NCBI GenBank assembly: GCA_945862235.1 | Contig: CAMAYU010000034.1 | Span: forward strand, 1 to 39,108 | From: Schlesneria paludicola DSM 18645 | GTDB taxonomy: Bacteria > Planctomycetota > Planctomycetia > Planctomycetales > Planctomycetaceae | Length of the DNA: 39,108 bases | Reading direction: 5' to 3' | In this document: piece by piece, positions 1 through 39,108 of the stretch | How positions within the stretch are numbered: the first letter of the stretch is position 1 | Layout: every line of letters begins with the position of its first letter | The notes under the pieces: model-generated | Told to the model about the DNA's origin: nothing | Database searches by the model: none | Seen by the model: only the letters and a program-made list of their open reading frames with translations | Made by a program: the position numbers and the translations under genes

Positions 1-74
1 ATCGATGACTTCGCCACCTTCGACAAAACCTCACCACGATCTCGCTCCTTCAAACTCAATCGCAACTGCGCCAT
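1..74 (-). CDS. Transposase N-terminus (partial, runs off the window)
   Basis: On the minus strand an ATG at 74 opens a frame that runs off the left edge, giving MAQLRLSLKERDRGEVLSKV and a few more residues. A GGGGGA ribosome site lies just upstream (about 77-83). The LSLKERDR...VLSKVA pattern resembles the N-terminus of helix-turn-helix transposases filed under ISNCY, in which such a segment precedes the DNA-binding helices. The repeated ends next to it (98-142) support an insertion sequence. Only 24 codons are visible, so the family is a recognition-based inference and a regulator with a similar start cannot be excluded. Confidence 0.45.
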   Translation of the reverse strand, partial: MAQLRLSLKERDRGEVLSKVAKSS

Positions 75-95
75 CTGTCCCCCAGAAACGTCACC

Positions 96-150
96 AATGT
101 GACATTTCTAAGTTGGACAACATGTGACATTTCTAAATTGGTACGACAGT
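96..150. mobile_element. Insertion sequence terminus with repeated end motif
   Basis: The motif GTGACATTTCTAA followed by a TTGG-type tail occurs twice in direct orientation (about 98-116 and 124-142), directly upstream of the partial transposase. Repeated short motifs at an element end usually act as transposase-binding sites. The outer border is uncertain; it probably lies near 150, where the repeated sequence stops. The other end is outside the window, so target duplication and family cannot be tested here. Confidence 0.5.
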
Positions 151-539
151 GCCCGGTCAGGTCTTGGTTGTGGGGTTGATGGTGGGTGGCCGGGATTGGG
201 TTGTCGCGAAGATACGGCCACGCAAAGCCGAGACCTTGCTCACGCGGCGGGGTGGTGGTGGCAATCTCTTCCGGTCAGTCAAGCCGAACGGATTGCTCCG
301 TGAACGTTGACGTGCGCAGACTCAACCGGCGTGCCTGTCGCGACGACCTGTGAATTACTTTTCACCGGTGATGCGAACTGTCGTCGATGCTCTTCCTTGA
401 TGTCTGGCGCGGTGCAGAACAGGGGTGACGAGTTCACTCTCCCTCTCATCCGCCCCTTGAATGTCGGCCATTCTTGCCGACACGAAGCCAGTCTCAGTCA
501 TCCTCAACCAAGTCTCGCAGCATCGCAGGAGAGCGCCGC
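151..539. other. Intergenic stretch with one dispersed repeat
   Basis: No convincing gene was found between the insertion sequence end and the first chromosomal gene. Short open frames here lack ribosome sites and recognisable motifs. Positions 198-230 carry GGGTTGTCGCGAAGATACGG and the following CCACGCAAAGCCG, which recurs in inverse orientation at 32828-32859 with one mismatch. Confidence 0.5.
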
Positions 540-1484
540 ATGAAGTTCTTGTACCGTCGTCTGGCGGCGCTCAATCCCGAACAGCAAGCCAACAGTTCGG
601 CGGTCGCCATTGCGGTGACAGCACTTCTGTTTCTCCAACTGGAAAGTCCACCTCGACCGGCTGGAGCCGATTCCTTCCGTGCGGCCAAAGCAGCCCCGGT
701 TGTGATCGCGATCCGCAATGTCGCCCCCGCAGCGGCAGACGAGCAACTGACACCAGAACAACTCGTCCAGAAGACTCTGCAACGGAAGATGGATCACCTC
801 AACAAGGGGATTGCGTTCCTCGCGACAACTCCGGACTACACGGCGCAATTCAGCAGGCAGGAAGTCGTGGACGGGGTGTTACTCGAAGAACAAACGACTT
901 CGATGAAGCTGTCTCACAAACCCTTCAGCGTCTATATGAAATGGCAGGACTTCGACACCGGGCGCGAGGTCATCTATGGCGAGGAACTCAACGACGGCAA
1001 ACTGCTCATCCATCCGGGCGGTTGGAAAGCCCGGCTCCCACCGATCTCGATGGAACCGGACAGTTCGTTGGCGAAGGCGGAATCGCGTCATCCGATCACC
1101 CAGATTGGGTTGGCCAACTTGGCCAAGACGATTCTCAGCAGCCATCAACGTGATCTCGAACGGCAGGCCATCGTGAAGTGCGACCAAGCCGACAACCAGT
1201 TGATCGCGGGACGCGATTGTCTGTGCTTCGTCACCGAGTTTCGCGACGCCAAATCGTCACCCGAGTACCGCAAGTCGGTCGTCATGATCGACAAGGAATG
1301 GAACGTGCCACTGTTCATCAAGAACTTCGCGTGGCCGACGGATGCCGTGACCGCTGTCGGTGAAGAACTCGACACCGCGACCCTCATCGAACAGTACACG
1401 TATGCGGACGTGAAGTTCCGCGCCAATCTGACGGCCTTCGATTTCGATCGAACCAATGAGGATTACAGCTTCAAACGCCAGTAG
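540..1484 (+). CDS. DUF1571-like exported or anchored protein
   Basis: The 314-residue product starts at the ATG at 540, chosen because AGGAGA (527-532) lies seven bases upstream; a longer frame from 474 has no such site. Residues about 19-35 form a hydrophobic segment that could be a signal anchor. The rest is soluble and reads like the DUF1571 family of planctomycetes, with PDYTAQFSRQE, KPFSVYMKWQ and GREVIYGEELNDGKLLIHPG. That family has no established function. The protein presumably acts outside the cytoplasm. A perfect 19-bp inverted repeat follows the stop. The family call is from memory of the motif pattern; the reading frame itself is well supported. Confidence 0.7.
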   Translation: MKFLYRRLAALNPEQQANSSAVAIAVTALLFLQLESPPRPAGADSFRAAKAAPVVIAIRNVAPAAADEQLTPEQLVQKTLQRKMDHLNKGIAFLATTPDYTAQFSRQEVVDGVLLEEQTTSMKLSHKPFSVYMKWQDFDTGREVIYGEELNDGKLLIHPGGWKARLPPISMEPDSSLAKAESRHPITQIGLANLAKTILSSHQRDLERQAIVKCDQADNQLIAGRDCLCFVTEFRDAKSSPEYRKSVVMIDKEWNVPLFIKNFAWPTDAVTAVGEELDTATLIEQYTYADVKFRANLTAFDFDRTNEDYSFKRQ

Positions 1485-1508
1485 TTTTTCGTCGGTCTGC
1501 CGGGAGTG

Positions 1509-1548
1509 AACACCACGAGCCGAACGCTTGCGTTCGGCTCGTGGTGTT
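1509..1548. terminator. Perfect 19-bp inverted repeat, possible terminator
   Basis: The arms 1509-1527 and 1530-1548 are exactly complementary (AACACCACGAGCCGAACGC and its reverse complement) with only two bases between them. It lies 25 bases after the stop of the DUF1571-like gene. No clear T-tract follows, so it may be a factor-dependent terminator, an mRNA-protecting hairpin or simply a repeat. Confidence 0.45.
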
Positions 1549-1660
1549 TATGGAGGAAACTACGCGGCGATCAAAATGCGGAGTACAGAACCCGCTCAAC
1601 CGGTTGCTTGGCGCGTGCGAATCGTCGGCCTATCGTCTGGGCTCCTGGTGCCAGAGGCAC

Positions 1661-1719
1661 ACCAACCCGAAGCGTGAGCGAGGAGTCAACTCAGTTCCTC
1701 GCTTACGCTTCGGGTTGGT
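1661..1719. repeat. Palindromic repeat, ACCAACCCGAAGCGTGAGCG type
   Basis: The left arm 1661-1684 (ACCAACCCGAAGCGTGAGCG plus AGGA) pairs with 1696-1719 with one mismatch over 24 bases. This is the first of the window's dispersed palindromes; related copies lie at 2978-3046, 13687-13767, 14811-14888, 22291-22359, 27547-27632 and 35582-35691. Confidence 0.9.
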
Positions 1720-1781
1720 ATCGGCCGCTTCGGCCGCGTGGACAATCTCTCTGTTGCGTCTCCTTGTGAATCGAGTGCCTC

Positions 1782-2948
1782 ATGCGTGTTCGCGTTGTGG
1801 TTTGGATGGCGTTGGTTGCTGCGGGACTGGCCTTTGTTACTGACTGCTCGGCAGCCGATCCGGTCGCTCCGAAGTCGTTCCGAGTCTACTTCGGAACGTA
1901 CACCGGTCCACTGAGCAAGGGGATCTATCACTCGACGCTCGACCTCGCCTCGGGACAGCTCTCGCCACCGCAGTTGTCGGCTGAGATCAAGAGTCCGTCG
2001 TTCGTCGGAATTCATCCGAGCCGCAAGTTTTTGTATGCGGTCAGTGAGATTTCGGACTTTCAGGGGAAGCCGCTCGGTGGCGTCAGTGCCTTCGCGATCG
2101 ATGCCGCTTCCGGCAAGTTGACGCTGCTGAACCAGCAGTCGTCCGAGGGAGCCGGGCCGTGCCATTTAGTGGTTGATGCGGCGGGCAAGAACGTGCTGGT
2201 CGCGAACTATGGCGGAGGCAGTGTGGCGTCGCTGCCGATTGACGCGACGGGCAAGCTGTTGGCGGCGAGTGCTTCGATCCAGCATGTCGGGGCGAGCATC
2301 GACAAGGGGCGACAGGAGAAGCCGCACGCCCATTCGATCAACCTCGATGCGGCCAACCGCTTCGCGTTCGCGGCCGATCTGGGCCTCGACAAAGTGCTGA
2401 TCTACAAGTTCGATCCGAACAAAGGGTCGCTCGTGGCCAACGATCCTCCGGCGGGAGTCGTTTCCCCCGGCAGCGGTCCACGCCACTTTGCCTTTCATCC
2501 GTCGGGGCGCTTCGCGTTCGTCAACAACGAGATGACATCGGCCGTCACGGCGTTTCGTTATGACGGCGGCAAAGGCTCGCTGACGGAAGTCCACACGCTC
2601 TCAACGTTGCCTGAACCCGTGAAGGGGAACTCGACCGCCGAGACGGTCGTGCATCCTGCGGGGAAGTTTGTCTACGTCTCGAATCGCGGCCACGACAGCA
2701 TCGCGATCTTTTCGTTCGACGAAGCTTCCGGAAAGTTGACCGCTGCCGGGCATTGTCCGACGGGCGGCAAGACGCCCCGCAACTTCAACATTGATCCGAC
2801 AGGGCAATTCCTGCTGGCAGCCAACCAGGACACGAACGATGTCTTCACGTTCCGCATCGACGGAGCGACCGGCCAATTGACGGCCGTCGGAACGAAGATC
2901 GAAGTTGGTAGCCCGGTCTGTGTGCGGTTCGTTTCGATCGAGCAGTAA
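1782..2948 (+). CDS. Exported lactonase-family beta-propeller (6-phosphogluconolactonase-like)
   Basis: The product has 388 residues. A signal peptide covers about residues 1-24 (hydrophobic core VVVWMALVAAGLAFV, likely cleavage after CSA). The mature part is a seven-bladed propeller of the Pgl/YbhE lactonase family, with blade repeats such as YFGTYTGPLSKGIY, HPSRKFLYAVSE, GPCHLVVDAAGKNVLVANY, KPHAHSINLD, GPRHFAFHPSGRFAFVNNE and TPRNFNIDPTGQFLLAANQ. Cytoplasmic members hydrolyse 6-phosphogluconolactone. Secreted planctomycete relatives are abundant and their substrates are unknown, so the pentose-phosphate role should not be assumed. Length is normal for the family. The gene stands alone between two palindromic repeats. 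Confidence 0.85.
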   Translation: MRVRVVVWMALVAAGLAFVTDCSAADPVAPKSFRVYFGTYTGPLSKGIYHSTLDLASGQLSPPQLSAEIKSPSFVGIHPSRKFLYAVSEISDFQGKPLGGVSAFAIDAASGKLTLLNQQSSEGAGPCHLVVDAAGKNVLVANYGGGSVASLPIDATGKLLAASASIQHVGASIDKGRQEKPHAHSINLDAANRFAFAADLGLDKVLIYKFDPNKGSLVANDPPAGVVSPGSGPRHFAFHPSGRFAFVNNEMTSAVTAFRYDGGKGSLTEVHTLSTLPEPVKGNSTAETVVHPAGKFVYVSNRGHDSIAIFSFDEASGKLTAAGHCPTGGKTPRNFNIDPTGQFLLAANQDTNDVFTFRIDGATGQLTAVGTKIEVGSPVCVRFVSIEQ

Positions 2949-2977
2949 GGCGAACGGCAAGAAATGATTTACACGAA

Positions 2978-3066
2978 CACACCAACCCGAAGTGTGAACG
3001 AGGTCGTCGATCGACTTCGCCCTCGTTCACACTTCGGGTAGGTGTGGGTCAGACAAGTCTTGCCGG
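2978..3066. repeat. Palindromic repeat with conserved GGTCAGAC flank
   Basis: The arms 2978-3003 and 3021-3046 (CACACCAACCCGAAGTGTGA type) match with one mismatch over 26 bases. The flank 3047-3066 (GGTCAGACAAGTCTTGCCGG) is also shared, inverted, with the copy at 22291-22359, so the repeat unit is longer than its hairpin. It lies between the convergent lactonase and helicase genes and could serve as a bidirectional transcription end. Confidence 0.85.
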
Positions 3067-3111
3067 CCGCCCAAATGTCACACAGATGGCGTTGCGGCAA
3101 ACAACAGCCGT

Positions 3112-4905
3112 TCACTCCGGCCGGGCACCTCGGCGCGGCGGCCCGTCTTCGCGGTTCGACTGGAAGTTGCGGCGAGGTGGCAGGCCGGGCATGGCTTGCA
3201 CGCGGCGACCGCGCAGTCGAACGCCTTGCACTGCTGCCAGAATCTCTTCCGCGTTTTCGGCGGCGACCTGGACGTAGCTGACCGTGGCGAGAATTTGAAT
3301 TGCGCCGATGACCGTTCGCGGCACACCCGCTTCGTTCGCGATGCAGCCCACGAAGTCACCCGGCGCGATGCCCGAGTTCTCACCCACGTTGAACTTCAAC
3401 CAGACTCCCGACTCATCAATCCGTGGAGCCGCGCCACTGGCGGGACCGGGACGACGATCATCATCGCGCGGTCGTCCTGCGGGACGAGGCCGGTCATCAA
3501 ACTCACGGCCTCCCTCGCGCGGGCCGCGTGGTGGGCGATCTTCAAACAGGCGCGGTGGTGGCCGACGCTGTTGCTGGCGCGGATCGTCTTCCATGATTCG
3601 TTCGGGGGCACGACCGCTCTCACCCGCCAGCAAATGCATCAGTGCCGAGACGATCTCACCGGGAGCGTGTCCCGCTTCGATCAAGTCTTCGAGCAGCTTG
3701 TCTTGAGCCTTGAACTCACCCGCTTGAATCGTGTTGTGCAGCGACTCAACCAACCGGCTGGCGTGCTTCTGTTCGAGTTCTTCCAAGCGCGGGACCGACA
3801 GCCGGGGAATCTTTGCCTTGGTGAAACGGATGATCTGCTGCAGGCGACCGAACTCGCGACCGCTGACCAAACTGATCGCCTTCCCACTCTTGCCCGCTCG
3901 TCCCGTGCGGCCGATGCGATGCACGTAATCTTCCGCATCGTGAGGCAGCTCGTAATTGAAGACGATCTCCAAGTCATCGACATCCAGCCCGCGAGCTGCG
4001 ACATCGGTGGCGACGAGCAATTCGATCTTCCGTTCGCGAAACCGCTTCATCGTTCGTTCACGCATCGGCTGAGTCATATCGCCGTGCAGCTTGTCGGCGG
4101 CATAACCACGCGCCATGAGAGCCTCGGTCAGAGTATCGACCTGAATCTTGGTGAACCCGAAGATCAGTCCGTAGCGAACATCGTGCAAGTCGATCAAGCG
4201 ACACAAGACTTCCGTCTTCGAGCGGTAATCGACTTCCACGTAGGACTGTTCGATCGAAGGGATCGTCAGTGAGGTCGCTTCGATTTTGACGAGGACGGGA
4301 TCCTTTGTGAACTTGTCGATGATCTTCCGGATCGGCGGCGGCACGGTGGCCGAAAACAACACGATCTGCCGTTCCTTCGGGATCGATTCGAGGATCTTCT
4401 CGATGTCCTCGCGGAAACCCATGTCGAGCATCCGGTCGGCTTCGTCGAGCACGACCATCTTCACGCCATCCAGCTTGAGCGTTCCCTGACCGATGTGATC
4501 GATCAAACGACCGGGCGTTCCGATCACGATCTGCGGGCCTGCCTTCAAGCCGCGGAACTGGTGGTCGTAACTCTGGCCTCCAAAAATCGGCAGCTCGCGG
4601 ACGCCCTTTTTGAAGGCGGCCAACTTTGCAATTTCTTCAGCCACCTGCGACGCCAATTCGCGCGTCGGGCAGAGCATCAGCACTTGCACGGCGCGATTGG
4701 TCGCATCGACCAGCTCGACGGCCGGGATGCCGAACGCAGCGGTCTTGCCCGACCCCGTTTGCGACTGCCCGATCACATCGTGTCCGGCGAGCAACGTCGG
4801 AATGGCTTCGGCTTGAATGGGTGATGCCTGCTCGAAGCCCATCTTCTCGACGGCTTTGAGAACTTCAGGAGACAGGCCCAGATCGGAAAAAAGTTTTTGT
4901 GTCAT
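3112..4905 (-). CDS. DEAD-box ATP-dependent RNA helicase with DbpA-like RNA-binding tail
   Basis: The 597-residue protein carries the full helicase core: Q motif around Q31, GSGKT (51-55), PTRELA (80-85), TPGR (130-133), DEAD (154-157), SAT (185-187), ARGLDV (304-309) and HRIGRTGR (329-336). An Arg/Pro/Asp-rich linker (about 440-500) leads to a C-terminal fold (about 505-580: VWLKFNVGENSGIAPGDFVG ... QVAAENAEEILAAV) resembling the DbpA RNA-recognition domain of DeaD/CsdA-type helicases. These enzymes unwind short RNA duplexes in ribosome assembly, mRNA decay and cold adaptation. The ATG at 4905 precedes the Q motif at normal spacing, though no strong ribosome site is visible. Transcription converges on the lactonase gene. 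Confidence 0.95.
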   Translation of the reverse strand: MTQKLFSDLGLSPEVLKAVEKMGFEQASPIQAEAIPTLLAGHDVIGQSQTGSGKTAAFGIPAVELVDATNRAVQVLMLCPTRELASQVAEEIAKLAAFKKGVRELPIFGGQSYDHQFRGLKAGPQIVIGTPGRLIDHIGQGTLKLDGVKMVVLDEADRMLDMGFREDIEKILESIPKERQIVLFSATVPPPIRKIIDKFTKDPVLVKIEATSLTIPSIEQSYVEVDYRSKTEVLCRLIDLHDVRYGLIFGFTKIQVDTLTEALMARGYAADKLHGDMTQPMRERTMKRFRERKIELLVATDVAARGLDVDDLEIVFNYELPHDAEDYVHRIGRTGRAGKSGKAISLVSGREFGRLQQIIRFTKAKIPRLSVPRLEELEQKHASRLVESLHNTIQAGEFKAQDKLLEDLIEAGHAPGEIVSALMHLLAGESGRAPERIMEDDPRQQQRRPPPRLFEDRPPRGPREGGREFDDRPRPAGRPRDDDRRPGPASGAAPRIDESGVWLKFNVGENSGIAPGDFVGCIANEAGVPRTVIGAIQILATVSYVQVAAENAEEILAAVQGVRLRGRRVQAMPGLPPRRNFQSNREDGPPRRGARPE

Positions 4906-5063
4906 GCCGTGACTTTACCGGCATTGCCCGCGCCGTCCCAGCACACAAGTCTGATTCGTGCTAGGAATCTTGCTAGGCGAACGCGTTCTGGTCGCGTTGT
5001 GCCGGTCGGGAGGCATCGGCGCTTGAACCGTAAAGTGGAGTGAACACTGCCATTCCAGCAAGC

Positions 5064-5600
5064 TCACCCAATCGGCGCAGATATTTCCAGCAGATCGACC
5101 GCCGGCTGCCGGTTGCAAAAGATTGTTGCCATGCGGCCATAGGTCACACCGCCAGCCGGCATTCTCAGGTGAGCGGCCAGTCGCGGCCCAGCCTCAATTT
5201 CGAGAATGGCCCCGAGATCGATGTGCCTCAGCACGTTGTGATTGATGAGGATTCTGCCGAGCGGAATCTGCCCGGCGAGAATCTCCCGCCGGACATCTTC
5301 GGTGACGTAGCTCAGGTTGAACCGCACGATCCCGTACTGGATGACTCGATCCGTGCCGTGCTTGAGCAGCAGAATCTCCCTCGCGTAGAGGAGGCCGTCC
5401 AATTTCTGAGCGACCACACGGACATCGACCGAGCAGCCGTGATGCGTCTCCATCGCCACGGTCATGTGGTGATCGTGAACGAGCAGCGTCTTGTACGACT
5501 CGGGCGTGAGTGCCGACGGAATGTGTTCCGCCTTCCGAAACAGCGGTTCAGCCGCAGGAAACAGATTCGTCAGGGAACGGAGTTCATCGAGTGGGTTCAT
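5064..5600 (-). CDS. Chorismate-lyase-fold (UbiC-like) protein
   Basis: The 178-residue product starts at the ATG at 5600 ([10 protein letters not shown]); a TTG twelve bases upstream is the alternative. The pattern resembles the chorismate pyruvate-lyase / UTRA fold: [17 protein letters not shown] near the start, AREILLL and [13 protein letters not shown] in the middle, then [12 protein letters not shown] and a final [20 protein letters not shown]. UbiC-type enzymes split chorismate into 4-hydroxybenzoate and pyruvate; other members make 3-hydroxybenzoate or only bind ligands. The gene lies 63 bp downstream of the radical SAM gene on the same strand, so the two are probably co-transcribed. 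The fold assignment is by eye and the substrate is unknown. Confidence 0.55.
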
Positions 5601-5663
5601 CGAAGCTCTCAAAGTGCGCGGCGGGTGAACGACAAAGCAGATCGTCAGTCATGCGATCACAGG

Positions 5664-6974
5664 TCAGGTGTACCGCACTTCGCGATGTTGTTCCTCAAAA
5701 TACTCGGGCAGTAAGGTGTCGGCTTGGAGGAGCCCCTTGCGGGTGAGTGTGATGTCGTTGCCGGACACGCTCAAGTAACCCTTGGCCTGTTGGGCCGAAA
5801 GCGGTTTAGCGAACTCGTCGAGGATGTTCACGCCGAACTTGCGGCGGAACGGTTCGGCCGAGACGTGCCCTTCTTTCATTTGCAGGATCAGTTCGCGAAT
5901 CAGCTTCTGATGGTCGGTCGGTCGCAGGGCGCGGTTGATCGGCAGCGAACCGGCTTCGACTGTGGTGAGGTACTCCTCAAGCTGGTCGAGGTTTTGATAG
6001 TGGACTCCTTGGAAGTGGCCGAAGCTCGACACGCCCGCTGCGATCAGATCACATCCGCGCCAAACGTTGTCTCGGTAGACGAAGTGGTCGGTCGCGGGAT
6101 TCTTCACCAGTTCGTTGCCACTCGACACCTGATAGCCGTCGGTCGCGAGCGTGTTCATCGCCTCATCGACCCAGCGTCGCTTGGTCTCCCAATTCGCGAC
6201 GGGCGAGACGATGCCCAGCTCTTTCATCTCCTTCGAGATCAGCGTGTTGAAGGGCAACTCCATCTGATAGATCGTGATGTTGTCGGGCTGCAGCTTTCGA
6301 GCCTCTTCGAGGCACTTCGTCCAGTTTTCATCGGTCTCGCCGACCATTCCTGCGATGAGGTCGATGTTGACCTGTGGGAAACCGGCCTGCTGAATCCAGT
6401 CGTAAGCTTTGAAGATTTCGGGCGACAGATGGGCACGCCCGTTCTCTTCGAGAATCGCGTCGTTGAAGTTCTCGACGCCGAGCGAGATGCGCGTCACGCC
6501 GATGTCTTTCAGCGTCTGCACCTTCTCCTGACTGAGCGTCCCCGGCTCGCACTCGAACGTCACCTCATCGGCATGGTCCCACGAGACCGATCGCGACAAC
6601 TCGTCCCTCAAAAACCGAAGCTGCTTGGAACTGAGGTACGACGGCGTGCCACCTCCAAAATAGACGAACTTCAGTTCGCGACCGTTCACACCCCGCTCGC
6701 GGCTGACGATCTCGACCTCCTTCGCGAGTGCTTCGGCATACCGCGCGATGGCGTTCGCGTTCTGGTTCGTATAGACGCGGAAGTAACAAAACTTGCACCG
6801 CTTCCGACAGAAGGGAATGTGCAGGTACAGGCCCATCGGCACGGACCGGTCCGGCTCGGCTGCGAGTGCTGTCCGAATCTCGGGCACATTCTCGCGCGTC
6901 CACAACGAGAACGGCGGATAGTTCGAGATGAAGTAGCTGCCGACTTCAGTCGTGGCGGCGATTTCGAGGGTCAT
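5664..6974 (-). CDS. HemN-like radical SAM enzyme (coproporphyrinogen III oxidase family)
   Basis: The 436-residue protein has the radical SAM cluster motif as C56-x3-C60-x2-C63 ([14 protein letters not shown]), then FGGGTP near residue 111, a conserved CEPGTL, and GVENFND and [10 protein letters not shown] in the barrel. The C-terminal part has the HemN-type lid. The sequence after the third cysteine is YF; the extra cysteine of true HemN (CxxxCxxCxC) is absent, so the protein is not classical oxygen-independent coproporphyrinogen oxidase and may be closer to HemW-type or to special-purpose members. It uses S-adenosylmethionine and a 4Fe-4S cluster. The UbiC-like gene follows on the same strand. 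Repeats of the CACGAATCTCACGAAT type lie upstream. Confidence 0.85.
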
Positions 6975-7002
6975 CAGTCAGCTCCAAGTCAGAAGAGGGT
7001 GA

Positions 7003-7206
7003 ACCACGAAACACACGAAAGGCACGAAACGGAAAGAGGAAGGCGGAAGAGTTTTTAACCACGAATCTCACGAATAACACGAATCTGAAAGGCAAAAAGC
7101 GAAGATCAAAAGAAAGAGGCTTGGCGATGTGGCACAGGTTCGACAGGTCATAGTTCCCCGCAATCTCTTCTCGTTCTGATTCGTGTTACGCGTGAGATTC
7201 GTGGTT
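7003..7206. repeat. Inverted repeat of the CCACGAATCTCACGAAT type
   Basis: The arms 7057-7085 and 7178-7206 (AACCACGAATCTCACGAATA type) match at 27 of 29 positions over a 92-base spacer. A degenerate third copy lies at 7003-7029. The same words recur at about 8483-8508 and 8694-8728, so they form a second repeat family, distinct from the ACCAACCCGAAG palindromes. Confidence 0.8.
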
Positions 7207-7250
7207 CAACGGCCTGTGCCTTACTTTCGCGTATTTCGTAGTTCAACCTC

Positions 7251-8441
7251 TTACTTCTTCCCAAAGCAAAACACCTTGCCGTCGCGGCTTTCGCTGCCGA
7301 TGACGAGGACTCCTTCGCCGACGGCGGGGGCGGCGGAGATTGGTTTTCCAGCGTTGTGCTTCCAGCGCTCTTTGCCGTCGGTCAGGCCGAGTTCATAGAG
7401 GTTGCCATCGTTGGAGCCGATGAAGACTCGATCGCCGACGACGACTGGTGAGCTATCAACTTTGGCACGCGTGGCGAACGTCCACGCCTTCTTGCCTGTT
7501 TCGCGGTTGATCGCGTGGACCAGCTTGTCGCGACCGCCGACGACCACGAGCGTGTCGGTCACAGCGGCCGACGAGTGGAACGGGAACTCACCGTTGCCTG
7601 AGGCATACCGCCACGCGACCTCTTTCTTCTTCCAATCGACCGCCAAAACTTCGCTGCCGTAGGTACCGACGTAGAGGATGTCGCCGACGATGGCGGGGGA
7701 AGCGATCAGATAGGTCTCCAGCGGGAGTTCGATCTTTTGCTGACCCGTCTTGATGTCGATGCCGCGCAGGTGCTCGTCGCAGCCGGCGATGAAGGCGATC
7801 CCCTCGACCACGGCCGGGGCACAATGGACGTAGCCCTGCGTCTCAAACTTCCACTGGAACTTGCCCGCTTCGTCGAGGCAATGCAGGCTGTTGTCATATG
7901 ACCCGAAGAGGACTCGTCCATCGACGACCGCTGCCGAACTGTAAATCTCGCCGCCGGTCGTGTACTTCCAGCGGCCCTTGCCCGTCGCGCGATCAATCGC
8001 GTGAAACACGCCCTCTTCGTCGCCAAGATAGATTGCGTCGGCCGTGACCGTCGGCGACGATTTGAAGCCCGGCGCAAACGAGTTCTTCTCAACCTTCTCG
8101 ACGGTCTTGTATGTCCAGACTTTCTCACCGGTCTGCCGCTTCAAACAAACGAGTTCGCCCGACAGACACGGGACGTAAACGTGTTCGCCAACGATGGCCG
8201 CCGTCGCGACGACTTGCTCACCCAGCGTCACTTCCCACAACAGTCCCAGCTTGTCAGGCAACAACGACGTGGAAACGCCCGTCTGTGCCAGATCGTGCCG
8301 GAACGACGACCAGCTTGTGGGCGACAACGGCTTCGAGTCCGCCGCGACACTGATGATCGAACCGACGCACGCGGCAATCACGGCCACGCACCAGACCACT
8401 CGCCCGAAAGACCGCGGAGAACCGCAATGGCTTCGTCGCAT
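7251..8441 (-). CDS. Exported PQQ-type beta-propeller protein
   Basis: The start is placed at the ATG at 8441 because GAGGTG lies six bases upstream and the first residues then form a signal peptide (MRRSHCGSPRSFGRVVWCVA then a hydrophobic core, cleavage near SVAADS). The product has 396 residues. The mature protein is a string of propeller blades of the PQQ/BamB type, seen as GELVCLKRQTGEKVWTY, GVFHAIDRATGKGRWKYTTG, LHCLDEAGKFQWKFETQG, VHAINRETGKKAWTFAT and LYELGLTDGKERWKH. Such proteins are periplasmic scaffolds or quinoprotein relatives. No catalytic dehydrogenase residues are evident, so a structural or binding role is more likely. Confidence 0.85.
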   Translation of the reverse strand: MRRSHCGSPRSFGRVVWCVAVIAACVGSIISVAADSKPLSPTSWSSFRHDLAQTGVSTSLLPDKLGLLWEVTLGEQVVATAAIVGEHVYVPCLSGELVCLKRQTGEKVWTYKTVEKVEKNSFAPGFKSSPTVTADAIYLGDEEGVFHAIDRATGKGRWKYTTGGEIYSSAAVVDGRVLFGSYDNSLHCLDEAGKFQWKFETQGYVHCAPAVVEGIAFIAGCDEHLRGIDIKTGQQKIELPLETYLIASPAIVGDILYVGTYGSEVLAVDWKKKEVAWRYASGNGEFPFHSSAAVTDTLVVVGGRDKLVHAINRETGKKAWTFATRAKVDSSPVVVGDRVFIGSNDGNLYELGLTDGKERWKHNAGKPISAAPAVGEGVLVIGSESRDGKVFCFGKK

Positions 8442-8740
8442 GAAACACCTCGTTGAAAACAGGGGGAGCCAAAATCGGGTTCGACCACGAATCCGCACGA
8501 ATCCGAAAGACGAGAAGAATTGGGAACACTGATCGCCGCTGATCGGATCAGAAATCAGTGCGGATCAGCGAAGATCGGGGTTCCTAATTCTTAGGTTTGT
8601 TGGATTGATAGTGTCGTGACTCGACGACCCTCAACAGGCTCCAACCGAACCGTATTTATTCCTGCTTCTCTTCCTGCTTCTCTTCCTGCTTCATTCGTGT
8701 GGATTCGTGAGATTCGTGGTTCCAACTCTTCTGCCGTTCC
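8442..8740. repeat. Gap with CACGAATC repeats and a 12-bp tandem repeat
   Basis: No gene is supported. The words CCACGAATCCGCACGAATCC (about 8485-8504) and GTGTGGATTCGTGAGATTCG (about 8697-8716) form a loose inverted pair of the second repeat family. Positions 8661-8692 hold a 12-bp unit CCTGCTTCTCTT repeated about 2.7 times. Confidence 0.7.
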
Positions 8741-10045
8741 TCAAACCGGATCAAACGCCGCCTCATACAGTTCGACCAAGCTCGATTCATCGACGCCACG
8801 TGGGTTGAACGTGCCGGTCCATTGTTTGGCCGCTTCGATTGCGAGTTGACGCAGCATCGTTCGCTCGACGCCACATGTCGAGAGGTATGTCGGCGAACCG
8901 GACGACTCAATCAGCAAGGCAACTCGTGCCGCGAGCAGTTCCGCCGCCCGAGGATCATCCGCCGCACACAGCCCGACATCTTCGGCCAATTTCCCGTACA
9001 GGTCGCTCACGACCGGCGCGTTGAAACGGATGACGTGCGGCAACATCAGACCAACGGCCAGTCCGTGCGTGATCCCGTAATGAGCCGTCAGCGGATTGGC
9101 GAGAGCATGCGTCGCTCCCAACATCGAGTTCTCAATCGCCGCGCCAGCGAGGTGGGCACCGAGGAGCATCGAGCCGCGGGCGGGAAGAAGTGACGAGTGA
9201 CGAGTGGCGAGTGACGAGCGGGAAGACGAAGACTCAACGTTGTCAGTCAACATGCCTTCCTTCTGACTTCTGACTTCTGACTTCCGACTTCTCTCCCCCA
9301 CCACTTCCTCAAACCCGCGTGCCAGCAGCTTCCACGCGCGACGGGCGAACAACTGCGAGATCGGGTTTCGTTTCGTCGTCACGTAGCTTTCGAGAGCGTG
9401 GCTGATGGCGTCGATTCCGGTCGCGGCGGTCACGCTGGCGGGCATGCTGAGCGTCAGTTCGGGATCGAGGATCGCGACTCGACACGCCGCCTTCTTGTCA
9501 CCGCAGGCCATCTTCATGTGCGTCTTCGCGTCGGCAATCAGCGCAAACGATTGAGCCTCACTCCCCGTCCCCGCTGTCGTCGGGATCGCGATCAGCGGCA
9601 GCATCGGTTTTGTCGCCTTGCCAATCCCCCAGTAGTCCTGCATCCGACCGCCGTTGGTCAGCAGGAAGTTGATCCCCTTCGCGCAATCCATGCTGCTCCC
9701 GCCGCCGACCGCGACAAGGAAGTCGATCCGCTCGGCCTTCGCGACGATCAGCCCTCGGTCCACGTCATCGGTCGTCGGGTTCGGCTGCACGTCCTTGAAG
9801 ACGGTCGTGTGCAGACCCGCTTCGCGCAGTGAGGAAACGGCTTTCGCGACATGCCCGGCGCGTTCAATGCCATCGTCGGTCACGACCAACACGCGCGATC
9901 CACCCAACTCGCGAGTCAGTTCTCCGAGCCGCGCGATCGTCCCGGCTCCGAAGACGACGCGCGTGCGCGGATCGAAGTCAAACGCCGCGAGTGCGTCGAT
10001 GTCGAAGGCATCGGAACGACGAGGTGCATCGAGAGGAACAGACAT
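8741..10045 (-). CDS. Iron-containing alcohol dehydrogenase with in-frame repeat insertion
   Basis: The start is placed at [10 protein letters not shown] (10045, 434 residues); a longer frame to 10126 exists but adds an unlikely leader, and neither start has a clear ribosome site. The N-terminal half binds NAD(P) ([55 protein letters not shown]). The C-terminal half carries metal-ligand segments [10 protein letters not shown] and [20 protein letters not shown]. The family oxidises or reduces alcohols and aldehydes with Fe2+ or Zn2+. Between [20 protein letters not shown] and [18 protein letters not shown] there are about 37 extra low-complexity residues ([10 protein letters not shown] ... SSLATRHSS) encoded by simple repeats at about 9185-9295. 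This explains why it is longer than the usual 385 or so residues. Confidence 0.9.
9185..9295. repeat. Simple repeats inserted in the alcohol dehydrogenase gene
   Basis: On the plus strand, runs of GTGACGAGTGACGAG (about 9190-9215) and of the 8-bp unit TTCTGACT (about 9261-9293, four to five copies) flank a short unique segment. The whole block keeps the reading frame of the host gene open and lies between two conserved domains of the enzyme. Confidence 0.8.
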
Positions 10046-10177
10046 CAAGGCAGGACTTTCAGCGGGCGGGCGATCAGTCAGCAGGCCATGTGCGCCAGAG
10101 TACCCGCAAGCGGGACAACCGAACAAGGCGACGCCAGCGCGACCAGACTCGGACCGGGTGCAAAATCACCCCCCGCA

Positions 10178-12151
10178 CTACGTCGCTTCGACCATCAGGA
10201 TCGGATCGACGTTGCCCGTCTTGTCGAAGCGACCGACGACGGTTTCGTTGCGGGTGTGATGGCCGAGGACCGCGCGCGATTCCCCCGTGTCTTTCAGACT
10301 GCGGAAGACCAGCAATTGCAGGTCGCCGAGCTTCAAGCGGTGACCGGCCGCGATGTCAGGCGTTACCACTCGCCCCGCTTCGGTCACGGTGAGCGATCTC
10401 CATTGTGCATCGGCTCGCGTGCGGTTGGGGTGCCAATCGAACAGGACCGGCGCGAAGAGGCCCTCACCTTGAGCCACCTGCTTCAACGACAGTCGATCCG
10501 CTGTGGCAGTGAATTCGTGCGGCGAACTGAGGACGCGATCTTGAGTCAGCGCCAGCGGGAAGACACGCGCTTTGAGACCCTTCATCGTCAGTTGTGCCTC
10601 GCGAGTTGGGATGTCGAGCCGCACGAGGATGTCGTCGGCGAGAGGCAGTGTTGCGTGGTACTCGATCCGATCGCTGGGAACACCCGACACCGAGTCGGCC
10701 AGCAACAGAAAGTGATCCGTGCGTGACAGCATGATGATTCGCTCGACCCGAATTTTTCCTGGCCCGCACATTTGCAGCTCGATGTAGTCCGCATCGGGAT
10801 CGCTCTGCCAGCAGACACACGACCACTCGGAGGCGAGTTCCACGATGGCGTCACCGATGGTCAAGTCGAGCGTCCAGTCGCCATGCAACAAGGGCTTGCC
10901 TGCGGCGGTCACGTCGATCTGAGGCAGTTGCCGGTGATGAGCCACCGCCACACTGTCCGCCTGCACTGACCAATCGCTGCGCAGGAGCGCGAACCGCGCC
11001 CAGTCCGATTGGTTCGATGGCATGGTCATGATGCCATCGCTTCGAACACGCTTTGCGGGCTGTCCGGCGGCGATCCGTTTGACCGATTGCAGATAACCGC
11101 CCTCGGGACTGACGGCGGGCAAGTCGAACATCTCCGCCGCCGCGATGAGAACGGGGAGCGGATTCAGCGCGTTGCCGTTCGACAGCGTCGCTTTCCCGTC
11201 AGGCCGACACAGCGGGATCGCACGCTCGACCGTCGAACGGAGCAACTCTTCCTGATCGTCCGTCCAGAGCTTCACGTCGAAGCGGCGCGCGACCAGCGTG
11301 GCGCGAATGAGCGGCGCGAGCCACAGCGACAACCGTTCGATCATCTCGGCACGCGGCGTCCCGTCGGTGTCCGCATTTTCGGTGAGCGTCCGCGCGAGCG
11401 CCTTGCGTCCCAACTTGACGAGCTCCGCGGCACCGGCCACATCGCTAAATAAGACGCCCGCCACGAATGGGACTTCACCACGCTCGATCAGTTGGACATC
11501 AGCGGGAACGGTCGGATCGTGATCGTCATCGCCCGGCATTGTCCTCATCTGTCGCACGACCTGCGCCAGCGTGTGCCGCCACAATTTCCATAATTGCTCA
11601 GGACGCAGCCGCGCGCCGGTGAGAGCCAACACGTCGAGGGACGCCACTAACCCGAAGACCGACACACCGCCGTCCTCTTCGGCCAGCCGACGAATCAACG
11701 GATCGACTCGTTGAGCCAATGTTTTCGGAGCCTTGTTCGTCGCACGCTTCTCTCCCGTGCGAGCCTTCCCCGACGAACCGCCCACCTTCGTGAGCAGCTT
11801 TCCCAAATCGACCTCATCCGGAAACGCGGCGAGTGACCACAGCGTCCTCGATCCGCAGCCGAGAGCCGATTCGCGCCCCGTGGACTGGGGTTGAAACGCC
11901 GCTTGCAGCGCGGTGCGCGCGCCCGTCAGATCGCCTTCGGCGGCAGCCGATTTCAACGTTGAGTCGGCCCCACGTTCCCAGGTCAGGGCTCGAAGAATCT
12001 CGACACCGGGTAATGCGGAAACATCGACCCCGCAGCCGCACAGACTGATCGGCACAGGCTTCGATTCGGGAGTTGCTTTTGCCGAAGTAGCCGTGCTGGC
12101 TGAAGAAACGGCAGCAGATTTGGAAGTAGAACGGGAACTGGAAACGGGCAT
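10178..12151 (-). CDS. Large uncharacterised protein, possible heparinase-type beta-sandwich C-terminus
   Basis: I do not recognise this 657-residue protein with confidence. Residues 1-30 are Ser/Thr/Ala-rich without a typical signal peptide. The central part (about 90-370) is mostly helical (LAQRVDPLIRRLAEE, LWKLWRHTLAQVVRQM, MIERLSLWLAPLIRATL). The C-terminal part (about 400-650) is beta-rich (DWARFALLRSDWSVQADSVA, PLLHGDWTLDLTIGDAI, RVERIIMLSRTDHFLLLADS). An alpha-barrel followed by a beta-sandwich recalls the layout of heparinase II/III-like proteins, but I see no catalytic motif and offer that only as a lead. The gene is separate from its neighbours on both sides. Confidence 0.6.
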   Translation of the reverse strand: MPVSSSRSTSKSAAVSSASTATSAKATPESKPVPISLCGCGVDVSALPGVEILRALTWERGADSTLKSAAAEGDLTGARTALQAAFQPQSTGRESALGCGSRTLWSLAAFPDEVDLGKLLTKVGGSSGKARTGEKRATNKAPKTLAQRVDPLIRRLAEEDGGVSVFGLVASLDVLALTGARLRPEQLWKLWRHTLAQVVRQMRTMPGDDDHDPTVPADVQLIERGEVPFVAGVLFSDVAGAAELVKLGRKALARTLTENADTDGTPRAEMIERLSLWLAPLIRATLVARRFDVKLWTDDQEELLRSTVERAIPLCRPDGKATLSNGNALNPLPVLIAAAEMFDLPAVSPEGGYLQSVKRIAAGQPAKRVRSDGIMTMPSNQSDWARFALLRSDWSVQADSVAVAHHRQLPQIDVTAAGKPLLHGDWTLDLTIGDAIVELASEWSCVCWQSDPDADYIELQMCGPGKIRVERIIMLSRTDHFLLLADSVSGVPSDRIEYHATLPLADDILVRLDIPTREAQLTMKGLKARVFPLALTQDRVLSSPHEFTATADRLSLKQVAQGEGLFAPVLFDWHPNRTRADAQWRSLTVTEAGRVVTPDIAAGHRLKLGDLQLLVFRSLKDTGESRAVLGHHTRNETVVGRFDKTGNVDPILMVEAT

Positions 12152-12303
12152 CGTGGTCTCGCAATGACAGCACTCGAAACGGCTCCCAGCCGACTCAGTG
12201 CGATAAGTAATTCGCGAGGCTCCGCCTCAAGTCGGCAGCAGAGTAGCTAGCCACGGTCGAATTGCAACGCGACGTGAAGTCCTGCTTTTCCGAATGCCGG
12301 ACT

Positions 12304-13638
12304 TCAGCCGGGTACACACTCGGGCGCGAAGTTCCACCGACCGTCGCGCAGCGTGCCGATGACCTTGCTCGAACTGGCGAACAGATCGCGTGACAGATCG
12401 TTCGCGCGAGGAGTGGCCAAGCGGACCAGTGTGAAGTCCGTCGAAACGTTTGCAGCCTCGTCACCGAGCAATGCACGCCGCCCGGAGCGTGTCGCCAAGT
12501 TGAGCAGCGTGAGGTACGAGAGATCAGGATGCTGTTCCGCCACAAACTGTATTTCGGCGAAGAGACTCAGATCGGGATTGGACGCGCGGCTGTCGGTGCC
12601 GAACGCGACGGAGCCGCCCAATTCCAACAGTCTGCGCCACGGATGAGGGCGATGCCCGAACGCGGCGTGCGTGCGCGGGCAGTAAACCAGCGTCATGTGC
12701 GGGCGAGCCGCCAGGAATTGCAGCTCGCCCTCGTCGAGATAGTTCCCATGCACGATCAAACTGCGCGGCGCATCTGCCAATGTTTCGAGCCACTCTCTCG
12801 GCCGCCCTCCGCCGCCAAAAAGTCCGTCACGCCAGATGCCAAACTCGGTGAGCAGCTCGCGAAACTCACCCGTCCCGTCCGCGAGCAATTCCAACTCCGC
12901 CTCAGTCTCAGCGAGGTGCATCGCGATCGGCCGCGCAGCCGCTCGCGCTAATTTCACGACGTGACTCAACAGGTCGGGACGAACGCTATAGGGCGCGTGG
13001 GGACTCAGCCCGAAACGGCAATCGCTGGCTAACACTTGTTGAGCCAGCTCACGCTGCAATCCAACTCGCTCGTCCGTCAATCCGATCAGCTCCTGGAACA
13101 CAACTCCCGCGAAATCTTCGTTGTGATAGTCGCTGCTCGACCAACCGGTCGTCGCGATGTCACCAATCAGAGTGCTGCCGCATCGCTGGCTCTCCTCGAT
13201 CCCCGCGAGAATCGCTTCACGGGTGGCGTTGTAGTCCGGACGCCCACGTCCGAACGAAGGCGTCCGGACCACGACATCACGGTCACCACGAGTCGCGACG
13301 AACAGCTCCGCCTGTTCCAGTCGGTATTTCACGACCGAACGAATCCAATCCGTGAAGCGACCCGCCGTCGGGATCGGCTCGCAAAGCAGGCTGAACTCCA
13401 GATGCGTATGCGCGTTGACCAACCCCGGAATGAGAGCGACATCCCCGAGATCGACCGCCGCCGGATCGCCACCGCGCCGCACGTCGATCCGCCCGTCCGA
13501 CGTGACGCAGATCAAAACATCCTCGACGACATCGCCCGTCGAATCGACGAACCAGCCAACGCGATACACAGGCGGAAGGGAGGGGCGAGAATTTGTCATG
13601 AGGCCCGCCATCGTAGCCGCAGTAGACGGCGAGGTCAT
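12304..13638 (-). CDS. Metal-dependent amidohydrolase (TrzA/MtaD-type deaminase family)
   Basis: The 444-residue protein has the amidohydrolase signature: PGLVNAHTHLEF (first metal ligands), LSPHAPYSV, AMHLAETEAE, IVHGNYLDE and FGTDSRASNPDLSLF (catalytic aspartate). This matches the branch containing methylthioadenosine/S-adenosylhomocysteine deaminase, guanine deaminase and chlorohydrolases. The substrate cannot be read from the sequence. The first ATG (13638) lies inside a 26-bp palindrome; ATGs at 13611 or 13599 (MTNSRPSLPP) are plausible alternatives and none has a good ribosome site. Residues about 123-135 (VVRTPSFGRGRPDY) are encoded by a palindrome and look like an in-frame insertion before the conserved AILAGIEESQRCGSTLIGDI. 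Confidence 0.88.
   Translation of the reverse strand: MTSPSTAATMAGLMTNSRPSLPPVYRVGWFVDSTGDVVEDVLICVTSDGRIDVRRGGDPAAVDLGDVALIPGLVNAHTHLEFSLLCEPIPTAGRFTDWIRSVVKYRLEQAELFVATRGDRDVVVRTPSFGRGRPDYNATREAILAGIEESQRCGSTLIGDIATTGWSSSDYHNEDFAGVVFQELIGLTDERVGLQRELAQQVLASDCRFGLSPHAPYSVRPDLLSHVVKLARAAARPIAMHLAETEAELELLADGTGEFRELLTEFGIWRDGLFGGGGRPREWLETLADAPRSLIVHGNYLDEGELQFLAARPHMTLVYCPRTHAAFGHRPHPWRRLLELGGSVAFGTDSRASNPDLSLFAEIQFVAEQHPDLSYLTLLNLATRSGRRALLGDEAANVSTDFTLVRLATPRANDLSRDLFASSSKVIGTLRDGRWNFAPECVPG
13234..13269. repeat. Small palindrome inside the amidohydrolase gene
   Basis: The arms 13234-13244 (GTCCGGACGCC) and 13259-13269 are perfectly complementary. The palindrome is translated as part of an Arg/Pro/Gly-rich loop in the amidohydrolase. 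Confidence 0.75.
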
Positions 13639-13663
13639 TTCGACGAAGACGTCTTCGTCGAAA
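13638..13663. repeat. Perfect 26-bp palindrome at the amidohydrolase start
   Basis: TTTCGACGAAGAC is followed directly by its own reverse complement. It covers the first base of the longest possible amidohydrolase start codon and so could be an operator or a hairpin in the leader. No regulator binding site of this sequence is known to me. Confidence 0.7.
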
Positions 13664-13686
13664 TTGGCTTCACCCGGCCAATGCGG

Positions 13687-13767
13687 ACACCAACCCGAAG
13701 CGTGAGCGAGGACGCGAGCGAAGCGAGAGCAAGAACGGAGTGGCGTCCTCGCTCACGCTTCGGGTTT
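13687..13767. repeat. Palindromic repeat, ACACCAACCCGAAGCGTGAG type
   Basis: The left arm starts at 13687 and pairs with 13745-13767 (GTCCTCGCTCACGCTTCGGG type), with a GCGAGCGAAGCGAGAGC-like spacer. It lies between the divergent amidohydrolase and glycosyltransferase genes, in the leader of the latter, and keeps a frame open that spuriously extends the glycosyltransferase upstream. Confidence 0.88.
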
Positions 13768-13916
13768 ACGTGTCCGGCGACAAACCGTTCCATTTCGAAC
13801 CCCTGAAGGATATCCCTGACGCGGACTCTGGCGAGTTGTGTCACCGTTGGCGAGACTCATGTCCTCACGAAGATCCCTCGCTCAAAGACCGGTTCACTGG
13901 AAGGCGTTTGTTTCTG

Positions 13917-15839
13917 ATGTCGATCGCCACGAGTTCAGCCACTGAAAGTCAGCGAGAAAGCGTCGCGTGGCCGGTCCAGATTGCGGGCTGGTGCTGCGGG
14001 CTGGCGACATGCGTCGTCGCGATGCTCGGTTTGATCGCCGAGTGGGATCCGGGACTCGCCACCGCTCAGTTGCTCTGGTTGGCAGTGGCTCCGGTGGCGG
14101 TCATGCTGTCCCGATCACGGCGAGCCAAGCCGATCACACGAATGGAAACGCCGACCTCCGCACCACGCGGCTGGGCGACCGATTGGCTGCTGGCATTGTC
14201 CTTTGCGGCAGTCTCGTTCGCCGTTAGCTCCATGATCGCCACGCGGATCGGAGACCTCCCGCCCGCGTACCACGACGAGTACAGCTATCTCTTCCAAGCG
14301 CAGACGTTGTTGGCGGGACGGTTCTCGTTCCCGAGTTCACCAGTTCATCCCGAACTGTTCGACCAGATGCACGTCTTGAACGAAGGCCGCATGGCGTGTC
14401 GCTATTACCCCGGAACCGGTCTCTGGCTGGCACCGTTCGTCGCGCTGGGCCATCCGTATTGGGGGCCTCAATGGGCGGGAGCCGTCGCCACGTTGCTTCT
14501 CTTCTGGACGGGGCGAGAGCTGGGCGGGAGGTTCGTCGGCACGATCGCCGCGCTGACGATGGCGTTGTCGCCGGGAGTCGGCCTGTTCGGCAACATGCTG
14601 CTGGCTCACCATCCGACGTTGCTTGGCTTGGGAGTCTTTTTGCTGGGGATCACACGACTCGGGCGAACACGTTCCGGTTGGGATGCGGCGTTGGCGGGGA
14701 GCGGACTCAGCTTCGCCATGCTCTGCCGACCAATGACTGCGGCGGCAATCGGACTGCCGTTCGGAGTGGAAGTTGTATGGTGGCTGCTGCGCGGCGACTG
14801 CCAGGTCCAAACACCAACCCGCAGCGTGAGCAAGGATGTCGGGTTGTCCAGCGCGGACTCGTCCTTGCTCACGCTGCGGGTTGGTGTTGAAACCGGCTCT
14901 CGATTGCCGAAAGGCTCGCAGCGTCTGGCGGTACTGCTCGGCTTGGGACTCCCGCTCATCGCGGGCTTGTGCGTGATGCTCGCGTACAACCGTGACATCA
15001 CGGGCGAATGGCTCACCTCGCCCTATCAGCTTTACACCGACACCTACACGCCACGGCATGTCTTCGGCTTCAACAACGTCGTGCGCGGAGAGCAGCACGT
15101 CGGGCCGAAAGTCATCGAACACTACGACCTCTGGGCCGAGAACCTCACGCCGACGCTGGCCGCTTCTAATGTCTTCACGCGTGGAATCGCAAGCTGGTTG
15201 TGGACGCTCGACGTTCTGCCGCTGCTCTTCACCGTGATCGTCGTTGCCAGCGGGATGACGCTTCTCGACCGACGCTGGCGTCTCGTGGCGGCCTCGATTC
15301 TCAGCCTGCACGCCGCTCACGTTCCCTACTGGTACGTCGGCATCATGGGCTGGCATTACGTTTTTGAGACAGCGCCGCTGTGGTGCCTGCTGTTGGCCGC
15401 AGCGACACAGCGACTGTTCGCCGAATGGACCCACTCGCGCCGCAATGGACTCAAATTGTGGTGGTTCGGCTTGCTGACGCTGTCACTTGCCGGGAATTAC
15501 ATGGCTCCGACAGGCGGTTGGAAACCTCGCATCTTTCGCGGAATCAACGCACTTGCGCACCCTCGACGCCAGCAATCCGAAACTCGCCGGTGGATTGAAG
15601 CCACGGTGAAAGAACGACCGGCGCTCGTGCTTGTCGATCAGAGCGAGACCGAAGCGAGTCACCTCGACTTCGTCACCAACGAGCCAGGACTGTCGGGAGA
15701 CATCCTGTTCGGACGAATGCCGCTGCGCGACACCGACCTGTCCGTAATCGTCCGCGACTTCCCGAACCGCTCGGTCTTCGTTGCCAATCCCAAACGGAAG
15801 TCGATCCGCGCTGTTCAGCCTTCCAGTCGCCCGCGATGA
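13917..15839 (+). CDS. Polytopic membrane glycosyltransferase (GT39/ArnT-like)
   Basis: The start is placed at ATG 13917 (MSIATSSATESQ) because the longer frame from 13740 merely translates a palindromic repeat; GGAAGG lies 12 bases upstream. The 640-residue protein has many hydrophobic segments and the GT-C features of the protein mannosyltransferase/ArnT superfamily: an acidic motif in the first outer loop (PAYHDEYSYLFQAQTLLAGR), then RYYPGTGLWLAPF and GNMLLAHHPTLLGLGVFLLG. Such enzymes move sugars from polyprenyl-phosphate carriers to lipids or proteins on the outer face of the inner membrane. Donor and acceptor are unknown. Residues about 298-324 (TPTRSVSKDVG ... LLTLRVGVE) are encoded by a palindromic repeat inserted between two transmembrane segments. 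Confidence 0.8.
   Translation: MSIATSSATESQRESVAWPVQIAGWCCGLATCVVAMLGLIAEWDPGLATAQLLWLAVAPVAVMLSRSRRAKPITRMETPTSAPRGWATDWLLALSFAAVSFAVSSMIATRIGDLPPAYHDEYSYLFQAQTLLAGRFSFPSSPVHPELFDQMHVLNEGRMACRYYPGTGLWLAPFVALGHPYWGPQWAGAVATLLLFWTGRELGGRFVGTIAALTMALSPGVGLFGNMLLAHHPTLLGLGVFLLGITRLGRTRSGWDAALAGSGLSFAMLCRPMTAAAIGLPFGVEVVWWLLRGDCQVQTPTRSVSKDVGLSSADSSLLTLRVGVETGSRLPKGSQRLAVLLGLGLPLIAGLCVMLAYNRDITGEWLTSPYQLYTDTYTPRHVFGFNNVVRGEQHVGPKVIEHYDLWAENLTPTLAASNVFTRGIASWLWTLDVLPLLFTVIVVASGMTLLDRRWRLVAASILSLHAAHVPYWYVGIMGWHYVFETAPLWCLLLAAATQRLFAEWTHSRRNGLKLWWFGLLTLSLAGNYMAPTGGWKPRIFRGINALAHPRRQQSETRRWIEATVKERPALVLVDQSETEASHLDFVTNEPGLSGDILFGRMPLRDTDLSVIVRDFPNRSVFVANPKRKSIRAVQPSSRPR
14811..14888. repeat. Palindromic repeat inside the glycosyltransferase gene
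   Basis: The left arm 14811-14836 (ACACCAACCCGCAGCGTGAG plus CAAGGA) pairs perfectly with 14862-14887. It is the same family as the intergenic palindromes but lies wholly within a coding region and keeps the frame. The encoded segment falls in a hydrophilic loop, where an insertion should be tolerated. Confidence 0.92.
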
Positions 15840-15902
15840 ACCGCGATTGAAACAACTCCCGACTGAATGAGCCGGACCGAGACAGCGGGAATGACCACAA
15901 AG

Positions 15903-15945
15903 AAAAAAAGAGGACTCGTCACAGCGATGTAACAAGCCCTCTTTT
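15903..15945 (-). terminator. Intrinsic terminator of the cysteine-rich protein gene
   Basis: Read on the minus strand, AAAAGAGG (15938-15945) pairs with CCTCTTTT (15906-15913) and is followed by a T-rich run. The loop can form a second small stem, GTTAC with GTGAC. It lies about 60 bases after the stop at 16003. Confidence 0.75.
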
Positions 15946-16002
15946 GAAGCACTCTCTCCACATCGCTCATGCTAGGCATGACGACGCAGCAGGCGTGATA
16001 AT

Positions 16003-16278
16003 TCACGCGGCTGGCTTCGGAGCGTTCTCAACTGGAGGCTGAGGAGCAGCGGCTGGAGCAGCGACAGCACTGCAACCACTGGCGCAAGGAGCGGCAGCGG
16101 CGGTGCAGCAAGGAGCAGCAGCTGGCTTGCAGCATTGCTTTTCAGCCTTGCAGCACTTGACCTTAGGTGCCTTGCAGCACTTGACCTTAGCGGGCTTGCA
16201 GCAGCTACGAGCTTCAGCAACGCCACCCATTGCGAACACAACACCAAACGCCATCGCCAAACCAAACAAACGGTTCAT
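16003..16278 (-). CDS. Small secreted protein with cysteine-pair repeats
   Basis: The 91-residue product starts at ATG 16278, with AAGGAG well placed upstream (about 16286-16291). Residues 1-23 are a signal peptide (MNRLFGLAMAFGVVFAMGGV then AEA). The mature part has five CC pairs spaced by Lys/Pro/Ala (SCCKPAKVKCCK, APKVKCCK, AEKQCCKP, APCCTA), then PCASGC, 12 cysteines in all, and ends in an Ala/Pro-rich tail. Two copies of a 20-bp unit CTTGCAGCACTTGACCTTAG underlie the repeats. Such cysteine density suggests metal binding or disulfide cross-linking in the cell envelope; neither can be decided here. A terminator follows. I know of no characterised homologue. Confidence 0.8.
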   Translation of the reverse strand: MNRLFGLAMAFGVVFAMGGVAEARSCCKPAKVKCCKAPKVKCCKAEKQCCKPAAAPCCTAAAAPCASGCSAVAAPAAAPQPPVENAPKPAA

Positions 16279-16651
16279 ACTGATCTCCTTCGATCCTAAA
16301 CCAAATACCAAACACGTGGTGACCGACCTTCGGCACACCCACCTCCCGCAGCAGTTCTGTCCCTAGACCGTTCTGCGCGAGGAATTCTTTTGCGAAGACT
16401 GGGGAAGCTGCTCCGAGTTTCCCCTCCGCGAGGCAGCAGAATATCGGCAGGTTTCGGCATGTCAAACGACTGAGGAAAGTTTTCCCGAGAATAGGGATTG
16501 CGGGGGATCGTCCGATCAGCATGGAAATCGGCCCGAGTACAGAATATTTCACCGTTCTCGACTTGGTTGATCAGGCAAGCTGGTGAGTCGATTGTTTCGT
16601 GGATCAGTCGCTACGATTCTGCGAACGCACCTTGTTGAAAGGATTTATTCA
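16279..16651. promoter_or_regulatory. Divergent intergenic region
   Basis: About 370 bases separate the divergent cysteine-rich and folP genes, so both promoters must lie here or nearby. I see the two ribosome sites (about 16286-16291 minus strand; AAAGGA at 16638-16643 plus strand) but no promoter or operator I can place with confidence. Confidence 0.4.
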
Positions 16652-17521
16652 ATGCCAATGAAAGACAAATTGCAGACTCGCACCTGGACATTCGAAGGAT
16701 TTCATCGCGAGCTGGGACAGGTGCCACTCATCATGGGAATCGTCAATGTCACACCGGACAGCTTCTCGGACGGTGGCCAATTTCTGGCGCAACAGGCTGC
16801 GGTGGATCATGCGATGAAGCTGACGACCGAAGGGGCCGACATCTTGGATGTCGGTGGGGAATCGACTCGACCGGGAGCCAACGAAGTGTCGCTCGATGAG
16901 GAACTGCGTCGCGTGATTCCGGTCATTGAGCAGCTCGTAAAATTAACGACCGTCCCAATCTCGGTTGATACGTCTAAAGCAGAAGTCGCGCGGCACGCAT
17001 TGCGGGCGGGAGCGTGCATCGTCAACGACATCTCCGGATTGTTGTTCGACCCCGACATGATCGAGGTCTGCCGCGAGTCACGCTGCGGGGTGTCGGTGAT
17101 GCACATTCAAGGAACCCCCCGAACGATGCAGGCCGAGCCGCACTACGACGATGTCGTCGGCGAGATTTGCGAGTACTTCGCCGAACGACTCGCCACGCTC
17201 GAACAAGCGGGCATTGCCCCCGAACGCATCGTGCTTGATCCGGGAATCGGCTTCGGCAAGACGGCTCAACACAATTTGGAAATCCTGTCGAACATCTCCG
17301 CCTTCCAAGCGTTGGGGCGCCCGGTCCTCATTGGTCATTCTCGCAAGCGATTTCTGAAGAAGCTCATTCAGCGCGAAGTCGATGAACGCCTATTCGGTAC
17401 GGTCGGTGTGACGTTGGCACTGGCTCGACAACACGTTGATCTCGTTCGCGTGCATGATGTGGCCGCCAACCGTGATGCACTTGCTGCGTATCAAGCCGTG
17501 TGCGAGCCGAGTTTTCATTGA
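16652..17521 (+). CDS. folP: Dihydropteroate synthase
   Basis: The 289-residue enzyme condenses 6-hydroxymethyl-dihydropterin diphosphate with 4-aminobenzoate in folate synthesis. All the family motifs are present: MGIVNVTPDSFSDGG, DILDVGGESTRPGA, PISVDTSKAEVARHAL, GACIVNDISG, LDPGIGFGKTAQHNLEIL, RPVLIGHSRKRFL and a final VRVHDVAANRDAL. The start is placed at ATG 16652 because AAAGGA is eight bases upstream; an in-frame ATG at 16583 would add 23 residues not typical of the family. It is not in an operon with other folate genes. Confidence 0.96.
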   Translation: MPMKDKLQTRTWTFEGFHRELGQVPLIMGIVNVTPDSFSDGGQFLAQQAAVDHAMKLTTEGADILDVGGESTRPGANEVSLDEELRRVIPVIEQLVKLTTVPISVDTSKAEVARHALRAGACIVNDISGLLFDPDMIEVCRESRCGVSVMHIQGTPRTMQAEPHYDDVVGEICEYFAERLATLEQAGIAPERIVLDPGIGFGKTAQHNLEILSNISAFQALGRPVLIGHSRKRFLKKLIQREVDERLFGTVGVTLALARQHVDLVRVHDVAANRDALAAYQAVCEPSFH

Positions 17522-17700
17522 GAACTCTGCGATCTGCATGTGCAAGAAGGGCGGGGGGGCCACGCCTGCGTGTGCTTCCCGCTGCTGCTTCATCATTTTG
17601 TGACCCCTCATTCTGTTTGATCGGCCTGCGATGAAGGCGTGTCAGGCAAAATGATGAAGGTCACGGATCGCCACACAGAAACAGCTTGCTCGATCAGCAT

Positions 17701-17736
17701 TTCTGATTAACCAAACTGTTCTGATTAACCGAACTG
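17701..17736. repeat. 18-bp tandem duplication
   Basis: TTCTGATTAACCAAACTG (17701-17718) is repeated directly at 17719-17736 with a single A/G difference. It lies just beyond the 3' end of the SDR gene. Function is unknown. Confidence 0.8.
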
Positions 17737-17753
17737 TATTGGGCTGCTCCCAA

Positions 17754-18545
17754 TCACGGCTGTCCGTCTGACCGACCGGACCACCACGGTAAGCTCACGC
17801 CGCCATCAATGGTCAACGTGCTGCCCGTCACGTAGTCGGCGTCGTCACTGAGTAGGTACGCGACCGACTTGCCGACCTCGTTCGGTCGCCCCAACCGCTT
17901 CCACGGGAGCTTCTCGGCCCCCGCAGCGAGTTGGTCTTCCGTAAAAAACTTTCGCTCACCCGGTGTGTCGATCCAACCGGGATGGACGATGTTCACTCGA
18001 ATACGGTGTGGCGCAAGTTCGATCGCGGCCGTGCGAGCCATGTGGTCGATCGCCGCTTTGGCCATGTTGTAGGCCATTGCCGTCGGGATCGGGATGACTG
18101 CGTGTGGCGAACTGATGACGACAATCGAGCCGCCCTTCCCCTGCTTGACCATCTGCAACGCGGCGCCACGAACTCCGTAGAACGCGCCCCACATCCCGAC
18201 ATCGATTGTGCGACGGAAGCCCTCGAGATCGGCTTCGATCATCAACTGCCTATCGCTGTAGACCGCGTTGGAGACGAACAGGTCGAGGCTCCCGAACTCT
18301 TCCGCCGTCTGAGCCACCATTTCTTCGACTCGCTCGCGGCTCGAGACATCGCCCTGAAGCGTGATCGCTCGGCCACCAGCCCCGCGCACGATCTCGGCCA
18401 CTTCCTCTGCCTCAGCCTGGCGCGAGTGGTAATTGATGGCGACGTTGGCTCCTGCCAAACCAAGTTCCTCGGCACAGCCTCGACCGATCCCGCGTGAAGC
18501 TCCGGTGACGAGAACGTTCTTTCCCTTCAAGCTCATCGTAGTCAT
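17754..18545 (-). CDS. Short-chain dehydrogenase/reductase
   Basis: The protein has up to 263 residues. It shows the classical SDR fold: TGASRGIG (cofactor loop), GDVSSRERVEEMV, a modified SNAVYS in place of NNAG, the catalytic serine in VVISSPHA and the active-site YNMAK 13 residues later, then HPGWIDTPGE and the C-terminal YVTGSTLTIDGG. The family carries out NAD(P)-dependent oxidoreduction; FabG-like sugar or fatty-acid enzymes look the same and the substrate is unknown. A GGAAGGGA box touches the first ATG (18545), so the in-frame ATG at 18536 (MSLKGKN) is the likelier start. The change from NNAG to SNAV may alter the catalytic tetrad region but the Ser-Tyr-Lys triad is intact. Confidence 0.92.
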   Translation of the reverse strand: MTTMSLKGKNVLVTGASRGIGRGCAEELGLAGANVAINYHSRQAEAEEVAEIVRGAGGRAITLQGDVSSRERVEEMVAQTAEEFGSLDLFVSNAVYSDRQLMIEADLEGFRRTIDVGMWGAFYGVRGAALQMVKQGKGGSIVVISSPHAVIPIPTAMAYNMAKAAIDHMARTAAIELAPHRIRVNIVHPGWIDTPGERKFFTEDQLAAGAEKLPWKRLGRPNEVGKSVAYLLSDDADYVTGSTLTIDGGVSLPWWSGRSDGQP

Positions 18546-18651
18546 TCCCTTCCATCACGGATTCAGATCGTGACACTCAACACGAGTTGGCACTGAAGTC
18601 CGGCTTAATTTTGTTAGATCGACTTCAAACGCCGTTGAGCGGCGAACGCCC

Positions 18652-18688
18652 AACAAAAACAAAGCCCGACTTGAACCCAAGCCGGGCT
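18652..18688 (-). terminator. Intrinsic terminator of the Fe-S carrier gene
   Basis: On the minus strand AGCCCGGCTTG (18678-18688) pairs with CAAGTCGGGCT (18663-18673), with one G-T pair and a four-base loop, and is followed by TTGTTTTTGTT. It lies 30 bases after the stop at 18719. Confidence 0.85.
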
Positions 18689-18718
18689 GATTCGCAAGTC
18701 TCATCACGCAGTCCAGCC

Positions 18719-19051
18719 CTAAGCCGAGAAGCTGCTGCCACATCCGCAGCTCTTCACCACGTTCGGGTTGTTGAACTTGAAGCCGCGCTGATGCAATTCG
18801 TCCATGAAGTCGAGCGTTGTCCCGTCGAGGTACAGCGAACTCTTCTTGTCTACAGCCACCTTGATTCCGTGTTGATCACTTACATGATCCTTGGTGGCAT
18901 CGGTCGTGGTGTCGAACCCGAGCGAATACTGAAAGCCACTGCATCCCCCAGCCGCGACACCAATCCGCAGCACAGAGGACTCGGGCAATTTCTGTTCACC
19001 CATGACGCGCTTGATTTCTCCAGCCGCCTTTTCAGTCAATGTCAGAGCCAT
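18719..19051 (-). CDS. A-type iron-sulfur cluster carrier (IscA/ErpA/HesB family)
   Basis: The 110-residue protein starts at ATG 19051 ([17 protein letters not shown]) with a GGAGA box upstream. The three conserved cysteines of the family are present: C37 in [14 protein letters not shown], and C102 and C104 in the C-terminal SCGCGSSF. These proteins bind a 2Fe-2S or 4Fe-4S cluster and hand it to client enzymes. Length and motif positions are standard. It is a single gene with its own terminator and no isc or suf genes nearby. Sequence alone does not separate IscA, SufA and ErpA. Confidence 0.95.
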
Positions 19052-19355
19052 GTTCTCAGTCTCCCAATCAGTGAATCGTCCGCAACCAAACGAGCCTGGC
19101 TGCTGCGGGCGAAGGGTATCCCCGAGTCCAACCAAAAGCAACAAGCCCCATCTGCTGTCATAACACCCAACTCATGCATCTCGTTCAACAATGAAACAAA
19201 CGGACAGAACAAGAAGAAAAGGCAACACGATCAATCCAGAAACTCGACCTCACCCCGTATTTGCACAGTCAACCCGCCGCCTGAAGTTGGTCCCTTCGGG
19301 GGCGGCGAAGCGCCGAGCCAGCCATACATTCTCAGCGCCGTGAATTACGTTTACG
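19052..19355. other. Intergenic stretch without recognisable features
   Basis: About 300 bases between the Fe-S carrier start and the M48 peptidase stop. No gene, strong hairpin or repeat was found. It must contain the promoter of the Fe-S carrier gene. Confidence 0.4.
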
Positions 19356-20261
19356 TCAGAACTCATCCGCACTAAAGCCTGCGGCTTGAATGGACGACTT
19401 CGCGGGTGAGACGCCGGACGGCGATGCCGCTCCGGCTTGAGCGATCTGGATCGCTTCCCCCTTGCCGATTTTGTCGCTCGCGGCCAAGTACAGCTCGTTC
19501 GCTTCGGACATCTGTGCGGCGAGGGCACTCGCGCGGTGTTCGTTGCTCGGGTGAGTTGAAGCGTACTCCACCGGCTGCTGGCTGGAGTTGCTCGCGCCGA
19601 AGCGTGTCCAGAATGTGGGGGCTTCCGACGGGTCGTAGCCGGCCTTCGACATGAGCATCAGGCCGATCTCGTCTGCTTCGAGTTCATGCTTGCGGCTAAA
19701 CGGCAACAGCACGCCGTATTGCGATCCGAGGCCGTAGGCCTGCGCGATCATTTCCTGACGTTTCGCATCTTGATTTCGCGTGACAAACGCGACGGCCTGC
19801 TTGCCGCCGTTGACTAATTTGGACTGGCTCATGCGCTCGCCACCGTGTCGAGCCAGTGCGTGACCGATCTCGTGCGACATCACGACGGCCAGGCCGGCTT
19901 CAGTCTGGCAGACCGGCATGATTCCTTCGTAGACGGCGACCTTACCGCCGGGGAGACAGAACGCGTTCTGTTGCTCGGACGCGAGCGTCCGGAACTCCCA
20001 TTGAAAGTCATCTCGCCCCGAGACCTTGGCGATCCGCTGTCCGACGCGGTCCACCAGTTCCTTGAAGTGCGCGTTCTTGGATTCGGCCTCTTCCTTGAGG
20101 ATGCTCTGATAGGAGGTCAGGCCAAGCTGAGCCTCACTCCCTTCCGTACTGAGCAGCAACTGGCGACGGTCGGTCATCGGGACGGAGCGGCATCCGCAGC
20201 AAGCGGCCAGAGAACCGAGGAGTACCGAGCGACGAGAAACGGGGAGATCATTCCATGACAT
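19356..20261 (-). CDS. M48-family zinc metallopeptidase, probable Tat-exported lipoprotein
   Basis: The 301-residue protein begins MSWNDLPVSRRSVLLGSLAA followed by CCGC: a twin-arginine motif (SRRSVLL) and a lipobox ending at C21, so it is likely exported folded and lipid-anchored. The zinc site is HEIGH (130-134) with the third ligand E195 in KHELEADEIG, the arrangement of M48 peptidases such as BepA and LoiP. FCLPGGKVAVYEGI before HEIGH and a final TFWTRFGAS ... STHPSNEHR are also typical of the group. Periplasmic members degrade misfolded outer-membrane proteins; the role here is inferred from that. The C-terminal 40 residues are low in complexity. Confidence 0.92.
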   Translation of the reverse strand: MSWNDLPVSRRSVLLGSLAACCGCRSVPMTDRRQLLLSTEGSEAQLGLTSYQSILKEEAESKNAHFKELVDRVGQRIAKVSGRDDFQWEFRTLASEQQNAFCLPGGKVAVYEGIMPVCQTEAGLAVVMSHEIGHALARHGGERMSQSKLVNGGKQAVAFVTRNQDAKRQEMIAQAYGLGSQYGVLLPFSRKHELEADEIGLMLMSKAGYDPSEAPTFWTRFGASNSSQQPVEYASTHPSNEHRASALAAQMSEANELYLAASDKIGKGEAIQIAQAGAASPSGVSPAKSSIQAAGFSADEF

Positions 20262-20411
20262 GGCGGAGGCCCTTCAAAACTGAGCGAGTTTGACGATCAA
20301 TCTGTCTATCGGACGCTCGTCAAAAAAACTCCAGTCACGTCGGTTCATTGCCGCGGGTGGGCGAGCTACAAACAGTCTTCACGCGAATTCGTTCACAGGC
20401 AGCCTCAATCC

Positions 20412-21038
20412 ATGACCAGTTCTTCTTCCGCCGATCATTCGAGCCGCGCGACGCTCACGGAGCGGCAGCGCGACGTGTTCGAGTTTCTGCGCGAGATGAT
20501 CGTGTCGCGCGGATACGGGCCGACGGTGCGCGAGATCGGACTGCACTTCAAAATCGGTTCGCCGAACGGCGTGATGTGTCACCTGAAGGCGCTCGAAAAA
20601 AAGGGCCTCATCAAGCGCGAGGCCGGGATGTCGCGGGCGATCCAACTGACCGAGCCACCACAACCTCAGGCCGCGTTGCCGCTGTTCGGCCATCTCACCG
20701 CAGGCCAACCGCTGGCGGTGTTGCCAGAGCCGACGACGCGGATCGAATTCGCCGGGCTGTTTGCGTCCAAGTCACACGGCTGCGTGCGTGTTGTCGGACA
20801 TGGTCTGCTCGACGATCACATTGCCGAGGGGGACTATCTCGCGATTCGTCGTCAGCCCGATTGCCGCGATGGTGAGCTGGTGCTCGCCATCGTCGAAGGA
20901 ACGGGAACGGTTGTGAAACGGTACTACCGCGAGTCGCGCCGCGTCCGATTGGAGTCGCTCAACAAAAGCCTGCCTCCGGTGTTTGCTGACAAGGTGTCGA
21001 TCATCGGGTTGGTCGTTGGTGTGTTGCGGCAGTTCTGA
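20412..21038 (+). CDS. lexA: LexA-family repressor with Gly in place of the catalytic Ser
   Basis: The 208-residue protein has the two LexA domains. Residues about 14-72 form the winged helix (TLTERQRDVFEFLREMI, PTVREIGLHFKIGSPNGVMC, HLKALEKKGLI). Residues about 88-208 form the latch/peptidase domain, with the cleavage dipeptide A97-G98 (LTAGQP) and the general-base lysine K169 (TVVKRYY). The nucleophile region reads VVGHGLLDDHIAEGDYLAI instead of VxGDSMxDxxIxxGD, so G131 stands at the Ser119 position of the E. coli protein. Spacing from A97 to 131 and from 131 to K169 agrees with LexA within one residue. LexA controls SOS genes and self-cleaves with RecA; without serine this protein should bind DNA but not cleave itself. 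No operator is evident upstream. Confidence 0.9.
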   Translation: MTSSSSADHSSRATLTERQRDVFEFLREMIVSRGYGPTVREIGLHFKIGSPNGVMCHLKALEKKGLIKREAGMSRAIQLTEPPQPQAALPLFGHLTAGQPLAVLPEPTTRIEFAGLFASKSHGCVRVVGHGLLDDHIAEGDYLAIRRQPDCRDGELVLAIVEGTGTVVKRYYRESRRVRLESLNKSLPPVFADKVSIIGLVVGVLRQF

Positions 21039-21046
21039 TTTGTTTA

Positions 21047-21126
21047 ACCGCGCGGGCAACACTCCGCGCGGCGCGTGATGTTGGAGTCTGTTTGCCGCTC
21101 GACGCGCGAGACGTTGCCCGCGCGGT
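21047..21126. terminator. Inverted repeat between convergent genes
   Basis: ACCGCGCGGGCAAC (21047-21060) pairs with GTTGCCCGCGCGGT (21113-21126) across a GC-rich spacer that can fold further. It begins eight bases after the lexA stop and ends before the phosphatase stop, so it may end transcription from both sides. No T-tract is present. Confidence 0.5.
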
Positions 21127-21148
21127 GAAACGAGACGGTTGCCGCTCA

Positions 21149-22141
21149 CTACGTTTCCGTTGCGACGACGCTCTGAACGGCCGCGAGAACCTCCTCGTGG
21201 AGCAGGCCGTTCGTCACGATGACGCCGCGATTCTTGAGGAGCATGTGGCCGTGAGCGAAGTCGAGCGGCTCGCCGTTCAAATCGGTGACTCGTCCGCCGG
21301 CTTCCTCGACCAAGATAACTCCACCCGCGTGGTCCCAGATGCGTTCGAAGTAGCCAACGCGAGTCGGCAGGCGGAGGTAAGCATCGACGCGACCTTGCCC
21401 CACCGTGGCGTACTTCGCCTGGCTGTCCATGCGCACGGGAGGCGCAGTCAAACCGAGCAGGCTCGCGATTTTCACCGAGTCATCGTGGGCGCTGTGTCCC
21501 GATTCAACCGACTCGCAAAATCGAGCGAGCTTCGGATCGGAGACGTTCGAGACATGGATCGGCCACGGTGCGGCATCGCCTTCCAGAGGTAGCATGAACG
21601 CGCCGTGACCTCGCACCGCATAGCAGAGCATGTCGAGCGACGCCTCGTTGCGGGCGGAGACCGGAAGATTGGGGCAGCCGAGCACACCGAGTTCGATCCG
21701 ACCGTTCACGATGAGAGCGAGCGAGACCGCGTACTGCCCCTTTCTGAGGAAGCCTTTCGTCCCATCGATCGGGTCGAGCGTCCAAAAGCGGGGCGAGTAG
21801 TCCTTGGCGTCGCCGCGATCGATCCACTGAAAGAGATCGTCGGGTGTCGCACTGACGCCGAGCCGCTGGACCTCACCAAGGATGCCGCTCAAGAAACCCG
21901 CGTTTTCAGGCTGACGGAGTGCGGCCGAGTCCTCTTCAGCGATGATCGGATCGTTGGGAAAGGCGTCGCCAATCACGCGACAAACCAACGCCTGACTGCC
22001 GAAATCGGCGATCGTCACCGGGCTGTTGTCCTTCTTGTCGAGGACATCCGGGGTGATCGTGCGCTGTACGGCTCGACACAAATGTGAGGCTTCGCGGACG
22101 GCGGCGAGTGCGGCTTGAAGTTCGGTGGCGTAGTCGTGCAT
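21149..22141 (-). CDS. CysQ/Hal2-type 3'(2'),5'-bisphosphate nucleotidase
   Basis: The 330-residue protein belongs to the inositol monophosphatase superfamily. Metal and substrate motifs are KDNSPVTIADFGSQALV, IIAEEDSAAL, WTLDPIDGTKGFLRKGQYAV and the C-terminal ERIWDHAGGVILVEEAGG. The KGFLR after DGT and the overall length favour the Hal2/CysQ branch, which converts 3'-phosphoadenosine 5'-phosphate to AMP and so recycles a by-product of sulfate activation and sulfotransferases. Planctomycetes are rich in sulfatases, but no sulfur gene is nearby. Lithium- or sodium-sensitive activity is a family property, not shown here. Confidence 0.9.
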   Translation of the reverse strand: MHDYATELQAALAAVREASHLCRAVQRTITPDVLDKKDNSPVTIADFGSQALVCRVIGDAFPNDPIIAEEDSAALRQPENAGFLSGILGEVQRLGVSATPDDLFQWIDRGDAKDYSPRFWTLDPIDGTKGFLRKGQYAVSLALIVNGRIELGVLGCPNLPVSARNEASLDMLCYAVRGHGAFMLPLEGDAAPWPIHVSNVSDPKLARFCESVESGHSAHDDSVKIASLLGLTAPPVRMDSQAKYATVGQGRVDAYLRLPTRVGYFERIWDHAGGVILVEEAGGRVTDLNGEPLDFAHGHMLLKNRGVIVTNGLLHEEVLAAVQSVVATET

Positions 22142-22192
22142 GAGCAGAGAGGATCCGTGGTGAGAGGAGCGAACGATGGAGTCTGCGAAGAG

Positions 22193-22450
22193 GCCTCAAC
22201 CCCACCGGGCTTGCCCCGGTGGAAATCGGTGTTTGCACTACTCGCTTGTCGAAGCGGTTTCATTGGACGACCGGCAAGACGAGTCTGACCCACACCAACC
22301 CGAAGTGTGAACGAGGACGAAGTCGATCGACGGCCTCGTTCACACTTCGGATTGGTGTGTTCGGATCAATCATTTCTTCCCGGTCGCCTTATGAAAATGC
22401 GAGTAGTGCCACAACCTGAATCCACTGGGCAAGCCCGGTGGGGTTGAGGC
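22193..22450. repeat. Nested inverted repeats enclosing an ACCAACCCGAAG palindrome
   Basis: The outer arms GCCTCAACCCCACCGGGCTT plus GCCC (22193-22216 and 22427-22450) are perfectly complementary over 24 bases. A second pair, GCACTACTCGC (22235-22245 and 22399-22409), is also perfect. At the centre lies the palindrome 22291-22359 with its flank CCGGCAAGACGAGTCTGACC (22271-22290). The three symmetrical layers suggest one repeat inserted into another. No gene lies in this stretch. Confidence 0.88.
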
Positions 22451-22473
22451 GATGACATGCGGCGTTTCGCCGC

Positions 22474-24234
22474 TCAACTCGACGCCGGCGGTTCGTCTGG
22501 CGGGGTGAGGGCCTTTTCGAGTTCGGTCAGCAGCAGCTCGACTTTGAACGGTTTGTAGAGCGCCAGTTTGAAGCCCATCTGTCTCGCGTTGACCATGCGG
22601 TGGGCACCGTCGTAGCCGAAGCCCTTCATGATGATGACCGGCAGGTGTGGGTGGATGCTGCGGATTTGAGTGAGTGCTGTGATGAGGTGCATGTCGGTCA
22701 TCTCGGCGTCGAACAGCACCACGTCGTAATGAAAGCTGCGGATCATCTGCAGGGCGTCTTCACCCGAGTGCGTCGCTTCCACTTCGCAGTCGTAGCGGGC
22801 GAGCAACTCGTGGGCGGCCTGTGTCACCGGCTCTTCGGCATCCGCCACGAGGACGCGCTTGTGCTTGAGTTTCGGGTGCGGCGTGACCTGTGGTTGAGCG
22901 GGGCTGGTCGCGTTCGGGGCCACTTTCTCACCGATGCCGTGGATCAGTTGGCGAATTTTGCGAGTTTGTTTCAGCATCCGCTGCAAGCGCCCGACCGCTT
23001 CGGGATCGAAGCCGACATACTTGTTTTGGAGCCACGCGATGTCGCTGAGGATTTCATCGACCGGCTTGGCCGCGTCGCGCAGCAGGACGTTGCAGCTCTC
23101 GGACGCGATGGCAACTCGCTCGAAGACGAGCAGTTCAAGCGTGTTCAGCGCGAGAGCTAAGTCGCGACAGAACAGCTCCAAAAATTGTTGGTCTTGCTCA
23201 GAGAAGGCGTTCGGCTGCGTACTCTCGACATTGAACGTTCCCAAAACACGTTCGTGTCGGGTGAGCGGAACAGTGAGAGAACTGCGTGCTCCCGCCGCAC
23301 CTTGTAAATAAAGCTCGTCGGACAGCGTGTCGCGACAGAGGTAGCTCTTGCCTTCCGCCGCCACGAAGCCCGTCACACCGTTGTCTTGCGGTTCAGCAAA
23401 CAGTTCGCGAGCGGCCGCTTCCTGAGTCATGCCCACGTTCAGCAGTGGTTCGAGTCGGTTGGTTCGTTCGTTGAGTAGTCGCACTTCGATGGTCTCGAAA
23501 TGCAGGACATCTTTCGTGTGGTGAATGATCCGCTGCTTCAGGAGTTCCTTCCGATCGACGACCGACAGCGAGGCCAAGTCTTCAGGGGAGAGGTCGCCCA
23601 AGTCTTGTCCCGCCTGATGGATCGCGGTGAGCTTCTCGCCCTGAAGTTGTTCCGCCGAGATGTCTCGCACGGTCACGACGAGCAGCGACGGGTACTCGGC
23701 GTTCGTGGCATAGGCCGGCGCTGCGAGGACATCGAGGTAGGTTCGATCGCCGACGCGGTACGTCGTACGGGCGGTGGAGCCGCCCCCGAGCGCGGTGTAG
23801 AACGGCGAGAAGTCCGGACCAATGATCTGAGGCGCGCCGAAGGCATCGTGAAAACTAAGGCCGATCGGCGACGCTTGGCCGGGTGCGTTGCGTCCGGTCA
23901 GCTCGATGAGTCGGTCGTTGCACCAGCGAATGTGCAACGTCGCGTCCAGAACGGCGACCCCCTCGGGCAAGTGCTTCAGGACGTTCTCAAAGGCGAGCAG
24001 GGCGGGAAGGCGACGAACAGAATCGCCGAGCAACACCGCGCCGGTCAATTCATCGTCGGCGGAAACTGGCTCCGTCGGCCAGCCCTCTTCGATCGTGGTG
24101 CAGACGCTGCACGACAGCGATTCGATGGTCTTCAACAGCGACCGGCCAGCCTCTTCGTCTGCACCGAGTACAAGAATCCGTGGGGGTTGGGACACCGAAC
24201 TTCGCACTCCCGGTAGCTGCTTGATATACGCCAT
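22474..24234 (-). CDS. PAS-GAF-receiver signalling protein
   Basis: The start is placed at ATG 24234 (MAYIKQLPGVRSSV, 586 residues); an ATG 63 bases upstream is possible. A PAS domain (about 80-205: VLKHLPEGVAVLDATLHIRW ... LLVVTVRDISAEQ) is followed by a GAF domain (about 225-380: ETIEVRLLNERTNRL, GVTGFVAAEGKSYLC, RSSLTVPLTRHERVLGTFNV), a helical stretch and a C-terminal receiver-like domain (about 460-575). The receiver has the phospho-acceptor aspartate in YDVVLFDAEMTD and lysine in LYKPF, but the first acidic pair reads VADAEE and the Thr/Ser position reads IMKG, so its switching may be unusual. No kinase or DNA-binding output domain is present; it probably acts through protein contacts. 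Confidence 0.82.
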   Translation of the reverse strand: MAYIKQLPGVRSSVSQPPRILVLGADEEAGRSLLKTIESLSCSVCTTIEEGWPTEPVSADDELTGAVLLGDSVRRLPALLAFENVLKHLPEGVAVLDATLHIRWCNDRLIELTGRNAPGQASPIGLSFHDAFGAPQIIGPDFSPFYTALGGGSTARTTYRVGDRTYLDVLAAPAYATNAEYPSLLVVTVRDISAEQLQGEKLTAIHQAGQDLGDLSPEDLASLSVVDRKELLKQRIIHHTKDVLHFETIEVRLLNERTNRLEPLLNVGMTQEAAARELFAEPQDNGVTGFVAAEGKSYLCRDTLSDELYLQGAAGARSSLTVPLTRHERVLGTFNVESTQPNAFSEQDQQFLELFCRDLALALNTLELLVFERVAIASESCNVLLRDAAKPVDEILSDIAWLQNKYVGFDPEAVGRLQRMLKQTRKIRQLIHGIGEKVAPNATSPAQPQVTPHPKLKHKRVLVADAEEPVTQAAHELLARYDCEVEATHSGEDALQMIRSFHYDVVLFDAEMTDMHLITALTQIRSIHPHLPVIIMKGFGYDGAHRMVNARQMGFKLALYKPFKVELLLTELEKALTPPDEPPASS

Positions 24235-24446
24235 TGGCAACTCAAACACAGGTCTCAAACACGGGCCAAGTATAGGTGTCTGTGCGGACACGGGCAACCG
24301 GGATGTGACTGCACTCGCTCCATTGGTTTCTCAGGGGACAGATCCTGAATTGGCTCGCGCCGTTTGCCGGTCGCCAGCGCGAGGGCTAGACTCGGCCCGG
24401 CTTTGAGAACTCGTTCCGCATCTCTCCGCTGTGAGGCTCGATCCCG

Positions 24447-25481
24447 ATGGCACACCGACTGATCTCGTTTTCGTTGGCACTTGTCGTACTGACCATGACG
24501 ATGGCTTTCACCGCGACGGCTCAGGACTACACCGTCGTCGAGCAGGACGATGAGATTCAGATCTCGACCCCCCAGCTGGCGGCGGCGATTCGCAAGCAGG
24601 GCTACGTGACGGGAGTCAAAGCACAGTCGTTCGTGGACAAGAAAACCGGGGCGAAGGACCTCGGTTTCGGACTCGACATCGCCGACTGGATCATGGAGCC
24701 GGGAAGCGACGAAGCGTATCGCGAGCAGTTGATCGGCGAGATGGTCTACAAGTTCGGCAACGAGTACCACGGGATGACCGCCAAGCGGAGCATCGAGGGT
24801 CCGCAAATCTGCACGCAGGCGAAGGTCCTCAAGCCCGAGGTCATTCGCGGGAAAGACTTCGTCGCCATCAAGCAGACGTTCCAGTACCGCACCGCCGCGC
24901 CGGGCAAGAAGACCGGCTCGACGTGGACGCAATGGCTGGTCTTCCCCGTCGGGCAGCGCTACTTCCTCTCGATGCAGCGGATCGACGCCGTGAACAGCAG
25001 CGACGCGATGTTCCTGCGGATCGACATGCCGGGGCACATCAAGCACAAACAAGGCGACAGCTTCAGCGAGGTCTATCTCAGCTATCACAACCAGGACGAG
25101 GGATTGATCCCGTCGAAGGAGTTTCTGACTAGCTTCGCCCCGGATGAGCGGTTCAACTTTCGCAGAGACCGGGACAAGTCGCCCGAGCGGATGATTCGCG
25201 GCTACCACATCCGCAACGTTGAGACCGGTCAAGCCGGGCCGTGGCTGGCCGGGATGACACTCGATCCGACTGTGGTTTCCGAAGCGTGGTGCCACCAGCG
25301 CGGATATATCTGCCTGATCGAGGAGTTCGGCGAGCGGCCCATCAAGGCGGGCGAGTCCTTTAGCGCGGCCTTCATCGTCGGCTTCTTCGACTCGACCACA
25401 GAGATGCACGCGGTCTACGACCAGCACAAAGGCCACACCGGTCTCGCGGTGACGAGCGACGGCTGGAAGCTGACGAAGTGA
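24447..25481 (+). CDS. Secreted protein of unknown function
   Basis: The 344-residue product has a clear signal peptide (MAHRLISFSLALVVLTMTMA, cleavage near TATAQD). I do not recognise the mature part. It is rich in beta-type segments (QLAAAIRKQGYVTGVKAQSF, FVAIKQTFQYRT, WTQWLVFPVGQRYFLSMQRI, DMPGHIKHKQGDSFSEVYLS, LIEEFGERPIKAGESFSAAF), like a carbohydrate-binding or mutarotase-like sandwich, but no catalytic motif can be named. Seven bases separate its stop from the stop of the convergent methyltransferase gene. Codon use resembles the neighbours, so recent transfer is not indicated. Confidence 0.75.
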   Translation: MAHRLISFSLALVVLTMTMAFTATAQDYTVVEQDDEIQISTPQLAAAIRKQGYVTGVKAQSFVDKKTGAKDLGFGLDIADWIMEPGSDEAYREQLIGEMVYKFGNEYHGMTAKRSIEGPQICTQAKVLKPEVIRGKDFVAIKQTFQYRTAAPGKKTGSTWTQWLVFPVGQRYFLSMQRIDAVNSSDAMFLRIDMPGHIKHKQGDSFSEVYLSYHNQDEGLIPSKEFLTSFAPDERFNFRRDRDKSPERMIRGYHIRNVETGQAGPWLAGMTLDPTVVSEAWCHQRGYICLIEEFGERPIKAGESFSAAFIVGFFDSTTEMHAVYDQHKGHTGLAVTSDGWKLTK

Positions 25482-25488
25482 GTCGGCA

Positions 25489-26052
25489 TCACTGCTTTGT
25501 CACTGCGAACAGCCGAGGTGATGTTGCGGTGGCTGAGGCTGTGTCGGGGAGCTGAACGGTGAACTCAGTTCGCTTCTGTTCGCGCAGTAGTCGCTCGACT
25601 GCGGCGGCTTCGTCGAGACCCCCGGCGTGTCCGACATAGGCGATCACCGTCAGGACTCCTTGCGGGCGAAGCAGCTTCAGCGCGGCAGTGATCGCGGTCA
25701 CGGTTCGGTCGCCGCGCGTTGTGACGATCGCGTCGCCACCAGGAAGGTAGCCGAGGTTGAACATCACGGCGGCCACTTGCCCGTGATGTCGCTCGGGAAT
25801 GACCTCGCTCATTTCGGCGTGGTCGCGATAGAGCAGGGTCACGTTCGTCAGCCCTTCGGCATCGAGTCGATCCCGTGTGCGATCGAGCGCTGCAGGTTGC
25901 ACATCGAAGGCGAAGACGGCTCCCGTCGGACCGACCTGTCGCGCGAGAAATGTGGTGTCGTGACCGTTCCCTGCGGTTGCGTCGATGGCGGTGTCGCCCG
26001 CTCGAATCGCCCGTCGAAGGATGACGTGAGCTTGTTCAGTTAGCGGTGGCAT
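25489..26052 (-). CDS. mnmM: YtqB/MnmM-type SAM-dependent tRNA methyltransferase
   Basis: The 187-residue protein is a compact Rossmann methyltransferase. Motif I is DATAGNGHDTTFLA (24-37), an acidic strand end follows (AVFAFDVQPAAL), and the YtqB/PF06962 hallmark FNLGYLPGGD is present near residue 100, followed by TRGDRTVTAITAALKLLRPQ. Members of this family (MnmM) methylate nm5U34 to mnm5U34 in tRNA; the Bacillus enzyme does so after a separate FAD oxidoreductase, MnmL. Such an oxidoreductase gene lies 72 bp upstream on the same strand, which supports the role. The family is recognised by motif only, so a related RNA methyltransferase remains possible. Confidence 0.8.
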   Translation of the reverse strand: MPPLTEQAHVILRRAIRAGDTAIDATAGNGHDTTFLARQVGPTGAVFAFDVQPAALDRTRDRLDAEGLTNVTLLYRDHAEMSEVIPERHHGQVAAVMFNLGYLPGGDAIVTTRGDRTVTAITAALKLLRPQGVLTVIAYVGHAGGLDEAAAVERLLREQKRTEFTVQLPDTASATATSPRLFAVTKQ

Positions 26053-26092
26053 CGGGTCTGTTTCCTGACTGGATCGGCTGTCTTGAAACGTC

Positions 26093-26153
26093 GGACGAAC
26101 GCCTCGTCCGTCCGAGTGTCGTCGTCATTTGCGGACGGACGGGGCGTCCATCC
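26093..26153. repeat. Inverted repeat at the 3' end of the MnmC(o)-like gene
   Basis: 26093-26114 (GGACGAACGCCTCGTCCGTC type) pairs imperfectly, with about four mismatches in 22, with 26132-26153. The right arm encodes the last residues of the oxidoreductase (MDAPSVRK) and its stop codon falls in the loop, so the repeat forms the C-terminal tail of the protein and may end its transcript. Confidence 0.7.
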
Positions 26154-27186
26154 TACGGATTTCGACCGGGTGCGATTCGAGGATGTGGTGGTTGAGTTGA
26201 CTCGCGAAGTACGGCGCGTGCAACGTCCCCTTCGAGCCGAGACCGTTGAAGTAGCCGAGTTGGTTGTGTTCCGGATGTAGGCCGACGACGGGGTACTGAT
26301 TGCGGTGGATCGGCCTCACGGCGGCGTGATGATCGAGGACCTCAAAGGGGAGTCGTAGGAACTCGCGGAGCTTGGCGGTGATCTCATCTCGCCCTTGGGC
26401 TGTCGGGCGATTATCGAGCTGCTGCCACTCATAGGTCGAGCCGACTCGGAAGAGTTCGTTGCCGAGCGGGACCAGCCACACGCCGCGATGGACAACGCGC
26501 TCTTCGGTCAGGCCGGGGATGCGGACGATCAGAATCTCGCCCTTGGCGGGCTTGAGGACGACATCGCGGAACCACGGGTTCGAGGCGAGTGCGGCTCCCT
26601 CGCAGAAGATCAGCCGCCGCGCGTGAACACCCAGACGAGGGATGCTGACTCGATTGTCGTTGAGGACCAGATCACGCTCGGGATCGAGGCTCGCGGTCAC
26701 GTAGCCGCCGTCGCGCCGGAACGTTTCACGGGAAACGTTCAGGTACTGCGGGACATCAAGCTGACCGGCGCAGGGCATCTCGAAGCCGCCTCGTTCAGTG
26801 GAGAACTCGTGGTCGTCGAGGAGCGACTCTGGCTGTCGAATCAGCGCGAAGAAGTCGGCTGACTCGCGCCGGCGTTGGAAGAACTCGGCCTCACTGTCAG
26901 TGGCGAAGAGTCGAACCATCGGCCGCTCGCGGAACAGCAGCGTGCCGGTCGCCTGCTCCACACAGCGATAGAACTGGACGGCGGCTGGCCAGAGTTCGTC
27001 CAGCCGCCAGGACTTCACCAGTCTCTGCCCGGTGATCGGCGTGATGAGTCCCGCCGCGATCTTCGAGGACGTGATCGGTTCGTCACGATCGACGATCAGT
27101 ACGCGCGAGCCGCTCCAGCGCAGTGACCATGCCAGCGCCGTCCCTGCCAAACCTTGGCCCACGATGATGCAGTCGAACTCAGACAC
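26125..27186 (-). CDS. FAD-dependent oxidoreductase, MnmC(o)/MnmL-like
   Basis: The 353-residue protein has the DAO-type FAD fold: the dinucleotide motif GQGLAG (10-15), an acidic end of the second strand (LIVDRDE) and SSKIAAGLITPITGQRL. Near the C-terminus, AAVRPIHRNQYPVVGLHP and YFNGLGSKGTLHAPYFASQL match the pattern of the MnmC oxidase domain (RxxxxDxxPxVG, then LGSRG...AP). That domain removes the carboxymethyl group from cmnm5U34 of tRNA to leave nm5U34. The MnmM-like methyltransferase follows on the same strand. Glycine-oxidase-like DAO enzymes are the alternative. The final eight residues come from a repeat. Confidence 0.8.
   Translation of the reverse strand: MSEFDCIIVGQGLAGTALAWSLRWSGSRVLIVDRDEPITSSKIAAGLITPITGQRLVKSWRLDELWPAAVQFYRCVEQATGTLLFRERPMVRLFATDSEAEFFQRRRESADFFALIRQPESLLDDHEFSTERGGFEMPCAGQLDVPQYLNVSRETFRRDGGYVTASLDPERDLVLNDNRVSIPRLGVHARRLIFCEGAALASNPWFRDVVLKPAKGEILIVRIPGLTEERVVHRGVWLVPLGNELFRVGSTYEWQQLDNRPTAQGRDEITAKLREFLRLPFEVLDHHAAVRPIHRNQYPVVGLHPEHNQLGYFNGLGSKGTLHAPYFASQLNHHILESHPVEIRRMDAPSVRK
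26723..26736. other. parS-like sequence with one mismatch, inside a gene
   Basis: GTTTCACGGGAAAC differs at one base from the GTTTCACGTGAAAC core bound by ParB. It is embedded in the wider symmetry GAACGTTTC ... GAAACGTTC and lies within the MnmC(o)-like gene. The change falls in the central CACGTG, so binding may be weak. Confidence 0.3.
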
Positions 27187-27281
27187 AGTGGCCTCGGTGG
27201 TGATGCAGCTCTGATTGGGAAGCTGAAGGGGAGAGCTGCGGCCTAGTGGTCGAACAACCTTGTATTGCGGCTGTCAGCACT

Positions 27282-27345
27282 AGCCCGACGCGCAAGCGAG
27301 GGCTTCACTTTCTACAACGGTTTGCCCTCGCTTGCGCGTCGGGCT
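27282..27345. repeat. Palindromic repeat, AGCCCGACGCGCAAGCGAGG type
   Basis: The arms 27282-27303 and 27324-27345 (AGCCCGACGCGCAAGCGAGG plus GC) are perfectly complementary over 22 bases. Both orientations translate to CASG- or SPTRKRG-like peptides. It is related in design to, but different in sequence from, the ACCAACCCGAAG family. Confidence 0.88.
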
Positions 27346-27430
27346 GGTTGTTGCACAACCCCGCAATCTCAAGTTTTCCGACCACGAGCGATTCAACAGG
27401 AGGTCGAAGTCCCCCGCCGAACGTCCGTCC

Positions 27431-27444
27431 GTTCCACGTGAAAC
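27431..27444. other. parS-like centromere site
   Basis: GTTCCACGTGAAAC matches the 14-bp core of the consensus ParB site (tGTTNCACGTGAAACa) at every defined position; only the outermost base on each side differs (C and G here). It lies in a gap between genes, as is common for functional sites. No parA or parB is in the window. One chance 14-mer is possible, but the exact core is uncommon in random sequence of this length. Confidence 0.55.
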
Positions 27445-27546
27445 GGCGTAGTCTTGGTTGTGATCGACGTTTGTCACGAGCGTGAGTGCGTTGCGAGTTG
27501 TCCCGTTCAGTTCGTTTGCCACGGCAGGAATAAACTCCGACAACTG

Positions 27547-27632
27547 ACACACCAACCTGAAGCGTGAGCGAGGAGTCAGGTGGGCGCGAGCGTGTGAGTC
27601 GCGCCTCCTCGCTCACGCTTCGGGTTGGTGTT
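27547..27632. repeat. Palindromic repeat, ACACCAACCTGAAGCGTGAG type
   Basis: The left arm 27547-27574 pairs with 27606-27631 with one mismatch. The right arm touches the TAA stop of the ThuA-domain gene (27632-27634), so the repeat forms the 3' end of that gene and may act as its transcript end. Confidence 0.88.
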
Positions 27633-28486
27633 TACGGAGTCGCTGATCGCGGTTCGAGAACCAGGTCAGCTTCGGTAACGTCCACGTTCAGCCCGTCGGC
27701 AGGAATCGTTTGACTGACCGACCAGAGAACGCCTTGAAGGACCAAGCGGCGGTACTCGACCCGCTTCCAGTTGTCGTGGTAGTGGAGTCCACTGAACCCG
27801 AAGGACCGTCCGTGATCGGGACGCTCCCACGCCCAGGCCACCGTCTGGTCGGAGTCCTCCAGCGAGACTCGGATGAGCGGGACGAGTCGCTCCACTTGAG
27901 GCGGTTGCTTGAGGGCATAGTAGAACTCGTCGTGGACCTCGACCGGAGCGATGCCATTCAGGATCGGATGCGGTTCGCTCGACGGGTTGATGGTCGCGGT
28001 GAGGACTTTGTATTTGCGATCGGGTCCGCCGTGACAGTGCCCGAACAACGAGACGAAGTTCTCGACCGGTGCCGCCTCGCGCGTCCCCATTCCCCAGTGC
28101 AGGACGGCCAACCCACCGCCTCGTTTGGCCAGTCGTTGAAAGGCAGAAAGTCGCTCGGGGTCCGCACTCACCCACTTGGCTCCCTCCCCCAGGAAGAGGA
28201 CCGCACCGTCCGCACCGTCGAGTAACTCCGGACCGTCAGCCCACGGGTTGTCCGCCTGAACGACGACCGTTTGGACGCCGCCGCGATTCTGAAGCAGCTT
28301 CGCCAGCAGGCGGACTCCCGCCATGTACTCATGAGATGTTGCAGGGTGTCCGTCCGGCTTTTGGCCGAGCAGCAACACTCGCTTCGGACGGGAGGTCGGA
28401 TCGGCAGCGTCGGTCTCAACGGCGCGTCCGAACACAGCAGAGAGACCGATGAGCAGGATCGAGATGACTCGCGGAAGGTGCATCAT
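27632..28486 (-). CDS. Exported ThuA-domain protein
   Basis: The 284-residue protein has a signal peptide (hydrophobic ISILLIGLSAVFG, cleavage near AVETDAADP). The mature part is the class-I glutamine-amidotransferase-like ThuA fold: KRVLLLGQKPDGHPATSHEY, GADGAVLFLGEGAKWV, RGGGLAVLHWGMGT, PHPILNGIAPVEVHDEFYY and PDHGRSFGFSGLHYHDNW. ThuA was linked to trehalose utilisation in rhizobia; the many planctomycete copies are secreted and probably act on sugars, but the reaction is unknown. The start is one of two adjacent ATGs (28486 or 28483) without a clear ribosome site. The stop codon abuts a palindromic repeat. Confidence 0.88.
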   Translation of the reverse strand: MMHLPRVISILLIGLSAVFGRAVETDAADPTSRPKRVLLLGQKPDGHPATSHEYMAGVRLLAKLLQNRGGVQTVVVQADNPWADGPELLDGADGAVLFLGEGAKWVSADPERLSAFQRLAKRGGGLAVLHWGMGTREAAPVENFVSLFGHCHGGPDRKYKVLTATINPSSEPHPILNGIAPVEVHDEFYYALKQPPQVERLVPLIRVSLEDSDQTVAWAWERPDHGRSFGFSGLHYHDNWKRVEYRRLVLQGVLWSVSQTIPADGLNVDVTEADLVLEPRSATP

Positions 28487-28596
28487 GGGAAGTTGGCTCG
28501 CGCGGGAAGGACCGGAAGAACAGCGATGAAGAGGCGTTCGTTGCGTGGTTATAACTCACGCGGCCTGAAGTGAGACTTCTGCCCAACGTCGGACTT

Positions 28597-28763
28597 GGTG
28601 AGCCGGGTGGCGTCAGCCCAATGGCACTCACTTTGAACGGCACGTCGCTAGCCGCCGGTGAATGGTGTTGTGCTTCCAAGCAAACAACCGGCGGCTAGCG
28701 CCGTGCCGCTCACGGGGTGAATGACAAAGTGAGTGCCATTGGGCTGACGCCGCCCGGCTCACC
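28597..28763. repeat. Large nested palindrome (167 bp)
   Basis: The outer arms 28597-28635 and 28725-28763 (GGTGAGCCGGGTGGCGTCAG type) match at 38 of 39 positions. The inner arms CGGCACGTCGCTAGCCGCCG plus GT (28638-28659) and 28687-28708 match at 21 of 22. The element fills most of the gap between the divergent ThuA-protein and membrane-protein genes and could form a long cruciform or RNA hairpin. The inner and outer parts look like two independent repeats, one inserted in the other. Confidence 0.9.
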
Positions 28764-28898
28764 TGATTCGAGCTTTTGTCGGTTCTGTCATGCCGGGCCA
28801 AGATTGTGCGAAATACTTGTACGAATCCCGGCCCTCATCGCCACCAACCTTGTGGTGGGGAGTTCTGGTGAGCGGAAGAGGATGAGAGGACCACGATC

Positions 28899-31052
28899 AT
28901 GCGACTGACATTGCGGACGATGCTGGCCTATTTGGACGACATGCTCGAACCGTATCAGACGAAGCAGATCGGGCAGAAGATTCAGGAGAGTCCGGTGGCG
29001 GGGGTGCTCGTCAGCCGGATTCGCGAGGTGATGCGACGGCGGCGATTGTCGGCACCGGACGTGAGCGGTTCGCACATCGGCATCGACTCGAACATCGTGG
29101 CTCAGTACCTCGACAACACCCTGCCTCCCGAGCAGGTCGCGGATGTCGAGCGAGTCCTGCTCTCCTCCGACGAGCTGTTGGCGGAAGTGGCGGCGTGCCA
29201 TCAGGTCCTCACGCTGATCCTCGGTGAACCGTGCGAGGTCTCGGCTCACAGTCGCGAGCGGCTGTATGCGTTGGGACCGGTCTCGGCGTCCGATCAGCTT
29301 CGTGTGGACGACAGCTCCGCCACGGCAACAACTTCAGCGAGTGACAATGGAGCGGGCATCGCCGCCGGGATCGCGGCCGCAGTGGCAGTTCCGTCCACGG
29401 CAGCGGGTGTCCAGCTCGTGCGGCCCGGATCATCCCATGAAATTCCCGAATACCTCCGGCCGAGTCCGTTCTCGAAGGTCGCCGGTCCCACGATCGTGAT
29501 CGCGGTCATCGCCGTCGCGTGTGTCGGGACGTTCCTGTCGGACCCCAGCTTCTTGAAGGGCGTGAATCAGGCGCAGCGCGAGCTGGCGAAGAACTCGCGC
29601 GGTGCGAGCAATTCCACCGTGCGAGAGGGTCTGCCGTCCACCACCGTGAGCGAGGCGGATGGCGTGCCGATGACGAACGATGCGAATGCGGTGAACACCA
29701 CCGCGACAACTCGTTTGGACCCCGCTCCACCACCGGATGCGGCGGACGATTCCAAGATGGTCCCCGCCGCGACGGCCACGATCAACTCGCCGGGCGCGGC
29801 GACGGTCGCGGTCAAACCGAAGTCCGTGGTTCCCGGCCCGTCCGATCCGGTCCCTCCGGCTCCCGCTCCCGTTAATCCAAAACCGGTCGTCGCACTCCCC
29901 GCGGTCCCGGTCCAGCTCGTCTCGAATGAAGGAGTGCTGCTCCGATTTAGCGATGTCGATCAGCATTGGTTCCTCGCTCCGAAGCAGTCCGTCCTGAAGC
30001 CGGGTGAGCCGCTCGCGTGTTTGGAACCGTACGAAGCCGTCTTGAGTTTTGACCAAGAAACCGTGCGAGCGACTGTGCTGGGAGACTCCGCGCTGCGTGT
30101 GATGGAAGCCACCGACCTGGCTGCAACGGGATTGGAAGTGCGGCACGGGCGCGTCCTGTTTCAGGGGAGCCGCCAGGACGGACAGCAACCGTTGGCGCTG
30201 GCCGTCGTCATCGGGCAGGACATCTGGAAGTTGGAGCTGCTCACCCCCCAGACCGTCTGTGCCCTCGAAGTTTTGCCAACACCCTCGACCGGCTTTGAAA
30301 AGGTGCGCGAGCCAAATCGGTACTCGGGCGTGTTGTATGTCCTCGCGGGGACCGTGAAGTGGACGAGCGAGTTGGGCGCGTCGCAAGACGTGGCCGAGCG
30401 AACCGGGTTGCCACTGTCATCCGATCAGGCGGCAGCCAATAAACAGACGGCCGTTTCCTTTCCGACGGCCCCCGATTGGACCGATCCCGCCAAGCGAAAG
30501 CTCGCTCCGCTCCGCCGGTATGCGCTGCTGTTCGAGAAAGAGTTCGCACTCGATCAACCCGCCGATCCCTCAATGCAGGCGTTGATCCAACACACGAACT
30601 CGAAGATCTCGGAACTCGCCGTGCGAGGACTCGCGCTGACGCAGTCGTACTCCGCGCTGACGCAGGCTCTCGCCGTCTGCCCGCACGAAGAGGGACGCTT
30701 TGCCGCGCGAGATGGCCTTTACGAATGGCTACCGCTTGGTGCCGATCACGGGGCGCTGCTGAAGAAGGAATTGGAGACCCACTATCCGCCGGCCGATGTC
30801 GAAATGATGTACCGGTTGCTGTGGGGCTACACCCGCGAAGACGGCCGCGACAAGCTGACCTCGCACCAACTCGTGGGCCTGCTGCACAACAATCACGTCG
30901 TCGTGCGCGAGCTGGCCGACTTCTGGATCGAACGCCTCATCGGACGCAAGACGGAGTACCGCGCGACGAACCTCCCGGCCCAGCGCGAATCTCAAATCCG
31001 CCGGATCGAGAAGCTCATCGAAGACAACGGTGCGCTGGTCAAAGACGAGTGA
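28899..31052 (+). CDS. Planctomycete-type single-pass membrane protein, function unknown
   Basis: The 717-residue product begins MRLTLRTMLAYLDDMLEPYQ, a start I associate with a conserved but uncharacterised planctomycete family. The first 110 residues are helical, with two similar halves (MLAYLDDMLEP ... and IVAQYLDNTLPPEQVADVER), like a repeat of a small cytoplasmic domain; anti-sigma factors have this layout, but the Cys/His zinc site is missing. One transmembrane segment lies at about 195-214 (GPTIVIAVIAVACVGTFL). A Pro/Ala/Val-rich linker (about 225-345) leads to an outside domain with beta segments (GVLLRFSDVDQHWFLAPKQS, LEVRHGRVLFQG) and a helical end. A promoter must lie in or next to the palindrome upstream. 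A perfect inverted repeat follows. Confidence 0.8.
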   Translation: MRLTLRTMLAYLDDMLEPYQTKQIGQKIQESPVAGVLVSRIREVMRRRRLSAPDVSGSHIGIDSNIVAQYLDNTLPPEQVADVERVLLSSDELLAEVAACHQVLTLILGEPCEVSAHSRERLYALGPVSASDQLRVDDSSATATTSASDNGAGIAAGIAAAVAVPSTAAGVQLVRPGSSHEIPEYLRPSPFSKVAGPTIVIAVIAVACVGTFLSDPSFLKGVNQAQRELAKNSRGASNSTVREGLPSTTVSEADGVPMTNDANAVNTTATTRLDPAPPPDAADDSKMVPAATATINSPGAATVAVKPKSVVPGPSDPVPPAPAPVNPKPVVALPAVPVQLVSNEGVLLRFSDVDQHWFLAPKQSVLKPGEPLACLEPYEAVLSFDQETVRATVLGDSALRVMEATDLAATGLEVRHGRVLFQGSRQDGQQPLALAVVIGQDIWKLELLTPQTVCALEVLPTPSTGFEKVREPNRYSGVLYVLAGTVKWTSELGASQDVAERTGLPLSSDQAAANKQTAVSFPTAPDWTDPAKRKLAPLRRYALLFEKEFALDQPADPSMQALIQHTNSKISELAVRGLALTQSYSALTQALAVCPHEEGRFAARDGLYEWLPLGADHGALLKKELETHYPPADVEMMYRLLWGYTREDGRDKLTSHQLVGLLHNNHVVVRELADFWIERLIGRKTEYRATNLPAQRESQIRRIEKLIEDNGALVKDE

Positions 31053-31071
31053 ACGAGTCGCCGTCGCCGTC

Positions 31072-31140
31072 GGGTGCGTGGAGTCTTCGGTACGCACCGC
31101 GTTTGGCTCAGGCCGTGCGTTCCGAAGACTCCACGCACCC
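31072..31140. repeat. Inverted repeat, GGGTGCGTGGAGTCTTCGG type
   Basis: The arms 31072-31090 and 31122-31140 are perfectly complementary over 19 bases and extend imperfectly inward (TACGCAC with GTGCGTT). It lies between the membrane protein stop and the ABC gene start and keeps an upstream frame open that spuriously lengthens the ABC protein. Confidence 0.85.
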
Positions 31141-31163
31141 GACCCGCCTCGGAGTTCCCGACC

Positions 31164-32756
31164 GTGACCGAACCTCTCATCCAATTCGATCGCGTGACCA
31201 AGAGGTTCGATGCAGTCGTTGCTCTGGAGGACGTTTCGTTCGACGTGAGGCCGGGAGAATTCCTCGCCCTGTGTGGCGAGAACGGGGCGGGCAAAAGCAC
31301 GCTGATGAAAATCCTGTCCGGCGTCATCACGGACTACGACGGGCAGATTCTCGTCGCGGGTGAGCCACTCGTATTGAACGGGACGCGCGATGCCGAGGCG
31401 CGCGGGATCAGCATCATTCACCAAGAGCTGAACCTTGTTGGCGATCTGTCCGTCGCCGCGAACATCTTTCTCGGACGCGAACTCCGCTCGCCGCGGGGAC
31501 TGCTCGACGACCGCCGGATGGAGCGTGAGGCGGCCGCGCAGTTCGAGTCGCTCGAATGCCGCATCGACCCGTGTGCGCCGGTCCGATCTCTCCGGATCGG
31601 CGATCAACAGTTGGTGGAGATCGCGAAGGCGTTGGGAGCGGGCAGGGGACGTGGGGCAGCAGCGAGCAAGCAGGAAGCAGTAGCCCGAGGCCTGTCTTCG
31701 GACTCCGGTCTCCCGACTCCATCCCGCATCCTCATCATGGACGAGCCGACGAGCGCGCTCACCGAGTCCGAGGTCGAGCGTCTGTTCCGCATCATCGCTC
31801 GGCTGCGCGAGCAGGGGGTCACGATCATCTACATCTCGCACAAGATGGACGAAGTGTTTCGCAATGCCGATCGCATCACCGTGCTGCGTGATGGCAAAGT
31901 TGTAAAGACTCTCGAACGGACGGCGACGACTCCGCGCGAGATCACGCATCTGATGGTCGGTCGCGATGTCGGCGCGAGTGATTACGGCGCGAATCGTCAG
32001 CCGGGCGAGACGGTGTTGAGCGTGACGGACCTCGCGCTCCCTTGGCGCGATCACGCGCGGCAGTGGCGCTTGAAAGACATCTCGTTCGTCGTGCGTCGTG
32101 GGGAAGTGATCGGCTTCGCCGGGCTGATGGGAGCGGGACGAACGGAGTTGTTGGAATGTCTCTACGGTGCGAGTGCCGAACCGCCACTCGGTCGCATCGA
32201 ATTGGCAGGGACCGCCGTGGAGTTCGCTCATCCCGAACAAGCGCTGCGCGCGGGGATCGCCCTCGTCACGGAAGACCGCAAGCGGTACGGGTTGTTCGCG
32301 CCGATGAACGTGCGCGAACACATCACGCTCTCGTCTCTGCACACGGTCGCGACGAGTGGGTTCCTCAACACGACGGCGGAACGAGACGCCGCCGATGAGT
32401 CAATCGCCGCGCTGCGAGTGAAGACCGACGGACAGTCGGCCGCGATCAGCAGTCTGAGTGGAGGCAACCAACAGAAGTGCATCATCGCGCGGGCGCTCCG
32501 GACAAAACCGAAGTTGCTGCTGCTCGACGATCCGACGCGCGGCATTGATGTCGGCGCGAAGGCGGAGATCTACCGGCTGATCGATCAACTGTGCGCGCAG
32601 GGACTGGCGATCATCATCACCTCGAGCGAGCTGCCCGAACTGATCGCCGTCTGCGACCGCATCTTCGTCCTGTGTGAAGGCCGCCTGACAGGCGAGTTTG
32701 CACGCGGCGAATTCACCGAACAGAAGCTGATGGAAGCGGCGACCAAGCTGGCGTAG
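31164..32756 (+). CDS. Sugar ABC transporter ATPase (CUT2, RbsA/MglA-like), two ATPase domains
   Basis: The start is placed at GTG 31164 (VTEPLIQFDRV) with GGAG nine bases upstream, giving 530 residues. Domain 1 has GENGAGKST (38-46), LRIGDQQLVEIAKAL, Walker B ILIMDEPTSALTESE and ISHKMDEV. Domain 2 has the degenerate P-loop GLMGAGRTE typical of RbsA, the signature SLSGGNQQKCIIARAL and LLLLDDPTRGIDVGAKAEIY. This is the ATPase of CUT2 importers for ribose, galactose and related sugars. The permease and binding protein genes that normally adjoin it are absent. Residues about 158-187 (AGRGRGAAASKQEAVARG ... LPTPS) are an extra low-complexity insertion between signature and Walker B, a short loop in other members. 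Confidence 0.93.
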   Translation: MTEPLIQFDRVTKRFDAVVALEDVSFDVRPGEFLALCGENGAGKSTLMKILSGVITDYDGQILVAGEPLVLNGTRDAEARGISIIHQELNLVGDLSVAANIFLGRELRSPRGLLDDRRMEREAAAQFESLECRIDPCAPVRSLRIGDQQLVEIAKALGAGRGRGAAASKQEAVARGLSSDSGLPTPSRILIMDEPTSALTESEVERLFRIIARLREQGVTIIYISHKMDEVFRNADRITVLRDGKVVKTLERTATTPREITHLMVGRDVGASDYGANRQPGETVLSVTDLALPWRDHARQWRLKDISFVVRRGEVIGFAGLMGAGRTELLECLYGASAEPPLGRIELAGTAVEFAHPEQALRAGIALVTEDRKRYGLFAPMNVREHITLSSLHTVATSGFLNTTAERDAADESIAALRVKTDGQSAAISSLSGGNQQKCIIARALRTKPKLLLLDDPTRGIDVGAKAEIYRLIDQLCAQGLAIIITSSELPELIAVCDRIFVLCEGRLTGEFARGEFTEQKLMEAATKLA

Positions 32757-33070
32757 CAGCTTGTCGAAAAATGTAGGACAGCCTTTTGATGGACAGGTAG
32801 AAGTCTTGCCTTGGGTGCCACGGTGACGGCTTTGCGTGGCCGTGTCTTCGCGACAACCCAAGCAGGGCCACGCAAAGCCGTGACCGTGGCACCCAACTCA
32901 ATACCTGCGTAAGTGTTATGGGCACGCTAATTCTCGGATAGCCTCTGAGCGGGGCGGCGTAAGAAAACGGGCTGACGCCCAAGAATCAGGGGGCTGACGC
33001 CGCCCCGCTCAGAAACCCCTGACACGCCTCCCGCTCAGAAATGCCTCACGTTTGGCCGCGTGCGGTGCTT
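32757..33070. repeat. Gap with two palindromic repeats
   Basis: No gene is supported. Repeat one: arms 32811-32841 and 32866-32896 (TTGGGTGCCACGGTGACGGC type) match at 30 of 31 positions, and 32828-32859 recurs inverted at 198-230. Repeat two: arms CTGAGCGGGGCGGCGT (32945-32960) and 32997-33012 are perfectly complementary. GGGCTGACGCC words inside also resemble the outer arms of the palindrome at 28597-28763. Confidence 0.88.
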
Positions 33071-33751
33071 TCACTTTTTCTCCAGCACCCACTGCGTAGC
33101 GTGGCGGACGAGTTCGAGGCCGCTCTGGAAATCGAGCTTTGTCTTAATGCGGAACCGGTAAGTTTCGACCGTCTTGATTCCCACGTGCAATCGTTCGGCG
33201 ATCTCGGCAGAGGTGAAACCTTGTCCGAGCAACTCGAAGATTTCCAACTCGCGGTCGGAGAGGCTGCTGATGGGGGATTGCTGCAAGGGCTGATTGCCGT
33301 CCCGCAGTTGTTGGAGGATTCGGTTGTTCACGGCTTCGCTGACGAAAATGCTTCCGGCGAGGACTTGCCGAATGGCGGCCACCAGTTTCTCCCGGGCTTC
33401 CTGTTTATGCAGGAAGCCCATCGCACCGGCACGCAGAGAGCGCTCGGCGAAGAGCGACTCGTCGCTCATGGAGAGGACGAGCATCTTGGTTGGCACGTTT
33501 CGGGCCTTGATCCGTTGGATCAGGTCGAGGCCGCTGCCGTCGGCAAGTGACAGGTCGATGATGGCGAGGTCGGGTTGTTTCGAGTCGATCAGTGCCACGG
33601 CCTCCACCATCGTGGCGGCTTCACCACAGACTTGCAGATCACGGTGACGCGACAGGAGCGCGGACAGTCCTTCGCGGACGATCGGGTGATCGTCCACGAT
33701 CAGGATGCTTGCGGCTCGAACCAGCGCGGGCGGTTTGGTAGCGACAGTCAT
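33071..33751 (-). CDS. NarL/FixJ-type response regulator
   Basis: The 226-residue protein has an N-terminal receiver (acidic pair D20-D21, phospho-acceptor D66 in LAIIDLSLADG, LVLSMSDESL, and K in GFLHKQEA) and a C-terminal LuxR-type helix-turn-helix (about 165-215: LSDRELEIFELLGQGFTSAE then IAERLHVGIKTVETYRFRIK). Its ATG overlaps the TGA of the upstream kinase gene by four bases (ATGA), so the two are translationally coupled and form a two-component pair. Target genes are unknown; autoregulation is possible. Confidence 0.95.
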   Translation of the reverse strand: MTVATKPPALVRAASILIVDDHPIVREGLSALLSRHRDLQVCGEAATMVEAVALIDSKQPDLAIIDLSLADGSGLDLIQRIKARNVPTKMLVLSMSDESLFAERSLRAGAMGFLHKQEAREKLVAAIRQVLAGSIFVSEAVNNRILQQLRDGNQPLQQSPISSLSDRELEIFELLGQGFTSAEIAERLHVGIKTVETYRFRIKTKLDFQSGLELVRHATQWVLEKK

Positions 33752-36700
33752 TTTGGAAGTCCCTTGTCGAGAGTGCAGGTGATGCGTGTGCCGCGGTCGT
33801 GGGCTGAGTCGATCGTCAACTTCGCACCGATCAGACTGGCTCGGTACCTCATGGTTTTGAGGCCGAGGCCGGATGTCGCGGTGGCGAGATCAGGGAAACC
33901 GATGCCGTTGTCGCAGATGCTGAGCGTGATGTGGCCTTCGTCTTCTTCATCCAACGAGAGCGTGATGAGGTTCGCATGACTGTGTTTGATTGCGTTGGTG
34001 GTCGCTTCTTGGGCGATGCGGAACAGGTTCATGGCCCGCAGGCTGTCGTCGATTTCGGCGGAGCCGGTGAAACGGCAGGTGACGCGGGTCTGTGCTGTGA
34101 TGTTGGCGGCGAGATCTTCGAGCGCGAGCTGGAGACCCTCGGCACTGAGCTCGACGGGGATCAAACCCTTGGAGACTTCGCGGACTTGTTTCAGCGCCCG
34201 GTCGAGACCTTCGACGAGCTTCTTCGCGGTGGCGGTGTAAGCCGCCGCATGAGCTAGGAAGGCCGCTTCAGGGGACGGGGAGTTTTCCGGAGAGCCGGCG
34301 GCGCGCCGGCTTGATTCCTCAGACGAAACTAACGGGCGAGCCGCCTGTTCTACGAGGGTTTCACTTCCCTGCAGCGACCGCTCCGCCAGTGAGTCGGCGA
34401 GACTCGCGGCGAGGAAGCCGAGGCCGGTCAGTTCTTGGCCGAGGCCATCGTGCAAGTCTTGGCCGATGCGGCGTTGTTCTTGCGACACGCTATTCAGGAC
34501 TTCGCGTTCGACCAGTTGGCGTTCCAACGTCTTCTGATTTACTGCTAATACTGCTGCCGCTGCTGCTGCTGCTGCTGCGCGGCTCTCGGCCACGTCATTG
34601 ATCCCCAGCAGAATGTGCGTCGGCCGACCCTCTGGGAAGCGGACGCAGCGGGCGTTGAGCAGCATCACGCGCTGGCCGATGGTGGGAAAGTTGTGCTCCA
34701 ACTCAAAGCCTTCGAAGGATGTGTTCTGGGGCAGGATTTCTTCCAGCAGCACTCGCAGTCGAGGAATGTCCCACTGACTGTTGCCCAACGAGTAGATCAG
34801 CCGTTGTTCGGTCTCTTCCCGAGTCACTTGAAAGGCATCGTAGAACGCGCGGTTGGCGAGCTGGACACGGAGTTCGGCATCGAGCACCACGAGCGGTTGC
34901 GTGCAGGTTTCGACGATGCTCACGGCGTAGTCGCGCGACACTTCCAACTCGTGCTCGCGTCGCTTAAGGGCGTCGATGTCGGAGAGCTTGATGATCGCGC
35001 CGTCGATTTTGTTGTCGGTCGTTTTGTAGGGTCGCACCACCAGCCTGTACCAACGGCCGTCGGTGTCTTGCACCTCGCGCTGCTGCGTTTCCAGCGAGTG
35101 AATCACCTGCTGCAACAGTGGCTCCAGATCGGGGACGTTGATCTTCAGTTGGAAGTCGCCGATCGGACGGCCAATGTCGCTGGAGATCAAACGGAAGAGA
35201 CGCTGGGCACTCGGACTGAAGCGGCGAATGAGCAACGCGCGGTCCAGTAAGACCGTCGGAATATTGACCGCGTCCATCAGGTTTGTCAGGTCGTCGCTGA
35301 GCTGTGCGGAAATCGCGATCCGGCATTGCAGTTCTTCATTGACCGTCGTCAGCTCTTCGTTGGTCGCCTGCAATTCTTCCTTGGCGGTTTCGAGTTCCTC
35401 GTTCGTACTTTGCAGTTCTTCGTTGCTGGAGACGATCTCTTCGTTGGCCGCGGTCAGCTCCTCGTTGCCCGCTTCTTGGGCCTCGATGACCGATTGCAGG
35501 TAGCTCCTGGTCGCGTCGAGTTCGTGCCGCAACCGCACGACCTCGTGGTCCCGCGCGTTGAGGTCGGCCTGCGTAAGATCACCCGCAGCATGAGCGAGGG
35601 CGGACGCTGCGAGTGACTCGGACGAGCCGAGGGATTCCGAATCTGGGGCGTCAGGGAGCAACCGCCCTCGTTGACGCTGCGGGTTGGTGTTGCTGCATGA
35701 GAACAGCACGACGAAGAAGCGCTTGCTCGCAGCGGGGATCAGCAGCGGCAGGACTTCGAGCGAGATCTCGCGCGACTCGTCGTTGGACCGGATGAAGATT
35801 CGGTCACAGTGCTGCGGCACGCCGTCGCGGCGCGCCGCTTCGAGTGCCTCACGCAACGCGACCAACAAGCCGTCTCGCGCCATTTGCAGCAGGTCGAAAT
35901 TGGGCGTTCCCGGAGCGGGTTCCAAATACATCCCGGTCTGTCCGCGAAACTGCACGATTTGCAGCGAGTCATTGACGACGACTCCCGCCGGCGCGTACTT
36001 GGCCAACACGATCCGATCCGCTTCACGTTGCACGTCCAGCAGCGACCGTCCCGGATCGCTGGCCCGTTCGAAAACGGACGGTCCGGTGATCGAAGTCCGA
36101 CCGGGAGTGACGTCGAACGTCATCCGGTGCAGCGTTTCCCGGTGCAGCGTTTCCCGGCGCACAAAGAACCGACGCGACTTGTCGAGCACATCGAATAGCT
36201 CGGTGAAGCCCCCCACCGATTCGGACTCGCCCAACACCAGCACGCCGCCGGGCCGCAGCGCGTAATGGAAGATCGGCAGCACGCGGTATTGCAGCTCGGG
36301 ACCGAGATAGATCAGCAAGTTGCGGCAACTGACGAGGTCCAACTGCGAGAAGGGGGGGTCCTTCGTCACGTCTTGCCGGGCGAAGTTACAGAGATCGCGA
36401 ACGTTCTTCAGAATCTGGTATTGCACGCCGGTCTTCACGAAGTAGCGCCGCAATCGTTCGGGCGAAACGTCGTCCGCGATGCTGTCGGGATAGACGCCCG
36501 CCCGCGCGATGCCGATCGCCCGCTCCGAGATGTCCGTCGCGAAAATCTTGATCGGCGTTGACAGACCCTGCTCGTGCAAGAACTCCAACAGACTGATCGC
36601 CAGCGAATAGGCCTCTTCCCCCGTCGAACAGCCGGGGACCCAGACCCGTAAGGGCTCATTGGTCGGACGCCCTGCGACCAGCTTCGGCCAGACGGTCTCA

Positions 36701-37743
36701 CGCAAGGCGAGGAACATGTCCGGATCGCGGAAGAACCGCGTGACTTGAATCAGCACCTCTTGAAACAGCGCCTGCAATTCGGCGGGATCGTCTTGCAAAC
36801 GCTGGGCATAGAGCTGCAATGTCGCGTGCTGGCCAAGCACCATCCGTCGTTCGATTCGCCGTCGCAGCGTCGGCGCCTTGTAGTGCGTGAAGTCCACACC
36901 GACCGCAGCGCTCAAGAGCCGCACGACGGTGTGGAAGTCGGCTTCGTCCGTTGCGGCCATCAGCTGGAACGCGCTCGCGTCCGGTTCTGGTTTTGACTGT
37001 TCTTTCGCTGATGTTTCGCTCGAACCGGGGGCGAGTGCCCTGCGGCTGATGGGATCACTGCCGGTACTCGCCGTCTGCAATCCGCCGCTCAAATACGGAT
37101 GCGATCCGAGCCGCGACAGCTCGGTCGCGATCAGTGGCGGCGACATCACGAAGTCCACGCAGCCCGCGTTGAACGCGCTGCGCGGCATGCCGTCATGCTC
37201 GGCGGTGTCGTCCTGCACGAAGGTGATCCCGCCCTGCCCCTTGATCGCCTTCAAGCCGAGCGTCCCGTCGGTCCCGGTCCCCGACAGAATCACGCCGACT
37301 GCCTGACTGTTTCGCGCGACCGCCAGCGACTGCAGGAACACATCCACCGGCAGATTCAGTCCGGGCGCTGCGCGGCGTGGAACCAACCGCAATCGATTCC
37401 GCTCGACCACCATGTTCGCGTTCGGCGGGATGACGTAGACGTGATCCGCTTGCAGCTCCGTCCCATCGCGCACTTCGCCCACCACCATCGTCGTGACGTG
37501 CGACAGAATCTCGGCCATCGCACTCTTGTGGTCGGGGTCCAGATGCGTGACGACAACAAACGCCATCCCGCTCCGCGAAGCCATCGTCCTAAAGAACTCG
37601 GTCAACGCTTCGAGTCCCCCCGCCGAAGCGCCGATCCCCACGACCGGAAACAGCGCGGCGTCTGTACCGCTCGCCCCCGGTGGAACCGTAACAGTCGCGG
37701 GAGTTAGGGGCGTCGTGCCTGTCGCTTTGTTTTGCTTCGCCAT
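33748..37743 (-). CDS. CheB-CheR-PAS-histidine kinase fusion
   Basis: The start is placed at ATG 37743 (MAKQNKATGTTPL, 1331 residues); the longer frame to 37923 only translates a palindrome. Domains in order: CheB methylesterase (about 32-205; S40 in GIGASAGG, H67 in THLDPDH, D159 in SGTGTDG), CheR methyltransferase (about 265-520; SAM site GCSTGEEAYS 371-380), a PAS domain (about 565-680), a coiled coil of NEEL repeats (about 735-810), two further PAS domains (about 818-1050), a poly-Ala tract, a HisKA_3 helix (RRIGQDLHDGLGQELTGL) and a HATPase (FRIAQEATTNAIKH, DNGIGF). CheB and CheR remove and add methyl groups on receptor glutamates; such fusions occur in sensors unrelated to swimming. It is coupled to the NarL-type regulator. 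Two repeat insertions lie in linkers (see 34262-34372, 35582-35691). Confidence 0.93.
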   Translation of the reverse strand: MAKQNKATGTTPLTPATVTVPPGASGTDAALFPVVGIGASAGGLEALTEFFRTMASRSGMAFVVVTHLDPDHKSAMAEILSHVTTMVVGEVRDGTELQADHVYVIPPNANMVVERNRLRLVPRRAAPGLNLPVDVFLQSLAVARNSQAVGVILSGTGTDGTLGLKAIKGQGGITFVQDDTAEHDGMPRSAFNAGCVDFVMSPPLIATELSRLGSHPYLSGGLQTASTGSDPISRRALAPGSSETSAKEQSKPEPDASAFQLMAATDEADFHTVVRLLSAAVGVDFTHYKAPTLRRRIERRMVLGQHATLQLYAQRLQDDPAELQALFQEVLIQVTRFFRDPDMFLALRETVWPKLVAGRPTNEPLRVWVPGCSTGEEAYSLAISLLEFLHEQGLSTPIKIFATDISERAIGIARAGVYPDSIADDVSPERLRRYFVKTGVQYQILKNVRDLCNFARQDVTKDPPFSQLDLVSCRNLLIYLGPELQYRVLPIFHYALRPGGVLVLGESESVGGFTELFDVLDKSRRFFVRRETLHRETLHRMTFDVTPGRTSITGPSVFERASDPGRSLLDVQREADRIVLAKYAPAGVVVNDSLQIVQFRGQTGMYLEPAPGTPNFDLLQMARDGLLVALREALEAARRDGVPQHCDRIFIRSNDESREISLEVLPLLIPAASKRFFVVLFSCSNTNPQRQRGRLLPDAPDSESLGSSESLAASALAHAAGDLTQADLNARDHEVVRLRHELDATRSYLQSVIEAQEAGNEELTAANEEIVSSNEELQSTNEELETAKEELQATNEELTTVNEELQCRIAISAQLSDDLTNLMDAVNIPTVLLDRALLIRRFSPSAQRLFRLISSDIGRPIGDFQLKINVPDLEPLLQQVIHSLETQQREVQDTDGRWYRLVVRPYKTTDNKIDGAIIKLSDIDALKRREHELEVSRDYAVSIVETCTQPLVVLDAELRVQLANRAFYDAFQVTREETEQRLIYSLGNSQWDIPRLRVLLEEILPQNTSFEGFELEHNFPTIGQRVMLLNARCVRFPEGRPTHILLGINDVAESRAAAAAAAAAVLAVNQKTLERQLVEREVLNSVSQEQRRIGQDLHDGLGQELTGLGFLAASLADSLAERSLQGSETLVEQAARPLVSSEESSRRAAGSPENSPSPEAAFLAHAAAYTATAKKLVEGLDRALKQVREVSKGLIPVELSAEGLQLALEDLAANITAQTRVTCRFTGSAEIDDSLRAMNLFRIAQEATTNAIKHSHANLITLSLDEEDEGHITLSICDNGIGFPDLATATSGLGLKTMRYRASLIGAKLTIDSAHDRGTRITCTLDKGLPK
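34262..34372. repeat. Palindrome-bearing insertion in the kinase domain
   Basis: GCCGGC (34294-34299) and GCCGGC (34305-34310) lie in a GC-rich symmetric stretch. The encoded block SSEESSRRAAGSPENSPSPE and its neighbours split the HisKA_3 helix region, between LGFLAASLADSLAER and KKLVEGLDRALKQVREVSKG. Comparable kinases usually lack such a block. Confidence 0.6.
34545..34583. repeat. GCT trinucleotide tract coding poly-alanine
   Basis: On the plus strand a run of CTG/GCT triplets, interrupted by CCG, encodes ESRAAAAAAAAAVLAV on the minus strand, just before the kinase helix. A pure triplet tract is prone to length change. Confidence 0.85.
35582..35691. repeat. Palindromic repeat inside the kinase gene
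   Basis: CCCGCAGCATGAGCGAGGG (35582-35600) pairs imperfectly, with three mismatches, with 35665-35683, followed by GGTTGGTGTT to 35691. It is the same family as the intergenic ACCAACCCG palindromes. Read on the minus strand it encodes NTNPQRQRGRLLP ... ALAHAAG between the first PAS domain and the coiled coil. Confidence 0.85.
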
Positions 37744-38239
37744 GCTCGATTTCCGATTCTGAAACGTCGTCGTCAACTGTAATGGCGATGGCCTCAGGGG
37801 CATCGCCTTGCTTGGTCTGTGCAACCTGTCGAGTGGGACCAGCGGCGCTTCACTGCGCCGGCCCACCATGACTACTCGACGTTTTCCGATGGTGGGCCGG
37901 CGCTCGAACGGAGCTGGTCCCACCCCACGTTGAACAAGGAGATGGCCTGATACGAGTGCAAACTACAACGGTCGCCACTCATCCGAAAGCCGTTGTAGTG
38001 TCAGGGAATTTCTTACACAAAGAGTCTGTGGTAAACGTACATGCGTTTTTTAATTTTGTTCCGATAATAGAGAGCGCCTCGGGAGAAGGCTGTCGGTTAG
38101 TAATTCCTCGGCAGGCAGCCGAGCTGAGAGTCAGAGCAGTCGATCGGATGCGGCTGTTCAAAGTGACACTTCACTGAACTCAGATCACTCCCGAGGCTTC
38201 GAATTTTTTGAAGGTACCACAGTCGAACAGGGGGACTTC
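37744..38239. promoter_or_regulatory. Divergent gap with two inverted repeats
   Basis: About 500 bases between the divergent kinase and small-protein genes. One palindrome has two perfect arm pairs: GTGGGACCAGC (37833-37843 with 37913-37923) and GCGCCGGCCCACCAT (37855-37869 with 37889-37903). A second, ACTACAACGG (37962-37971) with 37990-37999, has an 18-base loop and could be an operator. Promoters for both genes must lie here; I could not place them. Confidence 0.6.
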
Positions 38240-38575
38240 ATGCTCACGACGGACGGCTATTTCCGACGACGCTCCAAGTCGTTGAGTGCCTTAGACACGG
38301 ACATCGCGAGAATGACCCAATTCGCGAGCCAGTCCGATGCCGTGAATGACACCGATTTTTGGGAGGCGATCGAGCGGCTGCAGTTGTCACTCGATGCGGC
38401 CGCGCGACAACTGCGGGAACTGGCCTTTGATTGTGAACCTGAGCGCGAAGTCCGTGCTACGGAACGGTCGGTGGCAGGCGTGGAACACGCGTGGGGAGAA
38501 ATGCGCGAAGCGGTCCTCGGGGCCATCGCTGTGACCTACGCCAATTCTGAGGAGCAAGGGAGTGTCAACGACTGA
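38240..38575 (+). CDS. Small helical protein of unknown function
   Basis: The 111-residue product has a strong ribosome site (GGGGGA five bases before the ATG). It is hydrophilic and predicted by eye to be almost wholly helical (LSALDTDIARMTQFASQSDA, DFWEAIERLQLSLDAAARQL, VEHAWGEMREAVLGAIAVTY), without a signal peptide, cysteines or a known motif. Such proteins may bundle or bind a partner. It stands alone, transcribed away from the kinase gene, and a shared regulatory region with that system is possible. I do not recognise a family. Confidence 0.7.
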   Translation: MLTTDGYFRRRSKSLSALDTDIARMTQFASQSDAVNDTDFWEAIERLQLSLDAAARQLRELAFDCEPEREVRATERSVAGVEHAWGEMREAVLGAIAVTYANSEEQGSVND

Positions 38576-38622
38576 CTGCTGAAAAGTAAGTCGGATGTTT
38601 TTGCGGACGATTTTCAAGCTGC

Positions 38623-38677
38623 CGGACGGGCAAGAGTGCCCGTCCGACCACGTTGTTCATTCCGACCACGTTGTTCA
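38623..38677. repeat. Hairpin plus 16-bp direct repeat after the small gene
   Basis: CGGACGGGCA (38623-38632) pairs perfectly with 38637-38646 across the loop AGAG, 50 bases after the stop of the small protein. CCGACCACGTTGTTCA occurs at 38644-38659 and again at 38662-38677. The hairpin may end transcription, though no T-run follows. At about 38818-38833 GGGTGCCACGGTCACG is a fragment of the repeat at 32811-32896. Confidence 0.65.
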
Positions 38678-38842
38678 AGAGGTGAATGAAATCGGTGGGT
38701 GACAGGGATCACTCTGTCAGGTTTAGCGGCCCCTGATCTCGTCGGGATTACTCGTCGGCCCCCGGTTTTTGACAGCCTCCTGTAAGAGGCTCTCCGGAAA
38801 GAAACGGCTTGTTTTCAGGGTGCCACGGTCACGCGGGTCAAA

Positions 38843-39108
38843 TTACGAGTCCGCACCGATCGTGGTTTCCGGCGGGCGATAGAAGAGCGCGACCGGGAGC
38901 ATCAACAGAGCCGCGAAGCCGAAGAGGCTGGCGTGAGGAAGTTCCATGCGTTCGATCAGCAGCCAGCGGCCAAGTGAATAGACGGCTCCTGAACCAGCGA
39001 TGCCGATCCAGTTGAGCAGATTGAACGCGCCGATGATGCGGCCCTTCTGGTCGCTGGGTGCGGAGGCTTGCAGGAAGACTTGCAGCGGCACGCTGAAGAA
39101 CCCGGCGA
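38843..39108 (-). CDS. MFS transporter, C-terminal end (partial, runs off the window)
   Basis: The frame is open to the right edge and its N-terminal part is missing. The visible 88 residues (AGFFSVPLQVFLQASAP ... RIIGAFNLLNWIGIAGSGAV, then ASLFGFAALLMLPVALF) contain about two transmembrane segments and resemble the C-terminal part of major-facilitator proteins of the LplT/acyl-ACP synthetase-linked type, where VPLQxxLQxxAPxxxRGRxxxxxN is typical. LplT moves lysophospholipids across the inner membrane. Whether an acyltransferase domain or gene accompanies it cannot be seen. No in-frame start inside the window is needed. Confidence 0.75.
   Translation of the reverse strand, partial: AGFFSVPLQVFLQASAPSDQKGRIIGAFNLLNWIGIAGSGAVYSLGRWLLIERMELPHASLFGFAALLMLPVALFYRPPETTIGADS

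Follow-up and report, generated by a model that had tools for sequence, protein, structure and literature searches.

A gene for a GT-C-fold membrane protein in Schlesneria paludicola DSM 18645 contains, within its open reading frame, a palindromic element that is probably REP-like or MITE-like, spread by a Y1 transposase, filtered by selection and tolerated in a disordered loop of the protein. Comparison of sequences gives good support for treating the segment as an insertion, with selection for frame among the copies of its family. The element is found on the forward strand of the window, by which the whole analysed stretch of 39,108 nucleotides is meant. Its left arm (14810-14836, 27 nt) reads T-P-T-R-S-V-S-K in the frame of the host gene, the spacer that follows (14837-14861) has 25 nt, and the right arm (14862-14888, 27 nt) reads L-L-T-L-R-V-G-V. 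The two arms, 25 nt apart, are 100% complementary. The sequence-only reading had described a perfect palindrome with 26-bp arms at 14811-14888; the perfect pairing stands, and the measured arms are 27 nt long, which places the palindrome at 14810-14888. Folding of positions 14800-14910 as a single-stranded DNA hairpin yielded -45.1 kcal/mol, compared with a mean of -18.5 for 200 shuffled sequences (z -10.0; 0/200 as good).

The best match of the focal region in the genome (C14:51011-51102, query positions 32-123) is 85% identical over 92 nt and is located inside an unrelated Ser/Thr kinase gene. A further match, C9:59441-59483, covers query positions 81-123 at 93%. The kinase match runs 14 nt past the palindrome, and for this reason the tail at 14889-14902 (14 nt, common to the kinase copy and in part to a third copy) is probably part of the inserted unit, as judged from the alignment. 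The genome-wide match shows the focal spacer to be related to that of the kinase copy; no similar spacer was found for it among the strong pairs of the survey described below (E 0.01).

The host gene occupies positions 13917-15839 of the forward strand and encodes 640 amino acids, an assignment based on the open reading frame, homologues and an AlphaFold2 model matched to folds in the PDB. The reading frame is open from a GTG at 13740 to 15839, with neither a stop nor a frameshift at the element, as had been claimed from the letters of the sequence. The ATG at 13917 is the likelier start because the protein that begins there is matched by homologues from about its residue 1-5 onwards, and because positions 13740-13766 form the right arm of a further copy, which lies between genes directly upstream of the host gene (13692-13766). 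No Pfam or NCBIfam family was matched by the host protein, and likewise none by its closest homologue. The AlphaFold2 model (mean pLDDT 85.1, pTM 0.88) gave 25 matches in the PDB at E 0.001 or better, and those ranked at the top are GT-C enzymes; oligosaccharyltransferase subunits, PglB, Pmt4, ArnT and ALG12 are among the matched structures. The earlier designation of the gene as GT39-like is thus right as to fold, whereas the family itself found no support in Pfam or NCBIfam. The named relatives of the gene are mostly metagenome-assembled genomes labelled Schlesneria.

The element lengthens a loop of the protein by about 27 to 31 residues and leaves the reading frame unbroken. In the model it is placed between helices 272-292 and 332-362, where residues 298-312 and 314-328 have pLDDT values below 50, so that the low-confidence stretch comprises the 31 residues 298-328 save residue 313. 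The earlier proposal that about 27 residues had been added to a loop between membrane helices agrees with this predicted structure. In an alignment of 43 non-identical homologous ORFs, three of which (L027, L029 and L063) are cut near the loop by contig ends, the segment is present in 0/43. Between the flanking anchors the query has 46 aa, compared with 1-33 aa for the homologues, 11 of which have 15 aa. Subtraction of 31 residues from the query (26 of the palindrome and the following ETGSR) brings its loop to 15, the length found most often. Because the loop varies in length, the edges of the gap are not defined to the residue; the closest homologue, L036, has 25 aa there. The alignment that the sequence-only reading had proposed therefore places the segment as absent from relatives, with a gap whose edge is blurred, and neither of the outcomes that it had named as refuting, namely homologues with the same segment and a broken gene, was encountered.

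Palindromes with arms of at least 9 nt occur in only two of the 44 loops checked, that of the query and that of L047, a homologue from another planctomycete. The L047 palindrome is unrelated, sits in the same loop and has exact arms of 15 nt (arm TTAGCCGCGAGGCGC); its arm pattern has 14 matches in the L047 genome, two of which are this copy, and 0 for the reversed control. The loop insert of L048 (G029), repetitive-looking at the protein level, was considered as a further case and set aside, its DNA having no palindrome arms of 9 nt or more.

The variation of the loop among homologues, from 1 to 33 aa, would also be expected of an ordinary, fast-evolving native loop that happened to be palindromic by chance. 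This reading retains scarcely any probability: at the DNA level the segment is a member of a family with hundreds of copies in and between unrelated genes, its best genome match being the kinase gene, and membership of a dispersed family refutes a native origin. An artefact of assembly, or a decayed gene, is hardly more credible. Short inverted repeats can mislead assembly; however, an open host frame of 640 codons extends to both sides of the element, the coding scores of the flanks are high (25 and 49), and ten further genes with strong pairs show the same arrangement. The pseudogene reading was rejected on the open frame and the high coding scores on both sides.

The arm pattern occurs 536 times (273 + 263) at no more than three mismatches in the 6.83 Mb genome, which is represented by one draft assembly of 377 contigs, and the reversed pattern occurs once; the earlier assignment of the palindrome to a dispersed family is borne out by these counts. 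In the window, further copies are found outside named genes (1661-1719), at 2978-3046 with subfamily C arms (GAAGTGTGAACG), at 22291-22359 also with subfamily C arms, at 27279-27348 with subfamily B arms (AGCCCGACGCGC) and at 27538-27642, adjoining a ThuA-like gene. A survey was carried out on the window and 120 further stretches of the genome, 2,410,488 bases in all (2.41 of 6.83 Mb, 35%). Part of it was chosen around perfect-match copies; five regions of one 20-region set and 60 further regions were not. The survey yielded 475 arms within three mismatches of four core variants, compared with 0 when the cores were reversed, and these arms form 280 elements, 195 of them strong head-to-head pairs, with spacers of 11-195 nt in the first survey. 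The arm is matched in 25 of the 99 genomes searched, the present one included.

The family has the terminal inverted repeats of MITEs and no gene of its own. Neither a target-site duplication nor a clean empty site was found at the DNA level. The search for empty sites within repeats of the same genome returned 59 junction-crossing matches, nearly all of them self-matches, and the four non-self matches inspected are nested palindromes. Two copies (L114 15294-15356 and L089 13358-13420) are embedded centrally in another palindrome (GAACTTGTCCAAGAACAACACC...), as though palindromes were targets for insertion or expanded by nesting. In the own-genome survey, a departure from the arm consensus is common to both arms of one copy in 93/310 cases, roughly three times the 33 expected, which fits a hairpin as the unit. 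Spacers of the A-type copies are mostly dissimilar, a similar one being found for 17/57 with the GAA arm and 13/36 with the GCA arm, whereas 33/51 of subfamily B and 18/20 of subfamily C share theirs with another copy. Simple copy-and-paste of full-length units is consequently unsupported for A-type copies, their spacers being mostly dissimilar; copies of subfamilies B and C do share spacers. An autonomous element bounded by these arms as terminal repeats was also considered, and the survey offered no good candidate.

The relation of the elements to genes was assessed with a home-made codon model trained on long ORFs, which assigned the right frame in 97% of 400 windows drawn from its own training ORFs. 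Among the 271 elements away from the ends of the surveyed stretches, 157 have no coding sequence next to them, 92 have it on one side only and one has it on opposite strands. The remaining 21 have coding sequence of one strand on both sides, and of these 17 are in phase and open, one is in phase with a stop and three are out of phase with a stop. The outcome was stable across ten settings of the coding threshold. The 17 in-frame elements are made up of 12 strong pairs, two weak pairs and three single arms, the last being the weakest cases. These counts replace those of an earlier, smaller survey of 173 elements, in which 14 were in phase and open, three out of phase and one in phase with a stop. 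A search for intragenic copies with a bias of frame, which had been put forward from the sequence of this one gene, thus found both, at 17 in phase and open to three out of phase. The family avoids genes: 17/271 elements (those in phase and open) compare with 1274/2389 random places of the same stretches (53%; P about 1e-57).

Lengths obey a related rule. The core-to-core spacer is divisible by three in 11/12 of the in-frame strong pairs, as compared with 38/174 of those flanked by coding sequence on one side at most (Fisher P 1.6e-6); the only in-frame strong pair off the rule is L170, with a spacer of 25. Since the conserved ends extend to position -7 (7 nt outside the core) on each side, the unit amounts to 54 nt plus the spacer, and a spacer divisible by three gives whole codons. 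The rule is not exclusive to in-frame copies, as the three out-of-phase elements have spacers of 48, 126 and 96, which are divisible by three too. At least two of these three supply or follow the stop codon of the preceding gene, and one of the out-of-phase cases is the copy at which the C52 transposase gene discussed below ends. The left arm can be read through in two frames (PTRSVSE and NPQREQG), and the third meets TGA after HQPEA in GCGTGAGC. Pairs with GCAG arms are intragenic more often than those with GAAG arms (8/40 and 2/64, respectively; P 0.012). We propose that insertion would not be aimed at any frame and that selection would remove most insertions into genes; the surviving intragenic copies would be those with a unit length that is a multiple of three and an arm read in one of the two open frames.

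Ten host ORFs were scanned against Pfam and NCBIfam. They encode a PP2C phosphatase with two in-frame copies, ThiD2-ThiE, the Ser/Thr kinase, GlnE, an amine oxidase (weak pair), an AddA/UvrD-like helicase, an HTTM protein, an FtsK/EssC-like ATPase, HpnE (weak pair) and the CheB/CheR hybrid kinase of the window. The gene for the last, a CheB/CheR-PAS-histidine kinase hybrid on the reverse strand (33748-37923), is the second in-frame host in the window, and its copy (35580-35685, reverse strand) reads NTNPQRQRG...SALAHAAGDLT. The kinase copy resides between VTDFGLAKR and GTPGYMAPE, that is, in the activation segment, and is absent from 13/13 aligned congeneric orthologues in 13 genomes (13 of the 15 non-own loci returned were aligned), the flanks of which are 64-83% identical. 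Eleven of those 13 genomes have no arm match at two mismatches or fewer. The kinase has 37 extra residues, about 10 beyond what the palindrome accounts for. The AddA case is not clean, given a variable linker and a nearest homologue that likewise possesses a long one of its own. The two in-frame copies of the PP2C-type gene (L072 7760-10195, G000:C5) are at 8584-8674 and 9199-9265, and the stop codon of the gene comes from a third copy, at 10185, which is one of the three out-of-phase elements. The HTTM-domain gene (L115 3248-5380, G000:C105) holds one in-frame copy from each of two unrelated palindrome families.

The search for an enzyme that could move the element returned six Y1_Tnp matches in the genome. 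One of them, C52:9971-10444, is a Y1 transposase gene of 158 aa with a subfamily B palindrome on each side; no arms are near the other five loci. Twenty of the matches came with DNA. Among the 19 C52 homologues with DNA, those of at least 46% identity have family arms within 260 nt in 8/12 cases, seven of them on both sides, compared with 0/7 below 46%, a boundary drawn after the data had been seen; the reversed control gave 0/20 loci. A homologue in G021 (C1:956172-956624) is situated amid A-type arms at 956062, 956140, 956641 and 956748. The transposase proteins have the motifs NHVH and Y----Q, and that of C52 has NHVH, WWT and YVKEAQ. The clade-specific flanking arms together with these motifs make a class-3-like clade of Y1 (HUH) transposases the likely mobiliser, the movement itself being inferred. 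Only subfamily B flanks a transposase in the present genome, and the mobiliser of the focal A-type copy is consequently proposed from other genomes such as G021. The gene of a class-3-like transposase in G005 (L248) itself contains a family arm, in frame as LARRASEG. Copies would then be spread by a Y1 tyrosine transposase of the class 3 TnpA_Y1 kind that acts on the single-stranded hairpin.

Another spreading agent, which could be a RAYT, a DDE transposase that treats the arms as its terminal inverted repeats, or hairpin-associated strand switching, is the less likely account, though one to be taken seriously. One of the six Y1_Tnp matches is a strong REP_Tyr_transpos protein, a clear RAYT on C195 (190 bits, cut-off 80); the mostly dissimilar spacers of A-type copies are not predicted by simple copy-and-paste of whole units; and some copies are nested in other palindromes. 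However, no family arms were found within about 1.5 kb of the RAYT locus, no single-arm pair in the survey encloses a gap of transposase size save one of 4.4 kb, and the association of arms with transposase genes across genomes is specific to one clade. A Y1 transposase of the class-3-like clade is accordingly preferred as the candidate agent.

It could also be that the inserted peptide has been kept for its usefulness, with the element supplying proteins with new linkers and loops, one of which might regulate the kinase by way of the activation segment. At the position of the kinase copy, between DFG and APE, a long insert could have consequences; the GCAG-arm pairs are the more often intragenic, and two unrelated palindromes sit in the same loop of the glycosyltransferase homologues. 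Against this, the strong depletion inside genes is as expected for mostly harmful insertions, the insert in the glycosyltransferase is predicted to be disordered, and no orthologue of either this protein or the kinase has a conserved copy, which speaks against long-term retention. Retention for usefulness is thereby rendered improbable, and any benefit to the host from the inserted peptide is hypothetical. In the reading of a tolerated insertion, the peptide would be borne because it lies in a loop predicted to be disordered, and its effect on the host protein would most likely be neutral or slightly harmful.

In-frame palindromes of this kind have precedents. The Rickettsia palindromic elements (RPE), as described in parts of two papers (PMC2229807, PMC10969869), are dispersed palindromes of 105-146 bp that insert in frame in unrelated genes, thereby lengthening the product by a peptide, and form a stem-loop with terminal inverted repeats, and an RPE-bearing guanylate kinase is made and active in Rickettsia. 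The comparison with RPE drawn from the sequence at the outset is apt as an analogy, the planctomycete palindrome being likewise dispersed, in frame in unrelated genes and absent from homologues. It differs in its unit of about 79-81 nt in the focal copy, in that most copies are outside genes, and in that relatives have a repeat-flanked transposase gene, whereas none is named for RPE in those parts of the two papers. Intragenic REPs of the GTAG and CGTC superfamilies are reported within ORFs in many species, one of them Opitutus terrae, a member of the PVC group; dimers encode 20 to 30 amino acids, repeats supply stop codons, and Planctomycetes are among the phyla mentioned as having such repeats (Di Nocera et al. 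2013, PMC3733652). The tags that define these superfamilies are missing in the planctomycete family (5 and 10 of 390 ends, outer 12 nt), which rules out membership.

The class 3 TnpA_Y1 transposases, in the relevant sections of PMC6006769, occur mainly in Planctomycetes, Acidobacteria and Proteobacteria, have NHVH and Y----Q motifs and are flanked by atypical hairpins that can reach high copy number, about 600 in Solibacter usitatus. The present system resembles them in the C52 protein with NHVH and YVKEAQ, in the hairpins at both of its sides and in its high copy number, and the palindromes flank an NHVH / Y----Q gene as do those of class 3, with the restriction that in the present genome these are of subfamily B only. 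As regards the 5' foot CnGA of the class 3 structures, the string C.GA was counted, as a raw number, in the outer 12 nt of 79/390 ends, and these may or may not correspond to a foot. The main text of PMC6006769 contains neither the word 'intragenic' nor 'in-frame'; hairpins inside other genes are described here. Correia, ERIC and other bacterial MITEs are summarised in part of PMC2229807 as small, non-autonomous palindromes, some of them fused in frame in genes, with short terminal inverted repeats and target-site duplications. In the planctomycete family, by contrast, most of the unit consists of the arms, and no target-site duplication turned up. A search of the open-access literature, which did not extend to subscription papers and supplements, returned no paper that describes palindromes in frame in genes of planctomycetes. 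As far as these searches show, the in-frame palindrome is a known kind, and what is new is the phylum, the sequence family, the link to a transposase and the extent across several families.

A second dispersed palindrome (arm TGAGCGGGGCGGCGTCAGCC; 211 arms, reversed control 4) has 124 non-edge elements, of which seven are open and in phase, whereas out-of-phase ones number zero. It shows no significant spacer rule, with 4/5 in one class compared with 36/75 elsewhere. This is the other family represented in the HTTM gene. The second family, the transposase link and the L047 palindrome go beyond what the sequence-only reading had foreseen. The window contains further dispersed palindromes of the TGAGCGGGG...CCCCGCTCA kind at 28597-28763 and 32944-33013. 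Two other oddities were seen in it. An iron-containing alcohol dehydrogenase (8741-10126) has a 40-residue insert at residues 279-318 that interrupts the match to ADH_Fe_C; it was considered as a dispersed repeat and rejected, its DNA having no other copy in the 2.41 Mb survey. An ABC transporter ATPase (31074-32756) has an odd stretch, GRGRGAAASKQEAVARGLSSDSGLPTPSR, ahead of its ILIMDEPTS motif.

A wider reading, which we advance tentatively and hold to be possible rather than probable, is that planctomycetes have a transposase-driven process of peptide insertion. Hairpins with two open frames would be mobilised by class-3-like transposases, the survivors would consist of whole codons, and unrelated core proteins would repeatedly gain loops of 26-50 residues; the cases cited are the activation segment of the kinase, thiamine synthase, GlnE, HpnE and the CheB/CheR kinase. 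Several such families would coexist in one genome, different palindromes would hit the same loop across genera, and the GCAG-arm subfamily may be a gene-adapted lineage.

The in-frame insertion of palindromes, best known from Rickettsia, is extended by these results to a phylum of large, free-living genomes, and is tied to a transposase clade that can be tested. Because many planctomycete genomes carry the family and many lack it, comparisons of the same protein with and without the insert are available. For annotation the finding carries a warning: segments of the form TPTRSVSE...SLTLRVGV, NPQREQG...LAHAAG or LARRASEG within proteins of planctomycetes are probably mobile repeats that have been translated, and not conserved motifs.
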